This document shows, in pieces, positions 1 through 34,101 of a stretch of DNA of 34,101 nucleotides. The stretch lies in IMG/VR virus record IMGVR_UViG_3300028654_000045, positions 1 to 34,101 of that record. One strand, 5' to 3'. This stretch comes from a virus. Below the pieces are notes generated by a model. That model did not search any database, was not told where the DNA came from, and saw only the letters and a list, made by a program, of their open reading frames with translations. Made by a program: the position numbers and the translations under genes. Each line of letters begins with the position of its first letter. The stretch's first letter is position 1.

Positions 1-144
1 GGTGCTGTCTTTGGTGATGAAGGCTCAAATGCACTTGTATCAATCTTTTCCTCAGTATCAATACCAGCATTCTGACTTTCAATCTTATTTTCATTCCAGA
101 TATTATTTGTTGCTATCTTAACATGTGCCATATCATTTGCATCC
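1..144. repeat. terminal overlap, left copy (circular join)
   Basis: This stretch is repeated at 33958-34101 in the same orientation with one mismatch (G at 127, A at 34084). The portal reading frame continues without interruption when position 33957 is joined to position 1. It is best read as the overlap left when a circular or circularly permuted genome is assembled, giving a unit length of 33957 bp, and not as a biological terminal repeat. A genuine short direct terminal repeat is less likely because it would split the portal gene. Confidence 0.9.
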
Positions 145-1364
145 ATTATATCATTCCAGAATTTCTCAATAACTATTTGTCGTGGATGTATATATTTGTT
201 ATAGAAAATTTCTTCTGCATTAGGTGCATCACTGGTATTACCTAATTTACCTGCAACCTGCAAACCCATCATAGAAGCATTTGGAATTCTATGACCTGTT
301 ATGATTTTCTGAGTTACACTATCATTAATGATTTTGTATTTAGCAGCCATGCCATTAGCAGTTGTATTGATTGGCTCTACTTTTGGTGCTTCTTCAAAAC
401 TATCAGCGAACAAAATAACAGGTTTTCCTGCTTTTCTTGCACCTGCATATGATTTTAATATACGTTTTGCCGTCTTCTGACATTCTGGGTCACTACTATC
501 TCCAAGAATTGTAATAACCATACCAGTATCCATACCATTAGTCAATGAAGATGTAGCATATTGGTCACTGAGTATATCAGTTTCAATAGCTGGTACACAT
601 GCAATGTAATCTGGTAATGGATACCAATTAGCATTTGGCTGATAATTTTTATATACATAGATTTGTGTATTACCTGTTGCCAAAAAATTCTGCAGTATTT
701 GTAAGTTTGGGTCGTTGTTATTATTCAAATATCTTGTAAGTATATCATCATACTGCTCTTTCTTCATTTTTGCTGTTTCTGGTGACCAGTTATCAATATA
801 TTGAAGTCTCCAAGGTCTGTAAAGCGTCCAGTCAAATGCAAAATAATGACCATAAGATAAACCTTCTCCGTCAGGTGTTTGAACTCTTACCTTGTGGAAG
901 TCCATATGAATTATTTGGTCGATTTTCTTCCAGTCTTTTCTATATACTACTTGTGCACTAAAGCCATTAAATAAAGTATAATCTAAACAGATTCTCTTAT
1001 TTATTTCCTGACAGTCCATATTAAATTGATTCTTCATAGTAAGAAAAGCAAGAGTCTTATTACCTTTAGTACTTCCTGTATCACTTTCGTCTTCCAAAAC
1101 TAATCCACCAGCAGCTAATGCATCTGCTTTCATATCAACAATAGCATGATGAAGTGCACTATTATTATACATTTCAATTATCTTCTGTGGATATTCTGGA
1201 TTGATATTGTCCCCATTGTCTCTCCAAGGAATGTAACGTCTACCAAACTGCACACTAATTCGAGGCACAATACGACTGCCATCTGCGAAAGTTGCTGCTT
1301 CAAATTTTAATTCATTATCGTTTTGCTCTAATGAACCAAATTTTATTTTTTTCTTGTCTTCCAT
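1..1364 (-). CDS. phage portal protein (N-terminal and main part, runs off the window start)
   Basis: The gene starts at ATG 1364 and reads leftward to position 1; it continues at 33957 and stops at 33927, giving 464 aa. The protein begins MEDKKKIKFGSLEQ and near its C-terminal third carries HRIPNASMMGLQVAGKLGN, the kind of segment seen in portal proteins of Bacteroidota phages just before the clip and stem helices. Portal forms the dodecameric ring at the capsid vertex through which DNA is packaged. The connector gene follows directly, which supports the call. The gene has its own leader with a TATTTAT-type promoter candidate at 1381-1407. Its position after the fibres and holin, far from the terminase, is unusual. 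Recognition is from motif and context, not from a search. Confidence 0.83.
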   Translation of the reverse strand, partial: MEDKKKIKFGSLEQNDNELKFEAATFADGSRIVPRISVQFGRRYIPWRDNGDNINPEYPQKIIEMYNNSALHHAIVDMKADALAAGGLVLEDESDTGSTKGNKTLAFLTMKNQFNMDCQEINKRICLDYTLFNGFSAQVVYRKDWKKIDQIIHMDFHKVRVQTPDGEGLSYGHYFAFDWTLYRPWRLQYIDNWSPETAKMKKEQYDDILTRYLNNNNDPNLQILQNFLATGNTQIYVYKNYQPNANWYPLPDYIACVPAIETDILSDQYATSSLTNGMDTGMVITILGDSSDPECQKTAKRILKSYAGARKAGKPVILFADSFEEAPKVEPINTTANGMAAKYKIINDSVTQKIITGHRIPNASMMGLQVAGKLGNTSDAPNAEEIFYNKYIHPRQIVIEKFWNDIMDANDMAHVKIATNNIWNENKIESQNAGIDTEEKIDTSAFEPSSPKTA

Positions 1365-1380
1365 GATATGTAATTATGTT

Positions 1381-1407
1381 ATAAATAGTAAGTTATTGCT
1401 TATTTTC
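1381..1407 (-). promoter_or_regulatory. candidate phage late promoter (RAA-N17-TATTTAT) before portal
   Basis: On the minus strand GAA lies 17 bases before TATTTAT, and TATTTAT ends 16 bases before the portal ATG. The same two boxes at the same spacing occur before seven other genes in this genome (9180, 11948, 13807, 15933, 19276, 25173 and 31664). The site fills the short gap between the holin stop and the portal start. Promoter function is inferred. Confidence 0.5.
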
Positions 1408-1641
1408 TGAATTGTCTTGTTTATCACCATCATTAATTTTTCCAACCTGCCATGCTCGAATACCTAAAAGTATTGCAACAAATGATAATGTGGTGTAAAA
1501 GAATTCAATTTTTGTTGTCCAAATTGCCAAGTAAATTGCAAGTGCAGAGAATATATATGAAAGTAATTTCTTACTATCATAAGGACTATTGACCAGTAAA
1601 AATGATAATAAGAATGTCTTTATTTTCTGTATCCAATTCAT
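1393..1641 (-). CDS. probable holin (small two-helix membrane protein)
   Basis: 82 aa. A short basic N-terminus is followed by two hydrophobic segments (about residues 8-17 plus 28-42, and 47-62) and a hydrophilic, Asp/Asn/Lys-rich tail ending NSENKQ. This size, layout and charged tail are typical of phage holins, which permeabilise the inner membrane at lysis. The neighbour two genes upstream (2737-3255) has the coiled-coil plus membrane-segment layout of an XhlA-type lysis helper. No endolysin is recognised nearby, so the holin call rests on topology and position only. The gene starts four bases after the preceding stop. Confidence 0.6.
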   Translation of the reverse strand: MNWIQKIKTFLLSFLLVNSPYDSKKLLSYIFSALAIYLAIWTTKIEFFYTTLSFVAILLGIRAWQVGKINDGDKQDNSENKQ

Positions 1642-1646
1642 ATTAT

Positions 1647-2735
1647 TTATATTTTAACTATTCGATTATTGAGTTTTAATACTTTATGATTAAGTTTTAA
1701 AACATTTGATACTATAAATGATTCCATAAACATGCTACCCGAACCATTACTATATGATATATTGGTAGAATTTACAAGACTCAAATCATTAGTATTGAAT
1801 TTAGATATTCTTTGTTGACTACCACTTAAATTATTTACGTAAATATATGTGCTTCCAGTAATATCAGTACTACTATTGAAATTATTAACATTATAAAGAC
1901 TATCTGTAATAATTGCATCATATGAACCACTTAAACCAATAGCAGAACTTTGAGTAACATAAGCAAGATTTAAATCATATTTATATAATATGCCACGTGG
2001 TTGCGATATATATTCATTATATGTCGTGAAATAAATATATTTACCATCAGTTGTAATATAATATGCATTAAAACCAGTCGGTAAACCCAAACTATTTATT
2101 GCGGTATTAAAATCTGTTTTATTAAATTTAGTAATACTCACAGTAGTATCGCCATCATCTCTTGCAACAAATATATTATTTGCAACACTTATAATTTTTT
2201 GCCATTGAGTATAATTTGACCAAGCATTGGAATATGTTACAACAGATAAATCACTTTTATTTAATTTACCAATATATTTATCTGTTGTAAAATAAAGATA
2301 ATTATCGTCAATACAAATACCTTTAAAACCATCATGTAAATGAATTGTACTATCACCAGTATATGTTGCTGCAATACTAAAATCACTTATATTATATTTA
2401 TAAATTATATATGAACCATTAACTGTTGTATATATATAGTTTTTATCTACAGTAACACTATCATTATATTTGATACTTATATTATGACTTGCAAGTAAAT
2501 TTAATGTCTGCTTATCTAATTCATAAATTTTACTATTTGCAGGAGTACTATAGTTATAATATGCAGCATATAGTTTATTACCTGCTTCAAAAATTGCTTG
2601 TGGTAGCATTGAAGTCATTCCAGTTATATTTGAAGTTGCTTCAATACTCATAGTAATAGGATTAATTTTCTGTATTTGAGTATTAAGACCAGCAAAATTA
2701 TTTTGACCTGCTATATATAAATAATTATAGTACAT
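1647..2735 (-). CDS. beta-propeller-like tail-associated protein
   Basis: The open frame extends to ATG 2756, but the ATG at 2735 (MYYNYLYIAGQNN) lies two bases after the upstream stop and is the more likely start, giving 362 aa. The sequence has about six to seven repeats built around aromatic strands such as YLYIAG, YIYTTV, YLYFTT and YIYFTT, each followed by polar turns and K/N-F/L 'D' strands (KFNKTDF, KYNISDF). This is the pattern of a beta-propeller of the YVTN or Kelch type. No catalytic motif is visible. Position among fibre and spike genes suggests a virion surface or receptor-contact role. The exact function is unknown. Confidence 0.55.
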   Translation of the reverse strand: MYYNYLYIAGQNNFAGLNTQIQKINPITMSIEATSNITGMTSMLPQAIFEAGNKLYAAYYNYSTPANSKIYELDKQTLNLLASHNISIKYNDSVTVDKNYIYTTVNGSYIIYKYNISDFSIAATYTGDSTIHLHDGFKGICIDDNYLYFTTDKYIGKLNKSDLSVVTYSNAWSNYTQWQKIISVANNIFVARDDGDTTVSITKFNKTDFNTAINSLGLPTGFNAYYITTDGKYIYFTTYNEYISQPRGILYKYDLNLAYVTQSSAIGLSGSYDAIITDSLYNVNNFNSSTDITGSTYIYVNNLSGSQQRISKFNTNDLSLVNSTNISYSNGSGSMFMESFIVSNVLKLNHKVLKLNNRIVKI

Positions 2736-2736
2736 A

Positions 2737-3255
2737 TTATTTCTTTGTATTATCAATCATCGTCTTATTATCTTTTTTAAAACCTTCTTGGTTAACGAGC
2801 ATAATGAGTTGATTACGAATCATTGCACTGTCTTGTAATTGTACATTATTAAATTGCTTTGCACGAATGTCTTCAGATATTTTTAACGCACCACCACAAA
2901 TTGTTACAACTGCTACCATAATACCAAGTATAGTCATTATCAATTGTCTTTTACTTATACCAATCTTTTTTTCTGTTTGTAATGCTTGAATTGCTGGTAA
3001 GTGAGGACATGCTGTTACACGATTATTCATATAATCATCAATTTGAGTATATTTAATATCTCTTGTGGACTTCATTTCATCAATATCCTGTTGGTGTTTT
3101 AATACACTGCCATTGATTTTATCCAAGCGTTGATGTACACCATCAATTTTAGATTCAATGATAGTATTCTGTGCGCCTACAGTGGCAGACAAACCTTTCA
3201 TGTTATCCATGATGATTTCTCTTATTTCATTTCTGTCTTCTGTTGATAATGCCAT
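2737..3255 (-). CDS. coiled-coil protein with one membrane segment, XhlA-like
   Basis: 172 aa. The N-terminal half is a polar coiled coil (for example RLDKINGSVLKHQQDIDEMK around residues 43-62), followed by a conserved-looking CPHL at about 83-86 and a single membrane segment at about 106-126 (MTILGIMVAVVTICGGAL). The C-terminal half is hydrophilic. Coiled coil plus single helix is the layout of XhlA-type proteins, which act with holins, and of some phage tail-tip membrane proteins. It overlaps or abuts the next gene and lies one gene upstream of the probable holin. Role in lysis is an inference. Confidence 0.5.
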   Translation of the reverse strand: MALSTEDRNEIREIIMDNMKGLSATVGAQNTIIESKIDGVHQRLDKINGSVLKHQQDIDEMKSTRDIKYTQIDDYMNNRVTACPHLPAIQALQTEKKIGISKRQLIMTILGIMVAVVTICGGALKISEDIRAKQFNNVQLQDSAMIRNQLIMLVNQEGFKKDNKTMIDNTKK

Positions 3256-3267
3256 TTAATTAATATG

Positions 3268-5070
3268 TTAAGTTAATGTGATATAATCTATTAAAGCATA
3301 TGTTCCTTTTGCCTGACTTGGTATTCTAATTACCAGTGTTGCAGTACCATTCATTTCCCAATCTGCTGCAAGTATTGATTTGGTTATATGTGTCCAACTA
3401 CCAGAGGTTATTGCTTGTGTTTGCCAAGCATATAAGTATTGTCCACCATTAAATATATTCCAATTTAATGTATAACTTCCACTACCTTTAGCATAGAATG
3501 ATAGTGTATATCCACTACTGGCATTAATAACAAAATCAACATTATTAAAATCACAAGTAGCAGTGTTAGTACAAACAACATGTTTTACTGAATAATTTCC
3601 AGTTTTTCCACTATAGTGATTTGTACTCAATTGTGTAAATCCATATTGATTAAATTTTGTATTACCAGTAGATTCATAAATCATGTATGAATTACAGTTT
3701 ACATTAATTACATTAGGTATTAATGTTTGTGGTGTACATGATGTTATATTATTATAACCTATATTTTCACCAATCGTATTATAAATAGCAAATCCTGATG
3801 TACATGCACCACCAAGAGTAACACCAGTACAATTATACATTTTACCATAATATGCTGAAATAAAATTTCCTGTAGAATTTTTATTTAAATTAAATTTTGT
3901 ATTAGCAAATACAGGTGCAGGATATCCTTGACTTATACCATTTAAAATTGAACACATACCTTGATTATTTGTAACACCAAGATAATTTATTGTACAGCCA
4001 CTTAATAAACCAAGTTGATTAATAGGTCCATACGAATCAATAGTTGAATTATATAAATTATTTGCAACTAAAGATGTATTTTGATTTGCAAATATGCTAT
4101 ATGTACCACCTTGATAAAAATAGCAATTAGTAAAACTTGAATTTCTTGTACCATTTTGTCCACCATATAGTGGTGCAACATTAGATTTTCTCATTAATCT
4201 ACAATTACTCATTGTAATGATTACATCACCTAAAAATCCAATATAATTTGTTGTGGAAGCAAGATTATATGCTTTAAAATTATCAACATAAGTATTATTA
4301 TTACAAGTATTTATTAAATAATTATTAGCTGTACAATTTTGAATAAATAAATTTTGATATACATTTAATGAATTACTGGCATTATTTAAATTACCACCAT
4401 GATTAATCCATGAACCATTTTTTAATGATAAACTTGCATTTGCAAATACATAAGTATATCCTATTCCAATAAAATAACTAAATTCCCAATTTGCAAATGC
4501 ACCAGTACAAAATCCAACACCAGTATTATTTACAACAGTAAAAGTATTTTGAGTTGTATATGTACTATCCCAACCACCACTTATTTTACTTCTAACAATA
4601 CTAAGTCCACTTCCACTTGTATAACCTGCTTTATTTAATGATTGAGTTGCAACAGTTGGAACACTTGATAAAACTGATGTTGGTACTGTCTCATTAGATG
4701 TTTCATTATAATATAATCCATTAGCATCAGCAAAACTTAATGTTATTGTAGTATTTCCACCAGCATATGCAATACTCGCTACTTTATATATTTCAGGTGC
4801 ATTATTACTAAATGTTGTTTTACAAATATAACTACCTGCAGGTGCAAGTGCAGTATAATCTCCACCTGTACGCACAACAGTTGTTGTTTTATCAACCCAT
4901 GTCCAACTACCTATATCAGTAAATAATGAATCAATACCTCTTACACGAATTTCATCAGCAGAACTTGTAACTAAAGCTGTTGCAGCATTTATAGTTAGTT
5001 TAGGTGTTGCTGCTGTTAATCCATCATTTGAATCACTTCCAGTATATAAATTTAAGTATTTAATTGCCAT
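3268..5070 (-). CDS. tail spike-like parallel beta-helix protein
   Basis: 600 aa. The N-terminus (YLNLYTGSDSNDGLTAATP) has the 'G-x-D-s-N-D-G-x-t-x-x-T-P' form that opens many right-handed parallel beta-helix proteins, where it caps a helix of coils. The middle is rich in Asn, Gly and short beta-strand repeats, as in pectate-lyase-like folds. The last about 110 residues, from GKTGNYSVKH to the end, look like a beta-sandwich carbohydrate-binding module (alternating aromatic strands, YTLSFYAKGSGSYTL). Such proteins bind or degrade surface polysaccharide. No catalytic residue pair can be assigned by eye, so enzymatic activity is unproven. Confidence 0.65.
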   Translation of the reverse strand: MAIKYLNLYTGSDSNDGLTAATPKLTINAATALVTSSADEIRVRGIDSLFTDIGSWTWVDKTTTVVRTGGDYTALAPAGSYICKTTFSNNAPEIYKVASIAYAGGNTTITLSFADANGLYYNETSNETVPTSVLSSVPTVATQSLNKAGYTSGSGLSIVRSKISGGWDSTYTTQNTFTVVNNTGVGFCTGAFANWEFSYFIGIGYTYVFANASLSLKNGSWINHGGNLNNASNSLNVYQNLFIQNCTANNYLINTCNNNTYVDNFKAYNLASTTNYIGFLGDVIITMSNCRLMRKSNVAPLYGGQNGTRNSSFTNCYFYQGGTYSIFANQNTSLVANNLYNSTIDSYGPINQLGLLSGCTINYLGVTNNQGMCSILNGISQGYPAPVFANTKFNLNKNSTGNFISAYYGKMYNCTGVTLGGACTSGFAIYNTIGENIGYNNITSCTPQTLIPNVINVNCNSYMIYESTGNTKFNQYGFTQLSTNHYSGKTGNYSVKHVVCTNTATCDFNNVDFVINASSGYTLSFYAKGSGSYTLNWNIFNGGQYLYAWQTQAITSGSWTHITKSILAADWEMNGTATLVIRIPSQAKGTYALIDYITLT

Positions 5071-5075
5071 TATTA

Positions 5076-5300
5076 TTAATTATTAATTGGTTGTATACTG
5101 ATTTTAAAATCAATATAATTATTATTAATAGTATTATAGACTCCAACTCCAACATAAAAATCATTATATGTGTTAGGTGGATTTGGTGTTATACCTGAAC
5201 TAAATACCAAGTTACTACCCAAATAAATCTTCTGTATTTGAATCGCACCTAATCTAATTTTATTAATCAGAGAACTTCCAAAATAAGTACTTGCTGCCAT
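5076..5300 (-). CDS. small tail fibre-associated protein
   Basis: The start at 5300 (MAASTYFGSSLINKIRLG) overlaps the stop of the preceding fibre gene in a TAATG junction, giving 74 aa; a longer in-frame start at 5333 is less likely. The segment IQKIYLGSNLVFSS resembles a short 'I-x-K-I-Y-L-G-s' strand motif that recurs in Bacteroidota phage tail tip and fibre proteins. The rest is beta-strand-like with no catalytic motif. Context between fibre genes implies a virion component. Confidence 0.5.
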   Translation of the reverse strand: MAASTYFGSSLINKIRLGAIQIQKIYLGSNLVFSSGITPNPPNTYNDFYVGVGVYNTINNNYIDFKISIQPINN

Positions 5301-7405
5301 TATGTACAGAAATATAAAGTATTGGCATCCCAACTACCAAGTGCAGTATAGGCTGCCTGTGTGCCAGTCCAAAATTGCTTTGCAGCAATTGTACCTGTTG
5401 TTATTTTTATATCGGTTGCAGTAGTTGTTACAGTTGTACCACCACTGGCAACAAATCCTTTTAATTGAATCTTATTTGCACTTACACTCGTGTAAATACT
5501 ATTACTACCTAAGTTTGTTGCACCAGTTATTGCTAAAGACTTACTTGCAAATGTTGCTGGTGCAGTTGTGCCAGTGTAAGTAGATAAAAATGATTTACTT
5601 GCAAAAGCATTTGGTGCAGTTGTACCTGTATAGGTACTATAAATTGTAGTCAATAATCTGTTGCCAATACTTGTACTTGTAGCACCTGTGTAATTATTAA
5701 TCTGTGTCTTGTTGTAATAAGTACTTGGTGCTGTAGTGCCAGTGTAAGTACTGAAAACAGTAGTCAATAATCTGTTGCCAATACTTGTACTTGTAGCACC
5801 TGTGTAATTATTAATTTGAGTTTTGTTATAATAATTACTCAAATCTGTTGCAGGTGTATATATGCGATAATTACTACCAACTAATGTAACTGTTGTTGCA
5901 CCACTACCTACCCAAGTAGGTTTTCCACTAAGTGTTGACCATGTAACTGTTGTACCAGTTGAAGGAATATAACCTACTATTGTACTACCACTACGTTTGA
6001 ATGTTTGTCCGTCACTAACATGTGCAAATATATCAACAGGTGCTTCATTATACCATGCACTACCACTATATTGAAGAATATCATCAGTACTTGGACTAAT
6101 AATATGTGTATCAGTTAAACCACTTAAAGCAACAGCACCTGTACCACCAGTTGAACTATAAATCGTAACATTAGTTCCACTTGTTTTTATTTTAGTACCA
6201 CCACTTGGAATAAATGTATAACTTAATCCACTTGGACTATATATAGTAACATTATTTCCAACTTCTTTAATACTTGTACTTCCACTTGGAATAAATGTAT
6301 ATGTTTTACCACTTGAAGAATAAATTGTAACACTATTTCCTGTTGAAATACTTATTTTCGTATTACCACTTGCAATAAATGTATTTGGTGTATAACCAAT
6401 AATTGCTGTACCACTTCTACGCAATAATTGTAAATCATTTACCATTGCAAATATATCAACAGGTGCTTCATTAACCCAAGTATTTCCTGAGTATTGTAGT
6501 ATGTCGTCTACTTGTGGATTAATTATATGTGTATCAGTTAATCCTGATAATGCATTAATAGTTGTACCAGTTATAGATTTGTAACGTAGGTCGGCATAAT
6601 CTCTATTAATTAATGTTGTACCTGTGAATCCACTATAAGGATAATTATCACTATAGTTTGCAATACCAGTTATATTAATATTTCCATTATTTTCTAATGC
6701 AATTGAAGTACTCTTTGTACTATCAACAGTATTACTTGCACTTATTTCAAATACACCACTATATGCTTGTACTGCTGAAACTCCATTTGAATTACTATAA
6801 GCGAAATTAATTCCTGAAATATCAAATACTTCTTGAACTGATTGTGTACCACCAGTTGAAATAACTGAATAAGTAATGTTAGTTGGATTTTGTGATAAAC
6901 TTGAAGTAGTATTTCCGTCAGTTATTTGATTACCTATATTATTGTATGTATAATTAGCTTGTGCTGCTTCTGTACTACCAGTTGAATTAGCATAGTACAT
7001 TATTGAATTATTGCTTTGAATAATCGTTGTTTTATAATTTCCGTCAGTAACACTTGTAGATAGATTTTGATTCTGAGTATCACCTGTAATTATAACAATA
7101 GTTCCATTTAGATTCTGCGTTATAGGCACAAAATTTCCAGTACTATCACCTAATTTTTTCCATGCAGTAGTTTGAGTATAATTATCAACATCAATTAATT
7201 GATATAAACCATTTAATGTAGGTGTACTGTCAGTAGCAATACTAACAATTGCACCATTATATAACCAGATATTATTATTAACGTCTTGCCAAGTTGCTGC
7301 TTGTGTTAAGTCAGCATAAGTACCAACGACCTGTCTTGCGTCTAATGGTTGCTTTGCCTGTACTTCAAATGTTGCAGCGAAATTGAATGTGCCTTTATTT
7401 CTCAT
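5300..7405 (-). CDS. tail fibre protein with duplicated modules
   Basis: 701 aa, rich in Thr, Ser, Gly and Asn. Two kinds of internal duplication are visible. A module beginning SGLTDTHI and containing DDILQYSG..W.NEAPVDIFA occurs twice (roughly residues 280-335 and 425-480). Later, YNKTQINNYTGATSTSIGNR occurs twice, corresponding to an exact 56-bp DNA repeat at 5646-5701 and 5760-5815. Such repeated beta modules are typical of trimeric fibre shafts. The ATG overlaps the stop of the upstream fibre gene at 7405. The C-terminal segment (TATDIKITTGTIAAKQFWTGTQ..YTALGSWDANTLYFCT) resembles the end domain of many phage fibres. Receptor specificity cannot be told from the sequence. Confidence 0.7.
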   Translation of the reverse strand: MRNKGTFNFAATFEVQAKQPLDARQVVGTYADLTQAATWQDVNNNIWLYNGAIVSIATDSTPTLNGLYQLIDVDNYTQTTAWKKLGDSTGNFVPITQNLNGTIVIITGDTQNQNLSTSVTDGNYKTTIIQSNNSIMYYANSTGSTEAAQANYTYNNIGNQITDGNTTSSLSQNPTNITYSVISTGGTQSVQEVFDISGINFAYSNSNGVSAVQAYSGVFEISASNTVDSTKSTSIALENNGNINITGIANYSDNYPYSGFTGTTLINRDYADLRYKSITGTTINALSGLTDTHIINPQVDDILQYSGNTWVNEAPVDIFAMVNDLQLLRRSGTAIIGYTPNTFIASGNTKISISTGNSVTIYSSSGKTYTFIPSGSTSIKEVGNNVTIYSPSGLSYTFIPSGGTKIKTSGTNVTIYSSTGGTGAVALSGLTDTHIISPSTDDILQYSGSAWYNEAPVDIFAHVSDGQTFKRSGSTIVGYIPSTGTTVTWSTLSGKPTWVGSGATTVTLVGSNYRIYTPATDLSNYYNKTQINNYTGATSTSIGNRLLTTVFSTYTGTTAPSTYYNKTQINNYTGATSTSIGNRLLTTIYSTYTGTTAPNAFASKSFLSTYTGTTAPATFASKSLAITGATNLGSNSIYTSVSANKIQLKGFVASGGTTVTTTATDIKITTGTIAAKQFWTGTQAAYTALGSWDANTLYFCT
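5646..5815. repeat. 56-bp direct repeat within the fibre gene
   Basis: Positions 5646-5701 and 5760-5815 are identical over 56 bases, 114 bases apart start to start. The identity includes silent codon positions, which suggests recent duplication or ongoing recombination of a fibre shaft module. Confidence 0.85.
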
Positions 7406-9120
7406 TAGAATAATAATTTAATTTGTACAGAACTTCTGTCAACACCATTGTAAGTATATTTCGTGTAATTTATTGTATTGCCTTGAATAACTTCAGTAAT
7501 ACTACTTGTTGTCCAATATGTTTTTGACGTTGCCTGACTTCCACCTTGATATTCCCATGCATTACTTACTGTATTGTAAGTCTGAATTCCTTGTAATGGT
7601 CTTGCAGTTGTCCATGCATTAGGTAAAGCAAAACTTTGTTTATTTCCACCTGTCTCGGCAACTACTGAATAAACCAAAGAGTTACCATTAATCATACTTG
7701 CTAATGCCTGTTGTGTAAGAGTATTGATAGTTATTGTTGTTGCATAGATAGGATAAACACCTTCTGTGCTTGCAGTCTGAACACCTGTTGTACCAGCAGC
7801 AAGTGGTGAGTTATAATTATTACCTTTACTATCTTTTGGTTGTTGTCCTTGGTCATAACTTACAGAACTTGTCCAAGATTGATTACCTTGAATGATTGTA
7901 TAACTATTTATTAATTGATTATCACTTAATGCAGTTGAACTAATTGTACTTGGAAGTCCAGTACCAGTATAATGATATGTATTAGGCAAACCACTTCGAT
8001 AACCATTAGTGCCATAAGCAGGACTAATTGAGCCTCTGTTGAAAATTGCTGTTGTATTGAATGATAAACTTGTACCAATTAAATAATATGGTGTAAGTAT
8101 TGTAAATAAACTATTACTTGGATTAACAAAAGTTGGATATAATACTGGCACAAGTAATTCTTCAAATAGTTTTGAGAATGTTTTTCCTGTTAGCGGGTCA
8201 CCAACTTGTATTCCACCAACCTGAATTGCTGCAGGACTTTGACCAACATAGATTGTACCACCACTTGTACTTGCAGACAATGCTTGTATTTCTTGCTGCA
8301 TATTATTTATTGTGGTATTGGTAGTACCTGTGTAAGCACTGAATACTGGAATTGTTACATAGTTGCTTAAATCAGTTGGTGGTGTATAAACAATAAATGT
8401 GTTTCCTGAAGGATTTGTAACTATTGTCGAACCACTACCATAAATATGAATTGAAGTTTGTCCTGTACTACCACTATGACTTGTTGTCTGTATTTGTATT
8501 TCAGGAGTGAATGCACTATAACCAACTTGATTCCATGCTCTAATTTTATAATAATAATCAGTACTATAAGATAAGAATTTATCAATATAAATATATGATT
8601 GTAAGTTACCCAACGAAATGTACGTACCACCAGTATCTATTTTGCGCCATAATTCAAAACCTTGTGCATTGGGAATTCCCATTGACCATGTTAGTTGCGT
8701 ACTTATTCCGTCAGATAATAAAATGCCATTGAATTGTTGTGGTACATCTGGTATAACTGTACTACCAGTGCTTCCATAGATAAAAGGAGTACTACCACTG
8801 GACATAAAGATAATTGGTTGTTGTTGCTGACCAGCATAAACAGTAAGATATTCTTCTGTTATTTGTACTGTACTTGCAGTTACATCATAAATTTGTAATT
8901 CATATTGTCCTGATTCGAAACTCAATGTTTGTCCTGAAGTAATTATGAATTTCTGATATACATTAGGTGTAATAGATTGGTCAGTCAATGTTAATTGAAC
9001 AACATTCGAAGTCTGGATATGTTTACAAGTAAATAAATAATCACCACTATATGTATTTACTGGTGTTGAATTTAATTTGAAAAATAATTCGTTGTTTATT
9101 CCTCTGGTAATGTACTTCAT
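7405..9120 (-). CDS. tail fibre or baseplate protein with a fibronectin type III domain
   Basis: 571 aa. The first about 110 residues form a beta-rich N-terminal domain (MKYITRGINNELFFKL...) typical of virion-attachment ends of fibres. Residues about 128-215 read as an FN3 domain: TQLTWSMGIPNAQGFELWRK, then YIYIDKFLSYSTDYYYKIRAWNQVGYSAF with the usual Y-x-Y-K-I-R-A core strand. The C-terminal half has the 'VQVGGIQVGDPLTGKTFSKLFEELL.P.LYPTF' segment seen in Bacteroidota phage structural proteins, followed by a beta-rich end. It is the first gene of the fibre group, with a long 195-base leader containing its own promoter candidate. Confidence 0.65.
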   Translation of the reverse strand: MKYITRGINNELFFKLNSTPVNTYSGDYLFTCKHIQTSNVVQLTLTDQSITPNVYQKFIITSGQTLSFESGQYELQIYDVTASTVQITEEYLTVYAGQQQQPIIFMSSGSTPFIYGSTGSTVIPDVPQQFNGILLSDGISTQLTWSMGIPNAQGFELWRKIDTGGTYISLGNLQSYIYIDKFLSYSTDYYYKIRAWNQVGYSAFTPEIQIQTTSHSGSTGQTSIHIYGSGSTIVTNPSGNTFIVYTPPTDLSNYVTIPVFSAYTGTTNTTINNMQQEIQALSASTSGGTIYVGQSPAAIQVGGIQVGDPLTGKTFSKLFEELLVPVLYPTFVNPSNSLFTILTPYYLIGTSLSFNTTAIFNRGSISPAYGTNGYRSGLPNTYHYTGTGLPSTISSTALSDNQLINSYTIIQGNQSWTSSVSYDQGQQPKDSKGNNYNSPLAAGTTGVQTASTEGVYPIYATTITINTLTQQALASMINGNSLVYSVVAETGGNKQSFALPNAWTTARPLQGIQTYNTVSNAWEYQGGSQATSKTYWTTSSITEVIQGNTINYTKYTYNGVDRSSVQIKLLF

Positions 9121-9206
9121 GTTTCGAAAGTTTTAAACCAGTTTTCGACATTTTTCAAGCATGTAGAAACTGGTTTTACATAAATAGGAAATTGATTGGA
9201 TTATTC
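9121..9206 (-). promoter_or_regulatory. leader of the fibre operon: promoter candidate and inverted repeat
   Basis: On the minus strand GAA at 9206-9204 and TATTTAT at 9186-9180 form the RAA-N17-TATTTAT pair shared with seven other genes. The same place also fits a weakened host-type promoter, TTTG-N19-TATTTATG. Between this site and the ATG lies an exact 10-bp inverted repeat, AAACCAGTTT at 9135-9144 and AAACTGGTTT at 9167-9176, which could form a stem in the 5' leader or act as an operator. Confidence 0.45.
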
Positions 9207-9226
9207 AAAACAATATAAAAGAAAAA

Positions 9227-9248
9227 GCAGGTGACGATTGCCACCTGC
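9227..9248 (-). terminator. rho-independent terminator after the tail tube gene
   Basis: On the minus strand a 7-bp GC-rich stem (GCAGGTG / CACCTGC, 8-base loop) is followed by a T-rich run (TTTTTCTTTT). It lies 68 bases downstream of the stop of the 9316-9900 gene, so it separates the capsid/tail-tube unit from the fibre unit. Confidence 0.75.
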
Positions 9249-9315
9249 AGAAAAATTAAAAGAAGGATAAAATAAGAATAAAACCATAAAATAGTCACAT
9301 GGCAGTGGCTATGTC

Positions 9316-9900
9316 TTAAATATTCGATAAAGCACTTCCTGCACGAATTGCTGTGAGTGCTGCTTGTGTGATAGTAAACGGTCCGTCATTCTCCTTGCAA
9401 CCAATTGTGATTGTCAAGTTATTGCTGTCTGCAAACTGTGCGCCAGTGCTGCCAACACCAGTACGAACTTCTGCACCACCTTGATTAACACTATATGGAA
9501 GTCCAATTATATATAAATTACCAGTGTTTGTTTCACCAGTAATTGTCATAGGACTTGCATTGTCATTAATAACAACGACCATTTCTGATTTAGCCATTAC
9601 AGCCAATTCATTTCTTTTTGAAATTTGATTTCTTTTGAAAATCATTTTCAAAACATTGTCAGTTTCACTTGTACCATTGGTAAGGTTATTAGTCTTAGTT
9701 GATACAAAGTCACTTCCTGCTTCCTTTCCAAGAATATAACGTTTCCAAACACCTGCTGGACTACTGATAGTTGCAACACCAGTTGTGTAATTAATAGTAT
9801 TACCTGTTACATTACTCAATTCTGTTATCCAAACTTCATATAAACCACCAGCGTCTTTAACGGTTTCTCTTGGAATTCCTGTAAATACTGTTGTACTCAT
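9316..9900 (-). CDS. probable major tail (tube) protein
   Basis: 194 aa. Beta-rich and free of coiled coils; the segments YEVWITELSNVTG, NTGNLYIIGLPYSVNQGG and QFADSNNLTITIGCKENDGPF suggest a compact beta-barrel like tail tube subunits. It has no catalytic motif. Its position directly after the major capsid gene, its size and the strong isolation of its transcription unit (a hairpin upstream at 9940-9979 and a terminator downstream at 9227-9248) fit an abundantly made structural protein. An alternative is a second head (decoration) protein. Assignment is by context. Confidence 0.5.
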   Translation of the reverse strand: MSTTVFTGIPRETVKDAGGLYEVWITELSNVTGNTINYTTGVATISSPAGVWKRYILGKEAGSDFVSTKTNNLTNGTSETDNVLKMIFKRNQISKRNELAVMAKSEMVVVINDNASPMTITGETNTGNLYIIGLPYSVNQGGAEVRTGVGSTGAQFADSNNLTITIGCKENDGPFTITQAALTAIRAGSALSNI

Positions 9901-9939
9901 TGCTGTATATTATATTGTTTTTTTAAATTTATTTTTAAT

Positions 9940-9979
9940 CAAGAAGTCAGGATAATTGTTTAATTATCCAAACTTCTTG
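9940..9979 (-). terminator. strong interrupted hairpin after the major capsid gene
   Basis: CAAGAAGT at 9940-9947 pairs with ACTTCTTG at 9972-9979 and, inside it, GGATAATT at 9950-9957 pairs with AATTATCC at 9962-9969, leaving a 4-base loop and one 2x2 mismatch. It starts 14 bases after the capsid stop on the minus strand. The T-run that follows is weak, so it may be a partial terminator or a 3'-end protecting stem that lowers expression of the next gene relative to capsid. Confidence 0.6.
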
Positions 9980-9992
9980 AGAAATATGTTGA

Positions 9993-10937
9993 TTAAAGAG
10001 CAGCAACTACTTCAGCAATACGAGCGATTTGAGGTCCGATTTTATATGCACCAAACAATCTCCAACACTGTTGCTCATTAAGATATTCAAATGACAGTGT
10101 GTCATCCTCTGAAACTAAATCTGTACCTAAGCACAAATTGAATTCACGAGTCATCACAAGTGCATTACTACCTACCAAACCATTGGTAGAAAGAACTTCT
10201 ACGTTTGTACCCGGTACCATAAATTTCTGTACTGGACGAGCATTTAACTCAAGAGTAAGAGTATTTACAGGACTTGACAAGCCATAAACTGCTCTGAAAT
10301 AAATTTCAAAGTTAGTTGGACTCATGTATAAATATGCACCGTCAAGAATCCAAACTGGAAATTTAGCCAATGCTACTTTTACAAAGTTTTCAACAAGACT
10401 GATTGCTGTAGTCTGAGTGAATGCTGTTGCACTACCACCTGATACATAATCACCAGCATTTTTCAAAAGCTGGATATAACCATTAACTTGGTTATTTGTA
10501 CCACCACTTACATTACCTTGCCATACAAGTAAGTCATTTGCATGACCAACTGCTTGAGCCTTAAGGTTTACCAATACGTCAGCGTAAGGAAGAGGATTAC
10601 TTGGGTCAGAACCAGCACGCATTTGCATTTGTGCAATTTTTGATTCAAGTACTGATTTTACATATCTTTCTTTGATTGCTAATTCAACAACCTTAATTGA
10701 TATGTCTTTAATTGTTGAACCACCAGAATACTGAAGAGCACCTGCATCACCAAGTGTTTTCTGAATTACTGTTCCACCACTTACTGAGAAGTCTGCGAAC
10801 AATTCGTTACTTTTGATTCCTGTCTCAACACGAATACCATCCATTGAGAATGATTGTGCTTGAAGGATTAAATCTTTAATGAGGACTATACCATTCGACT
10901 TTGCGTAGTCGCTCATACCTGCTAAATTATAAGCCAT
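9993..10937 (-). CDS. major capsid protein
   Basis: 314 aa, beginning MAYNLAGMSDYAKSNG. The layout fits an HK97-fold capsid protein: an N-terminal helical arm, a central alpha/beta part (AVGHANDLLVWQGNVSGGTNNQVNGY, a typical segment before the P-domain helix in Bacteroidota phage capsids), and a C-terminal segment with LCLGTDLVSEDDTLSFEYLNEQQCWRLFGAYKIGPQIAR, which ends like many capsid A-domains. It follows the protease and scaffold genes, the usual order for head genes. There is no long N-terminal delta domain, in keeping with a separate scaffold gene. The 55-base leader is T/A rich without an obvious promoter. Confidence 0.8.
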   Translation of the reverse strand: MAYNLAGMSDYAKSNGIVLIKDLILQAQSFSMDGIRVETGIKSNELFADFSVSGGTVIQKTLGDAGALQYSGGSTIKDISIKVVELAIKERYVKSVLESKIAQMQMRAGSDPSNPLPYADVLVNLKAQAVGHANDLLVWQGNVSGGTNNQVNGYIQLLKNAGDYVSGGSATAFTQTTAISLVENFVKVALAKFPVWILDGAYLYMSPTNFEIYFRAVYGLSSPVNTLTLELNARPVQKFMVPGTNVEVLSTNGLVGSNALVMTREFNLCLGTDLVSEDDTLSFEYLNEQQCWRLFGAYKIGPQIARIAEVVAAL

Positions 10938-10992
10938 TTTTTTAAGTATTAATTAATTTGTTTATTTTTATTTTTGTTTGGCATAGTGCCTA

Positions 10993-11904
10993 TTATTCTT
11001 GTGATTGTATTTTACTTGCGATTTGTTGTTTCAGTACATCAGTCCTACTCATTTTAGTTTCTTTTTCAGCACCTTTATCTTTACTTGGAACAATACCATG
11101 CATGTGTGCTTCAACTAATTTTTCGTATTTCTCTTTTTCCTGTGCTAAACGAGTTTCAGTTGCCTGAATAAGTTTATTAACTTCAGTTTCTAATTCTTGC
11201 TCTTTTGCCATAAGCAAGTTTTCATAAGTATTAGTACTTAATGTACCATAAGATATTGTACCATCTTCTCCAACACTTATATTTATACAATAATCGCCTT
11301 TTTTCTTTAAATCAATTCCTGCTTTATTAAGTGCAGCCATAAGTTGGTCGGATTTATTTGTTGCCATAGCAAGTAATTCATCTGCATCTTGTACACTCAT
11401 ATTCATTGCTTTGATTTTACCACATATTTTCTTTGCACTTTCAGCACCATACTTTTTAGTATTATCTGCTATGCATTGCTCCCAAGGATATGCTTTCAAA
11501 TCTAATGTAGGAATAACTACTTTTGCCATTTCTGTGGTTTTTGTATCACCACTATGCTCATCAATGTCTTCTTGTGGAGTATCAGTTTCACTAACTAATT
11601 TTCCATCTTTTACTGTGATTGTTTTTCCAGCGACTGTTTCATAGTCACCATCTTCTGCAGGTGCTTCTTTGCCACCATCTTTAGTTTCCATTACTGGTGC
11701 TCCAATTGCTGAGTAAGATACACTTACATTTTTTGGAACATATTCTGTAACGATTACTGAAGGTAATGTACCACCAGAAGTTGGTTGCAGTGTTTGTCCT
11801 GATGTTTCACCAGAAGTTGCATCTTCTTTTTTTGGAACTTTTGCAAGTTGCAAATCTACATTGAGTTTCAATAATGTAGCATTAATTTTATCAACTAAAC
11901 TCAT
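10993..11904 (-). CDS. probable capsid scaffolding protein
   Basis: 303 aa, acidic and Lys/Glu rich. It opens with MSLVDKINATLLKLNVDL. Residues around 85-105 (DYETVAGKTITVKDGKLVSE) look like the small beta element found in scaffold-like proteins next to XkdF-type proteases. Then comes a segment with two cysteines, YPWEQCIADNTKKYGAESAKKICGKIKAM, that reads as a small helical module, and a C-terminal coiled coil (LLMAKEQELETEVNKLIQATETRLAQEKEKYEKL). The C-terminal coiled coil and the position between protease and capsid genes support a scaffold role. The start is preceded by a promoter candidate. Confidence 0.6.
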   Translation of the reverse strand: MSLVDKINATLLKLNVDLQLAKVPKKEDATSGETSGQTLQPTSGGTLPSVIVTEYVPKNVSVSYSAIGAPVMETKDGGKEAPAEDGDYETVAGKTITVKDGKLVSETDTPQEDIDEHSGDTKTTEMAKVVIPTLDLKAYPWEQCIADNTKKYGAESAKKICGKIKAMNMSVQDADELLAMATNKSDQLMAALNKAGIDLKKKGDYCINISVGEDGTISYGTLSTNTYENLLMAKEQELETEVNKLIQATETRLAQEKEKYEKLVEAHMHGIVPSKDKGAEKETKMSRTDVLKQQIASKIQSQE

Positions 11905-11947
11905 TTTTTTAAGTATTAAGTTTGTGAATTAATTCACCTGTAAAACT

Positions 11948-11974
11948 ATAAATAGCAGTACTGGTAAAAAATTC
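11948..11974 (-). promoter_or_regulatory. candidate phage late promoter before scaffold/capsid
   Basis: GAA and TATTTAT occur on the minus strand 17 bases apart, 43 bases before the scaffold ATG. This is one of eight equally spaced copies and the only one with a G directly before CTATTTAT. It would drive scaffold and major capsid protein, which has no promoter candidate of its own. Confidence 0.5.
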
Positions 11975-11984
11975 TAATTTATTT

Positions 11985-13793
11985 TTATTTTTTGTTATTT
12001 TTAATTGCTGGTAAATCTATTGCTTGTATCGCAGTAGGTTTACTTTTATCATTTTTCATTGCATTTAATTTTGATTTAACTGCTTTTAGATTTGCATCTG
12101 CTTGTGCTTGGTCATGGTCACGTTGTTTCTTACTTGCTTCTGCTTGAGCAACTATTTGTTTCTTTTTTGAATTAGTATTTAATGTCCTTTGTAATTGTGC
12201 ACTACCTGTACTTTTCTGACCATTTAATGCCTGATATGAATTACTGTTAATAAAATTATCTGGCGCACCCATATTTAATGTTTGTGCTTTAATTCTATCA
12301 ACTAATGACAATTGAACACTTTCTTTTTTATCACGCATTGCTTTCCATTTCTTTACAGCCAATTCTCTTTCTTCTGGTGTATTCCAAGTTATCATTGCTT
12401 TCATTAAATCATTGTCAGTTACAATTACACCATCATTCCTACGTGTCTTTGCATATCTGACACCTGATGTTACCGTTGTTGGAATATTTTGATTGTCTTC
12501 ACTTGTGGTTACAGACTTATTAACACCCATATTTAATGTAGTGCCAGTCTGTCCTGTTGTATCAGTTGTTGCAGTAGCACCAGAAGTACTTCCTGTGGTT
12601 GGTGTTGCTCCTATGGTTGCTCCTGTGGTTGCAGTCATACCAGAAGTTGTAACTGTACCACCAGTTGCAGGTGCTTCTTTATGTGTTGTTGTTTTACCTG
12701 ATAATCCACTTGATGTGAATTTTTCTTTATTTTGACCATACTTAGTAATATAGTCCTGATAGATACTTTGTCTTAATGCATCATTTGCTTGACCACCTGC
12801 TTGATTTCTGAATTGTACTTCTGCACCATTGGCAATTTCATGAGCACCATCAACATCATTGGAATATGTGAACTTATAATCTTTAATTAATGTCCTTTCA
12901 GTCATTTCATGTAAGACAATTGCTGCTTCATCATCTGGTTTTAAAATAAATAAATCATCAACCCAGATTTCATTCTCTGGAATAAATTTAGCATATTTCT
13001 GTTGGTCAGGTGCTAAATTAATATCTACATAATGATTACCACCATCAACCCATTCATCAAAACCATTATCACGAACAGCATCACCATTAACACTATTAAC
13101 AATCACATCTTCTTGTCCGTCATTCCAATTATATAGGAATGTCTTATCAATTTGATGTGTACTATTGTCTTCTTGAATGACTGGTGGTAATTCTGCAAGT
13201 GCAAGACCTACAATAATTCCAACAATTTCATCTTCATTATATTCTTTTTTTAAGTCAAGTCCAGTACCAATAATATTTTTTGCCAGATAACCTTGTATGC
13301 TGAACCCGTTGAACTCACCTTCTTTAATCTTCTGCCATATTTCAGGATTGTTAACATGTTGTGTCATGAATAAAGTGCCTATTGGACAATCTTCTTTAGT
13401 GAATCCCATTGCATAACATTTATCTATCTCATTTTCCACATACCACATTTCAACTAAGTCCATATCTTCTGACTGTAAATCGTCTTTATGCTCTAAGTTG
13501 ATTGAATTATTTGCATGTTTTAAAAAATCTTGTCCTAATTTCCTAATTGTATCTTTAGTAAAGAACACATAACCCGCCTCTTCGCCACCAAAATAATCTT
13601 TTCCTCTATAATATTGACGGTTTGGAACAAGAACAGGTCCTGTTATAAGCATTTTGTCACTATCAACACTGAACTTTAATTCCTGCTCTTTTGCGAACTT
13701 TAAAAAGTTAACTTCAATTGCAGGACGTTTAACCAAACTGATTTTACTAATTCCTTTTTCTTCTTCGAAAATTATTTCAGCAAGTATAGCCAT
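11985..13793 (-). CDS. XkdF-like prohead protease with an added zincin-like domain
   Basis: 602 aa. Residues about 1-205 look like the XkdF-type serine protease of phage heads: KISLVKRPAIEVNF, ITGPVLVPNRQYYR, then NLEHKDD (His102 as a candidate base) and NGFSIQGYL (Ser165 as candidate nucleophile). Residues about 240-330 form a second domain with EIWVDD, LHEMTER (HExxE-like, 295-299) and AHEIANGAE (318), a pattern known from small phage and bacterial metallo-like proteins. A Thr/Gly/Ser-rich low-complexity linker (about 370-430) leads to a Lys/Gln-rich C-terminus that may serve as scaffold. The protease is expected to process scaffold and itself during maturation. The second activity is inference from one motif. 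Confidence 0.7.
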   Translation of the reverse strand: MAILAEIIFEEEKGISKISLVKRPAIEVNFLKFAKEQELKFSVDSDKMLITGPVLVPNRQYYRGKDYFGGEEAGYVFFTKDTIRKLGQDFLKHANNSINLEHKDDLQSEDMDLVEMWYVENEIDKCYAMGFTKEDCPIGTLFMTQHVNNPEIWQKIKEGEFNGFSIQGYLAKNIIGTGLDLKKEYNEDEIVGIIVGLALAELPPVIQEDNSTHQIDKTFLYNWNDGQEDVIVNSVNGDAVRDNGFDEWVDGGNHYVDINLAPDQQKYAKFIPENEIWVDDLFILKPDDEAAIVLHEMTERTLIKDYKFTYSNDVDGAHEIANGAEVQFRNQAGGQANDALRQSIYQDYITKYGQNKEKFTSSGLSGKTTTHKEAPATGGTVTTSGMTATTGATIGATPTTGSTSGATATTDTTGQTGTTLNMGVNKSVTTSEDNQNIPTTVTSGVRYAKTRRNDGVIVTDNDLMKAMITWNTPEERELAVKKWKAMRDKKESVQLSLVDRIKAQTLNMGAPDNFINSNSYQALNGQKSTGSAQLQRTLNTNSKKKQIVAQAEASKKQRDHDQAQADANLKAVKSKLNAMKNDKSKPTAIQAIDLPAIKNNKK

Positions 13794-13806
13794 TTTGTAT
13801 TTTTAT

Positions 13807-13833
13807 ATAAATAGGATAATTCTTTAATTATTT
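13807..13833 (-). promoter_or_regulatory. candidate phage late promoter before protease
   Basis: AAA and TATTTAT on the minus strand, 17 bases apart, with TATTTAT 13 bases before the protease ATG. From the AAA through TATTTAT it matches the copy at 31664-31690 at 23 of 27 positions. The site starts at the stop codon of the tape measure gene. Confidence 0.5.
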
Positions 13834-15911
13834 TAGACCACAGAAAATCTCGCCTCTCTAACAGCCACATTATTTTGGTGTAAGGTAATTTGATGCTCTG
13901 TAACTTGAACTGGTATTGCTTTAACTGCATGTGCTGCTATTTCTGCAATACGCTCTTCACTTATACTTCCACCACCACTTGCACCACCATTTGGATTAGC
14001 ATTCATATTCATAACTGCTTGAGCAATTTGTGGATTTTGCATTGCTTGATTATTAACAACATATTCACCACTATTTGCCATTACAGGAACATTATCACCA
14101 GTATATTGATTACCGCCAATATATCCACCAGCAGCTAATTTTTGTTTAGCAGGTGGTTGAACACCTGCAATTTGTGCAATATTTTTAAGTCCAAGTACAA
14201 CTGCTGCAGCAGCAGCGATTGGTGCTAAGATAGGACCCACAATCGGTATTGCAATCATACTTGAATATGCACCTTCTGCACTTTCATATGTTTTAATTGT
14301 AGTGCTTGCTATACTTGCAGCCTTACCTGCTATTGTACCTTTACCCAGAGCATCTGATACTGCGTCAAGTGTATCACTTGCACCTTTCAATACCATTTTA
14401 GTTTCATTCTCTTTTAATTGATTAACAGCCTTATTATATTGCTCTTGAGAGATTAATCCTTTTTTAAGACTTGTATTGAGTGTATCGAGTTGTTTTTTCT
14501 GTTGTGCTTCAAACTTCTGACCAGTAATTGTCATTACTTGCTCTTGTGCTTTTGCTTGGTCTTGTGTTAGTTTCTGAACTGTCTTATCATATAAGTTTTG
14601 GTCAATAAGTCCTTGTTGTAAATAAGTCTCAAGTACTTTTAACTCTTCATCTTTTGTACCTTTGAAGTCTTCAATATTTTTCTTAGCATCTTCCTGCATT
14701 GACTTTTCCAATTCAGCCATAAGTGCATCTTCACCTTTGGCTTCCTCTTCATCAAATTTCTTATTAATTGCAAGTATATTGGCTTTGTGCTCAATCTCTA
14801 ATGCTTCTAATTCTTTGGCATTATTTTTATATTTTATTTTATTCTGCTCATATTTAAAATCTTCTGCAGCTAATTCTTTATCACGACCTTTAAGAGTATC
14901 TTCAAGAGTCTTTTCATTCATTTCAGCAATAACCTTTGCTTCTTCTTCTTTACTTTTAATTAATTCATTATGTGCACCCAACATTTGTCTACTAATTGCT
15001 TTATCTGCATTAGCACCTTCCTGTTTAATTTTCTGCACTTCAATTTCAGCATCCTGAACTTTCTTTATTGCTTCAGTATCTTTTGGAGCAAGTACAAGTT
15101 GTTGTTGTGCAATAGCAAGTGCTGCTTGAGCATCTTGTAATGCCATTGCGTCTTTTTGATGAACTAATATTTTTGCCTGATTAAGTAATTCAAGTTGCTT
15201 AGTTGCTTTCTCGTCAGCAGATAAGTCACTTGCTTTTACTTCTTGTGCTTTATCACGTAATTCAGCAATCTTTGTTTCAATATCTTCTTCTTTAACTCTG
15301 TCAGCTTGAATCTTCTGTTGTATTTCTTCCCATTGTTTTGCCAGTTTATATGCTTCTGCCATATTCTTACCTGAATTGGCAATAGCATTAGCTTCATCAA
15401 CAATTGCTTGTTTTGTTTTATCAATTTCTTTTTTCAAATCAGCAACTTGTGCTTTCATTGAATCAGACTTATCGAAAACAGATTTTAATTTTAACCAACC
15501 TAATTCTATTTCTTCAATTCCTAATTTAACTGAATTAAATAAAATCTTAAGTGCATTGAAAGCCACGATAGGTCCTTCTCGAATTACCTGACCAAGTGCT
15601 GCCATAATACCTTTCATAGTATTAGCACCTTCATTCGTAGATTTAAAATATTGAATAAGTGAAGCAACAGCAATGACTAATAAGCCAATGCCTGTTGCTG
15701 CAATTGCGCCTTGTAGTGTCTGGAAACTCTGTACGCCTTTTTCAACACCTTCTTTTAATGTATTCCAAAGTTTACCTAATTGAGTATCGGCAATACCAAA
15801 ACCATCACTTGTTTCTTTTGTACTTTTCTTTAATTTATCAAGTTGACTTTGTATATCTTCGATTGCCTGTGTGTTGGCTGTTACTTTTAAATTTAATTCT
15901 AATTCGTCCAT
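13833..15911 (-). CDS. tail tape measure protein
   Basis: 692 aa. The N-terminus (MDELELNLKVTANTQAIEDIQSQLDKLKKS) is a typical tape-measure opening, followed by a hydrophobic stretch (about 66-88), long Lys/Glu/Gln-rich coiled coils through about residue 540, and a C-terminal Ala/Ile/Pro hydrophobic region (MIAIPIVGPILAPIAAAAAVVLG). The end carries AAGGYIGGNQYTGDNVPVMANSGEYVVNN, a hallmark of Bacteroidota tape measures. Its length sets tail length, here fairly short for a siphovirus. The gene lies directly after terminase and one unknown gene, before the head genes, which is unusual. An 11-bp inverted repeat overlaps its start codon. Confidence 0.87.
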   Translation of the reverse strand: MDELELNLKVTANTQAIEDIQSQLDKLKKSTKETSDGFGIADTQLGKLWNTLKEGVEKGVQSFQTLQGAIAATGIGLLVIAVASLIQYFKSTNEGANTMKGIMAALGQVIREGPIVAFNALKILFNSVKLGIEEIELGWLKLKSVFDKSDSMKAQVADLKKEIDKTKQAIVDEANAIANSGKNMAEAYKLAKQWEEIQQKIQADRVKEEDIETKIAELRDKAQEVKASDLSADEKATKQLELLNQAKILVHQKDAMALQDAQAALAIAQQQLVLAPKDTEAIKKVQDAEIEVQKIKQEGANADKAISRQMLGAHNELIKSKEEEAKVIAEMNEKTLEDTLKGRDKELAAEDFKYEQNKIKYKNNAKELEALEIEHKANILAINKKFDEEEAKGEDALMAELEKSMQEDAKKNIEDFKGTKDEELKVLETYLQQGLIDQNLYDKTVQKLTQDQAKAQEQVMTITGQKFEAQQKKQLDTLNTSLKKGLISQEQYNKAVNQLKENETKMVLKGASDTLDAVSDALGKGTIAGKAASIASTTIKTYESAEGAYSSMIAIPIVGPILAPIAAAAAVVLGLKNIAQIAGVQPPAKQKLAAGGYIGGNQYTGDNVPVMANSGEYVVNNQAMQNPQIAQAVMNMNANPNGGASGGGSISEERIAEIAAHAVKAIPVQVTEHQITLHQNNVAVREARFSVV

Positions 15912-15934
15912 ATCAATAATGGTATTATTGATAT
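15910..15934 (-). promoter_or_regulatory. 11-bp inverted repeat over the tape measure start codon
   Basis: ATATCAATAAT at 15910-15920 is the exact reverse complement of 15924-15934, with a 3-base loop. The stem takes in the first two bases of the start codon of the tape measure gene and the end of the TATTTAT box. In mRNA it would close off the translation start. It could limit synthesis of this low-copy protein. Confidence 0.55.
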
Positions 15935-15959
15935 AAATAGTAAAAAATCAAGATTATTT
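15933..15959 (-). promoter_or_regulatory. candidate phage late promoter before tape measure
   Basis: AAA and TATTTAT on the minus strand, 17 bases apart, TATTTAT 21 bases before the ATG. One of eight copies with equal spacing. The AAATAAT at its upstream box also occurs at the same distance in the copies at 13807 and 31664. Confidence 0.5.
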
Positions 15960-16695
15960 ATTCACTGGCTTGTTTCATTTTCAAATACAATAGATATTTA
16001 AATAACTCACGAACTTCTCTGTCTTGCCACCAATGAAACTTTTCAATATCATTACCACATATCTGCATCACTATATGGTACATGCCAAATTTTTCCACTG
16101 GTGTTAACTTAACTTCATCAGGTTGGTCTTCTATAGCTATATTTGGATTATCATATGTTAGTTTATATTCTAACATTAAATTACGTTTCCACCAATAGTG
16201 TTGATTTATTGCTAATCTAATTACAAAATAGTTACAATCTTCATAACTTTTCTTATTTTTTATTAGTAAGTATTTCCACCAATTCTTTAATTTCCAATTA
16301 ATTGGCTTATATAGTCGTTTAAATAATTCAAGATTTTCTCCATCGGAAGAAAGCATATCTAATTCACTATATTCGAGTACTGTTATATTTTCAAAAGTTT
16401 GATATTCATGTAACTTATGATTTATTTTAATGTAACGTGGCAATGCTACTTTAATATCATTAGCAAAATATGGATGAACTCCTATTAATCTTGCTAATTG
16501 CTCTTCAGTTACTAAGTCTGCTATTTCAAAAGTACAACCACATAAGATTGTAAGTATCCATTTATGAAATTCTGGATTACAATCACATGGATATTCTTCT
16601 TTAAGTAATTCCAATTCTCTACCAATACGATAAGTAATTTCTGATTGTTTACTCCTGTACTTATATTTTTTCTTATTTATTATTAATTTTATCAT
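15958..16695 (-). CDS. unknown protein, possible tail assembly chaperone
   Basis: 245 aa, charged, rich in Lys, Tyr and Trp (LKNWWKYLLIKNKKS, NQHYWWKRNLM, EKFHWWQDREVRELFKYLLYLK). No known domain is recognised. A tail assembly chaperone gene usually lies directly upstream of the tape measure gene, and the helical segment LVTEEQLARLIGVHPYFANDI is compatible with that role, but no ribosomal frameshift extension is visible. It lies between terminase and tape measure with a one- to two-base gap to terminase, so it is cotranscribed with it. Confidence 0.35.
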   Translation of the reverse strand: MIKLIINKKKYKYRSKQSEITYRIGRELELLKEEYPCDCNPEFHKWILTILCGCTFEIADLVTEEQLARLIGVHPYFANDIKVALPRYIKINHKLHEYQTFENITVLEYSELDMLSSDGENLELFKRLYKPINWKLKNWWKYLLIKNKKSYEDCNYFVIRLAINQHYWWKRNLMLEYKLTYDNPNIAIEDQPDEVKLTPVEKFGMYHIVMQICGNDIEKFHWWQDREVRELFKYLLYLKMKQASE

Positions 16696-16697
16696 AA

Positions 16698-18206
16698 TTA
16701 ATATAGGCTTTCAAAATCTTCGTCTGAGAACATTCCTTTATTGCTTACTGGTGCTTGCTCATTGCTTACTGCATGCTTACCTGCAATGAGTGTACCTATT
16801 GCATATACTAAAGTATCGACCATATTATCTTTACCATAAGGAAAGTTTGCGCATTGGTCAATGAATGCATTATTCCAAGTATCCTGAACAACACAGACTT
16901 TGGCATTTTGTAAATATGGTTGAACACTTCGTGCTCTTTCTACTTTAGATTTACTACCTGCCGATACTGGCAATATAATTGTCTTACCTCTTAATTGTCG
17001 TTTTAATTCCTGCATAATTGATAATCCTGTAGCTTTATTTTCCACATAACACTTATTAACGCCATATAATGTTATTAATTCTTTAATCTCTTCAAGACAT
17101 TCGTAGAATTCAAGCCATTTCTCATAGCATTTAATAATATACAGTTTACCATTGTTAACACAACACACAAAAAATGCTGTTGCGTCATTCTTATCATTGC
17201 TGGTATATGCAGTATCGACAAGTAAATATATTTTTCCTTTTGGTATTTGTTGAAATTCACTTTGTTTAATTATTGGTAACCACATTCTTAAAATTATTTC
17301 TCCTTGAAGACTTGCAGGTGCTTGTAAGATTTGACTTGCATATGCCTGTGCAGTTAATTCACGTTTATATTGATTTAATCTTTCACGATTATATCTACTT
17401 GGAAAGAACAAACCATCTTCATCATAATACTTTACTACCTCTGGACTTGTTTGTTTTGTTAATTCACCTGTTATACAAATATGTTTATAGTCCTGATAAT
17501 TGTTATCAAGTAAGTGCTGACACAAATCCTTACTTGAAGTCCTTTGTTGCAGAATTACACGCATATCCCATGCGTTATTCATACGACCACTAATAACATC
17601 TTTAAAAGTACTTATGACATTATTAAGACTTATTTCAGAATTCACATCAGACGGGTCATTTAAATCGTCCGCAATAAGCACAGAGTAAGAACTTCCAATT
17701 ATAGAACTGTCGATTCCATAAGACTGCCTACTGCCATTATTGGTGGTTACATAATCACTTTTAGATTTTGCATCATGTGCTAATTGAATCTCTGGAAATA
17801 AATGTTGAAAGAACTGTGAAGTAAGTATGAGTTTACTCATGCGACTACTCTTAGTTGCCAAACGTTGAGTTGCGCAGACATTTTGAATCATGAGTTTATC
17901 TGATTTTATCCATAACCATATTGGAAATATTTCTGAAATTAAGATTGTCTTACCACTACGGATTGGGCAATTTATCAATAAATGTTTTTGTGGCTCATGA
18001 CGTAACATTGCTTCAACTCTTTCCTGCAGAGTGTCACACAGGTATTTGTAATGCCAGTTATCTATGAATTCAATATGACGATAAATTTCTTTTACAATAA
18101 GTTTAAAGAAGAAATAAAATGAACGTTTACTCATTTCACGCTGATATGCAATGCGAATTTCGTCAACACTACTTTCTTTTAATGTTGACAGTAGGTCACC
18201 TGTCAT
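16698..18206 (-). CDS. terL: terminase large subunit
   Basis: 502 aa, the usual length. The ATPase domain shows the Walker A motif CPIRSGKT (residues 80-87) and Walker B VLIADD (about 176-181). The nuclease domain shows IYLLVDTAYT with Asp331, CYVENKATG with Glu390 region, and NMVDTLVYAIG with Asp464, which together form the RNase H-like metal site. It powers DNA packaging through portal and cuts the concatemer. It is coupled to the small subunit: its ATG overlaps the small-subunit stop at 18206. It is the most secure call in the window. Confidence 0.97.
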   Translation of the reverse strand: MTGDLLSTLKESSVDEIRIAYQREMSKRSFYFFFKLIVKEIYRHIEFIDNWHYKYLCDTLQERVEAMLRHEPQKHLLINCPIRSGKTILISEIFPIWLWIKSDKLMIQNVCATQRLATKSSRMSKLILTSQFFQHLFPEIQLAHDAKSKSDYVTTNNGSRQSYGIDSSIIGSSYSVLIADDLNDPSDVNSEISLNNVISTFKDVISGRMNNAWDMRVILQQRTSSKDLCQHLLDNNYQDYKHICITGELTKQTSPEVVKYYDEDGLFFPSRYNRERLNQYKRELTAQAYASQILQAPASLQGEIILRMWLPIIKQSEFQQIPKGKIYLLVDTAYTSNDKNDATAFFVCCVNNGKLYIIKCYEKWLEFYECLEEIKELITLYGVNKCYVENKATGLSIMQELKRQLRGKTIILPVSAGSKSKVERARSVQPYLQNAKVCVVQDTWNNAFIDQCANFPYGKDNMVDTLVYAIGTLIAGKHAVSNEQAPVSNKGMFSDEDFESLY

Positions 18207-18655
18207 TATTCGCTAATTTTATCCTCAATTATTTTTCCTATTTGCTCAAGAGTTTGAGTATCAAGTTTATCAAAATTAACATTCGTTACATTTTGGATTG
18301 CAATTTCTGGATTATAGAACTTCAGTAGTTTTGAATATTGGTCGGCTGCTTTTAGTTTGGCGAAACTTACTTCTTCTTGACTATACATTATATCTTCGTA
18401 TAGTTGTGAAATCTGTCTTAATTTCAATTTCTTTTCTTCTTCTGTGAAAACCTTCGCTGCATAGTTTTGAGCCTCTGTAATCAAATCCTTGCAAGTTTCT
18501 ATGGCATATCCATATTCAGTATGAATTGTGTCAACAATGTCACTTCGCAATTTACCTTGTAATATCATTTCGGCAATTGCTAAAATCATAAGGTGACGAT
18601 TATATTTTGTCAGATATGATTTCCTATGTCCTTTATTTCGTATTACTGGTAGCAT
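18206..18655 (-). CDS. terS: probable terminase small subunit
   Basis: 149 aa. The N-terminal half has a helix-turn-helix-like layout (HLMILAIAEMILQGKLRSDIVDTIHTEYGYAIETCKDLI) and the second half is helical with a coiled coil (EEEKKLKLRQISQLYEDIMYSQEEVSFAKLKAADQYSKLLKFY), as in oligomeric terminase small subunits that recognise the packaging site. It directly precedes and overlaps terL. The start at 18655 overlaps the end of the upstream membrane protein gene by 23 bases. Confidence 0.75.
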   Translation of the reverse strand: MLPVIRNKGHRKSYLTKYNRHLMILAIAEMILQGKLRSDIVDTIHTEYGYAIETCKDLITEAQNYAAKVFTEEEKKLKLRQISQLYEDIMYSQEEVSFAKLKAADQYSKLLKFYNPEIAIQNVTNVNFDKLDTQTLEQIGKIIEDKISE

Positions 18656-18821
18656 TTTTATAATTTTTAATTAATGTCATTGCAAAGCCTTTCTTTCCTT
18701 TTCCTAATTCACAGATAATTATCCAAAATATCATTATTAGTGTTAATAAATATGCTGGTAAACTAATTATTGTTAGTACTATATTCTTTAGCCATGTGAG
18801 TATTCTAATTATTGTTTTCAT
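18633..18821 (-). CDS. small membrane protein of unknown function
   Basis: 62 aa. A basic start (MKTIIRILTWLKNI) leads into one long or two short hydrophobic segments (about residues 14-40, SLPAYLLTLIMIFWIIICEL), then a Lys-rich tail. It could be a toxin-like, superinfection-exclusion or second holin protein; the sequence does not decide between them. It overlaps the terminase small subunit start by 23 bases and follows the upstream gene after five bases. Confidence 0.5.
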   Translation of the reverse strand: MKTIIRILTWLKNIVLTIISLPAYLLTLIMIFWIIICELGKGKKGFAMTLIKNYKNATSNTK

Positions 18822-18826
18822 ATATT

Positions 18827-19096
18827 TTATTTAAAATAATCTAATTGTCGTTGTTGTAATACTGCTTCAAGTATTGTTGTATATTTTGGTAAATCTCTGA
18901 TTATAATTGCTAAGTCCAAATCACTTTTATTTATTACCATATTAAGTACATCGTTTATTCGAATAACAATTGCATCTTTAATAAAGACAATTCCATTATA
19001 ACTTAGATTTCCTAATGTAAAACCTGTTGTTACACCAGTTGTCATGCCTGTACTTTCACCTGCTATTGTTAGTATCTTCTGTGTTAATTCATTCAT
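18827..19096 (-). CDS. small unknown protein
   Basis: 89 aa, starting at ATG 19096 (MNELTQKILTIAGESTG), one base after the stop of the upstream small gene (TAG-T-ATG). A longer open frame up to 19234 exists, but its extra N-terminus lies across the coding region of that small gene and is not convincing. It contains a Gly/Thr-rich stretch (GESTGMTTGVTTGFTLGNL) and then an Ile/Asp-rich helical part. No family is recognised. Confidence 0.55.
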   Translation of the reverse strand: MNELTQKILTIAGESTGMTTGVTTGFTLGNLSYNGIVFIKDAIVIRINDVLNMVINKSDLDLAIIIRDLPKYTTILEAVLQQRQLDYFK

Positions 19097-19097
19097 A

Positions 19098-19271
19098 CTA
19101 ATTATCTCCAATATTAAAAACATTTGTATTATAAAATTTAGATATATAGGCTTCAACTTCAGTTTCGTTGACTTTACTTTGATATTCTGGTGCAATTGTT
19201 GCCTTTCTTTCTTCACTAAGCAAGTAATTGCCAAATAATATCATATCGTTTATCGTAAATTTTATTTCCAT
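19098..19271 (-). CDS. small unknown protein (57 aa)
   Basis: 57 aa, MEIKFTINDMILFGNYLLSE... ending in FNIGDN, with a stop (TAG) one base before the next ATG. Not in a frame that overlaps other real genes, and its neat junctions on both sides support it as coding. The segment DMILFGNYLLSEERKATI and YISKFYNTNVFN are amphipathic; no family is recognised. An in-frame ATG at 19244 is an alternative start. Confidence 0.6.
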   Translation of the reverse strand: MEIKFTINDMILFGNYLLSEERKATIAPEYQSKVNETEVEAYISKFYNTNVFNIGDN

Positions 19272-19275
19272 AGTA

Positions 19276-19302
19276 ATAAATAGGAAGAATTAAGTTATTT
19301 TC
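19276..19302 (-). promoter_or_regulatory. candidate phage late promoter before the packaging gene group
   Basis: GAA and TATTTAT on the minus strand, 17 bases apart. It lies only four bases before ATG 19271, so if it is a promoter the first translated start may be 19244 or the next gene. Its upstream part (GAAAATAA) matches the portal copy. It would start the block 19271 to terminase. Confidence 0.4.
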
Positions 19303-19837
19303 AAGTTACAATAAATTATTGATTTTAATTCAGGAATACTGATTTTGAACTTATCTGCTATTTGTGATAAACTTTGATGTTTATCATAATATTTTAAACT
19401 ATGCTGATTCTTATGACAACCAATAAAAAAATTCTGAATTTCTATTTGTCGTTTCTTTGGTATTTTTTCTTCTGATATTGGAGGATACATATCCTTACTT
19501 CTTTTTAAGCCACATGTCGGGTCATCCAGCAATCCTTTATACCAATTAAGATTTTCTATTTCATCTGCTTCTTTGCTGGCTCTACGTGCAGCAATTGTTT
19601 TGGTATCTAAATTAGGATTTAACTCTCGTATTGATTTTACATTAAAATGTTTTTTTAATTTTTCATAAAGAATCTGATATGGATAATGGTGATTTTCAGC
19701 TAATTCAACTACTGTTAATCCATTTCCTTTATCAAATTCACTAAGAATTATTTCAAATTCTTCTGGACTTATGTGATTTTCTGTTTCTTGAACATAACTG
19801 CTTTTATGCTCTTTTTGTGCGCCTACTTTTTTTTTTG
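19290..19837 (-). CDS. second part of a multi-HTH DNA-binding protein (reached by -1 frameshift)
   Basis: This frame is open from 19889 to the stop at 19290 but has no ATG; the only common start codon in it is a TTG at 19532, deep inside. It has clear coding character: HISPEEFEIILSEFDKGNGLTVVELAENHHYPYQIL gives an HTH-like unit, and SLSQIADKFKISIPELKSII near the end gives another. A -1 shift at the A10 run (19827-19836) of the upstream gene joins the two parts into a 325-residue protein. It is either a programmed frameshift product or the result of a one-base homopolymer error in the assembly. The function is likely DNA binding or transcription control, by HTH pattern only. Confidence 0.6.
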
Positions 19838-20266
19838 AGTAATCACACCCGTGCGAGATAATCTGGTGTAAATTCCAGAATATATTTGATTATATTCAAT
19901 GCACAGTTGTTTTAGAATTTCGCCATTTTTATATCTTCTGGCTATTTCCTGCACAATTCCTTCGTCAAGAGCATTAGGTCTGGTGTTAGTGGGTGGTAAT
20001 TTTGGTGTTGGTGTTGGTGGTATTGGTTTTGTAACTTCTATTGTAGTAGTTATTTCTTCATCATGAGTATAGTTACCATTTTGGCTTGCAGCACTATCTT
20101 TTGGTATAACTGCTTGACTAACTGACTCCTTATTTGTTGGTTGATAAGAATTTAATTCAGGATAGGTTGGAATTGGTTTTTCTAATACTTGGAGTAATGC
20201 TTCCTGCAATTGCTCTTTGTCTAAGAACCTAATTAATTCTGGTGTAAGATTAAGGCATACTTTCAT
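19823..20266 (-). CDS. first part of a multi-HTH DNA-binding protein
   Basis: 147 aa in frame 0, ending in ITQKKK and TAG. The first about 45 residues (MKVCLNLTPELIRFLDKEQL) form a helical part; a Pro/Thr-rich linker (about 70-95, IPPTPTPKLPPTNT) leads to an HTH-like segment (LDEGIVQEIARRYKNGEILKQLCIEYNQIYSGIYTRLSRTG). The slippery heptamer A AAA AAG sits directly before the stop. The gene follows a small gene after 13 bases. Confidence 0.6.
   Translation of the reverse strand: MKVCLNLTPELIRFLDKEQLQEALLQVLEKPIPTYPELNSYQPTNKESVSQAVIPKDSAASQNGNYTHDEEITTTIEVTKPIPPTPTPKLPPTNTRPNALDEGIVQEIARRYKNGEILKQLCIEYNQIYSGIYTRLSRTGVITQKKK
19826..19836 (-). other. slippery A-run (A AAA AAG) with stop: candidate -1 frameshift site
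   Basis: On the minus strand the codons read CAA AAA AAA AAG TAG, so the heptamer A AAA AAG stands in frame directly before the stop, the same heptamer used in E. coli dnaX. A slip of -1 continues as GTA GGC GCA into the open frame downstream. No strong stimulatory hairpin is seen within about 40 bases downstream. Confidence 0.55.
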
Positions 20267-20279
20267 ATTTTTTTCTTTT

Positions 20280-20456
20280 TTATTCTAAATACTCAGGATT
20301 TTTCGAAAAGTCATTTTGAATTTGATATTTACGTTTTAACTCTCGTATTTCTTTAACTAATTCCAATATCATAGCATCAGTTATTCTTTGTCTATTTTCA
20401 ATCATTTTAAGTCTATTGAACTCTTCTGCTGTTATTGTAAGAACTTCTATTGTCAT
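20280..20456 (-). CDS. small helical protein
   Basis: 58 aa from ATG 20456 (MTIEVLTITAEEFNRLKMIE). The longer frame to 20495 would start inside the terminator hairpin and adds a hydrophobic run, so it is not used. The protein is mostly one amphipathic helix/coiled coil with a basic part (IRELKRKY). No family is recognised. A host-type -7 element, TATCTTTG, ends only five bases before the ATG, which suggests a leaderless message. Confidence 0.5.
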   Translation of the reverse strand: MTIEVLTITAEEFNRLKMIENRQRITDAMILELVKEIRELKRKYQIQNDFSKNPEYLE

Positions 20457-20461
20457 GAGAA

Positions 20462-20469
20462 CAAAGATA
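20462..20469 (-). promoter_or_regulatory. host-type -7 element directly before the 20456 start
   Basis: TATCTTTG on the minus strand fits the Bacteroidota consensus TAnnTTTG. No good TTTG is found 19-21 bases upstream, where the terminator stem lies. If active, transcription would begin at or next to the start codon. Confidence 0.35.
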
Positions 20470-20473
20470 AAAA

Positions 20474-20501
20474 AAAAAGGTGATATTGCTATCACCTTTT
20501 T
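20474..20501 (-). terminator. terminator after the ParB-like gene
   Basis: AAAAAGGTGATA at 20474-20485 pairs with TATCACCTTTTT at 20490-20501 over 12 bp with a 4-base loop, and a T-run follows on the minus strand. It closes the ParB-like transcription unit, whose stop is at 20517, and can work in both directions. Confidence 0.8.
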
Positions 20502-20516
20502 AATTTCATTTTTTAT

Positions 20517-21293
20517 TTACACATAGAGTGCAACTCTGAATGCTTCTTTTCTATTGTAATTGTAAATGTCTTGCAACATTCTCTTATAAAGTGAAACTTT
20601 CGCACATTGAACCATTAAGGTTGGTTGTTTGGCAATCTGCTCAATCATTCTATTATTATCATAATCAGGATTTCTGAGTAATGAAATGATTGTTTTAACG
20701 AATACACCTGAATTATATAACTTGAAGTATGGTTTGAATGCCATAACCTTTGCAGCAATTATATAACCATTGAGTTTGTCTTCCATGCTGATTTCTAATG
20801 TACCATTCTGAAATGATTTAGTCCTACCAGTCTTCTTACCATCAGCATTTTTGATTCTATCTGATTTCTCATTAGCACCATCAAAGGTATTGGTAAGCAT
20901 ATTCTCAGCACTTCCAAGATTAAATTCAGGATATTCTTTCATGAATTCCAAGAGAATCAGATAAGGTTTAATTCCTGCTTTAGCATAACTGATTGCATAG
21001 TCCATCTTACTCCAACACATTTGATGTCCATTGTAACGCTGAACATCTTTCAATCGCAGACCGGGGATGATGATGTATAAAATTTTCAATTTAAGTCTTT
21101 TACATGCCTCAATTCTGTGTTGTCCATCAATAACTTCTATAAACTCATTACAAATAATAAGAGTAAATTCATACTCTTCTGACATAGATTCCATGAGACG
21201 CTTTACATTTATCTCATTTAAGCCACGATTACCTTTAACATACTTGAAGATGTCGTAATCTACAGTTTCTAAAATTACATTAACTTTTTGCAT
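20517..21293 (-). CDS. ParB/Srx-fold nuclease-like protein
   Basis: 258 aa. The N-terminal domain has FIEVIDGQHRIEACKRLKL (about residues 49-67), the DGQHR-type motif of the ParB N-terminal/sulfiredoxin fold, which binds or hydrolyses nucleotides. The rest is helical (RYNGHQMCWSKMDYAISYAKAG, ENMLTNTFDG) and may bind DNA. There is no ParA partner, so plasmid-type partition is unlikely; a role in host takeover or replication is possible. It has its own leader with the TGTAACA-N14-TCGTATAAGTA motif and a terminator behind it. Confidence 0.65.
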   Translation of the reverse strand: MQKVNVILETVDYDIFKYVKGNRGLNEINVKRLMESMSEEYEFTLIICNEFIEVIDGQHRIEACKRLKLKILYIIIPGLRLKDVQRYNGHQMCWSKMDYAISYAKAGIKPYLILLEFMKEYPEFNLGSAENMLTNTFDGANEKSDRIKNADGKKTGRTKSFQNGTLEISMEDKLNGYIIAAKVMAFKPYFKLYNSGVFVKTIISLLRNPDYDNNRMIEQIAKQPTLMVQCAKVSLYKRMLQDIYNYNRKEAFRVALYV

Positions 21294-21333
21294 TTTATTT
21301 AATTTTACGTTTCAGCTTAATTGCTTCAACAAA

Positions 21334-21365
21334 TACTTATACGATAATCATTGGAAAATGTTACA
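21334..21365 (-). promoter_or_regulatory. phage-specific bipartite motif, copy B
   Basis: On the minus strand TGTAACA (21365-21359), 14 bases, then TCGTATAAGTA (21344-21334). It lies 40 bases before the ATG of the ParB-like gene. Two other copies (22812-22843 and 24729-24760) have the same boxes and the same spacing. It looks like a promoter with -35 and -10 boxes, or an operator. Confidence 0.55.
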
Positions 21366-21382
21366 TTTTTTACCGATTATTT

Positions 21383-21532
21383 TTAATCAGCGTCTAAATT
21401 TTTATCTTTCCAGAATAGTCGTTTTATTTTGAGGTCATCTATTTTCTTAACTGCAGCCTCAGATTTATAGAATGGGTCGGTTAGAATTTTCATTTCTTTA
21501 TATAGTTTGGTTTTAATTGCTCGTTTTTTCAT
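21383..21532 (-). CDS. small basic protein
   Basis: 49 aa, MKKRAIKTKLYKEMKIL... ending in FWKDKNLDAD. Its ATG at 21532 overlaps the last 20 bases of the upstream gene in a different frame (a common coupled arrangement). Very basic N-terminal half with an amphipathic helix; possible nucleic-acid binding. No family is recognised. Confidence 0.5.
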   Translation of the reverse strand: MKKRAIKTKLYKEMKILTDPFYKSEAAVKKIDDLKIKRLFWKDKNLDAD

Positions 21533-21836
21533 CGCTTTGTGCTTGGCTGGACAATAAACCATTTTTTATTAATCTTTCTTTTTCCCATAGTGCTTTAATT
21601 TGTTGTTTTTCTTCTAACATAGTTGGAGTATAATCACTACCGTTATTTCTTGCATATCTCATGTGTAATCGATTATCTTGTTTTACTTCAATCAGAACTA
21701 TCAATCCAGATTTGAAGTAAATATTGGCTTCTAATTTATCATTATTTTCACCAAAGTAGTATTCTATCTTATCCGTTGGGAATAGATAAGCAATCTCTCT
21801 TACAAAATCTCTAAATAATGTCGTATTGAATGTCAT
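21513..21836 (-). CDS. unknown protein next to the initiator-like gene
   Basis: 107 aa. It starts one base after the stop of the initiator-like gene at 21838. The core EYYFGENNDKLEANIYFKSGLIVLIEVKQDNRLHMRY is an alternating beta-strand pattern with EVK, faintly like the E-x-K strand of PD-(D/E)XK nucleases, but the first Asp cannot be placed with confidence. The C-terminus is helical and polar. Confidence 0.5.
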   Translation of the reverse strand: MTFNTTLFRDFVREIAYLFPTDKIEYYFGENNDKLEANIYFKSGLIVLIEVKQDNRLHMRYARNNGSDYTPTMLEEKQQIKALWEKERLIKNGLLSSQAQSDEKTSN

Positions 21837-21837
21837 A

Positions 21838-22791
21838 TTATTTTAGTTTTAGTTTATTGATTATTTTTATTGCAGCAGTTTTATAATTTTCTTTTGAGAC
21901 TATATTTGAACTCATGTCATTTATTTTTTCATTTATTTGAATAGTATCAATTTTAATAATTGCTTCTGATAATTGGTCAGTATTCTTTATTTCAAAATTA
22001 TCTCCTAATTTTGACAGGTAGACACAAACCACATATAGACTTTCATATTTTGGAAATGTTATTCTTGGATTACTGACTTTAAATCTAAGGTAGTTGGTTA
22101 TGAGTTTATCCTGTGCGTCACCTTTCACAAAAATTGAAATCAAATTTTGAGTTTCATTTATTGGTAATTGTATGTCAGTAACACCTGCAACATCCTTATG
22201 AGTTAAACCAGTTAATTTGGATTCTGGAAATTTTTCCTCTATATTAAGTACTTCTGTTTTATCTTCTGTTTTATCTTCTCTTTTATCTTCTTTATTCTTC
22301 TTCGTGGTCACTTTAGACACTACTTTAGTATCTAAAAGGACACTACTACTATCCAAAAGGACACTACTACTATCCAAAAGAGTACTATCCTTTTGGCTAC
22401 TATCCAAAAGGACACTACTATCTAAAAGAGTACTATCCAAAAGGACACTACTATCTAAAAGAGTACTATCCAAAAGGACACTACTATCCTTTTTGCTACT
22501 ATCCAAAAGAGTAGTAGTCTTTATGGTAATAATGCGATAATCGCTACTACTCTTTTGGATAGTAATTATTTTTTTATTCTCAAGATAATCCAATGCATTT
22601 TTAATTGCTTTATATTTCATTTTTGTACCTTGTTGCATGTAGTAGTTACTAAAAGCATAGCCATTATCGTGAGATAATAGCCAAGCATATAATTTAAATG
22701 CACCAAGTGGTAATTTAAACATACCGTATTCTCTTTGTGGTAGTCGAACAAAGTTACCTTCTTGTTTCTCCTTATTTAATGTTTGTTTCAT
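21838..22791 (-). CDS. replication-initiator-like winged-helix protein with embedded iterons
   Basis: 317 aa. The N-terminal part (NFVRLPQREYGMFKLPLGAFKLYAWLLSHDNGYAF followed by MKYKAIKNALDYLENKKIITIQ) fits a winged helix of the type found in phage replisome organisers and RepA-like initiators. Residues about 85-155 are a low-complexity repeat of LLDSS/VLLDST units, coded by near-identical DNA repeats. The C-terminal third (LITNYLRFKVSNPRITFPKYESLY) is helical and may bind the helicase loader. Initiator genes that carry the origin inside them are known, for example lambda O. It has its own promoter-like motif. The exact family is not certain. Confidence 0.6.
   Translation of the reverse strand: MKQTLNKEKQEGNFVRLPQREYGMFKLPLGAFKLYAWLLSHDNGYAFSNYYMQQGTKMKYKAIKNALDYLENKKIITIQKSSSDYRIITIKTTTLLDSSKKDSSVLLDSTLLDSSVLLDSTLLDSSVLLDSSQKDSTLLDSSSVLLDSSSVLLDTKVVSKVTTKKNKEDKREDKTEDKTEVLNIEEKFPESKLTGLTHKDVAGVTDIQLPINETQNLISIFVKGDAQDKLITNYLRFKVSNPRITFPKYESLYVVCVYLSKLGDNFEIKNTDQLSEAIIKIDTIQINEKINDMSSNIVSKENYKTAAIKIINKLKLK
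22329..22564. repeat. iteron array with 21-bp inverted repeat, probable replication origin
   Basis: About eleven direct copies of a box close to TATCYAAAAG or its complement-symmetric form TATCCTTTTG lie between 22329 and 22510, 15-21 bases apart. They end in a perfect 21-bp inverted repeat: 22497-22517 and 22544-22564, with a 26-base AT-rich spacer (22518-22543), followed by an AT-rich tract with T7 (about 22565-22580). The array lies inside the initiator-like gene. Dense iterons, a palindrome and an AT-rich tract together match an origin. Confidence 0.65.
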
Positions 22792-22811
22792 ATTACTATT
22801 ACTATTAAACT

Positions 22812-22843
22812 TATTTATACGATGATTATTTAAAATTGTTACA
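22812..22843 (-). promoter_or_regulatory. phage-specific bipartite motif, copy A
   Basis: TGTAACA (22843-22837), 14 bases, TCGTATAAATA (22822-22812), 20 bases before the initiator-like ATG. The first box directly follows the stop of the nuclease-like gene. Same boxes and spacing as copies B and C. Confidence 0.55.
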
Positions 22844-23287
22844 CTATTTCCTTAATTTTTTTAAATGGTCAACAATCTTAGGAACTAATTTCTGACTTAC
22901 AAAATCACCTTTGGTATATTTCAACAACACCTGTGGGTCAAATTGCAGGAATTTTAACAGGTCTTCTTTGGTTATGTCCTTATGATTAATTTGAATCTTA
23001 CCGTTCTCTGGACTGGTATTCTCAAAACAGATTAAATGATAACCTCTATATAAGGTATCCTTTGAACACAGTTTGTTTAATCTGGCAAATAAGTAGTGTG
23101 CTGGTGCTTTTATATTATCCCAACCATACCTCTTTTCTTCAATTAGCATGAATTGACCTGTTTGGAAGTGTGTCCAAATGTAATCAACATCATAGCAATG
23201 ATAACTGAGTTGTGAATCCAACTCCTGTTGCTGGCGAATCCATATGCTGAACTCTGTGCCTCCTTCGTAAATCCTCTGTTTTGTCAT
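22844..23287 (-). CDS. PD-(D/E)XK nuclease-like early protein
   Basis: 147 aa. Residues about 31-55 (CYDVDYIWTHFQTGQFMLIEEKRYG) fit a D-x(n)-E-x-K strand pattern of the restriction-endonuclease fold: Asp in YDVDY, then the E-E-K strand. It could be a recombination nuclease, a Holliday-junction-type resolvase or an anti-host nuclease. It is the first gene of the leftward run, directly under a near-perfect host-type promoter, so it should be expressed first. Family membership needs a profile search. Confidence 0.5.
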   Translation of the reverse strand: MTKQRIYEGGTEFSIWIRQQQELDSQLSYHCYDVDYIWTHFQTGQFMLIEEKRYGWDNIKAPAHYLFARLNKLCSKDTLYRGYHLICFENTSPENGKIQINHKDITKEDLLKFLQFDPQVLLKYTKGDFVSQKLVPKIVDHLKKLRK

Positions 23288-23309
23288 TTTGTCTATTATT
23301 AATTTAGTG

Positions 23310-23340
23310 CAAATATAGTAATTAAAATTATAAATACAAG
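23310..23340 (-). promoter_or_regulatory. host-type promoter, leftward
   Basis: On the minus strand CTTG (23340-23337), 19 bases, TATATTTG (23317-23310). This fits the Bacteroidota vegetative consensus (TTG near -33, TAnnTTTG near -7). The ATG of the first leftward gene is at 23287. It faces away from an equal promoter on the other strand. Confidence 0.8.
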
Positions 23341-23377
23341 ACTTTTGAAAAAAAATTAATATTTTTTGTTATTTATA

Positions 23378-23408
23378 CTTGCAATTTAAAAATAAAGAGT
23401 TATATTTG
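23378..23408 (+). promoter_or_regulatory. host-type promoter, rightward
   Basis: CTTG (23378-23381), 19 bases, TATATTTG (23401-23408), the same boxes and spacing as the leftward one. The ATG of the ribbon-helix-helix gene follows at 23434. Between the two promoters lies an AT-rich stretch (23341-23377) with A and T runs. Confidence 0.8.
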
Positions 23409-23433
23409 TGCTGTTAATTTAAAAAACTAAAAT

Positions 23434-23688
23434 ATGGGAAGAATAAAAATTGGTGGTGAAATACTTAGACAGAGATTAACGGTCACTCTGCCACCACAAC
23501 TTATCAAAGACCTAAGAACCTATGCTGACAAGAAAATTATGTCAATATCTGCACTTGTTGAAACCTACATTAATTTAGGTATTCGTAAGGATTTCACAAA
23601 AGAAATTATTAATGAAGCATTTTCAGAAGAATTCAAAAAGGAAATAATTGATTACGAGAAATTATTAAGCGATGGGAAAAATGAGTGA
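23434..23688 (+). CDS. ribbon-helix-helix DNA-binding protein
   Basis: 84 aa. RLTVTLPPQLIKDLRTYADKKIMSISALVETYIN (residues about 13-47) fits the MetJ/Arc ribbon-helix-helix fold: a beta strand with alternating residues and two helices. The acidic C-terminal tail may bind a partner. As first gene of the rightward block, next to the divergent promoters, it is a good candidate for an autorepressor that acts on both. That role is inferred from position. Confidence 0.7.
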   Translation: MGRIKIGGEILRQRLTVTLPPQLIKDLRTYADKKIMSISALVETYINLGIRKDFTKEIINEAFSEEFKKEIIDYEKLLSDGKNE

Positions 23689-23827
23689 GGCATTCAATGA
23701 AATCCAAGAGGTCAAGTTACAACTTGAAGACTTTAGTGTTGAACAATTGAAGTCATTATTGCCATGTGCCACATGGTATCAAGAGCATGCAGTACGAGAA
23801 CTTATTAATGAAAAGCAATATGATTGA
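23672..23827 (+). CDS. small acidic unknown protein
   Basis: 51 aa from ATG 23672, or 48 aa from ATG 23681 in the same frame (MSEAFNEIQEVKLQ...). It overlaps the end of the ribbon-helix-helix gene and its stop overlaps the start of the next gene (ATGATTGA). Mostly acidic amphipathic helices (LEDFSVEQLKSLLPC). No family is recognised. The overlaps suggest translational coupling. Confidence 0.55.
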   Translation: MGKMSEAFNEIQEVKLQLEDFSVEQLKSLLPCATWYQEHAVRELINEKQYD

Positions 23828-24080
23828 AATTGATGGCGAAAACTGGTATAGTGTATCAGAGGTTAGTAAAATAATTGCGATAAAAAATTGTGGTCGTAAT
23901 AAATTTATGTTACTCCTGCGTCAAGAACATATCTTGCAGGATAATAACTTTCCAAGTCAGTACTATCTCAATATGGGATTGGCAAGAATGAAAGAAGTTG
24001 TAAGGAACGGTTATACTTTTTATACACCAGTATTTTCTACTAAAGGAATTAACTATCTTAAAAACAAATTATTATGTTAA
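23820..24080 (+). CDS. KilAC-like antirepressor-type protein
   Basis: 86 aa from ATG 23820 (MIEIDGENWYSVSEVSK). A longer frame to 23766 overlaps the previous gene and is less likely. NKFMLLLRQEHILQDNNFPSQYYLNMGLARMK and the end YTPVFSTKGINYLKNKL match the layout of the KilAC domain (phage antirepressor C-terminal domain): helix, 'L-x-x-N-N-x-P-x-Q-x-Y' loop, then TPV...KG strand and helix. In temperate phages such proteins relieve repression. Here no integrase is present, so its job may be early regulation. Confidence 0.65.
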   Translation: MIEIDGENWYSVSEVSKIIAIKNCGRNKFMLLLRQEHILQDNNFPSQYYLNMGLARMKEVVRNGYTFYTPVFSTKGINYLKNKLLC

Positions 24081-24439
24081 ATCAAAAAGAATATCAAAAG
24101 GAATATCATCGACAATATCGTCTCTTGCATCAAGAAGAGATTCGTGCATATCAGAAGAACTATAGACTTGAACATCTTGAGTATTATAAAGAAAATCAGA
24201 AGATATACCAGAGTAAATATCGGCAGGAACACCATGAGGAATATCTTATTAAACAACGAATAGCACAAAAGAAGTATAGAGCCAGACATAAAGAAAAGAT
24301 AAAAGCAATAATGCGCGATTATCAGTTAACTCACAAGGAAAGTGTTAATGCATACCAAAAAGCATGGCAAGCTGCCAATCCAGAAAAGTATAGAATTTAT
24401 AGAGATAAAATTAATTACAATAGGAGAAAAAATAAATAA
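24074..24439 (+). CDS. basic Tyr/Lys repeat protein
   Basis: 121 aa made of about eight copies of a 13-14 residue unit near Y-R-x-x-H-x-E-E-I-x-A-Y-Q-K (for example EYHRQYRLLHQEEIRAYQK). Such basic Tyr repeats are found in phage proteins, often linked to HNH or homing proteins, and are thought to bind nucleic acid. There is no nuclease domain here, so the gene may be a remnant or a free-standing DNA-binding piece. It overlaps the previous gene by seven bases. Confidence 0.55.
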   Translation: MLNQKEYQKEYHRQYRLLHQEEIRAYQKNYRLEHLEYYKENQKIYQSKYRQEHHEEYLIKQRIAQKKYRARHKEKIKAIMRDYQLTHKESVNAYQKAWQAANPEKYRIYRDKINYNRRKNK

Positions 24440-24441
24440 CT

Positions 24442-24717
24442 ATGAATACGAAAAATTTAACACAAGCAGAGTTAGACCTCATTGATGGTTTTACTTTTAA
24501 AGAACAACCAGACATGTCACAAGAAGAATATGACACTCTGTGTTTTGAAATCAGTAAGAAAATTTATGTTATTTTATTGAATAACACTGATTTAACTTAT
24601 CCACCAGAAGTTTTGGAGGCAATTCAAAATACAGCCGATAGAATTAATGCAGAAGCATTGAACGTTAAGGTCATTGACAACAATAATCAGACAGAAGATA
24701 ATATGACAATAAAATAG
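24442..24717 (+). CDS. small acidic unknown protein
   Basis: 91 aa, acidic, mostly helical (MSQEEYDTLCFEISKKIYVILL, PPEVLEAIQNTADRINAEAL). No family is recognised. It starts two bases after the stop of the repeat protein, so it belongs to the same message. Confidence 0.5.
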   Translation: MNTKNLTQAELDLIDGFTFKEQPDMSQEEYDTLCFEISKKIYVILLNNTDLTYPPEVLEAIQNTADRINAEALNVKVIDNNNQTEDNMTIK

Positions 24718-24728
24718 TTACAATAAAG

Positions 24729-24760
24729 TGTAACATTTTTCAATAGGTTTCGTATAAGTA
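24729..24760 (+). promoter_or_regulatory. phage-specific bipartite motif, copy C
   Basis: TGTAACA (24729-24735), 14 bases, TCGTATAAGTA (24750-24760), on the strand of the genes that follow, 40 bases before the ATG at 24801. Same boxes and spacing as copies A and B, which lie on the opposite strand in front of opposite-strand genes. Confidence 0.55.
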
Positions 24761-24800
24761 ATTGTAAGTGCAATACAGCACCACATAAAAACAGAGTGAA

Positions 24801-24881
24801 ATGAAAAGTGAAAGTTTAAAATCAGTGATTGAAAAGTATAAGGATAAAATATACTTTCGTAAACAAATCGCTAAAAATTAA
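24801..24881 (+). CDS. micro-ORF of 26 aa after motif copy C
   Basis: 26 aa (MKSESLKSVIEKYKDKIYFR...), a basic amphipathic helix, ending five bases before the next ATG. It is supported by its place between the bipartite motif and the next gene and by tight spacing; coding is likely but not proven. It could be a leader peptide. Confidence 0.4.
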   Translation: MKSESLKSVIEKYKDKIYFRKQIAKN

Positions 24882-24886
24882 AACTT

Positions 24887-25075
24887 ATGACAAAGACATT
24901 TAGTATTTCAGAATTGCAAGCATATCCATCAGATGTGCAAAAAGCAATAGTAAAGAATCACGAAGACCTCAACGGTGAAATAGATGCCATATTATACAGT
25001 CGTGATAATAAGACAGTATATTTTGGTGTTAATAATGACTGGATAGCAGTTGTGCCAAAGAGGAAAAGAGTTTAA
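24887..25075 (+). CDS. small unknown protein
   Basis: 62 aa (MTKTFSISELQAYPSDVQ...). SISELQAYPSDVQKAIVKNHEDLNGEIDAILY is a helical start followed by a strand pair (KTVYFGVNNDWIAVVPK). No family is recognised. Two hairpins follow its stop. Confidence 0.5.
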   Translation: MTKTFSISELQAYPSDVQKAIVKNHEDLNGEIDAILYSRDNKTVYFGVNNDWIAVVPKRKRV

Positions 25076-25076
25076 G

Positions 25077-25164
25077 CCCAAGTCAGAAATCTGACTTGGG
25101 TGATAATCAATTCGTTTTCTTAAAACTCCACGAAATTCTGCCAGCCATAGCAGCGTGGAGTTTT
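25077..25164 (+). terminator. tandem hairpins ending the middle (+) unit
   Basis: First stem: CCCAAGTCAG / CTGACTTGGG, 25077-25100, 10 bp with a 4-base loop. Second stem: AAAACTCCACG (25122-25132) with CGTGGAGTTTT (25154-25164), 11 bp, with an inner CTGC/GCAG stem in its loop and a T-run behind. The second looks like a true terminator in both directions; the first may be part of it or a separate structured 3' end. Confidence 0.7.
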
Positions 25165-25172
25165 TACTTTTG

Positions 25173-25199
25173 GAATTTTTACTATTTTTTACTATTTAT
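25173..25199 (+). promoter_or_regulatory. candidate phage late promoter before 25217
   Basis: GAA (25173-25175), 17 bases, TATTTAT (25193-25199), on the plus strand and 17 bases before the ATG at 25217. It is the only copy of this motif in front of a plus-strand gene, and it is oriented with that gene. Confidence 0.45.
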
Positions 25200-25216
25200 C
25201 ACTAAAAATATAAAAC

Positions 25217-25528
25217 ATGGCAAGACCAAAAGGTAGTAGCAATAAGGTTAATAAGATAGCAAAGACAATAGCAAATCAATCAATTGAACCAAAAATAGAA
25301 AGAATATATTCTGAAAAATTTATAACGATAGCAACACAGGCAAAATCATTATTTCAATTCTATCCTGTTGATAAAGAAGAAGACTTCTTATTGAAACTCA
25401 AATATTTCATGACTAAATGTAACTTATTCGAAGAAACAATAACCACATATTGGCTCGGTAGATTTTATCAAGAATACACATATTACAACATTGATTATAT
25501 CCGAAAAGAAATGCAAGGTATAAAATAA
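25217..25528 (+). CDS. small unknown protein, last gene of the (+) block
   Basis: 103 aa. The start MARPKGSSNKVNKIAK is basic and of the 'ARPKG' type common at the N-termini of DNA-binding phage proteins (AT-hook-like). The rest is aromatic and helical (FLLKLKYFMTKCNLFEETITTYWLGRFYQEYTYYN). It lies alone between two hairpin groups with its own promoter candidate. It may bind DNA. No family is recognised. Confidence 0.5.
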   Translation: MARPKGSSNKVNKIAKTIANQSIEPKIERIYSEKFITIATQAKSLFQFYPVDKEEDFLLKLKYFMTKCNLFEETITTYWLGRFYQEYTYYNIDYIRKEMQGIK

Positions 25529-25605
25529 TTCCTACCATTAGGAATCCCAGCGTACTAACTCCAATTATGTACGCAACAAAAAAGCCAGCACGATTGCTGG
25601 CTTTT
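25528..25605. terminator. three hairpins between converging genes
   Basis: ATTCCTA/TAGGAAT (25528-25545, 4-base loop), GCGTAC/GTACGC (25550-25574, 13-base loop) and AAAAGCCAGCA/TGCTGGCTTTT (25580-25605, 4-base loop). The third has A and T runs on both sides and should stop transcription in both directions, separating the (+) block from the late leftward run that ends at 25660. Confidence 0.8.
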
Positions 25606-25659
25606 CCAATTTACTAAAATTGATAATGACAAATATATTCTATGACATTGTAAAGTTAA

Positions 25660-26265
25660 TTAAGCAATTTCATATTTGCAAGTATTTTTTACTATTTCTT
25701 TTTTTATTAATGAACTAAAATCTCGTACACCATTAAAGACAGGTGTGGTATTTAATCTATATGCCATGCTTATTTCTTTGTAAGTTTTATTATTGATATA
25801 TTTTTCTCTCCATAGAACGTATTTCCACCAATTTTCGCCAGTACCAAGTTGCTCGGCTACTTTATAAATATCCTCGACATTATAATTATTAGTTTGTATT
25901 TCTTCTTGTTGAATGTCACGTAAGGTTTCACAATAAATTATTTTTAATTTCTTATTTTGATAATATTTTTTATCGAAAGTCCTATGCCCATGAGTTACAT
26001 TAAATAAAATTCTGGCTATATAATACATTGCCAAGTTTGAATATTTAAAGACTTTTGATATTGTTACTGCTGATAACGCTATTAATTCTTGTAGTTTATT
26101 GGTGCGTTTCTTGTCATTAAGTGTGTAGAGATATAATTCGCTTATGATTTCATCAGGCTCTAATTGTCGGTAATTATAAACACGTGCATATTCACAGCAT
26201 TTTTGTAAAAGTATTTGGTAATTATCAGTAAAAAAACTATTAATTACCTCATTTTGGTCGTCCAT
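25660..26265 (-). CDS. sigma-factor-like transcription protein
   Basis: 201 aa. Residues about 16-95 (YQILLQKCCEYARVYNYRQLEPDEIISELYLYTL...) resemble sigma region 2, with the PDEIISELYL helix. Residues about 145-190 (NWWKYVLWREKYINNKTYKEISMAYRLNTTPVFNGVRDFSSLIKKEI) give a sigma region 4-like helix-turn-helix (TYKEISMAYRLN..). Such proteins redirect host RNA polymerase. It is the last leftward gene before the converging (+) block, with a host-type -7 element of its own (26290-26297). It is the best candidate for the factor that reads the RAA-N17-TATTTAT motif, which is inference. Confidence 0.6.
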   Translation of the reverse strand: MDDQNEVINSFFTDNYQILLQKCCEYARVYNYRQLEPDEIISELYLYTLNDKKRTNKLQELIALSAVTISKVFKYSNLAMYYIARILFNVTHGHRTFDKKYYQNKKLKIIYCETLRDIQQEEIQTNNYNVEDIYKVAEQLGTGENWWKYVLWREKYINNKTYKEISMAYRLNTTPVFNGVRDFSSLIKKEIVKNTCKYEIA

Positions 26266-26289
26266 ACTTAAGAATCTTTAGTATAAATA

Positions 26290-26297
26290 CAAAGATA
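26290..26297 (-). promoter_or_regulatory. host-type -7 element before the sigma-like gene
   Basis: TATCTTTG on the minus strand, 24 bases before the ATG. The -33 box is poor (CTTG at 23 instead of 19-20 bases). If active, the sigma-like gene can be transcribed by host polymerase independently of the late run. Confidence 0.45.
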
Positions 26298-26309
26298 ATT
26301 CAAAAAAGG

Positions 26310-29300
26310 TTATCTGCAGTCAAGTATTGGAGTATATTGTTGTGCATTTGCATGAATATAATTAGGACATACAAAATAAGAACTACCAAAATTAGGAGAT
26401 ACATCAACTAATTGTACCCAGAAACTATTTTCTATTGATGAATTACCAAAATAAGGATAGAACCAGACTTTAGTGATATCAGTAATGTTTGGTATTACTA
26501 CTTGATTCTGAATTATCTGTTGTTGATTAGAAGTGTAAACTTCTGCACTTGCCATAGTTAACCAAGTATTACCAGCATCAAGACTATAATGTATTCTACT
26601 TATTGCCTGACTACTACCATTATGCGTATCTGCTTCAACTTGATATGCAAAGCGTAATGCGAATGTTTGACCTTCTTGTTTATTTATTCCCATAATTACA
26701 TTCTGACCACTTGTATGGTCAAAACTAACATAGGTTGTACTAATTGGTGGTGGTGGTGGTGGTGTTACTCCACCTTGACGCACTAAATTACTACTATCAG
26801 TATTTGGATTATATCCATAGATATTAATATAAGAAGTACCGCTATAATTACTAATGTAATTCAAATCAGTTGTTAATTCTACATAACTTACTTTAGTTAT
26901 ATCTGTTGGATATACAATTTTATTTATTCTATAATATGCATCGCCTACCTTTGGATTACTAATGAAGATTTTCTTTTTAAAATTCCTAATATCCAAATCA
27001 TTTTCTCGTAAGCGTATATATGACTTAATGAACTTCTGATTTGAGAATAATTTACTTTCTACATCTTCTTTCCAGAAGTTATTATATAAATTATTATTTG
27101 TAATTGTATTTCCAGTATAACCAATAAGATATGTGTCATTACTATTAAATAATAACGCAAACGTATTCTTATTTCCTATTTGAGATAAATCAGAATTGAT
27201 TTGAGTATTTGTAAAACCTGATATTCTAAATGGAGATAGTGTTTGATATGCCCATAAATCAACAGGATAACCAAGAAACTCATATGACCAAGTACCTAAA
27301 GTAATATTATTACCACCAATATAACCATCACTATAACACATTATACGAAAGTCTAATGGAGTTTCATTATTATAATATCCTAATCTGATTTTATTAATAT
27401 ATCCGAAAATAATTGCACTGTTTTCATTATCATAATATGTCATTATTGGACATTCTTTATAAACTAATTTACCTTCATAAATTAAATAATAAAAATTTTG
27501 AGATTTTAATGCATAATTTAATACACCTTGTGGTACAGTTAATCTAATATCTGAGGCTTGATTAATTGCAAGTTGATTAGTGTTATTGACTATCTTTTCA
27601 TTTAATTGAAAAGTTGTATAATTCTCATAACTTTTACTTATTTTATCACCAGCATTAGCATTACCAAATGTATATTGATTGTAAATTTGCTGTGAAGTAT
27701 CATAAATTTCAAAATTATCTGTTGTGAACTTCTTAGTCCAATCCAGTACTTGTTGTGTATTAAAATCTGCTTGAGTTTCTAAATGTAAAAACGATATATT
27801 GGAATTATCTGCATATATACTTAAATCGAACATATTACATATATCATTCAAGAAATCAAATTGTGTATAACTATTTGGAAGTAAATTATTCAGAGTATAT
27901 GTATTACCAGTATAATAAAAATAATTAGGAGTTGTTATTATTATATTAGCATCAGAATAACCAACTTGATTAACTCTTGTTAATGGTGTTGCACTATTAT
28001 TTACTATTTTTATTACAACATATTCAGAAAATCCTAAATTATCTGGTACTTTAAATGTTGTGGTTACTGTATATAATTGATTAGTACTACTACCTGTATA
28101 TTTAATTATCGGTAATGTTACTAAATCAATAATTGTTGGAGGTTCTATTAATGCTTGTAATGTAACTTCTGTAGTACCAGTGGAACTATTAGTATAACCA
28201 TAAAGATTAACTGTTACAGTTAATTCTTGACCTTTAAATAAAGGTATATTTGTACTAACACCAATAGATGAATAATTAGTATTACAGAAATTTCCGAGAA
28301 TTTTACTTGTATTTGCAATTTGAGTTGTATATGCATATGTATTTCCACTTTCATAAAAATAATTTAAATAATATGCACTACCATAAGAGCCACCTTGCTG
28401 AAAATTATAAACACTATCAACATTCTGTGTATAATTACTTCGTGGAACTGTTGTTGTCATATACATACCATTAAGTTTGTCAATAAAAGAACTACTTCCT
28501 GTATATGTATAACCATATGTGCTGAATATCTTATCAAAGATTGTCTTAACTCTCACTACAGGTGTCATTGGATAATTCTGTAATAATGTTGATGGATTAT
28601 TATTTGGATAATAAAAATATCTATAATATCTATTTGAATTCAATACATCTTGACTATCACCAACATTCCACCAATCCAACATTACAAAATCATGGTCGTT
28701 TAATGTATTGCCAGTTAAATTATTATTCCAATTATTTAAAAAATCATACTGTGTTTTATTATGATATGTATAACTATTTCCAGTAAACACTAAATCAGCC
28801 AATGTATTGCTACCACAATCCACAAATATATTAATATCATTTCTTGCAAGTACTACTTGAATGTAATCAATTGTTGAAAAGTTAATATAACCATATCCAT
28901 CAAGTATACACTTATCATGATAATATAATTTACAAGGTATTTTAATGTCTGTTATTGGTGATTGACTATTAACATTAAATAATGAACCAAATACCTGTCG
29001 TGTATGTTGAGTATATGGAATACTAATTGGAATTGTATAAGTCGTATTTGCTTGCGATAAGTTTTTTATATCTGCAAGTTGATAGTTGATTTCAAAATTA
29101 TCTAATACAATATCATACAGTGCTTGGTCGTTAAATCTAATAAAATATATATCAGATATTAGTGAACGTGGTGCAATATATGCTGAAGTAACACTAATTG
29201 TTGCAGAATTACTCCAATAATTATTAACACCACAAACACTTGCAATTTGATAAATGTAAGTTTCACCTTGAACTGCTGTTGTGTCCAAATAAGAATCCAC

Positions 29301-30497
29301 TGTTGTTGCAACGGTAACTAAGAATGTATTAACACTATTATGACTTCTCCATATCTGAATTCCTTCTCCATTATTATTAACATTAATCCAATTTAATGCA
29401 ACACTTGTACCACTCATACTTGCTGTTAAGTTAGTTGGATTAGTTACAGTTAATGTAATTCCAGTTACACTTGAACCCCATTGAGTACTGCCGTCAGGTG
29501 CTACTGAACCAACTCTAATTGGCAAATGTGTACTTGGCGCAAAATAAACTGCTGAGTTTGTTGTACCACTTCCTACTGAAGTATAATTTATCCAAGTACC
29601 ACTCGGATTAGTTTGAACCATGTTATGGTTAACATAATTATTGTTGTTGTTTGTCCACTCGACATTGACATGTGAGCAATATTGTGCATAAACAGTTGTA
29701 CCTGTTGGTGCATAAATAGCATAAACAGTTAAGCCACTACTATACCAAGTAGTACCACCATTTTCAACAGCACCTACACGCCACATTTTATTACTTGGTA
29801 CTGGACAACTAATTACTGCTTGAGTTGTACCACTTGATTCTGTAGCTAATGTTGACCAACTACTTCCACCATTAGTACTATATTGCAGAACATAATGATT
29901 TAAATTTTGAGTAAAATGTCCAGTCCATGTTAATAGGAAATATGGATATGGTGAACCATATAAATAACTTATTGTTGGTGGATATTGATAACTATGTCCA
30001 GTTAAAGTCAGATTATCGCAATCAAAAGCACAACCACTTACTGCACCTGTTTGTGCCATAATGTGAGTTGTGTTGTATTGTCCATATGTTTGACCATCAT
30101 ATGTACCAGCACTACCTATTGTATCATTACTCCATGCATCTGAACCTTCACCACTTGGTGGTGCTACTTCATAATAAAGACTTGTACCGTCACCATTATC
30201 TGTTATGTAATAAATATAACCAGCTTCACCAAATTGACCAACAGTAAAATATCCTGTGATATAAGTAAATTCTCTACATGCTCGATATAATAAAGTATTT
30301 CCTTTTGGTGTATTAGTATAAACACTACCATCACTAAAATCAATACTTTTTGCGTACAAATATGGTGCATTGATATATTCACTACTACACCAATATGTGC
30401 TGGACTGCATGCTTGCAGTACTTCTAACACTAACATAAATTTGATGTAGTTGATTTAAACTTGGAAAATACCAATCTGAATAGTTTATAACTGACAT
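26310..30497 (-). CDS. large tail hub protein with lectin-like and FN3 domains
   Basis: 1395 aa. Residues 1 to about 165 resemble the Lcl_C/DUF1566 (C-type-lectin-like) domain but with its two halves in swapped order: YSDWYFPSLNQL..YWCSSEY..RACREF comes first, GYIYYITDNGDGTSLYYEVAPP..W..IG..NTTHIM after it. Then about three FN3-type domains (about 170-440). From about 445 (LISDIYFIRFNDQ...FEINYQLADIKNLSQANTTYTIPISIPYT..VFGSLFNV) it reads like the tail hub (gp27/Tal-like) of Bacteroidota phages. A poly-Pro linker (PPPPPP, about 1220) leads to a beta-rich C-terminal domain. It would form the tail tip and touch the cell surface. Confidence 0.7.
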   Translation of the reverse strand: MSVINYSDWYFPSLNQLHQIYVSVRSTASMQSSTYWCSSEYINAPYLYAKSIDFSDGSVYTNTPKGNTLLYRACREFTYITGYFTVGQFGEAGYIYYITDNGDGTSLYYEVAPPSGEGSDAWSNDTIGSAGTYDGQTYGQYNTTHIMAQTGAVSGCAFDCDNLTLTGHSYQYPPTISYLYGSPYPYFLLTWTGHFTQNLNHYVLQYSTNGGSSWSTLATESSGTTQAVISCPVPSNKMWRVGAVENGGTTWYSSGLTVYAIYAPTGTTVYAQYCSHVNVEWTNNNNNYVNHNMVQTNPSGTWINYTSVGSGTTNSAVYFAPSTHLPIRVGSVAPDGSTQWGSSVTGITLTVTNPTNLTASMSGTSVALNWINVNNNGEGIQIWRSHNSVNTFLVTVATTVDSYLDTTAVQGETYIYQIASVCGVNNYWSNSATISVTSAYIAPRSLISDIYFIRFNDQALYDIVLDNFEINYQLADIKNLSQANTTYTIPISIPYTQHTRQVFGSLFNVNSQSPITDIKIPCKLYYHDKCILDGYGYINFSTIDYIQVVLARNDINIFVDCGSNTLADLVFTGNSYTYHNKTQYDFLNNWNNNLTGNTLNDHDFVMLDWWNVGDSQDVLNSNRYYRYFYYPNNNPSTLLQNYPMTPVVRVKTIFDKIFSTYGYTYTGSSSFIDKLNGMYMTTTVPRSNYTQNVDSVYNFQQGGSYGSAYYLNYFYESGNTYAYTTQIANTSKILGNFCNTNYSSIGVSTNIPLFKGQELTVTVNLYGYTNSSTGTTEVTLQALIEPPTIIDLVTLPIIKYTGSSTNQLYTVTTTFKVPDNLGFSEYVVIKIVNNSATPLTRVNQVGYSDANIIITTPNYFYYTGNTYTLNNLLPNSYTQFDFLNDICNMFDLSIYADNSNISFLHLETQADFNTQQVLDWTKKFTTDNFEIYDTSQQIYNQYTFGNANAGDKISKSYENYTTFQLNEKIVNNTNQLAINQASDIRLTVPQGVLNYALKSQNFYYLIYEGKLVYKECPIMTYYDNENSAIIFGYINKIRLGYYNNETPLDFRIMCYSDGYIGGNNITLGTWSYEFLGYPVDLWAYQTLSPFRISGFTNTQINSDLSQIGNKNTFALLFNSNDTYLIGYTGNTITNNNLYNNFWKEDVESKLFSNQKFIKSYIRLRENDLDIRNFKKKIFISNPKVGDAYYRINKIVYPTDITKVSYVELTTDLNYISNYSGTSYINIYGYNPNTDSSNLVRQGGVTPPPPPPISTTYVSFDHTSGQNVIMGINKQEGQTFALRFAYQVEADTHNGSSQAISRIHYSLDAGNTWLTMASAEVYTSNQQQIIQNQVVIPNITDITKVWFYPYFGNSSIENSFWVQLVDVSPNFGSSYFVCPNYIHANAQQYTPILDCR

Positions 30498-30502
30498 ATT
30501 TC

Positions 30503-31648
30503 TTAATATAACTGGATGTAATACTTATTATTGTATTGAATCTGTGCCGTGAATTGCAATAATACATTTTTAGGATACCTGTCATTGACAGTAATTCCAG
30601 TATTAATAAGTCTAATATCAGCTAAGTAATTATTAAACCATAATTTAACTGCGAGACTTGAGAACAATTCATTTAAACCTTGCATTTGCAAATAACTAAT
30701 TTGTTGTGATTGTATGGTTGTTGTCTTATCAACCTTAGTATAATAAACTTTCTGAACCAAGAATTGGTCAAGTAAAGACTTAGCTATTTTATAATCATTC
30801 TGACTTACTTTAGTAAAACTAAAACAATCTTGTCCACCAAGTCTGTTAAGATAAATGAAATTATAAAATTTTCGTAGTTTAGTTTCATTGTTGATTTCAA
30901 CTCGCATTGCATATGTACTTCTGCTATTAATTTCTTTCACATCATAATAAAGAGTATTTGCAGTAATAAAATTCGTGTGTAAACTATTGAGTTTAGCTGG
31001 ACTTAAATCTATATTAATTATATTTTTTCCCGTATCACTAAATGTTTCTGTTATTGTTGTTGTACTACCATTAACATAATGTGCAGTTATGCTTACTCCA
31101 CTAAAGACTGAATTATATTGATTTGCATAATAACCACTTCCATAATGACCAGCAACTGCCGATAAATAACAATAATCATTAAGTGTAATACTACGATTTG
31201 CACTATTATTAGTAAACCAGTTACCAGTACTACCACTTTGCATAATGAATGATTGCATATTGAATACTTCTTCTGGATTTTCACAACCATTGAAAGTATA
31301 AAGTGTTGCAGTATGTCCACTTGAAACCGTACCACCAGTTACATTATAACAAGTAACATTAACATAGTATGGAATTATTGAATTAGGAACGATTTCACAG
31401 ATAGTATTTCCTGTTGGTATATAGACATTACTTGTGAAATACAATTGCAGAATAGTGCTGAGATTGATTGTAGCGTCATATTCAAGTGGTGAAGCAAAGT
31501 ATTTAAAACTATCTTGAATACTGCCATTCATGTATACATCAATCTTATAATAATAATTATTTATTGCTGTACTTTCTTTGGCTGTAAAGATAAGATTTTG
31601 AGTATATGCTGGATATAGTGGTGGAAGTGTACTTAAAGTTAATGCCAT
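30503..31648 (-). CDS. distal tail (Dit-like) protein
   Basis: 381 aa, beta-rich. The signature region is FYNFIYLNRLGGQDCFSFTKVS (about 255-275), as in Bacteroidota phage proteins located directly before the hub, which connect tail tube and tail tip. The rest has many short strands and Thr/Asn/Tyr-rich turns. It precedes the hub gene by five bases and has its own promoter candidate. Confidence 0.6.
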   Translation of the reverse strand: MALTLSTLPPLYPAYTQNLIFTAKESTAINNYYYKIDVYMNGSIQDSFKYFASPLEYDATINLSTILQLYFTSNVYIPTGNTICEIVPNSIIPYYVNVTCYNVTGGTVSSGHTATLYTFNGCENPEEVFNMQSFIMQSGSTGNWFTNNSANRSITLNDYCYLSAVAGHYGSGYYANQYNSVFSGVSITAHYVNGSTTTITETFSDTGKNIINIDLSPAKLNSLHTNFITANTLYYDVKEINSRSTYAMRVEINNETKLRKFYNFIYLNRLGGQDCFSFTKVSQNDYKIAKSLLDQFLVQKVYYTKVDKTTTIQSQQISYLQMQGLNELFSSLAVKLWFNNYLADIRLINTGITVNDRYPKNVLLQFTAQIQYNNKYYIQLY

Positions 31649-31663
31649 AACAATAGTTTTCCA

Positions 31664-31690
31664 ATAAATAGGAAAATCTATTAATTATTT
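31664..31690 (-). promoter_or_regulatory. candidate phage late promoter before the Dit-like gene
   Basis: AAA and TATTTAT on the minus strand, 17 bases apart, TATTTAT 15 bases before the ATG. It is nearly the same as the protease copy (23 of 27 positions). TTTTCC/GGAAAA flank the TATTTATT as a small inverted repeat. Confidence 0.5.
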
Positions 31691-32168
31691 ACTCACCTTG
31701 ACTTGCTTCAAATTCGTCAATATATTTTTGCATTTCTAATTTAACATCTAAAATATAGGCTTGCATTACATCATCTTTAAATTCAGTAGTTAATTTCCAC
31801 TTATCTAAGAAATGACTTGCATGCATTTTAGTACCAAGTGTTGCAATCTTTCTGCTAATTAAAAATGCTGTAGTATTATCAGTAATAAATCTGCCTTTTT
31901 TATCTCTGCCTTGGATATTATGAGACTTTACATAATCTCGTATTGACTGAACAGGTGGAAACTGTCCTGATGCTCTGCCTTCCGAAGCAAAATAAGTACC
32001 TTGTGGAGCAGTTATCATTAATGTGATAGTATCTAATGTCTGTTTTGTTTCTGCATCAAATCCATCAAGTAAATGCTTGCTATTTTGAGTTTTTAAAGCA
32101 GCTACAAATATGGCAATTTCATCCATGCCAAATTCTTGAACAACCTTCATGACATTATCCAATTCCAT
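31689..32168 (-). CDS. head-tail joining protein (HK97 gp10-like)
   Basis: 159 aa. PQGTYFASEGRASGQFPPVQSIRDYVKSHNI (about 54-84) fits the G-R-x-s-G-x-F-P-P-V-x-x-I segment of neck/tail-completion proteins of Bacteroidota phages. The ends are helical. Its ATG overlaps the previous stop (TAATG at 32168). Position between the tail-terminator-like gene and Dit-like gene fits. Assignment is by motif and order. Confidence 0.55.
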   Translation of the reverse strand: MELDNVMKVVQEFGMDEIAIFVAALKTQNSKHLLDGFDAETKQTLDTITLMITAPQGTYFASEGRASGQFPPVQSIRDYVKSHNIQGRDKKGRFITDNTTAFLISRKIATLGTKMHASHFLDKWKLTTEFKDDVMQAYILDVKLEMQKYIDEFEASQGE

Positions 32169-32605
32169 TATTTCTGTCTGATATTAGTTGAATCAGTATT
32201 TATTGCTAAATTGAATTGTACATCTCCTTGCCAACCACATGTGTTATCTATCTGTCGATAAAAAGGCTGAAATTCTGATACTTGTGCTAATGTTATAAAA
32301 TACATATCATTATCACTATCATCAGTTAGATAAATAAACAATTCAGTTATTAATATAGCTAAATCACTTAAGACTTTCATGAGGTCACTTTTTTCATAAC
32401 ATAAATCAATGAAAGATATATTAGAAACGAATTGAACTACTCCATTCTGTATTCTAAACTTTAATGGTGTCATGAATATAAGTGGATATTGATGGTCAGC
32501 ACTATTAAAAGTACTGAAGTCACCACTTTGATATTCATTGACTATTGCAGATAAGTTGCAGAATGTCTGCAACTTGTTGTCTATCTCCTTGATTGTGTTT
32601 ATCAT
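32168..32605 (-). CDS. tail terminator-like protein
   Basis: 145 aa. MINTIKEIDNKLQTFCN...YPLIFMTPLKFRIQNGVVQFVSNISFIDL...DLMKVLSDLAILI fits the compact alpha/beta layout of tail completion proteins that cap the tail tube in Bacteroidota phages, with the D-x-x-x-V-L-S-D-L helix typical of the group. It follows the homing endonuclease, with which it overlaps by four bases (ATG 32605, nuclease stop at 32602). The function is inferred from pattern and order. Confidence 0.5.
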   Translation of the reverse strand: MINTIKEIDNKLQTFCNLSAIVNEYQSGDFSTFNSADHQYPLIFMTPLKFRIQNGVVQFVSNISFIDLCYEKSDLMKVLSDLAILITELFIYLTDDSDNDMYFITLAQVSEFQPFYRQIDNTCGWQGDVQFNLAINTDSTNIRQK

Positions 32606-33282
32606 GGTATATAATATGTGTTTGTTGCTCTATCTAATTTTCTACCTTTATTATTAGGCATTTTATGTTGTTTACAAGCCTCTTTGAACTCCAGTGAACG
32701 TTTACCACTCGCATTGGTGTTATTTATATTTATGCCTTTGCGTCCTTTCAATATTTTTTCTGGCTTTGGTTTACACACACCTTTATTATGAGGTGTCATA
32801 CCTTTCTGAAAATAGTTTGGCTTCTGCAATGTTTCTTCACTCATTGGTGTATGTTTGTGTCTACATGCCTGTTTATGCTCTTCTGACATTGGTATTCTGA
32901 AAGATTTATTCAATACTTCTTCACTTATTGTGTGTCCTTTGGCATTCTGATTACCTCTTAGTTTTGCTTTAAATTCTTCTGGTCTTTTTATACCTTTACA
33001 ATTACCAGCAGTCGGACTACAATTAAAATAATGCGGTATTGTATCAATATAATGTTGCTCTCTCTTTATTAATAATTCCTTCGAACATTCTTCAAGAATT
33101 GAAAATTCTAAATCTTCCTTACCATATTTATTATAATGACGTTGAAGCATTGGAGAATGGTGGTGATTTAAATTTAAATCCGATAAATGACCTCTCCACC
33201 TATAAGTTATATTAACACTACTTCCAATGTAACACCTTTCTGGCATACACGTACTCTGAATTTTATAAATACCTGTTTTCAT
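32602..33282 (-). CDS. GIY-YIG homing endonuclease with NUMOD3 repeats
   Basis: 226 aa from ATG 33282 (MKTGIYKIQSTCMPERCYIGSS). The longer open frame to 33513 overlaps the connector gene and is not coding in its upstream part. The nuclease domain shows GIY (4-6) and CYIG (17-20), the conserved Arg in RWRGHL, and Glu in KREQHYID. The C-terminal half holds NUMOD3-like DNA-binding segments (NQNAKGHTISEE, MSEEHKQACR, GRKLD). Such enzymes cut phages lacking the gene and spread by repair. It sits between connector and tail-terminator genes and has its own host-type promoter. Confidence 0.88.
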   Translation of the reverse strand: MKTGIYKIQSTCMPERCYIGSSVNITYRWRGHLSDLNLNHHHSPMLQRHYNKYGKEDLEFSILEECSKELLIKREQHYIDTIPHYFNCSPTAGNCKGIKRPEEFKAKLRGNQNAKGHTISEEVLNKSFRIPMSEEHKQACRHKHTPMSEETLQKPNYFQKGMTPHNKGVCKPKPEKILKGRKGININNTNASGKRSLEFKEACKQHKMPNNKGRKLDRATNTYYIP

Positions 33283-33297
33283 AATATATATTTTCTC

Positions 33298-33329
33298 CAA
33301 AGATAGAAATAGTTTTTCATATATCCAAA
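33298..33329 (-). promoter_or_regulatory. host-type promoter of the homing endonuclease
   Basis: TTTG (33329-33326), 20 bases, TATCTTTG (33305-33298) on the minus strand, 15 bases before the ATG at 33282. Both boxes are perfect matches to the Bacteroidota consensus. Confidence 0.75.
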
Positions 33330-33352
33330 TAAAATATGTAAGTATCTCATTA

Positions 33353-33925
33353 TCAGAGACTTTCTTCATACCTGTTTTCTGCACGTCTACGGTTATATTC
33401 ATCATCCTTACTGAAGTCTGCTTCGTCCAAGAAAAATCCTGAATTGCCGAACTTTCTTGGTACAAGTCCTTTAGCAATATAACTATATTCTGGAAAGTAC
33501 TGAAGATTTTCAATTATATAATCTTTTGTAAGTCCTGCATAGAAGTTAGCGTTACGCTCTTTATGTTTTCTGAGAGTGAGTAATTCGTCTTTTGTTTTTT
33601 GTTGAGTATGGTCAGGTGTTGTTACATTAATACCTGCCTGTGAGATTTTCAACAGCATATCGTAAAATGCAAGTACTTCAATTGTTGCATATTCATAAGG
33701 AATTAGATAATCCTCAAGTAATGTACGTTGATAATTTGTCAAAGTATTATTAGTAACACCTGTTTTAAGTGCTATATACAAACTTCTTCCAAGTAATTCT
33801 TGCGTATATGTTTCCTCACAAGTCCTAAGACTTATCTTAAGTGTTTTATCACTTACGTTCGTGTCGATTAAGCAATTATCCTTTATATTAGGAATGCTTA
33901 TAAAAAATACATTTGTTGTTGCCAT
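33353..33925 (-). CDS. head-tail connector protein
   Basis: 190 aa. TYTQELLGRSLYIALKTGVTNNTLTNYQRTLLEDYLIPYEYATIEVLAFY has the all-helical layout of the connector (gp6-like) in Bacteroidota phages, which binds below portal. The C-terminus is charged (YNRRRAENRYEESL). It follows portal after one base. The assignment depends on pattern and position. Confidence 0.6.
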   Translation of the reverse strand: MATTNVFFISIPNIKDNCLIDTNVSDKTLKISLRTCEETYTQELLGRSLYIALKTGVTNNTLTNYQRTLLEDYLIPYEYATIEVLAFYDMLLKISQAGINVTTPDHTQQKTKDELLTLRKHKERNANFYAGLTKDYIIENLQYFPEYSYIAKGLVPRKFGNSGFFLDEADFSKDDEYNRRRAENRYEESL

Positions 33926-33926
33926 A

Positions 33927-34101
33927 TTACTTTGCTGTTTGTTTTAATCCTTTAGTTGGTGCTGTCTTTGGTGATGAAGGCTCAAATGCACTTGTATCAA
34001 TCTTTTCCTCAGTATCAATACCAGCATTCTGACTTTCAATCTTATTTTCATTCCAGATATTATTTGTTGCTATCTTAACATGTACCATATCATTTGCATC
34101 C
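33927..34101 (-). CDS. phage portal protein (C-terminal end; same gene as 1-1364)
   Basis: This is the C-terminal end of the portal gene, ending in ...GLKQTAK and TAA at 33927-33929. The part from 33958 on duplicates positions 1-144. The stop is followed one base later by the ATG of the connector gene (33925), a tight junction that suggests translational coupling. The C-terminus is Thr, Lys and Ser rich, as is common in portal tails. Confidence 0.83.
   Translation of the reverse strand, partial: DANDMVHVKIATNNIWNENKIESQNAGIDTEEKIDTSAFEPSSPKTAPTKGLKQTAK
33958..34101. repeat. terminal overlap, right copy (circular join)
   Basis: This is the second copy of positions 1-144. The single difference (A at 34084 against G at 127) changes a portal codon from GCA (Ala) to GTA (Val) on the minus strand, so the overlap seems to hold two variants of a mixed phage population or one assembly error. 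Confidence 0.9.

What the first reader, a model, noticed from the sequence alone, without database searches (positions are those of the whole stretch)
21334..24760. Three copies of TGTAACA-N14-TCGTATAARTA on both strands, each oriented toward a nearby gene
Seen in sequence: copies at 22812-22843 (-), 21334-21365 (-) and 24729-24760 (+) share a 7-base box and an 11-base box (one R position) at exactly the same 14-base spacing, with CAAT-like similarity between boxes in two of them. Each precedes a start (initiator-like gene, ParB-like gene, 26-aa ORF) by 20-40 bases, in the direction of that gene. The second box contains TATAARTA. Inference: a middle-class promoter or an operator linking replication genes on both strands.
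Basis: partly seen in the sequence, partly recalled or inferred. Interest (0 to 1): 0.76.

Follow-up and report, generated by a model that had tools for sequence, protein, structure and literature searches.

The report
Sigma-type promoters shared across phages
Three matching DNA signals in this small phage are start sites for reading its replication-stage genes, of a kind used dozens of times each by unrelated giant phages that carry their own RNA-polymerase guide proteins; this suggests a common, apparently undescribed gene-switching code in phages of Bacteroidota.

Summary
In detail: three exact copies of TGTAACA-N14-TCGTATAARTA, with ATGs 40, 20 and 40 nt downstream, and no other site with up to 3 mismatches. 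A weight matrix built only from other phages ranks exactly these three first in the window (31.4-32.2 bits; next 11.0; best of 200 shuffles 16.5). They are promoters of the ECF sigma type (AAC in the -35 box, CGT in the -10 box, fixed spacing). The same element occurs up to 44 times per contig in uncultured jumbo phages, 81% within 60 nt upstream of an ATG, in front of rII, ligase and kinase genes, and with essentially no reversed-pattern controls. It is not enriched in Bacteroidota chromosomes. In jumbo phages it tracks one clade of phage ECF sigma: diverged sigmas go with TGCAAT-N16-CGTAT or N17 spacing. The window is a complete circular genome of about 34 kb. It has a divergent pair of sigma-A early promoters, these three promoters downstream on both arms, and a 201-aa protein with no family match whose C-terminal domain models as sigma region 4 (Z 10.1). 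Best reading: middle promoters read by the phage's own divergent ECF-like sigma, or else by a host ECF sigma. Which sigma reads them is unproven.

The parts
22812..22843 (-). ECF-type promoter 1 (TGTAACA-N14-TCGTATAAATA), 20 nt before the ATG of the initiator-like gene
   Evidence: (32.2 bits)
21334..21365 (-). ECF-type promoter 2 (TGTAACA-N14-TCGTATAAGTA), 40 nt before the ATG of the ParB-like gene
   Evidence: (31.4 bits)
24729..24760 (+). ECF-type promoter 3 (TGTAACA-N14-TCGTATAAGTA), 40 nt before the ATG of a 26-aa ORF
   Evidence: (31.8 bits)
21838..22791 (-). replication-initiator-like gene downstream of promoter 1; carries iteron-like repeats
   Evidence: weak PHROG matches to replication initiation / O-like families, E about 0.002; repeats
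20517..21293 (-). ParB-like / GmrSD_N-like gene downstream of promoter 2
   Evidence: phrog_12305 E 6e-29; GmrSD_N E 9e-4, below cut-off
24801..24881 (+). 26-aa ORF downstream of promoter 3, followed by 62-aa (24887-25075) and 103-aa (25217-25528) ORFs
   Evidence: sequence, ORF list
23310..23339 (-). Bacteroidota sigma-A-type early promoter TTG-N19-TATATTTG, leftward
   Evidence: consensus TAnnTTTG in PMC9723704
23379..23408 (+). Bacteroidota sigma-A-type early promoter TTG-N19-TATATTTG, rightward (RHH/KilAC arm)
25660..26265 (-). 201-aa candidate divergent ECF-like sigma factor; residues 123-197 model as sigma region 4
   Evidence: no Pfam/PHROG/NCBIfam sigma match

Best explanation
The three sites are promoters of the ECF (group IV) sigma type: -35 box TGTAACA, -10 box CGTATAA, 16 nt between TGTAAC and CGTAT. 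Early transcription would start from a divergent pair of host sigma-A promoters at 23310-23408. Then an ECF-like sigma on the host core RNA polymerase fires the three downstream promoters: two leftward (initiator, ParB-like) and one rightward, boosting replication-stage genes on both arms. Shown: the sites, their family, orientation and position. Inferred: transcription, timing and reader.
For: Independent matrix finds only these three. The AAC/CGT hallmark of ECF promoters (PMC8103513) is met; F. psychrophilum has a sigma-ECF-like motif with a CGT -10 box (PMC9723704), and S. meliloti RpoE7 promoters carry a TGTAACA -35 (PMC6180224). Dozens of directional copies per jumbo-phage contig, with one reversed control in 52 contigs. 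Type-a phage ECF sigmas occur in G005, G006, G317, G320, G350 and G376; G005, G006, G317, G320 and G350 carry N16 sites, G376 has 44 sites at N17, and G375, with two diverged type-a sigmas, uses TGCAAT-N16-CGTAT instead. G371, with type-b sigma only, lacks the class but has the late class GTATTTAT. The window's 201-aa protein: Foldseek's top full-length matches are mostly ECF sigmas; its C-terminal domain matches SigR region 4 at Z 10.1, rmsd 1.7 A over 65 of 65 residues; 7 of its top 20 phmmer hits among 5,091 ORFs are sigmas, against 0-4 for shuffles and 0-1 for other window proteins.
Against: No transcript data. The 201-aa protein matches no sigma family, its region-2 half is modelled with pLDDT under 50, profile comparison is weak (P about 0.03), and KorA-type HTH proteins also match. 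Its gene lies behind a tail gene, perhaps in a late operon. Several contigs with many copies show no type-a sigma (G322, G007, G323, G314, G307), though none of these was shown to be complete. The comparison contigs were mostly retrieved by the motif itself.
Confidence: 0.75

Rival explanations
1. The same promoters are read by an ECF sigma of the host, which this phage and the jumbo phages exploit independently; the 201-aa protein does something else.
For: The window is a complete genome without a Pfam-detectable sigma. Bacteroidota genomes carry many ECF sigmas about 30-35% identical to the phage type-a sigma. Unrelated phages share one motif.
Against: No sampled chromosome carries a regulon: 54 core matches against about 74 reversed controls in 247 Bacteroidota genomes, at most 3 per genome, and 15 against about 66 in 296. 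Jumbo phages carry their own sigmas.
Confidence: 0.35
2. The sites are ordinary primary-sigma promoters, reading GTAACA-N17-TATAAG as -35/-10 hexamers.
For: The hexamer spacing of 17 nt is canonical for sigma-70 (sequence).
Against: Bacteroidota primary sigma uses TAnnTTTG (PMC9723704), and such promoters are present separately in the window and in the jumbo phages. The most informative -10 letters are CG before TAT.
Confidence: 0.05
3. Operator sites for a phage repressor or activator that links the two arms.
For: Three sites on both strands around a regulatory region with RHH and KilAC genes.
Against: No dyad symmetry; fixed position and orientation upstream of ATGs in many phages; no such copy number expected of an operator.
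Confidence: 0.05
4. T4-type late promoters (TATAAATA).
For: The second box contains TATAARTA.
Against: An invariant -35 box at fixed spacing; downstream genes are early/middle type; the jumbo phages have a separate late-type class, AGTATTTAT, before portal, terminase and baseplate genes.
Confidence: 0.03

Closest known systems
ECF (group IV) sigma promoters, e.g. the sigma-ECF motif SM6 of Flavobacterium psychrophilum and S. meliloti RpoE7 promoters
   Same: AAC-containing -35 box, CGT-containing -10 box (SM6: CGT box; RpoE7: TGTAACA -35), a fixed spacing of about 16 nt, a short distance to the gene
   Different: Found in phages in many copies in front of replication-stage genes; -10 extended to CGTATAAnTA; no chromosomal regulon seen
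Phage middle promoters driven by a phage-encoded sigma (SPO1 gp28 type, from general knowledge)
   Same: A phage-supplied sigma redirecting host core polymerase to a phage gene class
   Different: ECF-type two-box promoter; the sigmas belong to two ECF-like clades; reader not shown in the window
T4 late promoter / gp55 system
   Same: TATAAATA-like -10; the related jumbo phages carry T4-like genes
   Different: A strict -35 box is present, and downstream genes are mostly not late
Bacteroidota sigma-A promoter (TTG...TAnnTTTG)
   Same: Present in the same window as the presumed early promoter
   Different: Different -10 (TAnnTTTG against CGTATAA)

Membership tests
[quoted passage not shown]
   sequence; hallmark stated in PMC8103513
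ECF-sigma promoter | Fixed spacing between the boxes and fixed orientation before a start codon | tested here: met
   N14 205 sites, N15 19, N12/N13/N16/N17 0; 81% within 60 nt of an ATG against 8% on the opposite strand
ECF-sigma promoter | Transcribed by an ECF sigma holoenzyme | not testable with these tools
   needs in vitro transcription or 5'-end mapping
ECF sigma factor (201-aa protein 25660-26265) | Region 4 fold | tested here: met
   residues 123-197, pLDDT about 80 in most of it, Z 10.1 to SigR region 4, rmsd 1.7 A over 65 residues; other HTH proteins such as KorA also match
ECF sigma factor (201-aa protein 25660-26265) | Region 2 (PF04542) | tested here: inconclusive
   no PF04542 match; N-terminal half modelled with pLDDT under 50
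T4 late promoter | TATAAATA with no -35 element | tested here: not met
   -35 box invariant at fixed spacing
Bacteroidota sigma-A promoter | TAnnTTTG -7 box | tested here: not met
   -10 is TCGTATAARTA in all three
Repressor operator | Dyad symmetry / symmetric half sites | tested here: not met
   the boxes are neither palindromic nor complementary to each other (sequence); strand-directional across phages

The most novel reading that the evidence does not exclude
Unrelated phages of Bacteroidota, from a 34-kb siphophage-like virus to 325-kb jumbo phages, share one interchangeable ECF-type middle-promoter code read by phage-encoded ECF-like sigmas, so that in co-infected cells one phage's sigma could switch on another phage's replication genes.
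Probability: 0.15. Interest if true: 0.82.

Novelty: new variant of a known kind. Interest (0 to 1): 0.62.

Why it matters
Transcription programmes of most Bacteroidota phages are unmapped. This gives a concrete, testable promoter code: sigma-A early, TGTAAC-N16-CGTAT probably middle, and GTATTTAT probably late in the jumbo phages. It comes with two phage sigma clades and natural specificity variants (TGCAAT -35; N17 spacing) for assigning sigma to promoter. It would let gene timing be predicted from sequence in uncultured phages, supply orthogonal promoter/sigma parts for Bacteroidota, and mark the 201-aa family as diverged phage sigmas that family searches miss.

Tried and rejected
(1) Chromosomal ECF regulon: not found; the core is at or below reversed controls in 296 and 247 Bacteroidota genomes. 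The strict core undercounts: G376 had 0 strict hits but 44 sites at N17. (3) Named crAss-like phages that carry ECF sigmas, and isolated Bacteroidota phages: motif essentially absent, 1 hit in 13 records, so an ECF sigma alone does not imply this promoter. (4) Relatives of the window through its TerL, MCP, ParB-like or 201-aa proteins: none close, so conservation of these very sites in relatives could not be tested; L220 shares a distant portal protein and carries one site. (5) Single-sequence model of the 201-aa protein: pLDDT 40, not used. (6) Several exact hits in genome contigs look incidental, e.g. upstream of alphaproteobacterial dnaK. (7) No circular end overlap in the smaller motif-rich contigs, so their lack of a sigma gene proves nothing.

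Full report
CHECK. The three 32-nt sites are exact, and there are no further sites up to 3 mismatches (whole record). Similarity is confined to the two boxes, so they are not copies of one longer segment. To avoid testing a motif on the sequence that suggested it, I built a weight matrix from 246 sites in ten other phage contigs (none from the window). It ranks exactly the three sites on top, at 32.2, 31.8 and 31.4 bits; the next is 11.0. In 200 dinucleotide shuffles the best score was at most 16.5 and the third best at most 8.0.

THE GENOME. The record is an IMG/VR virus of 34,101 bases. Its ends overlap by 144 nt at 99.3% identity and the portal gene runs across the join, so it is a circular or circularly permuted genome of about 33,957 bp. 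Most late genes are on the minus strand. TerL is distantly related (about 25-30%) to phages of Riemerella, Chryseobacterium, Cellulophaga, Croceibacter and Flavobacterium. Two divergent sigma-A-type promoters, both TTG-N19-TATATTTG, lie at 23310-23339 (-) and 23379-23408 (+), matching the TAnnTTTG box of Bacteroidota (PMC9723704). A Bacteroidota host is therefore likely but not proved. The three sites lie downstream of this pair on both arms: 22812-22843 and 21334-21365 leftward, 24729-24760 rightward.

THE FAMILY. Exact scans found the element in IMG/VR contigs and in 25 genome stretches, mostly Bacteroidota. In 52 phage contigs the core TGTAACA-N14-WCGTAT occurs up to 44 times per contig, with one reversed control in all. 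In 1.36 Mb of viral loci: 205 sites at N14, 19 at N15, none at N12, N13, N16, N17 or reversed; 81% lie within 60 nt upstream of an ATG opening at least 40 codons, against 30% at random and 8% on the opposite strand. Contigs were retrieved because they had at least one strict match, but the other copies, the spacing and the orientation were not selected. By contrast Bacteroidota chromosomes show no enrichment (control totals counted by hand from the tables), and 13 named phages, including crAss-like phages with ECF sigmas, have essentially none.

CLASS OF GENES AND SIGMAS. Genes behind 122 sites include rIIA/rIIB, DNA and RNA ligase, polynucleotide kinase, adenylosuccinate-synthetase-like, AntA and GmrSD_N genes, with a few lysis and structural genes: an early/middle profile. 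De novo upstream words in the jumbo phages G005 and G006 gave three classes: this one, sigma-A, and AGTATTTAT. The last precedes portal, terminase, baseplate and homing-endonuclease genes, so it is probably late. G005 and G006 are complete by end overlap. The phages carry two ECF-like sigma clades. Type b goes with AGTATTTAT: all the type-b contigs read in full have it, and G371, with type b only, lacks the window's class. Type a goes with the window's class in G005, G006, G317, G320, G350 and G376. Where type a differs, the promoter differs: G376 uses N17 instead of N16 (44 sites), and G375, with two diverged type-a sigmas, uses TGCAAT-N16-CGTAT and no TGTAAC at that spacing. That covariation is the best evidence that an ECF sigma reads this class. 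The assignment is not one to one: G322, G007, G323, G314 and G307 carry the class without a type-a gene in hand, but none of these was shown to be complete; G320 and G350 show some AGTATTTAT without a detected type-b gene.

No window protein matches a sigma family. The 201-aa product of 25660-26265 (-) looks like one by eye (regions 2 and 4). Tests: phmmer against 5,091 ORFs puts 7 sigmas in its top 20 (61 sigma ORFs in the set), against 0-4 for 20 shuffles and 0-1 for nine other window proteins; profile comparison is only marginal (P 0.03). A two-row alignment with a relative from a motif-bearing contig gave a model with about 80 pLDDT over most of residues 130-190. That domain matches ECF sigma region 4 at Z 10.1 (SigR; rmsd 1.7 A, 65 of 65 residues), and nearly all of the 50 best rows are sigmas; Foldseek's top full-length matches are mostly ECF sigmas, at weak E-values, with KorA repressors also listed. 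Region 2 is unresolved.

MECHANISM (inferred). Sigma-A early transcripts leave the divergent promoters, and the ECF-type sigma then fires promoters inside both early arms. Promoter 1 ends 20 nt before the initiator-like gene, which carries 25-nt iteron-like repeats, so its transcript would cross a lambda-O-like origin. Promoter 2 adds the ParB-like gene; promoter 3 a run of small genes.

KNOWN OR NEW. The two boxes meet the published hallmark of ECF promoters, AAC and CGT (PMC8103513). A TGTAACA -35 is known for S. meliloti RpoE7 (PMC6180224). A review of jumbo phages notes phage sigma factors in group 2, including Bacteroidetes phages, recruiting host polymerase (PMC7824862). I found no description of this promoter class in phages, but the library lacks most subscription papers. 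I call it a new variant of a known kind.

Noticed in passing
window 22311-22521: About ten 25-nt repeats at 15/18/21-nt spacing inside the initiator-like gene, like the iterons of a lambda-O-type origin.
   Followed up: partly
window 1-144 and 33958-34101: Contig ends overlap by 144 nt at 99.3% identity; the genome is circular or circularly permuted.
   Followed up: yes
L067-L082 and L100 (G005), L083-L099 (G006), L334-L349 (G376), L367-L384 (G317): A second strong upstream element, AGTATTTAT, precedes portal, terminase, baseplate and homing-endonuclease genes; probably the late promoter class, tracking a second ECF-like sigma clade.
   Followed up: partly
L397-L403 (G375): About 29 copies of TGCAATA-N15-CGTA, many just upstream of an ATG, in a jumbo-phage contig with two diverged type-a sigmas: a natural specificity variant.
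   Followed up: partly
L293 / L361-L366 (G371), L298 (G376) and other loci: A phage sigma clade (type b) with conserved regions 2 and 4 and a highly variable linker; one member searched had no match among 50,697 named phage records.
   Followed up: partly
window 32602-33513 (-): GIY-YIG/homing-endonuclease-like protein (by eye) overlapping the neighbouring connector-like gene; relatives lie in two other motif-bearing contigs, L005 and L014.
   Followed up: no
window 25580-25608: GC-rich hairpin (AAAAAGCCAGC...GCTGGCTTTT) between convergent operons, seen by eye; likely a bidirectional terminator.
   Followed up: no
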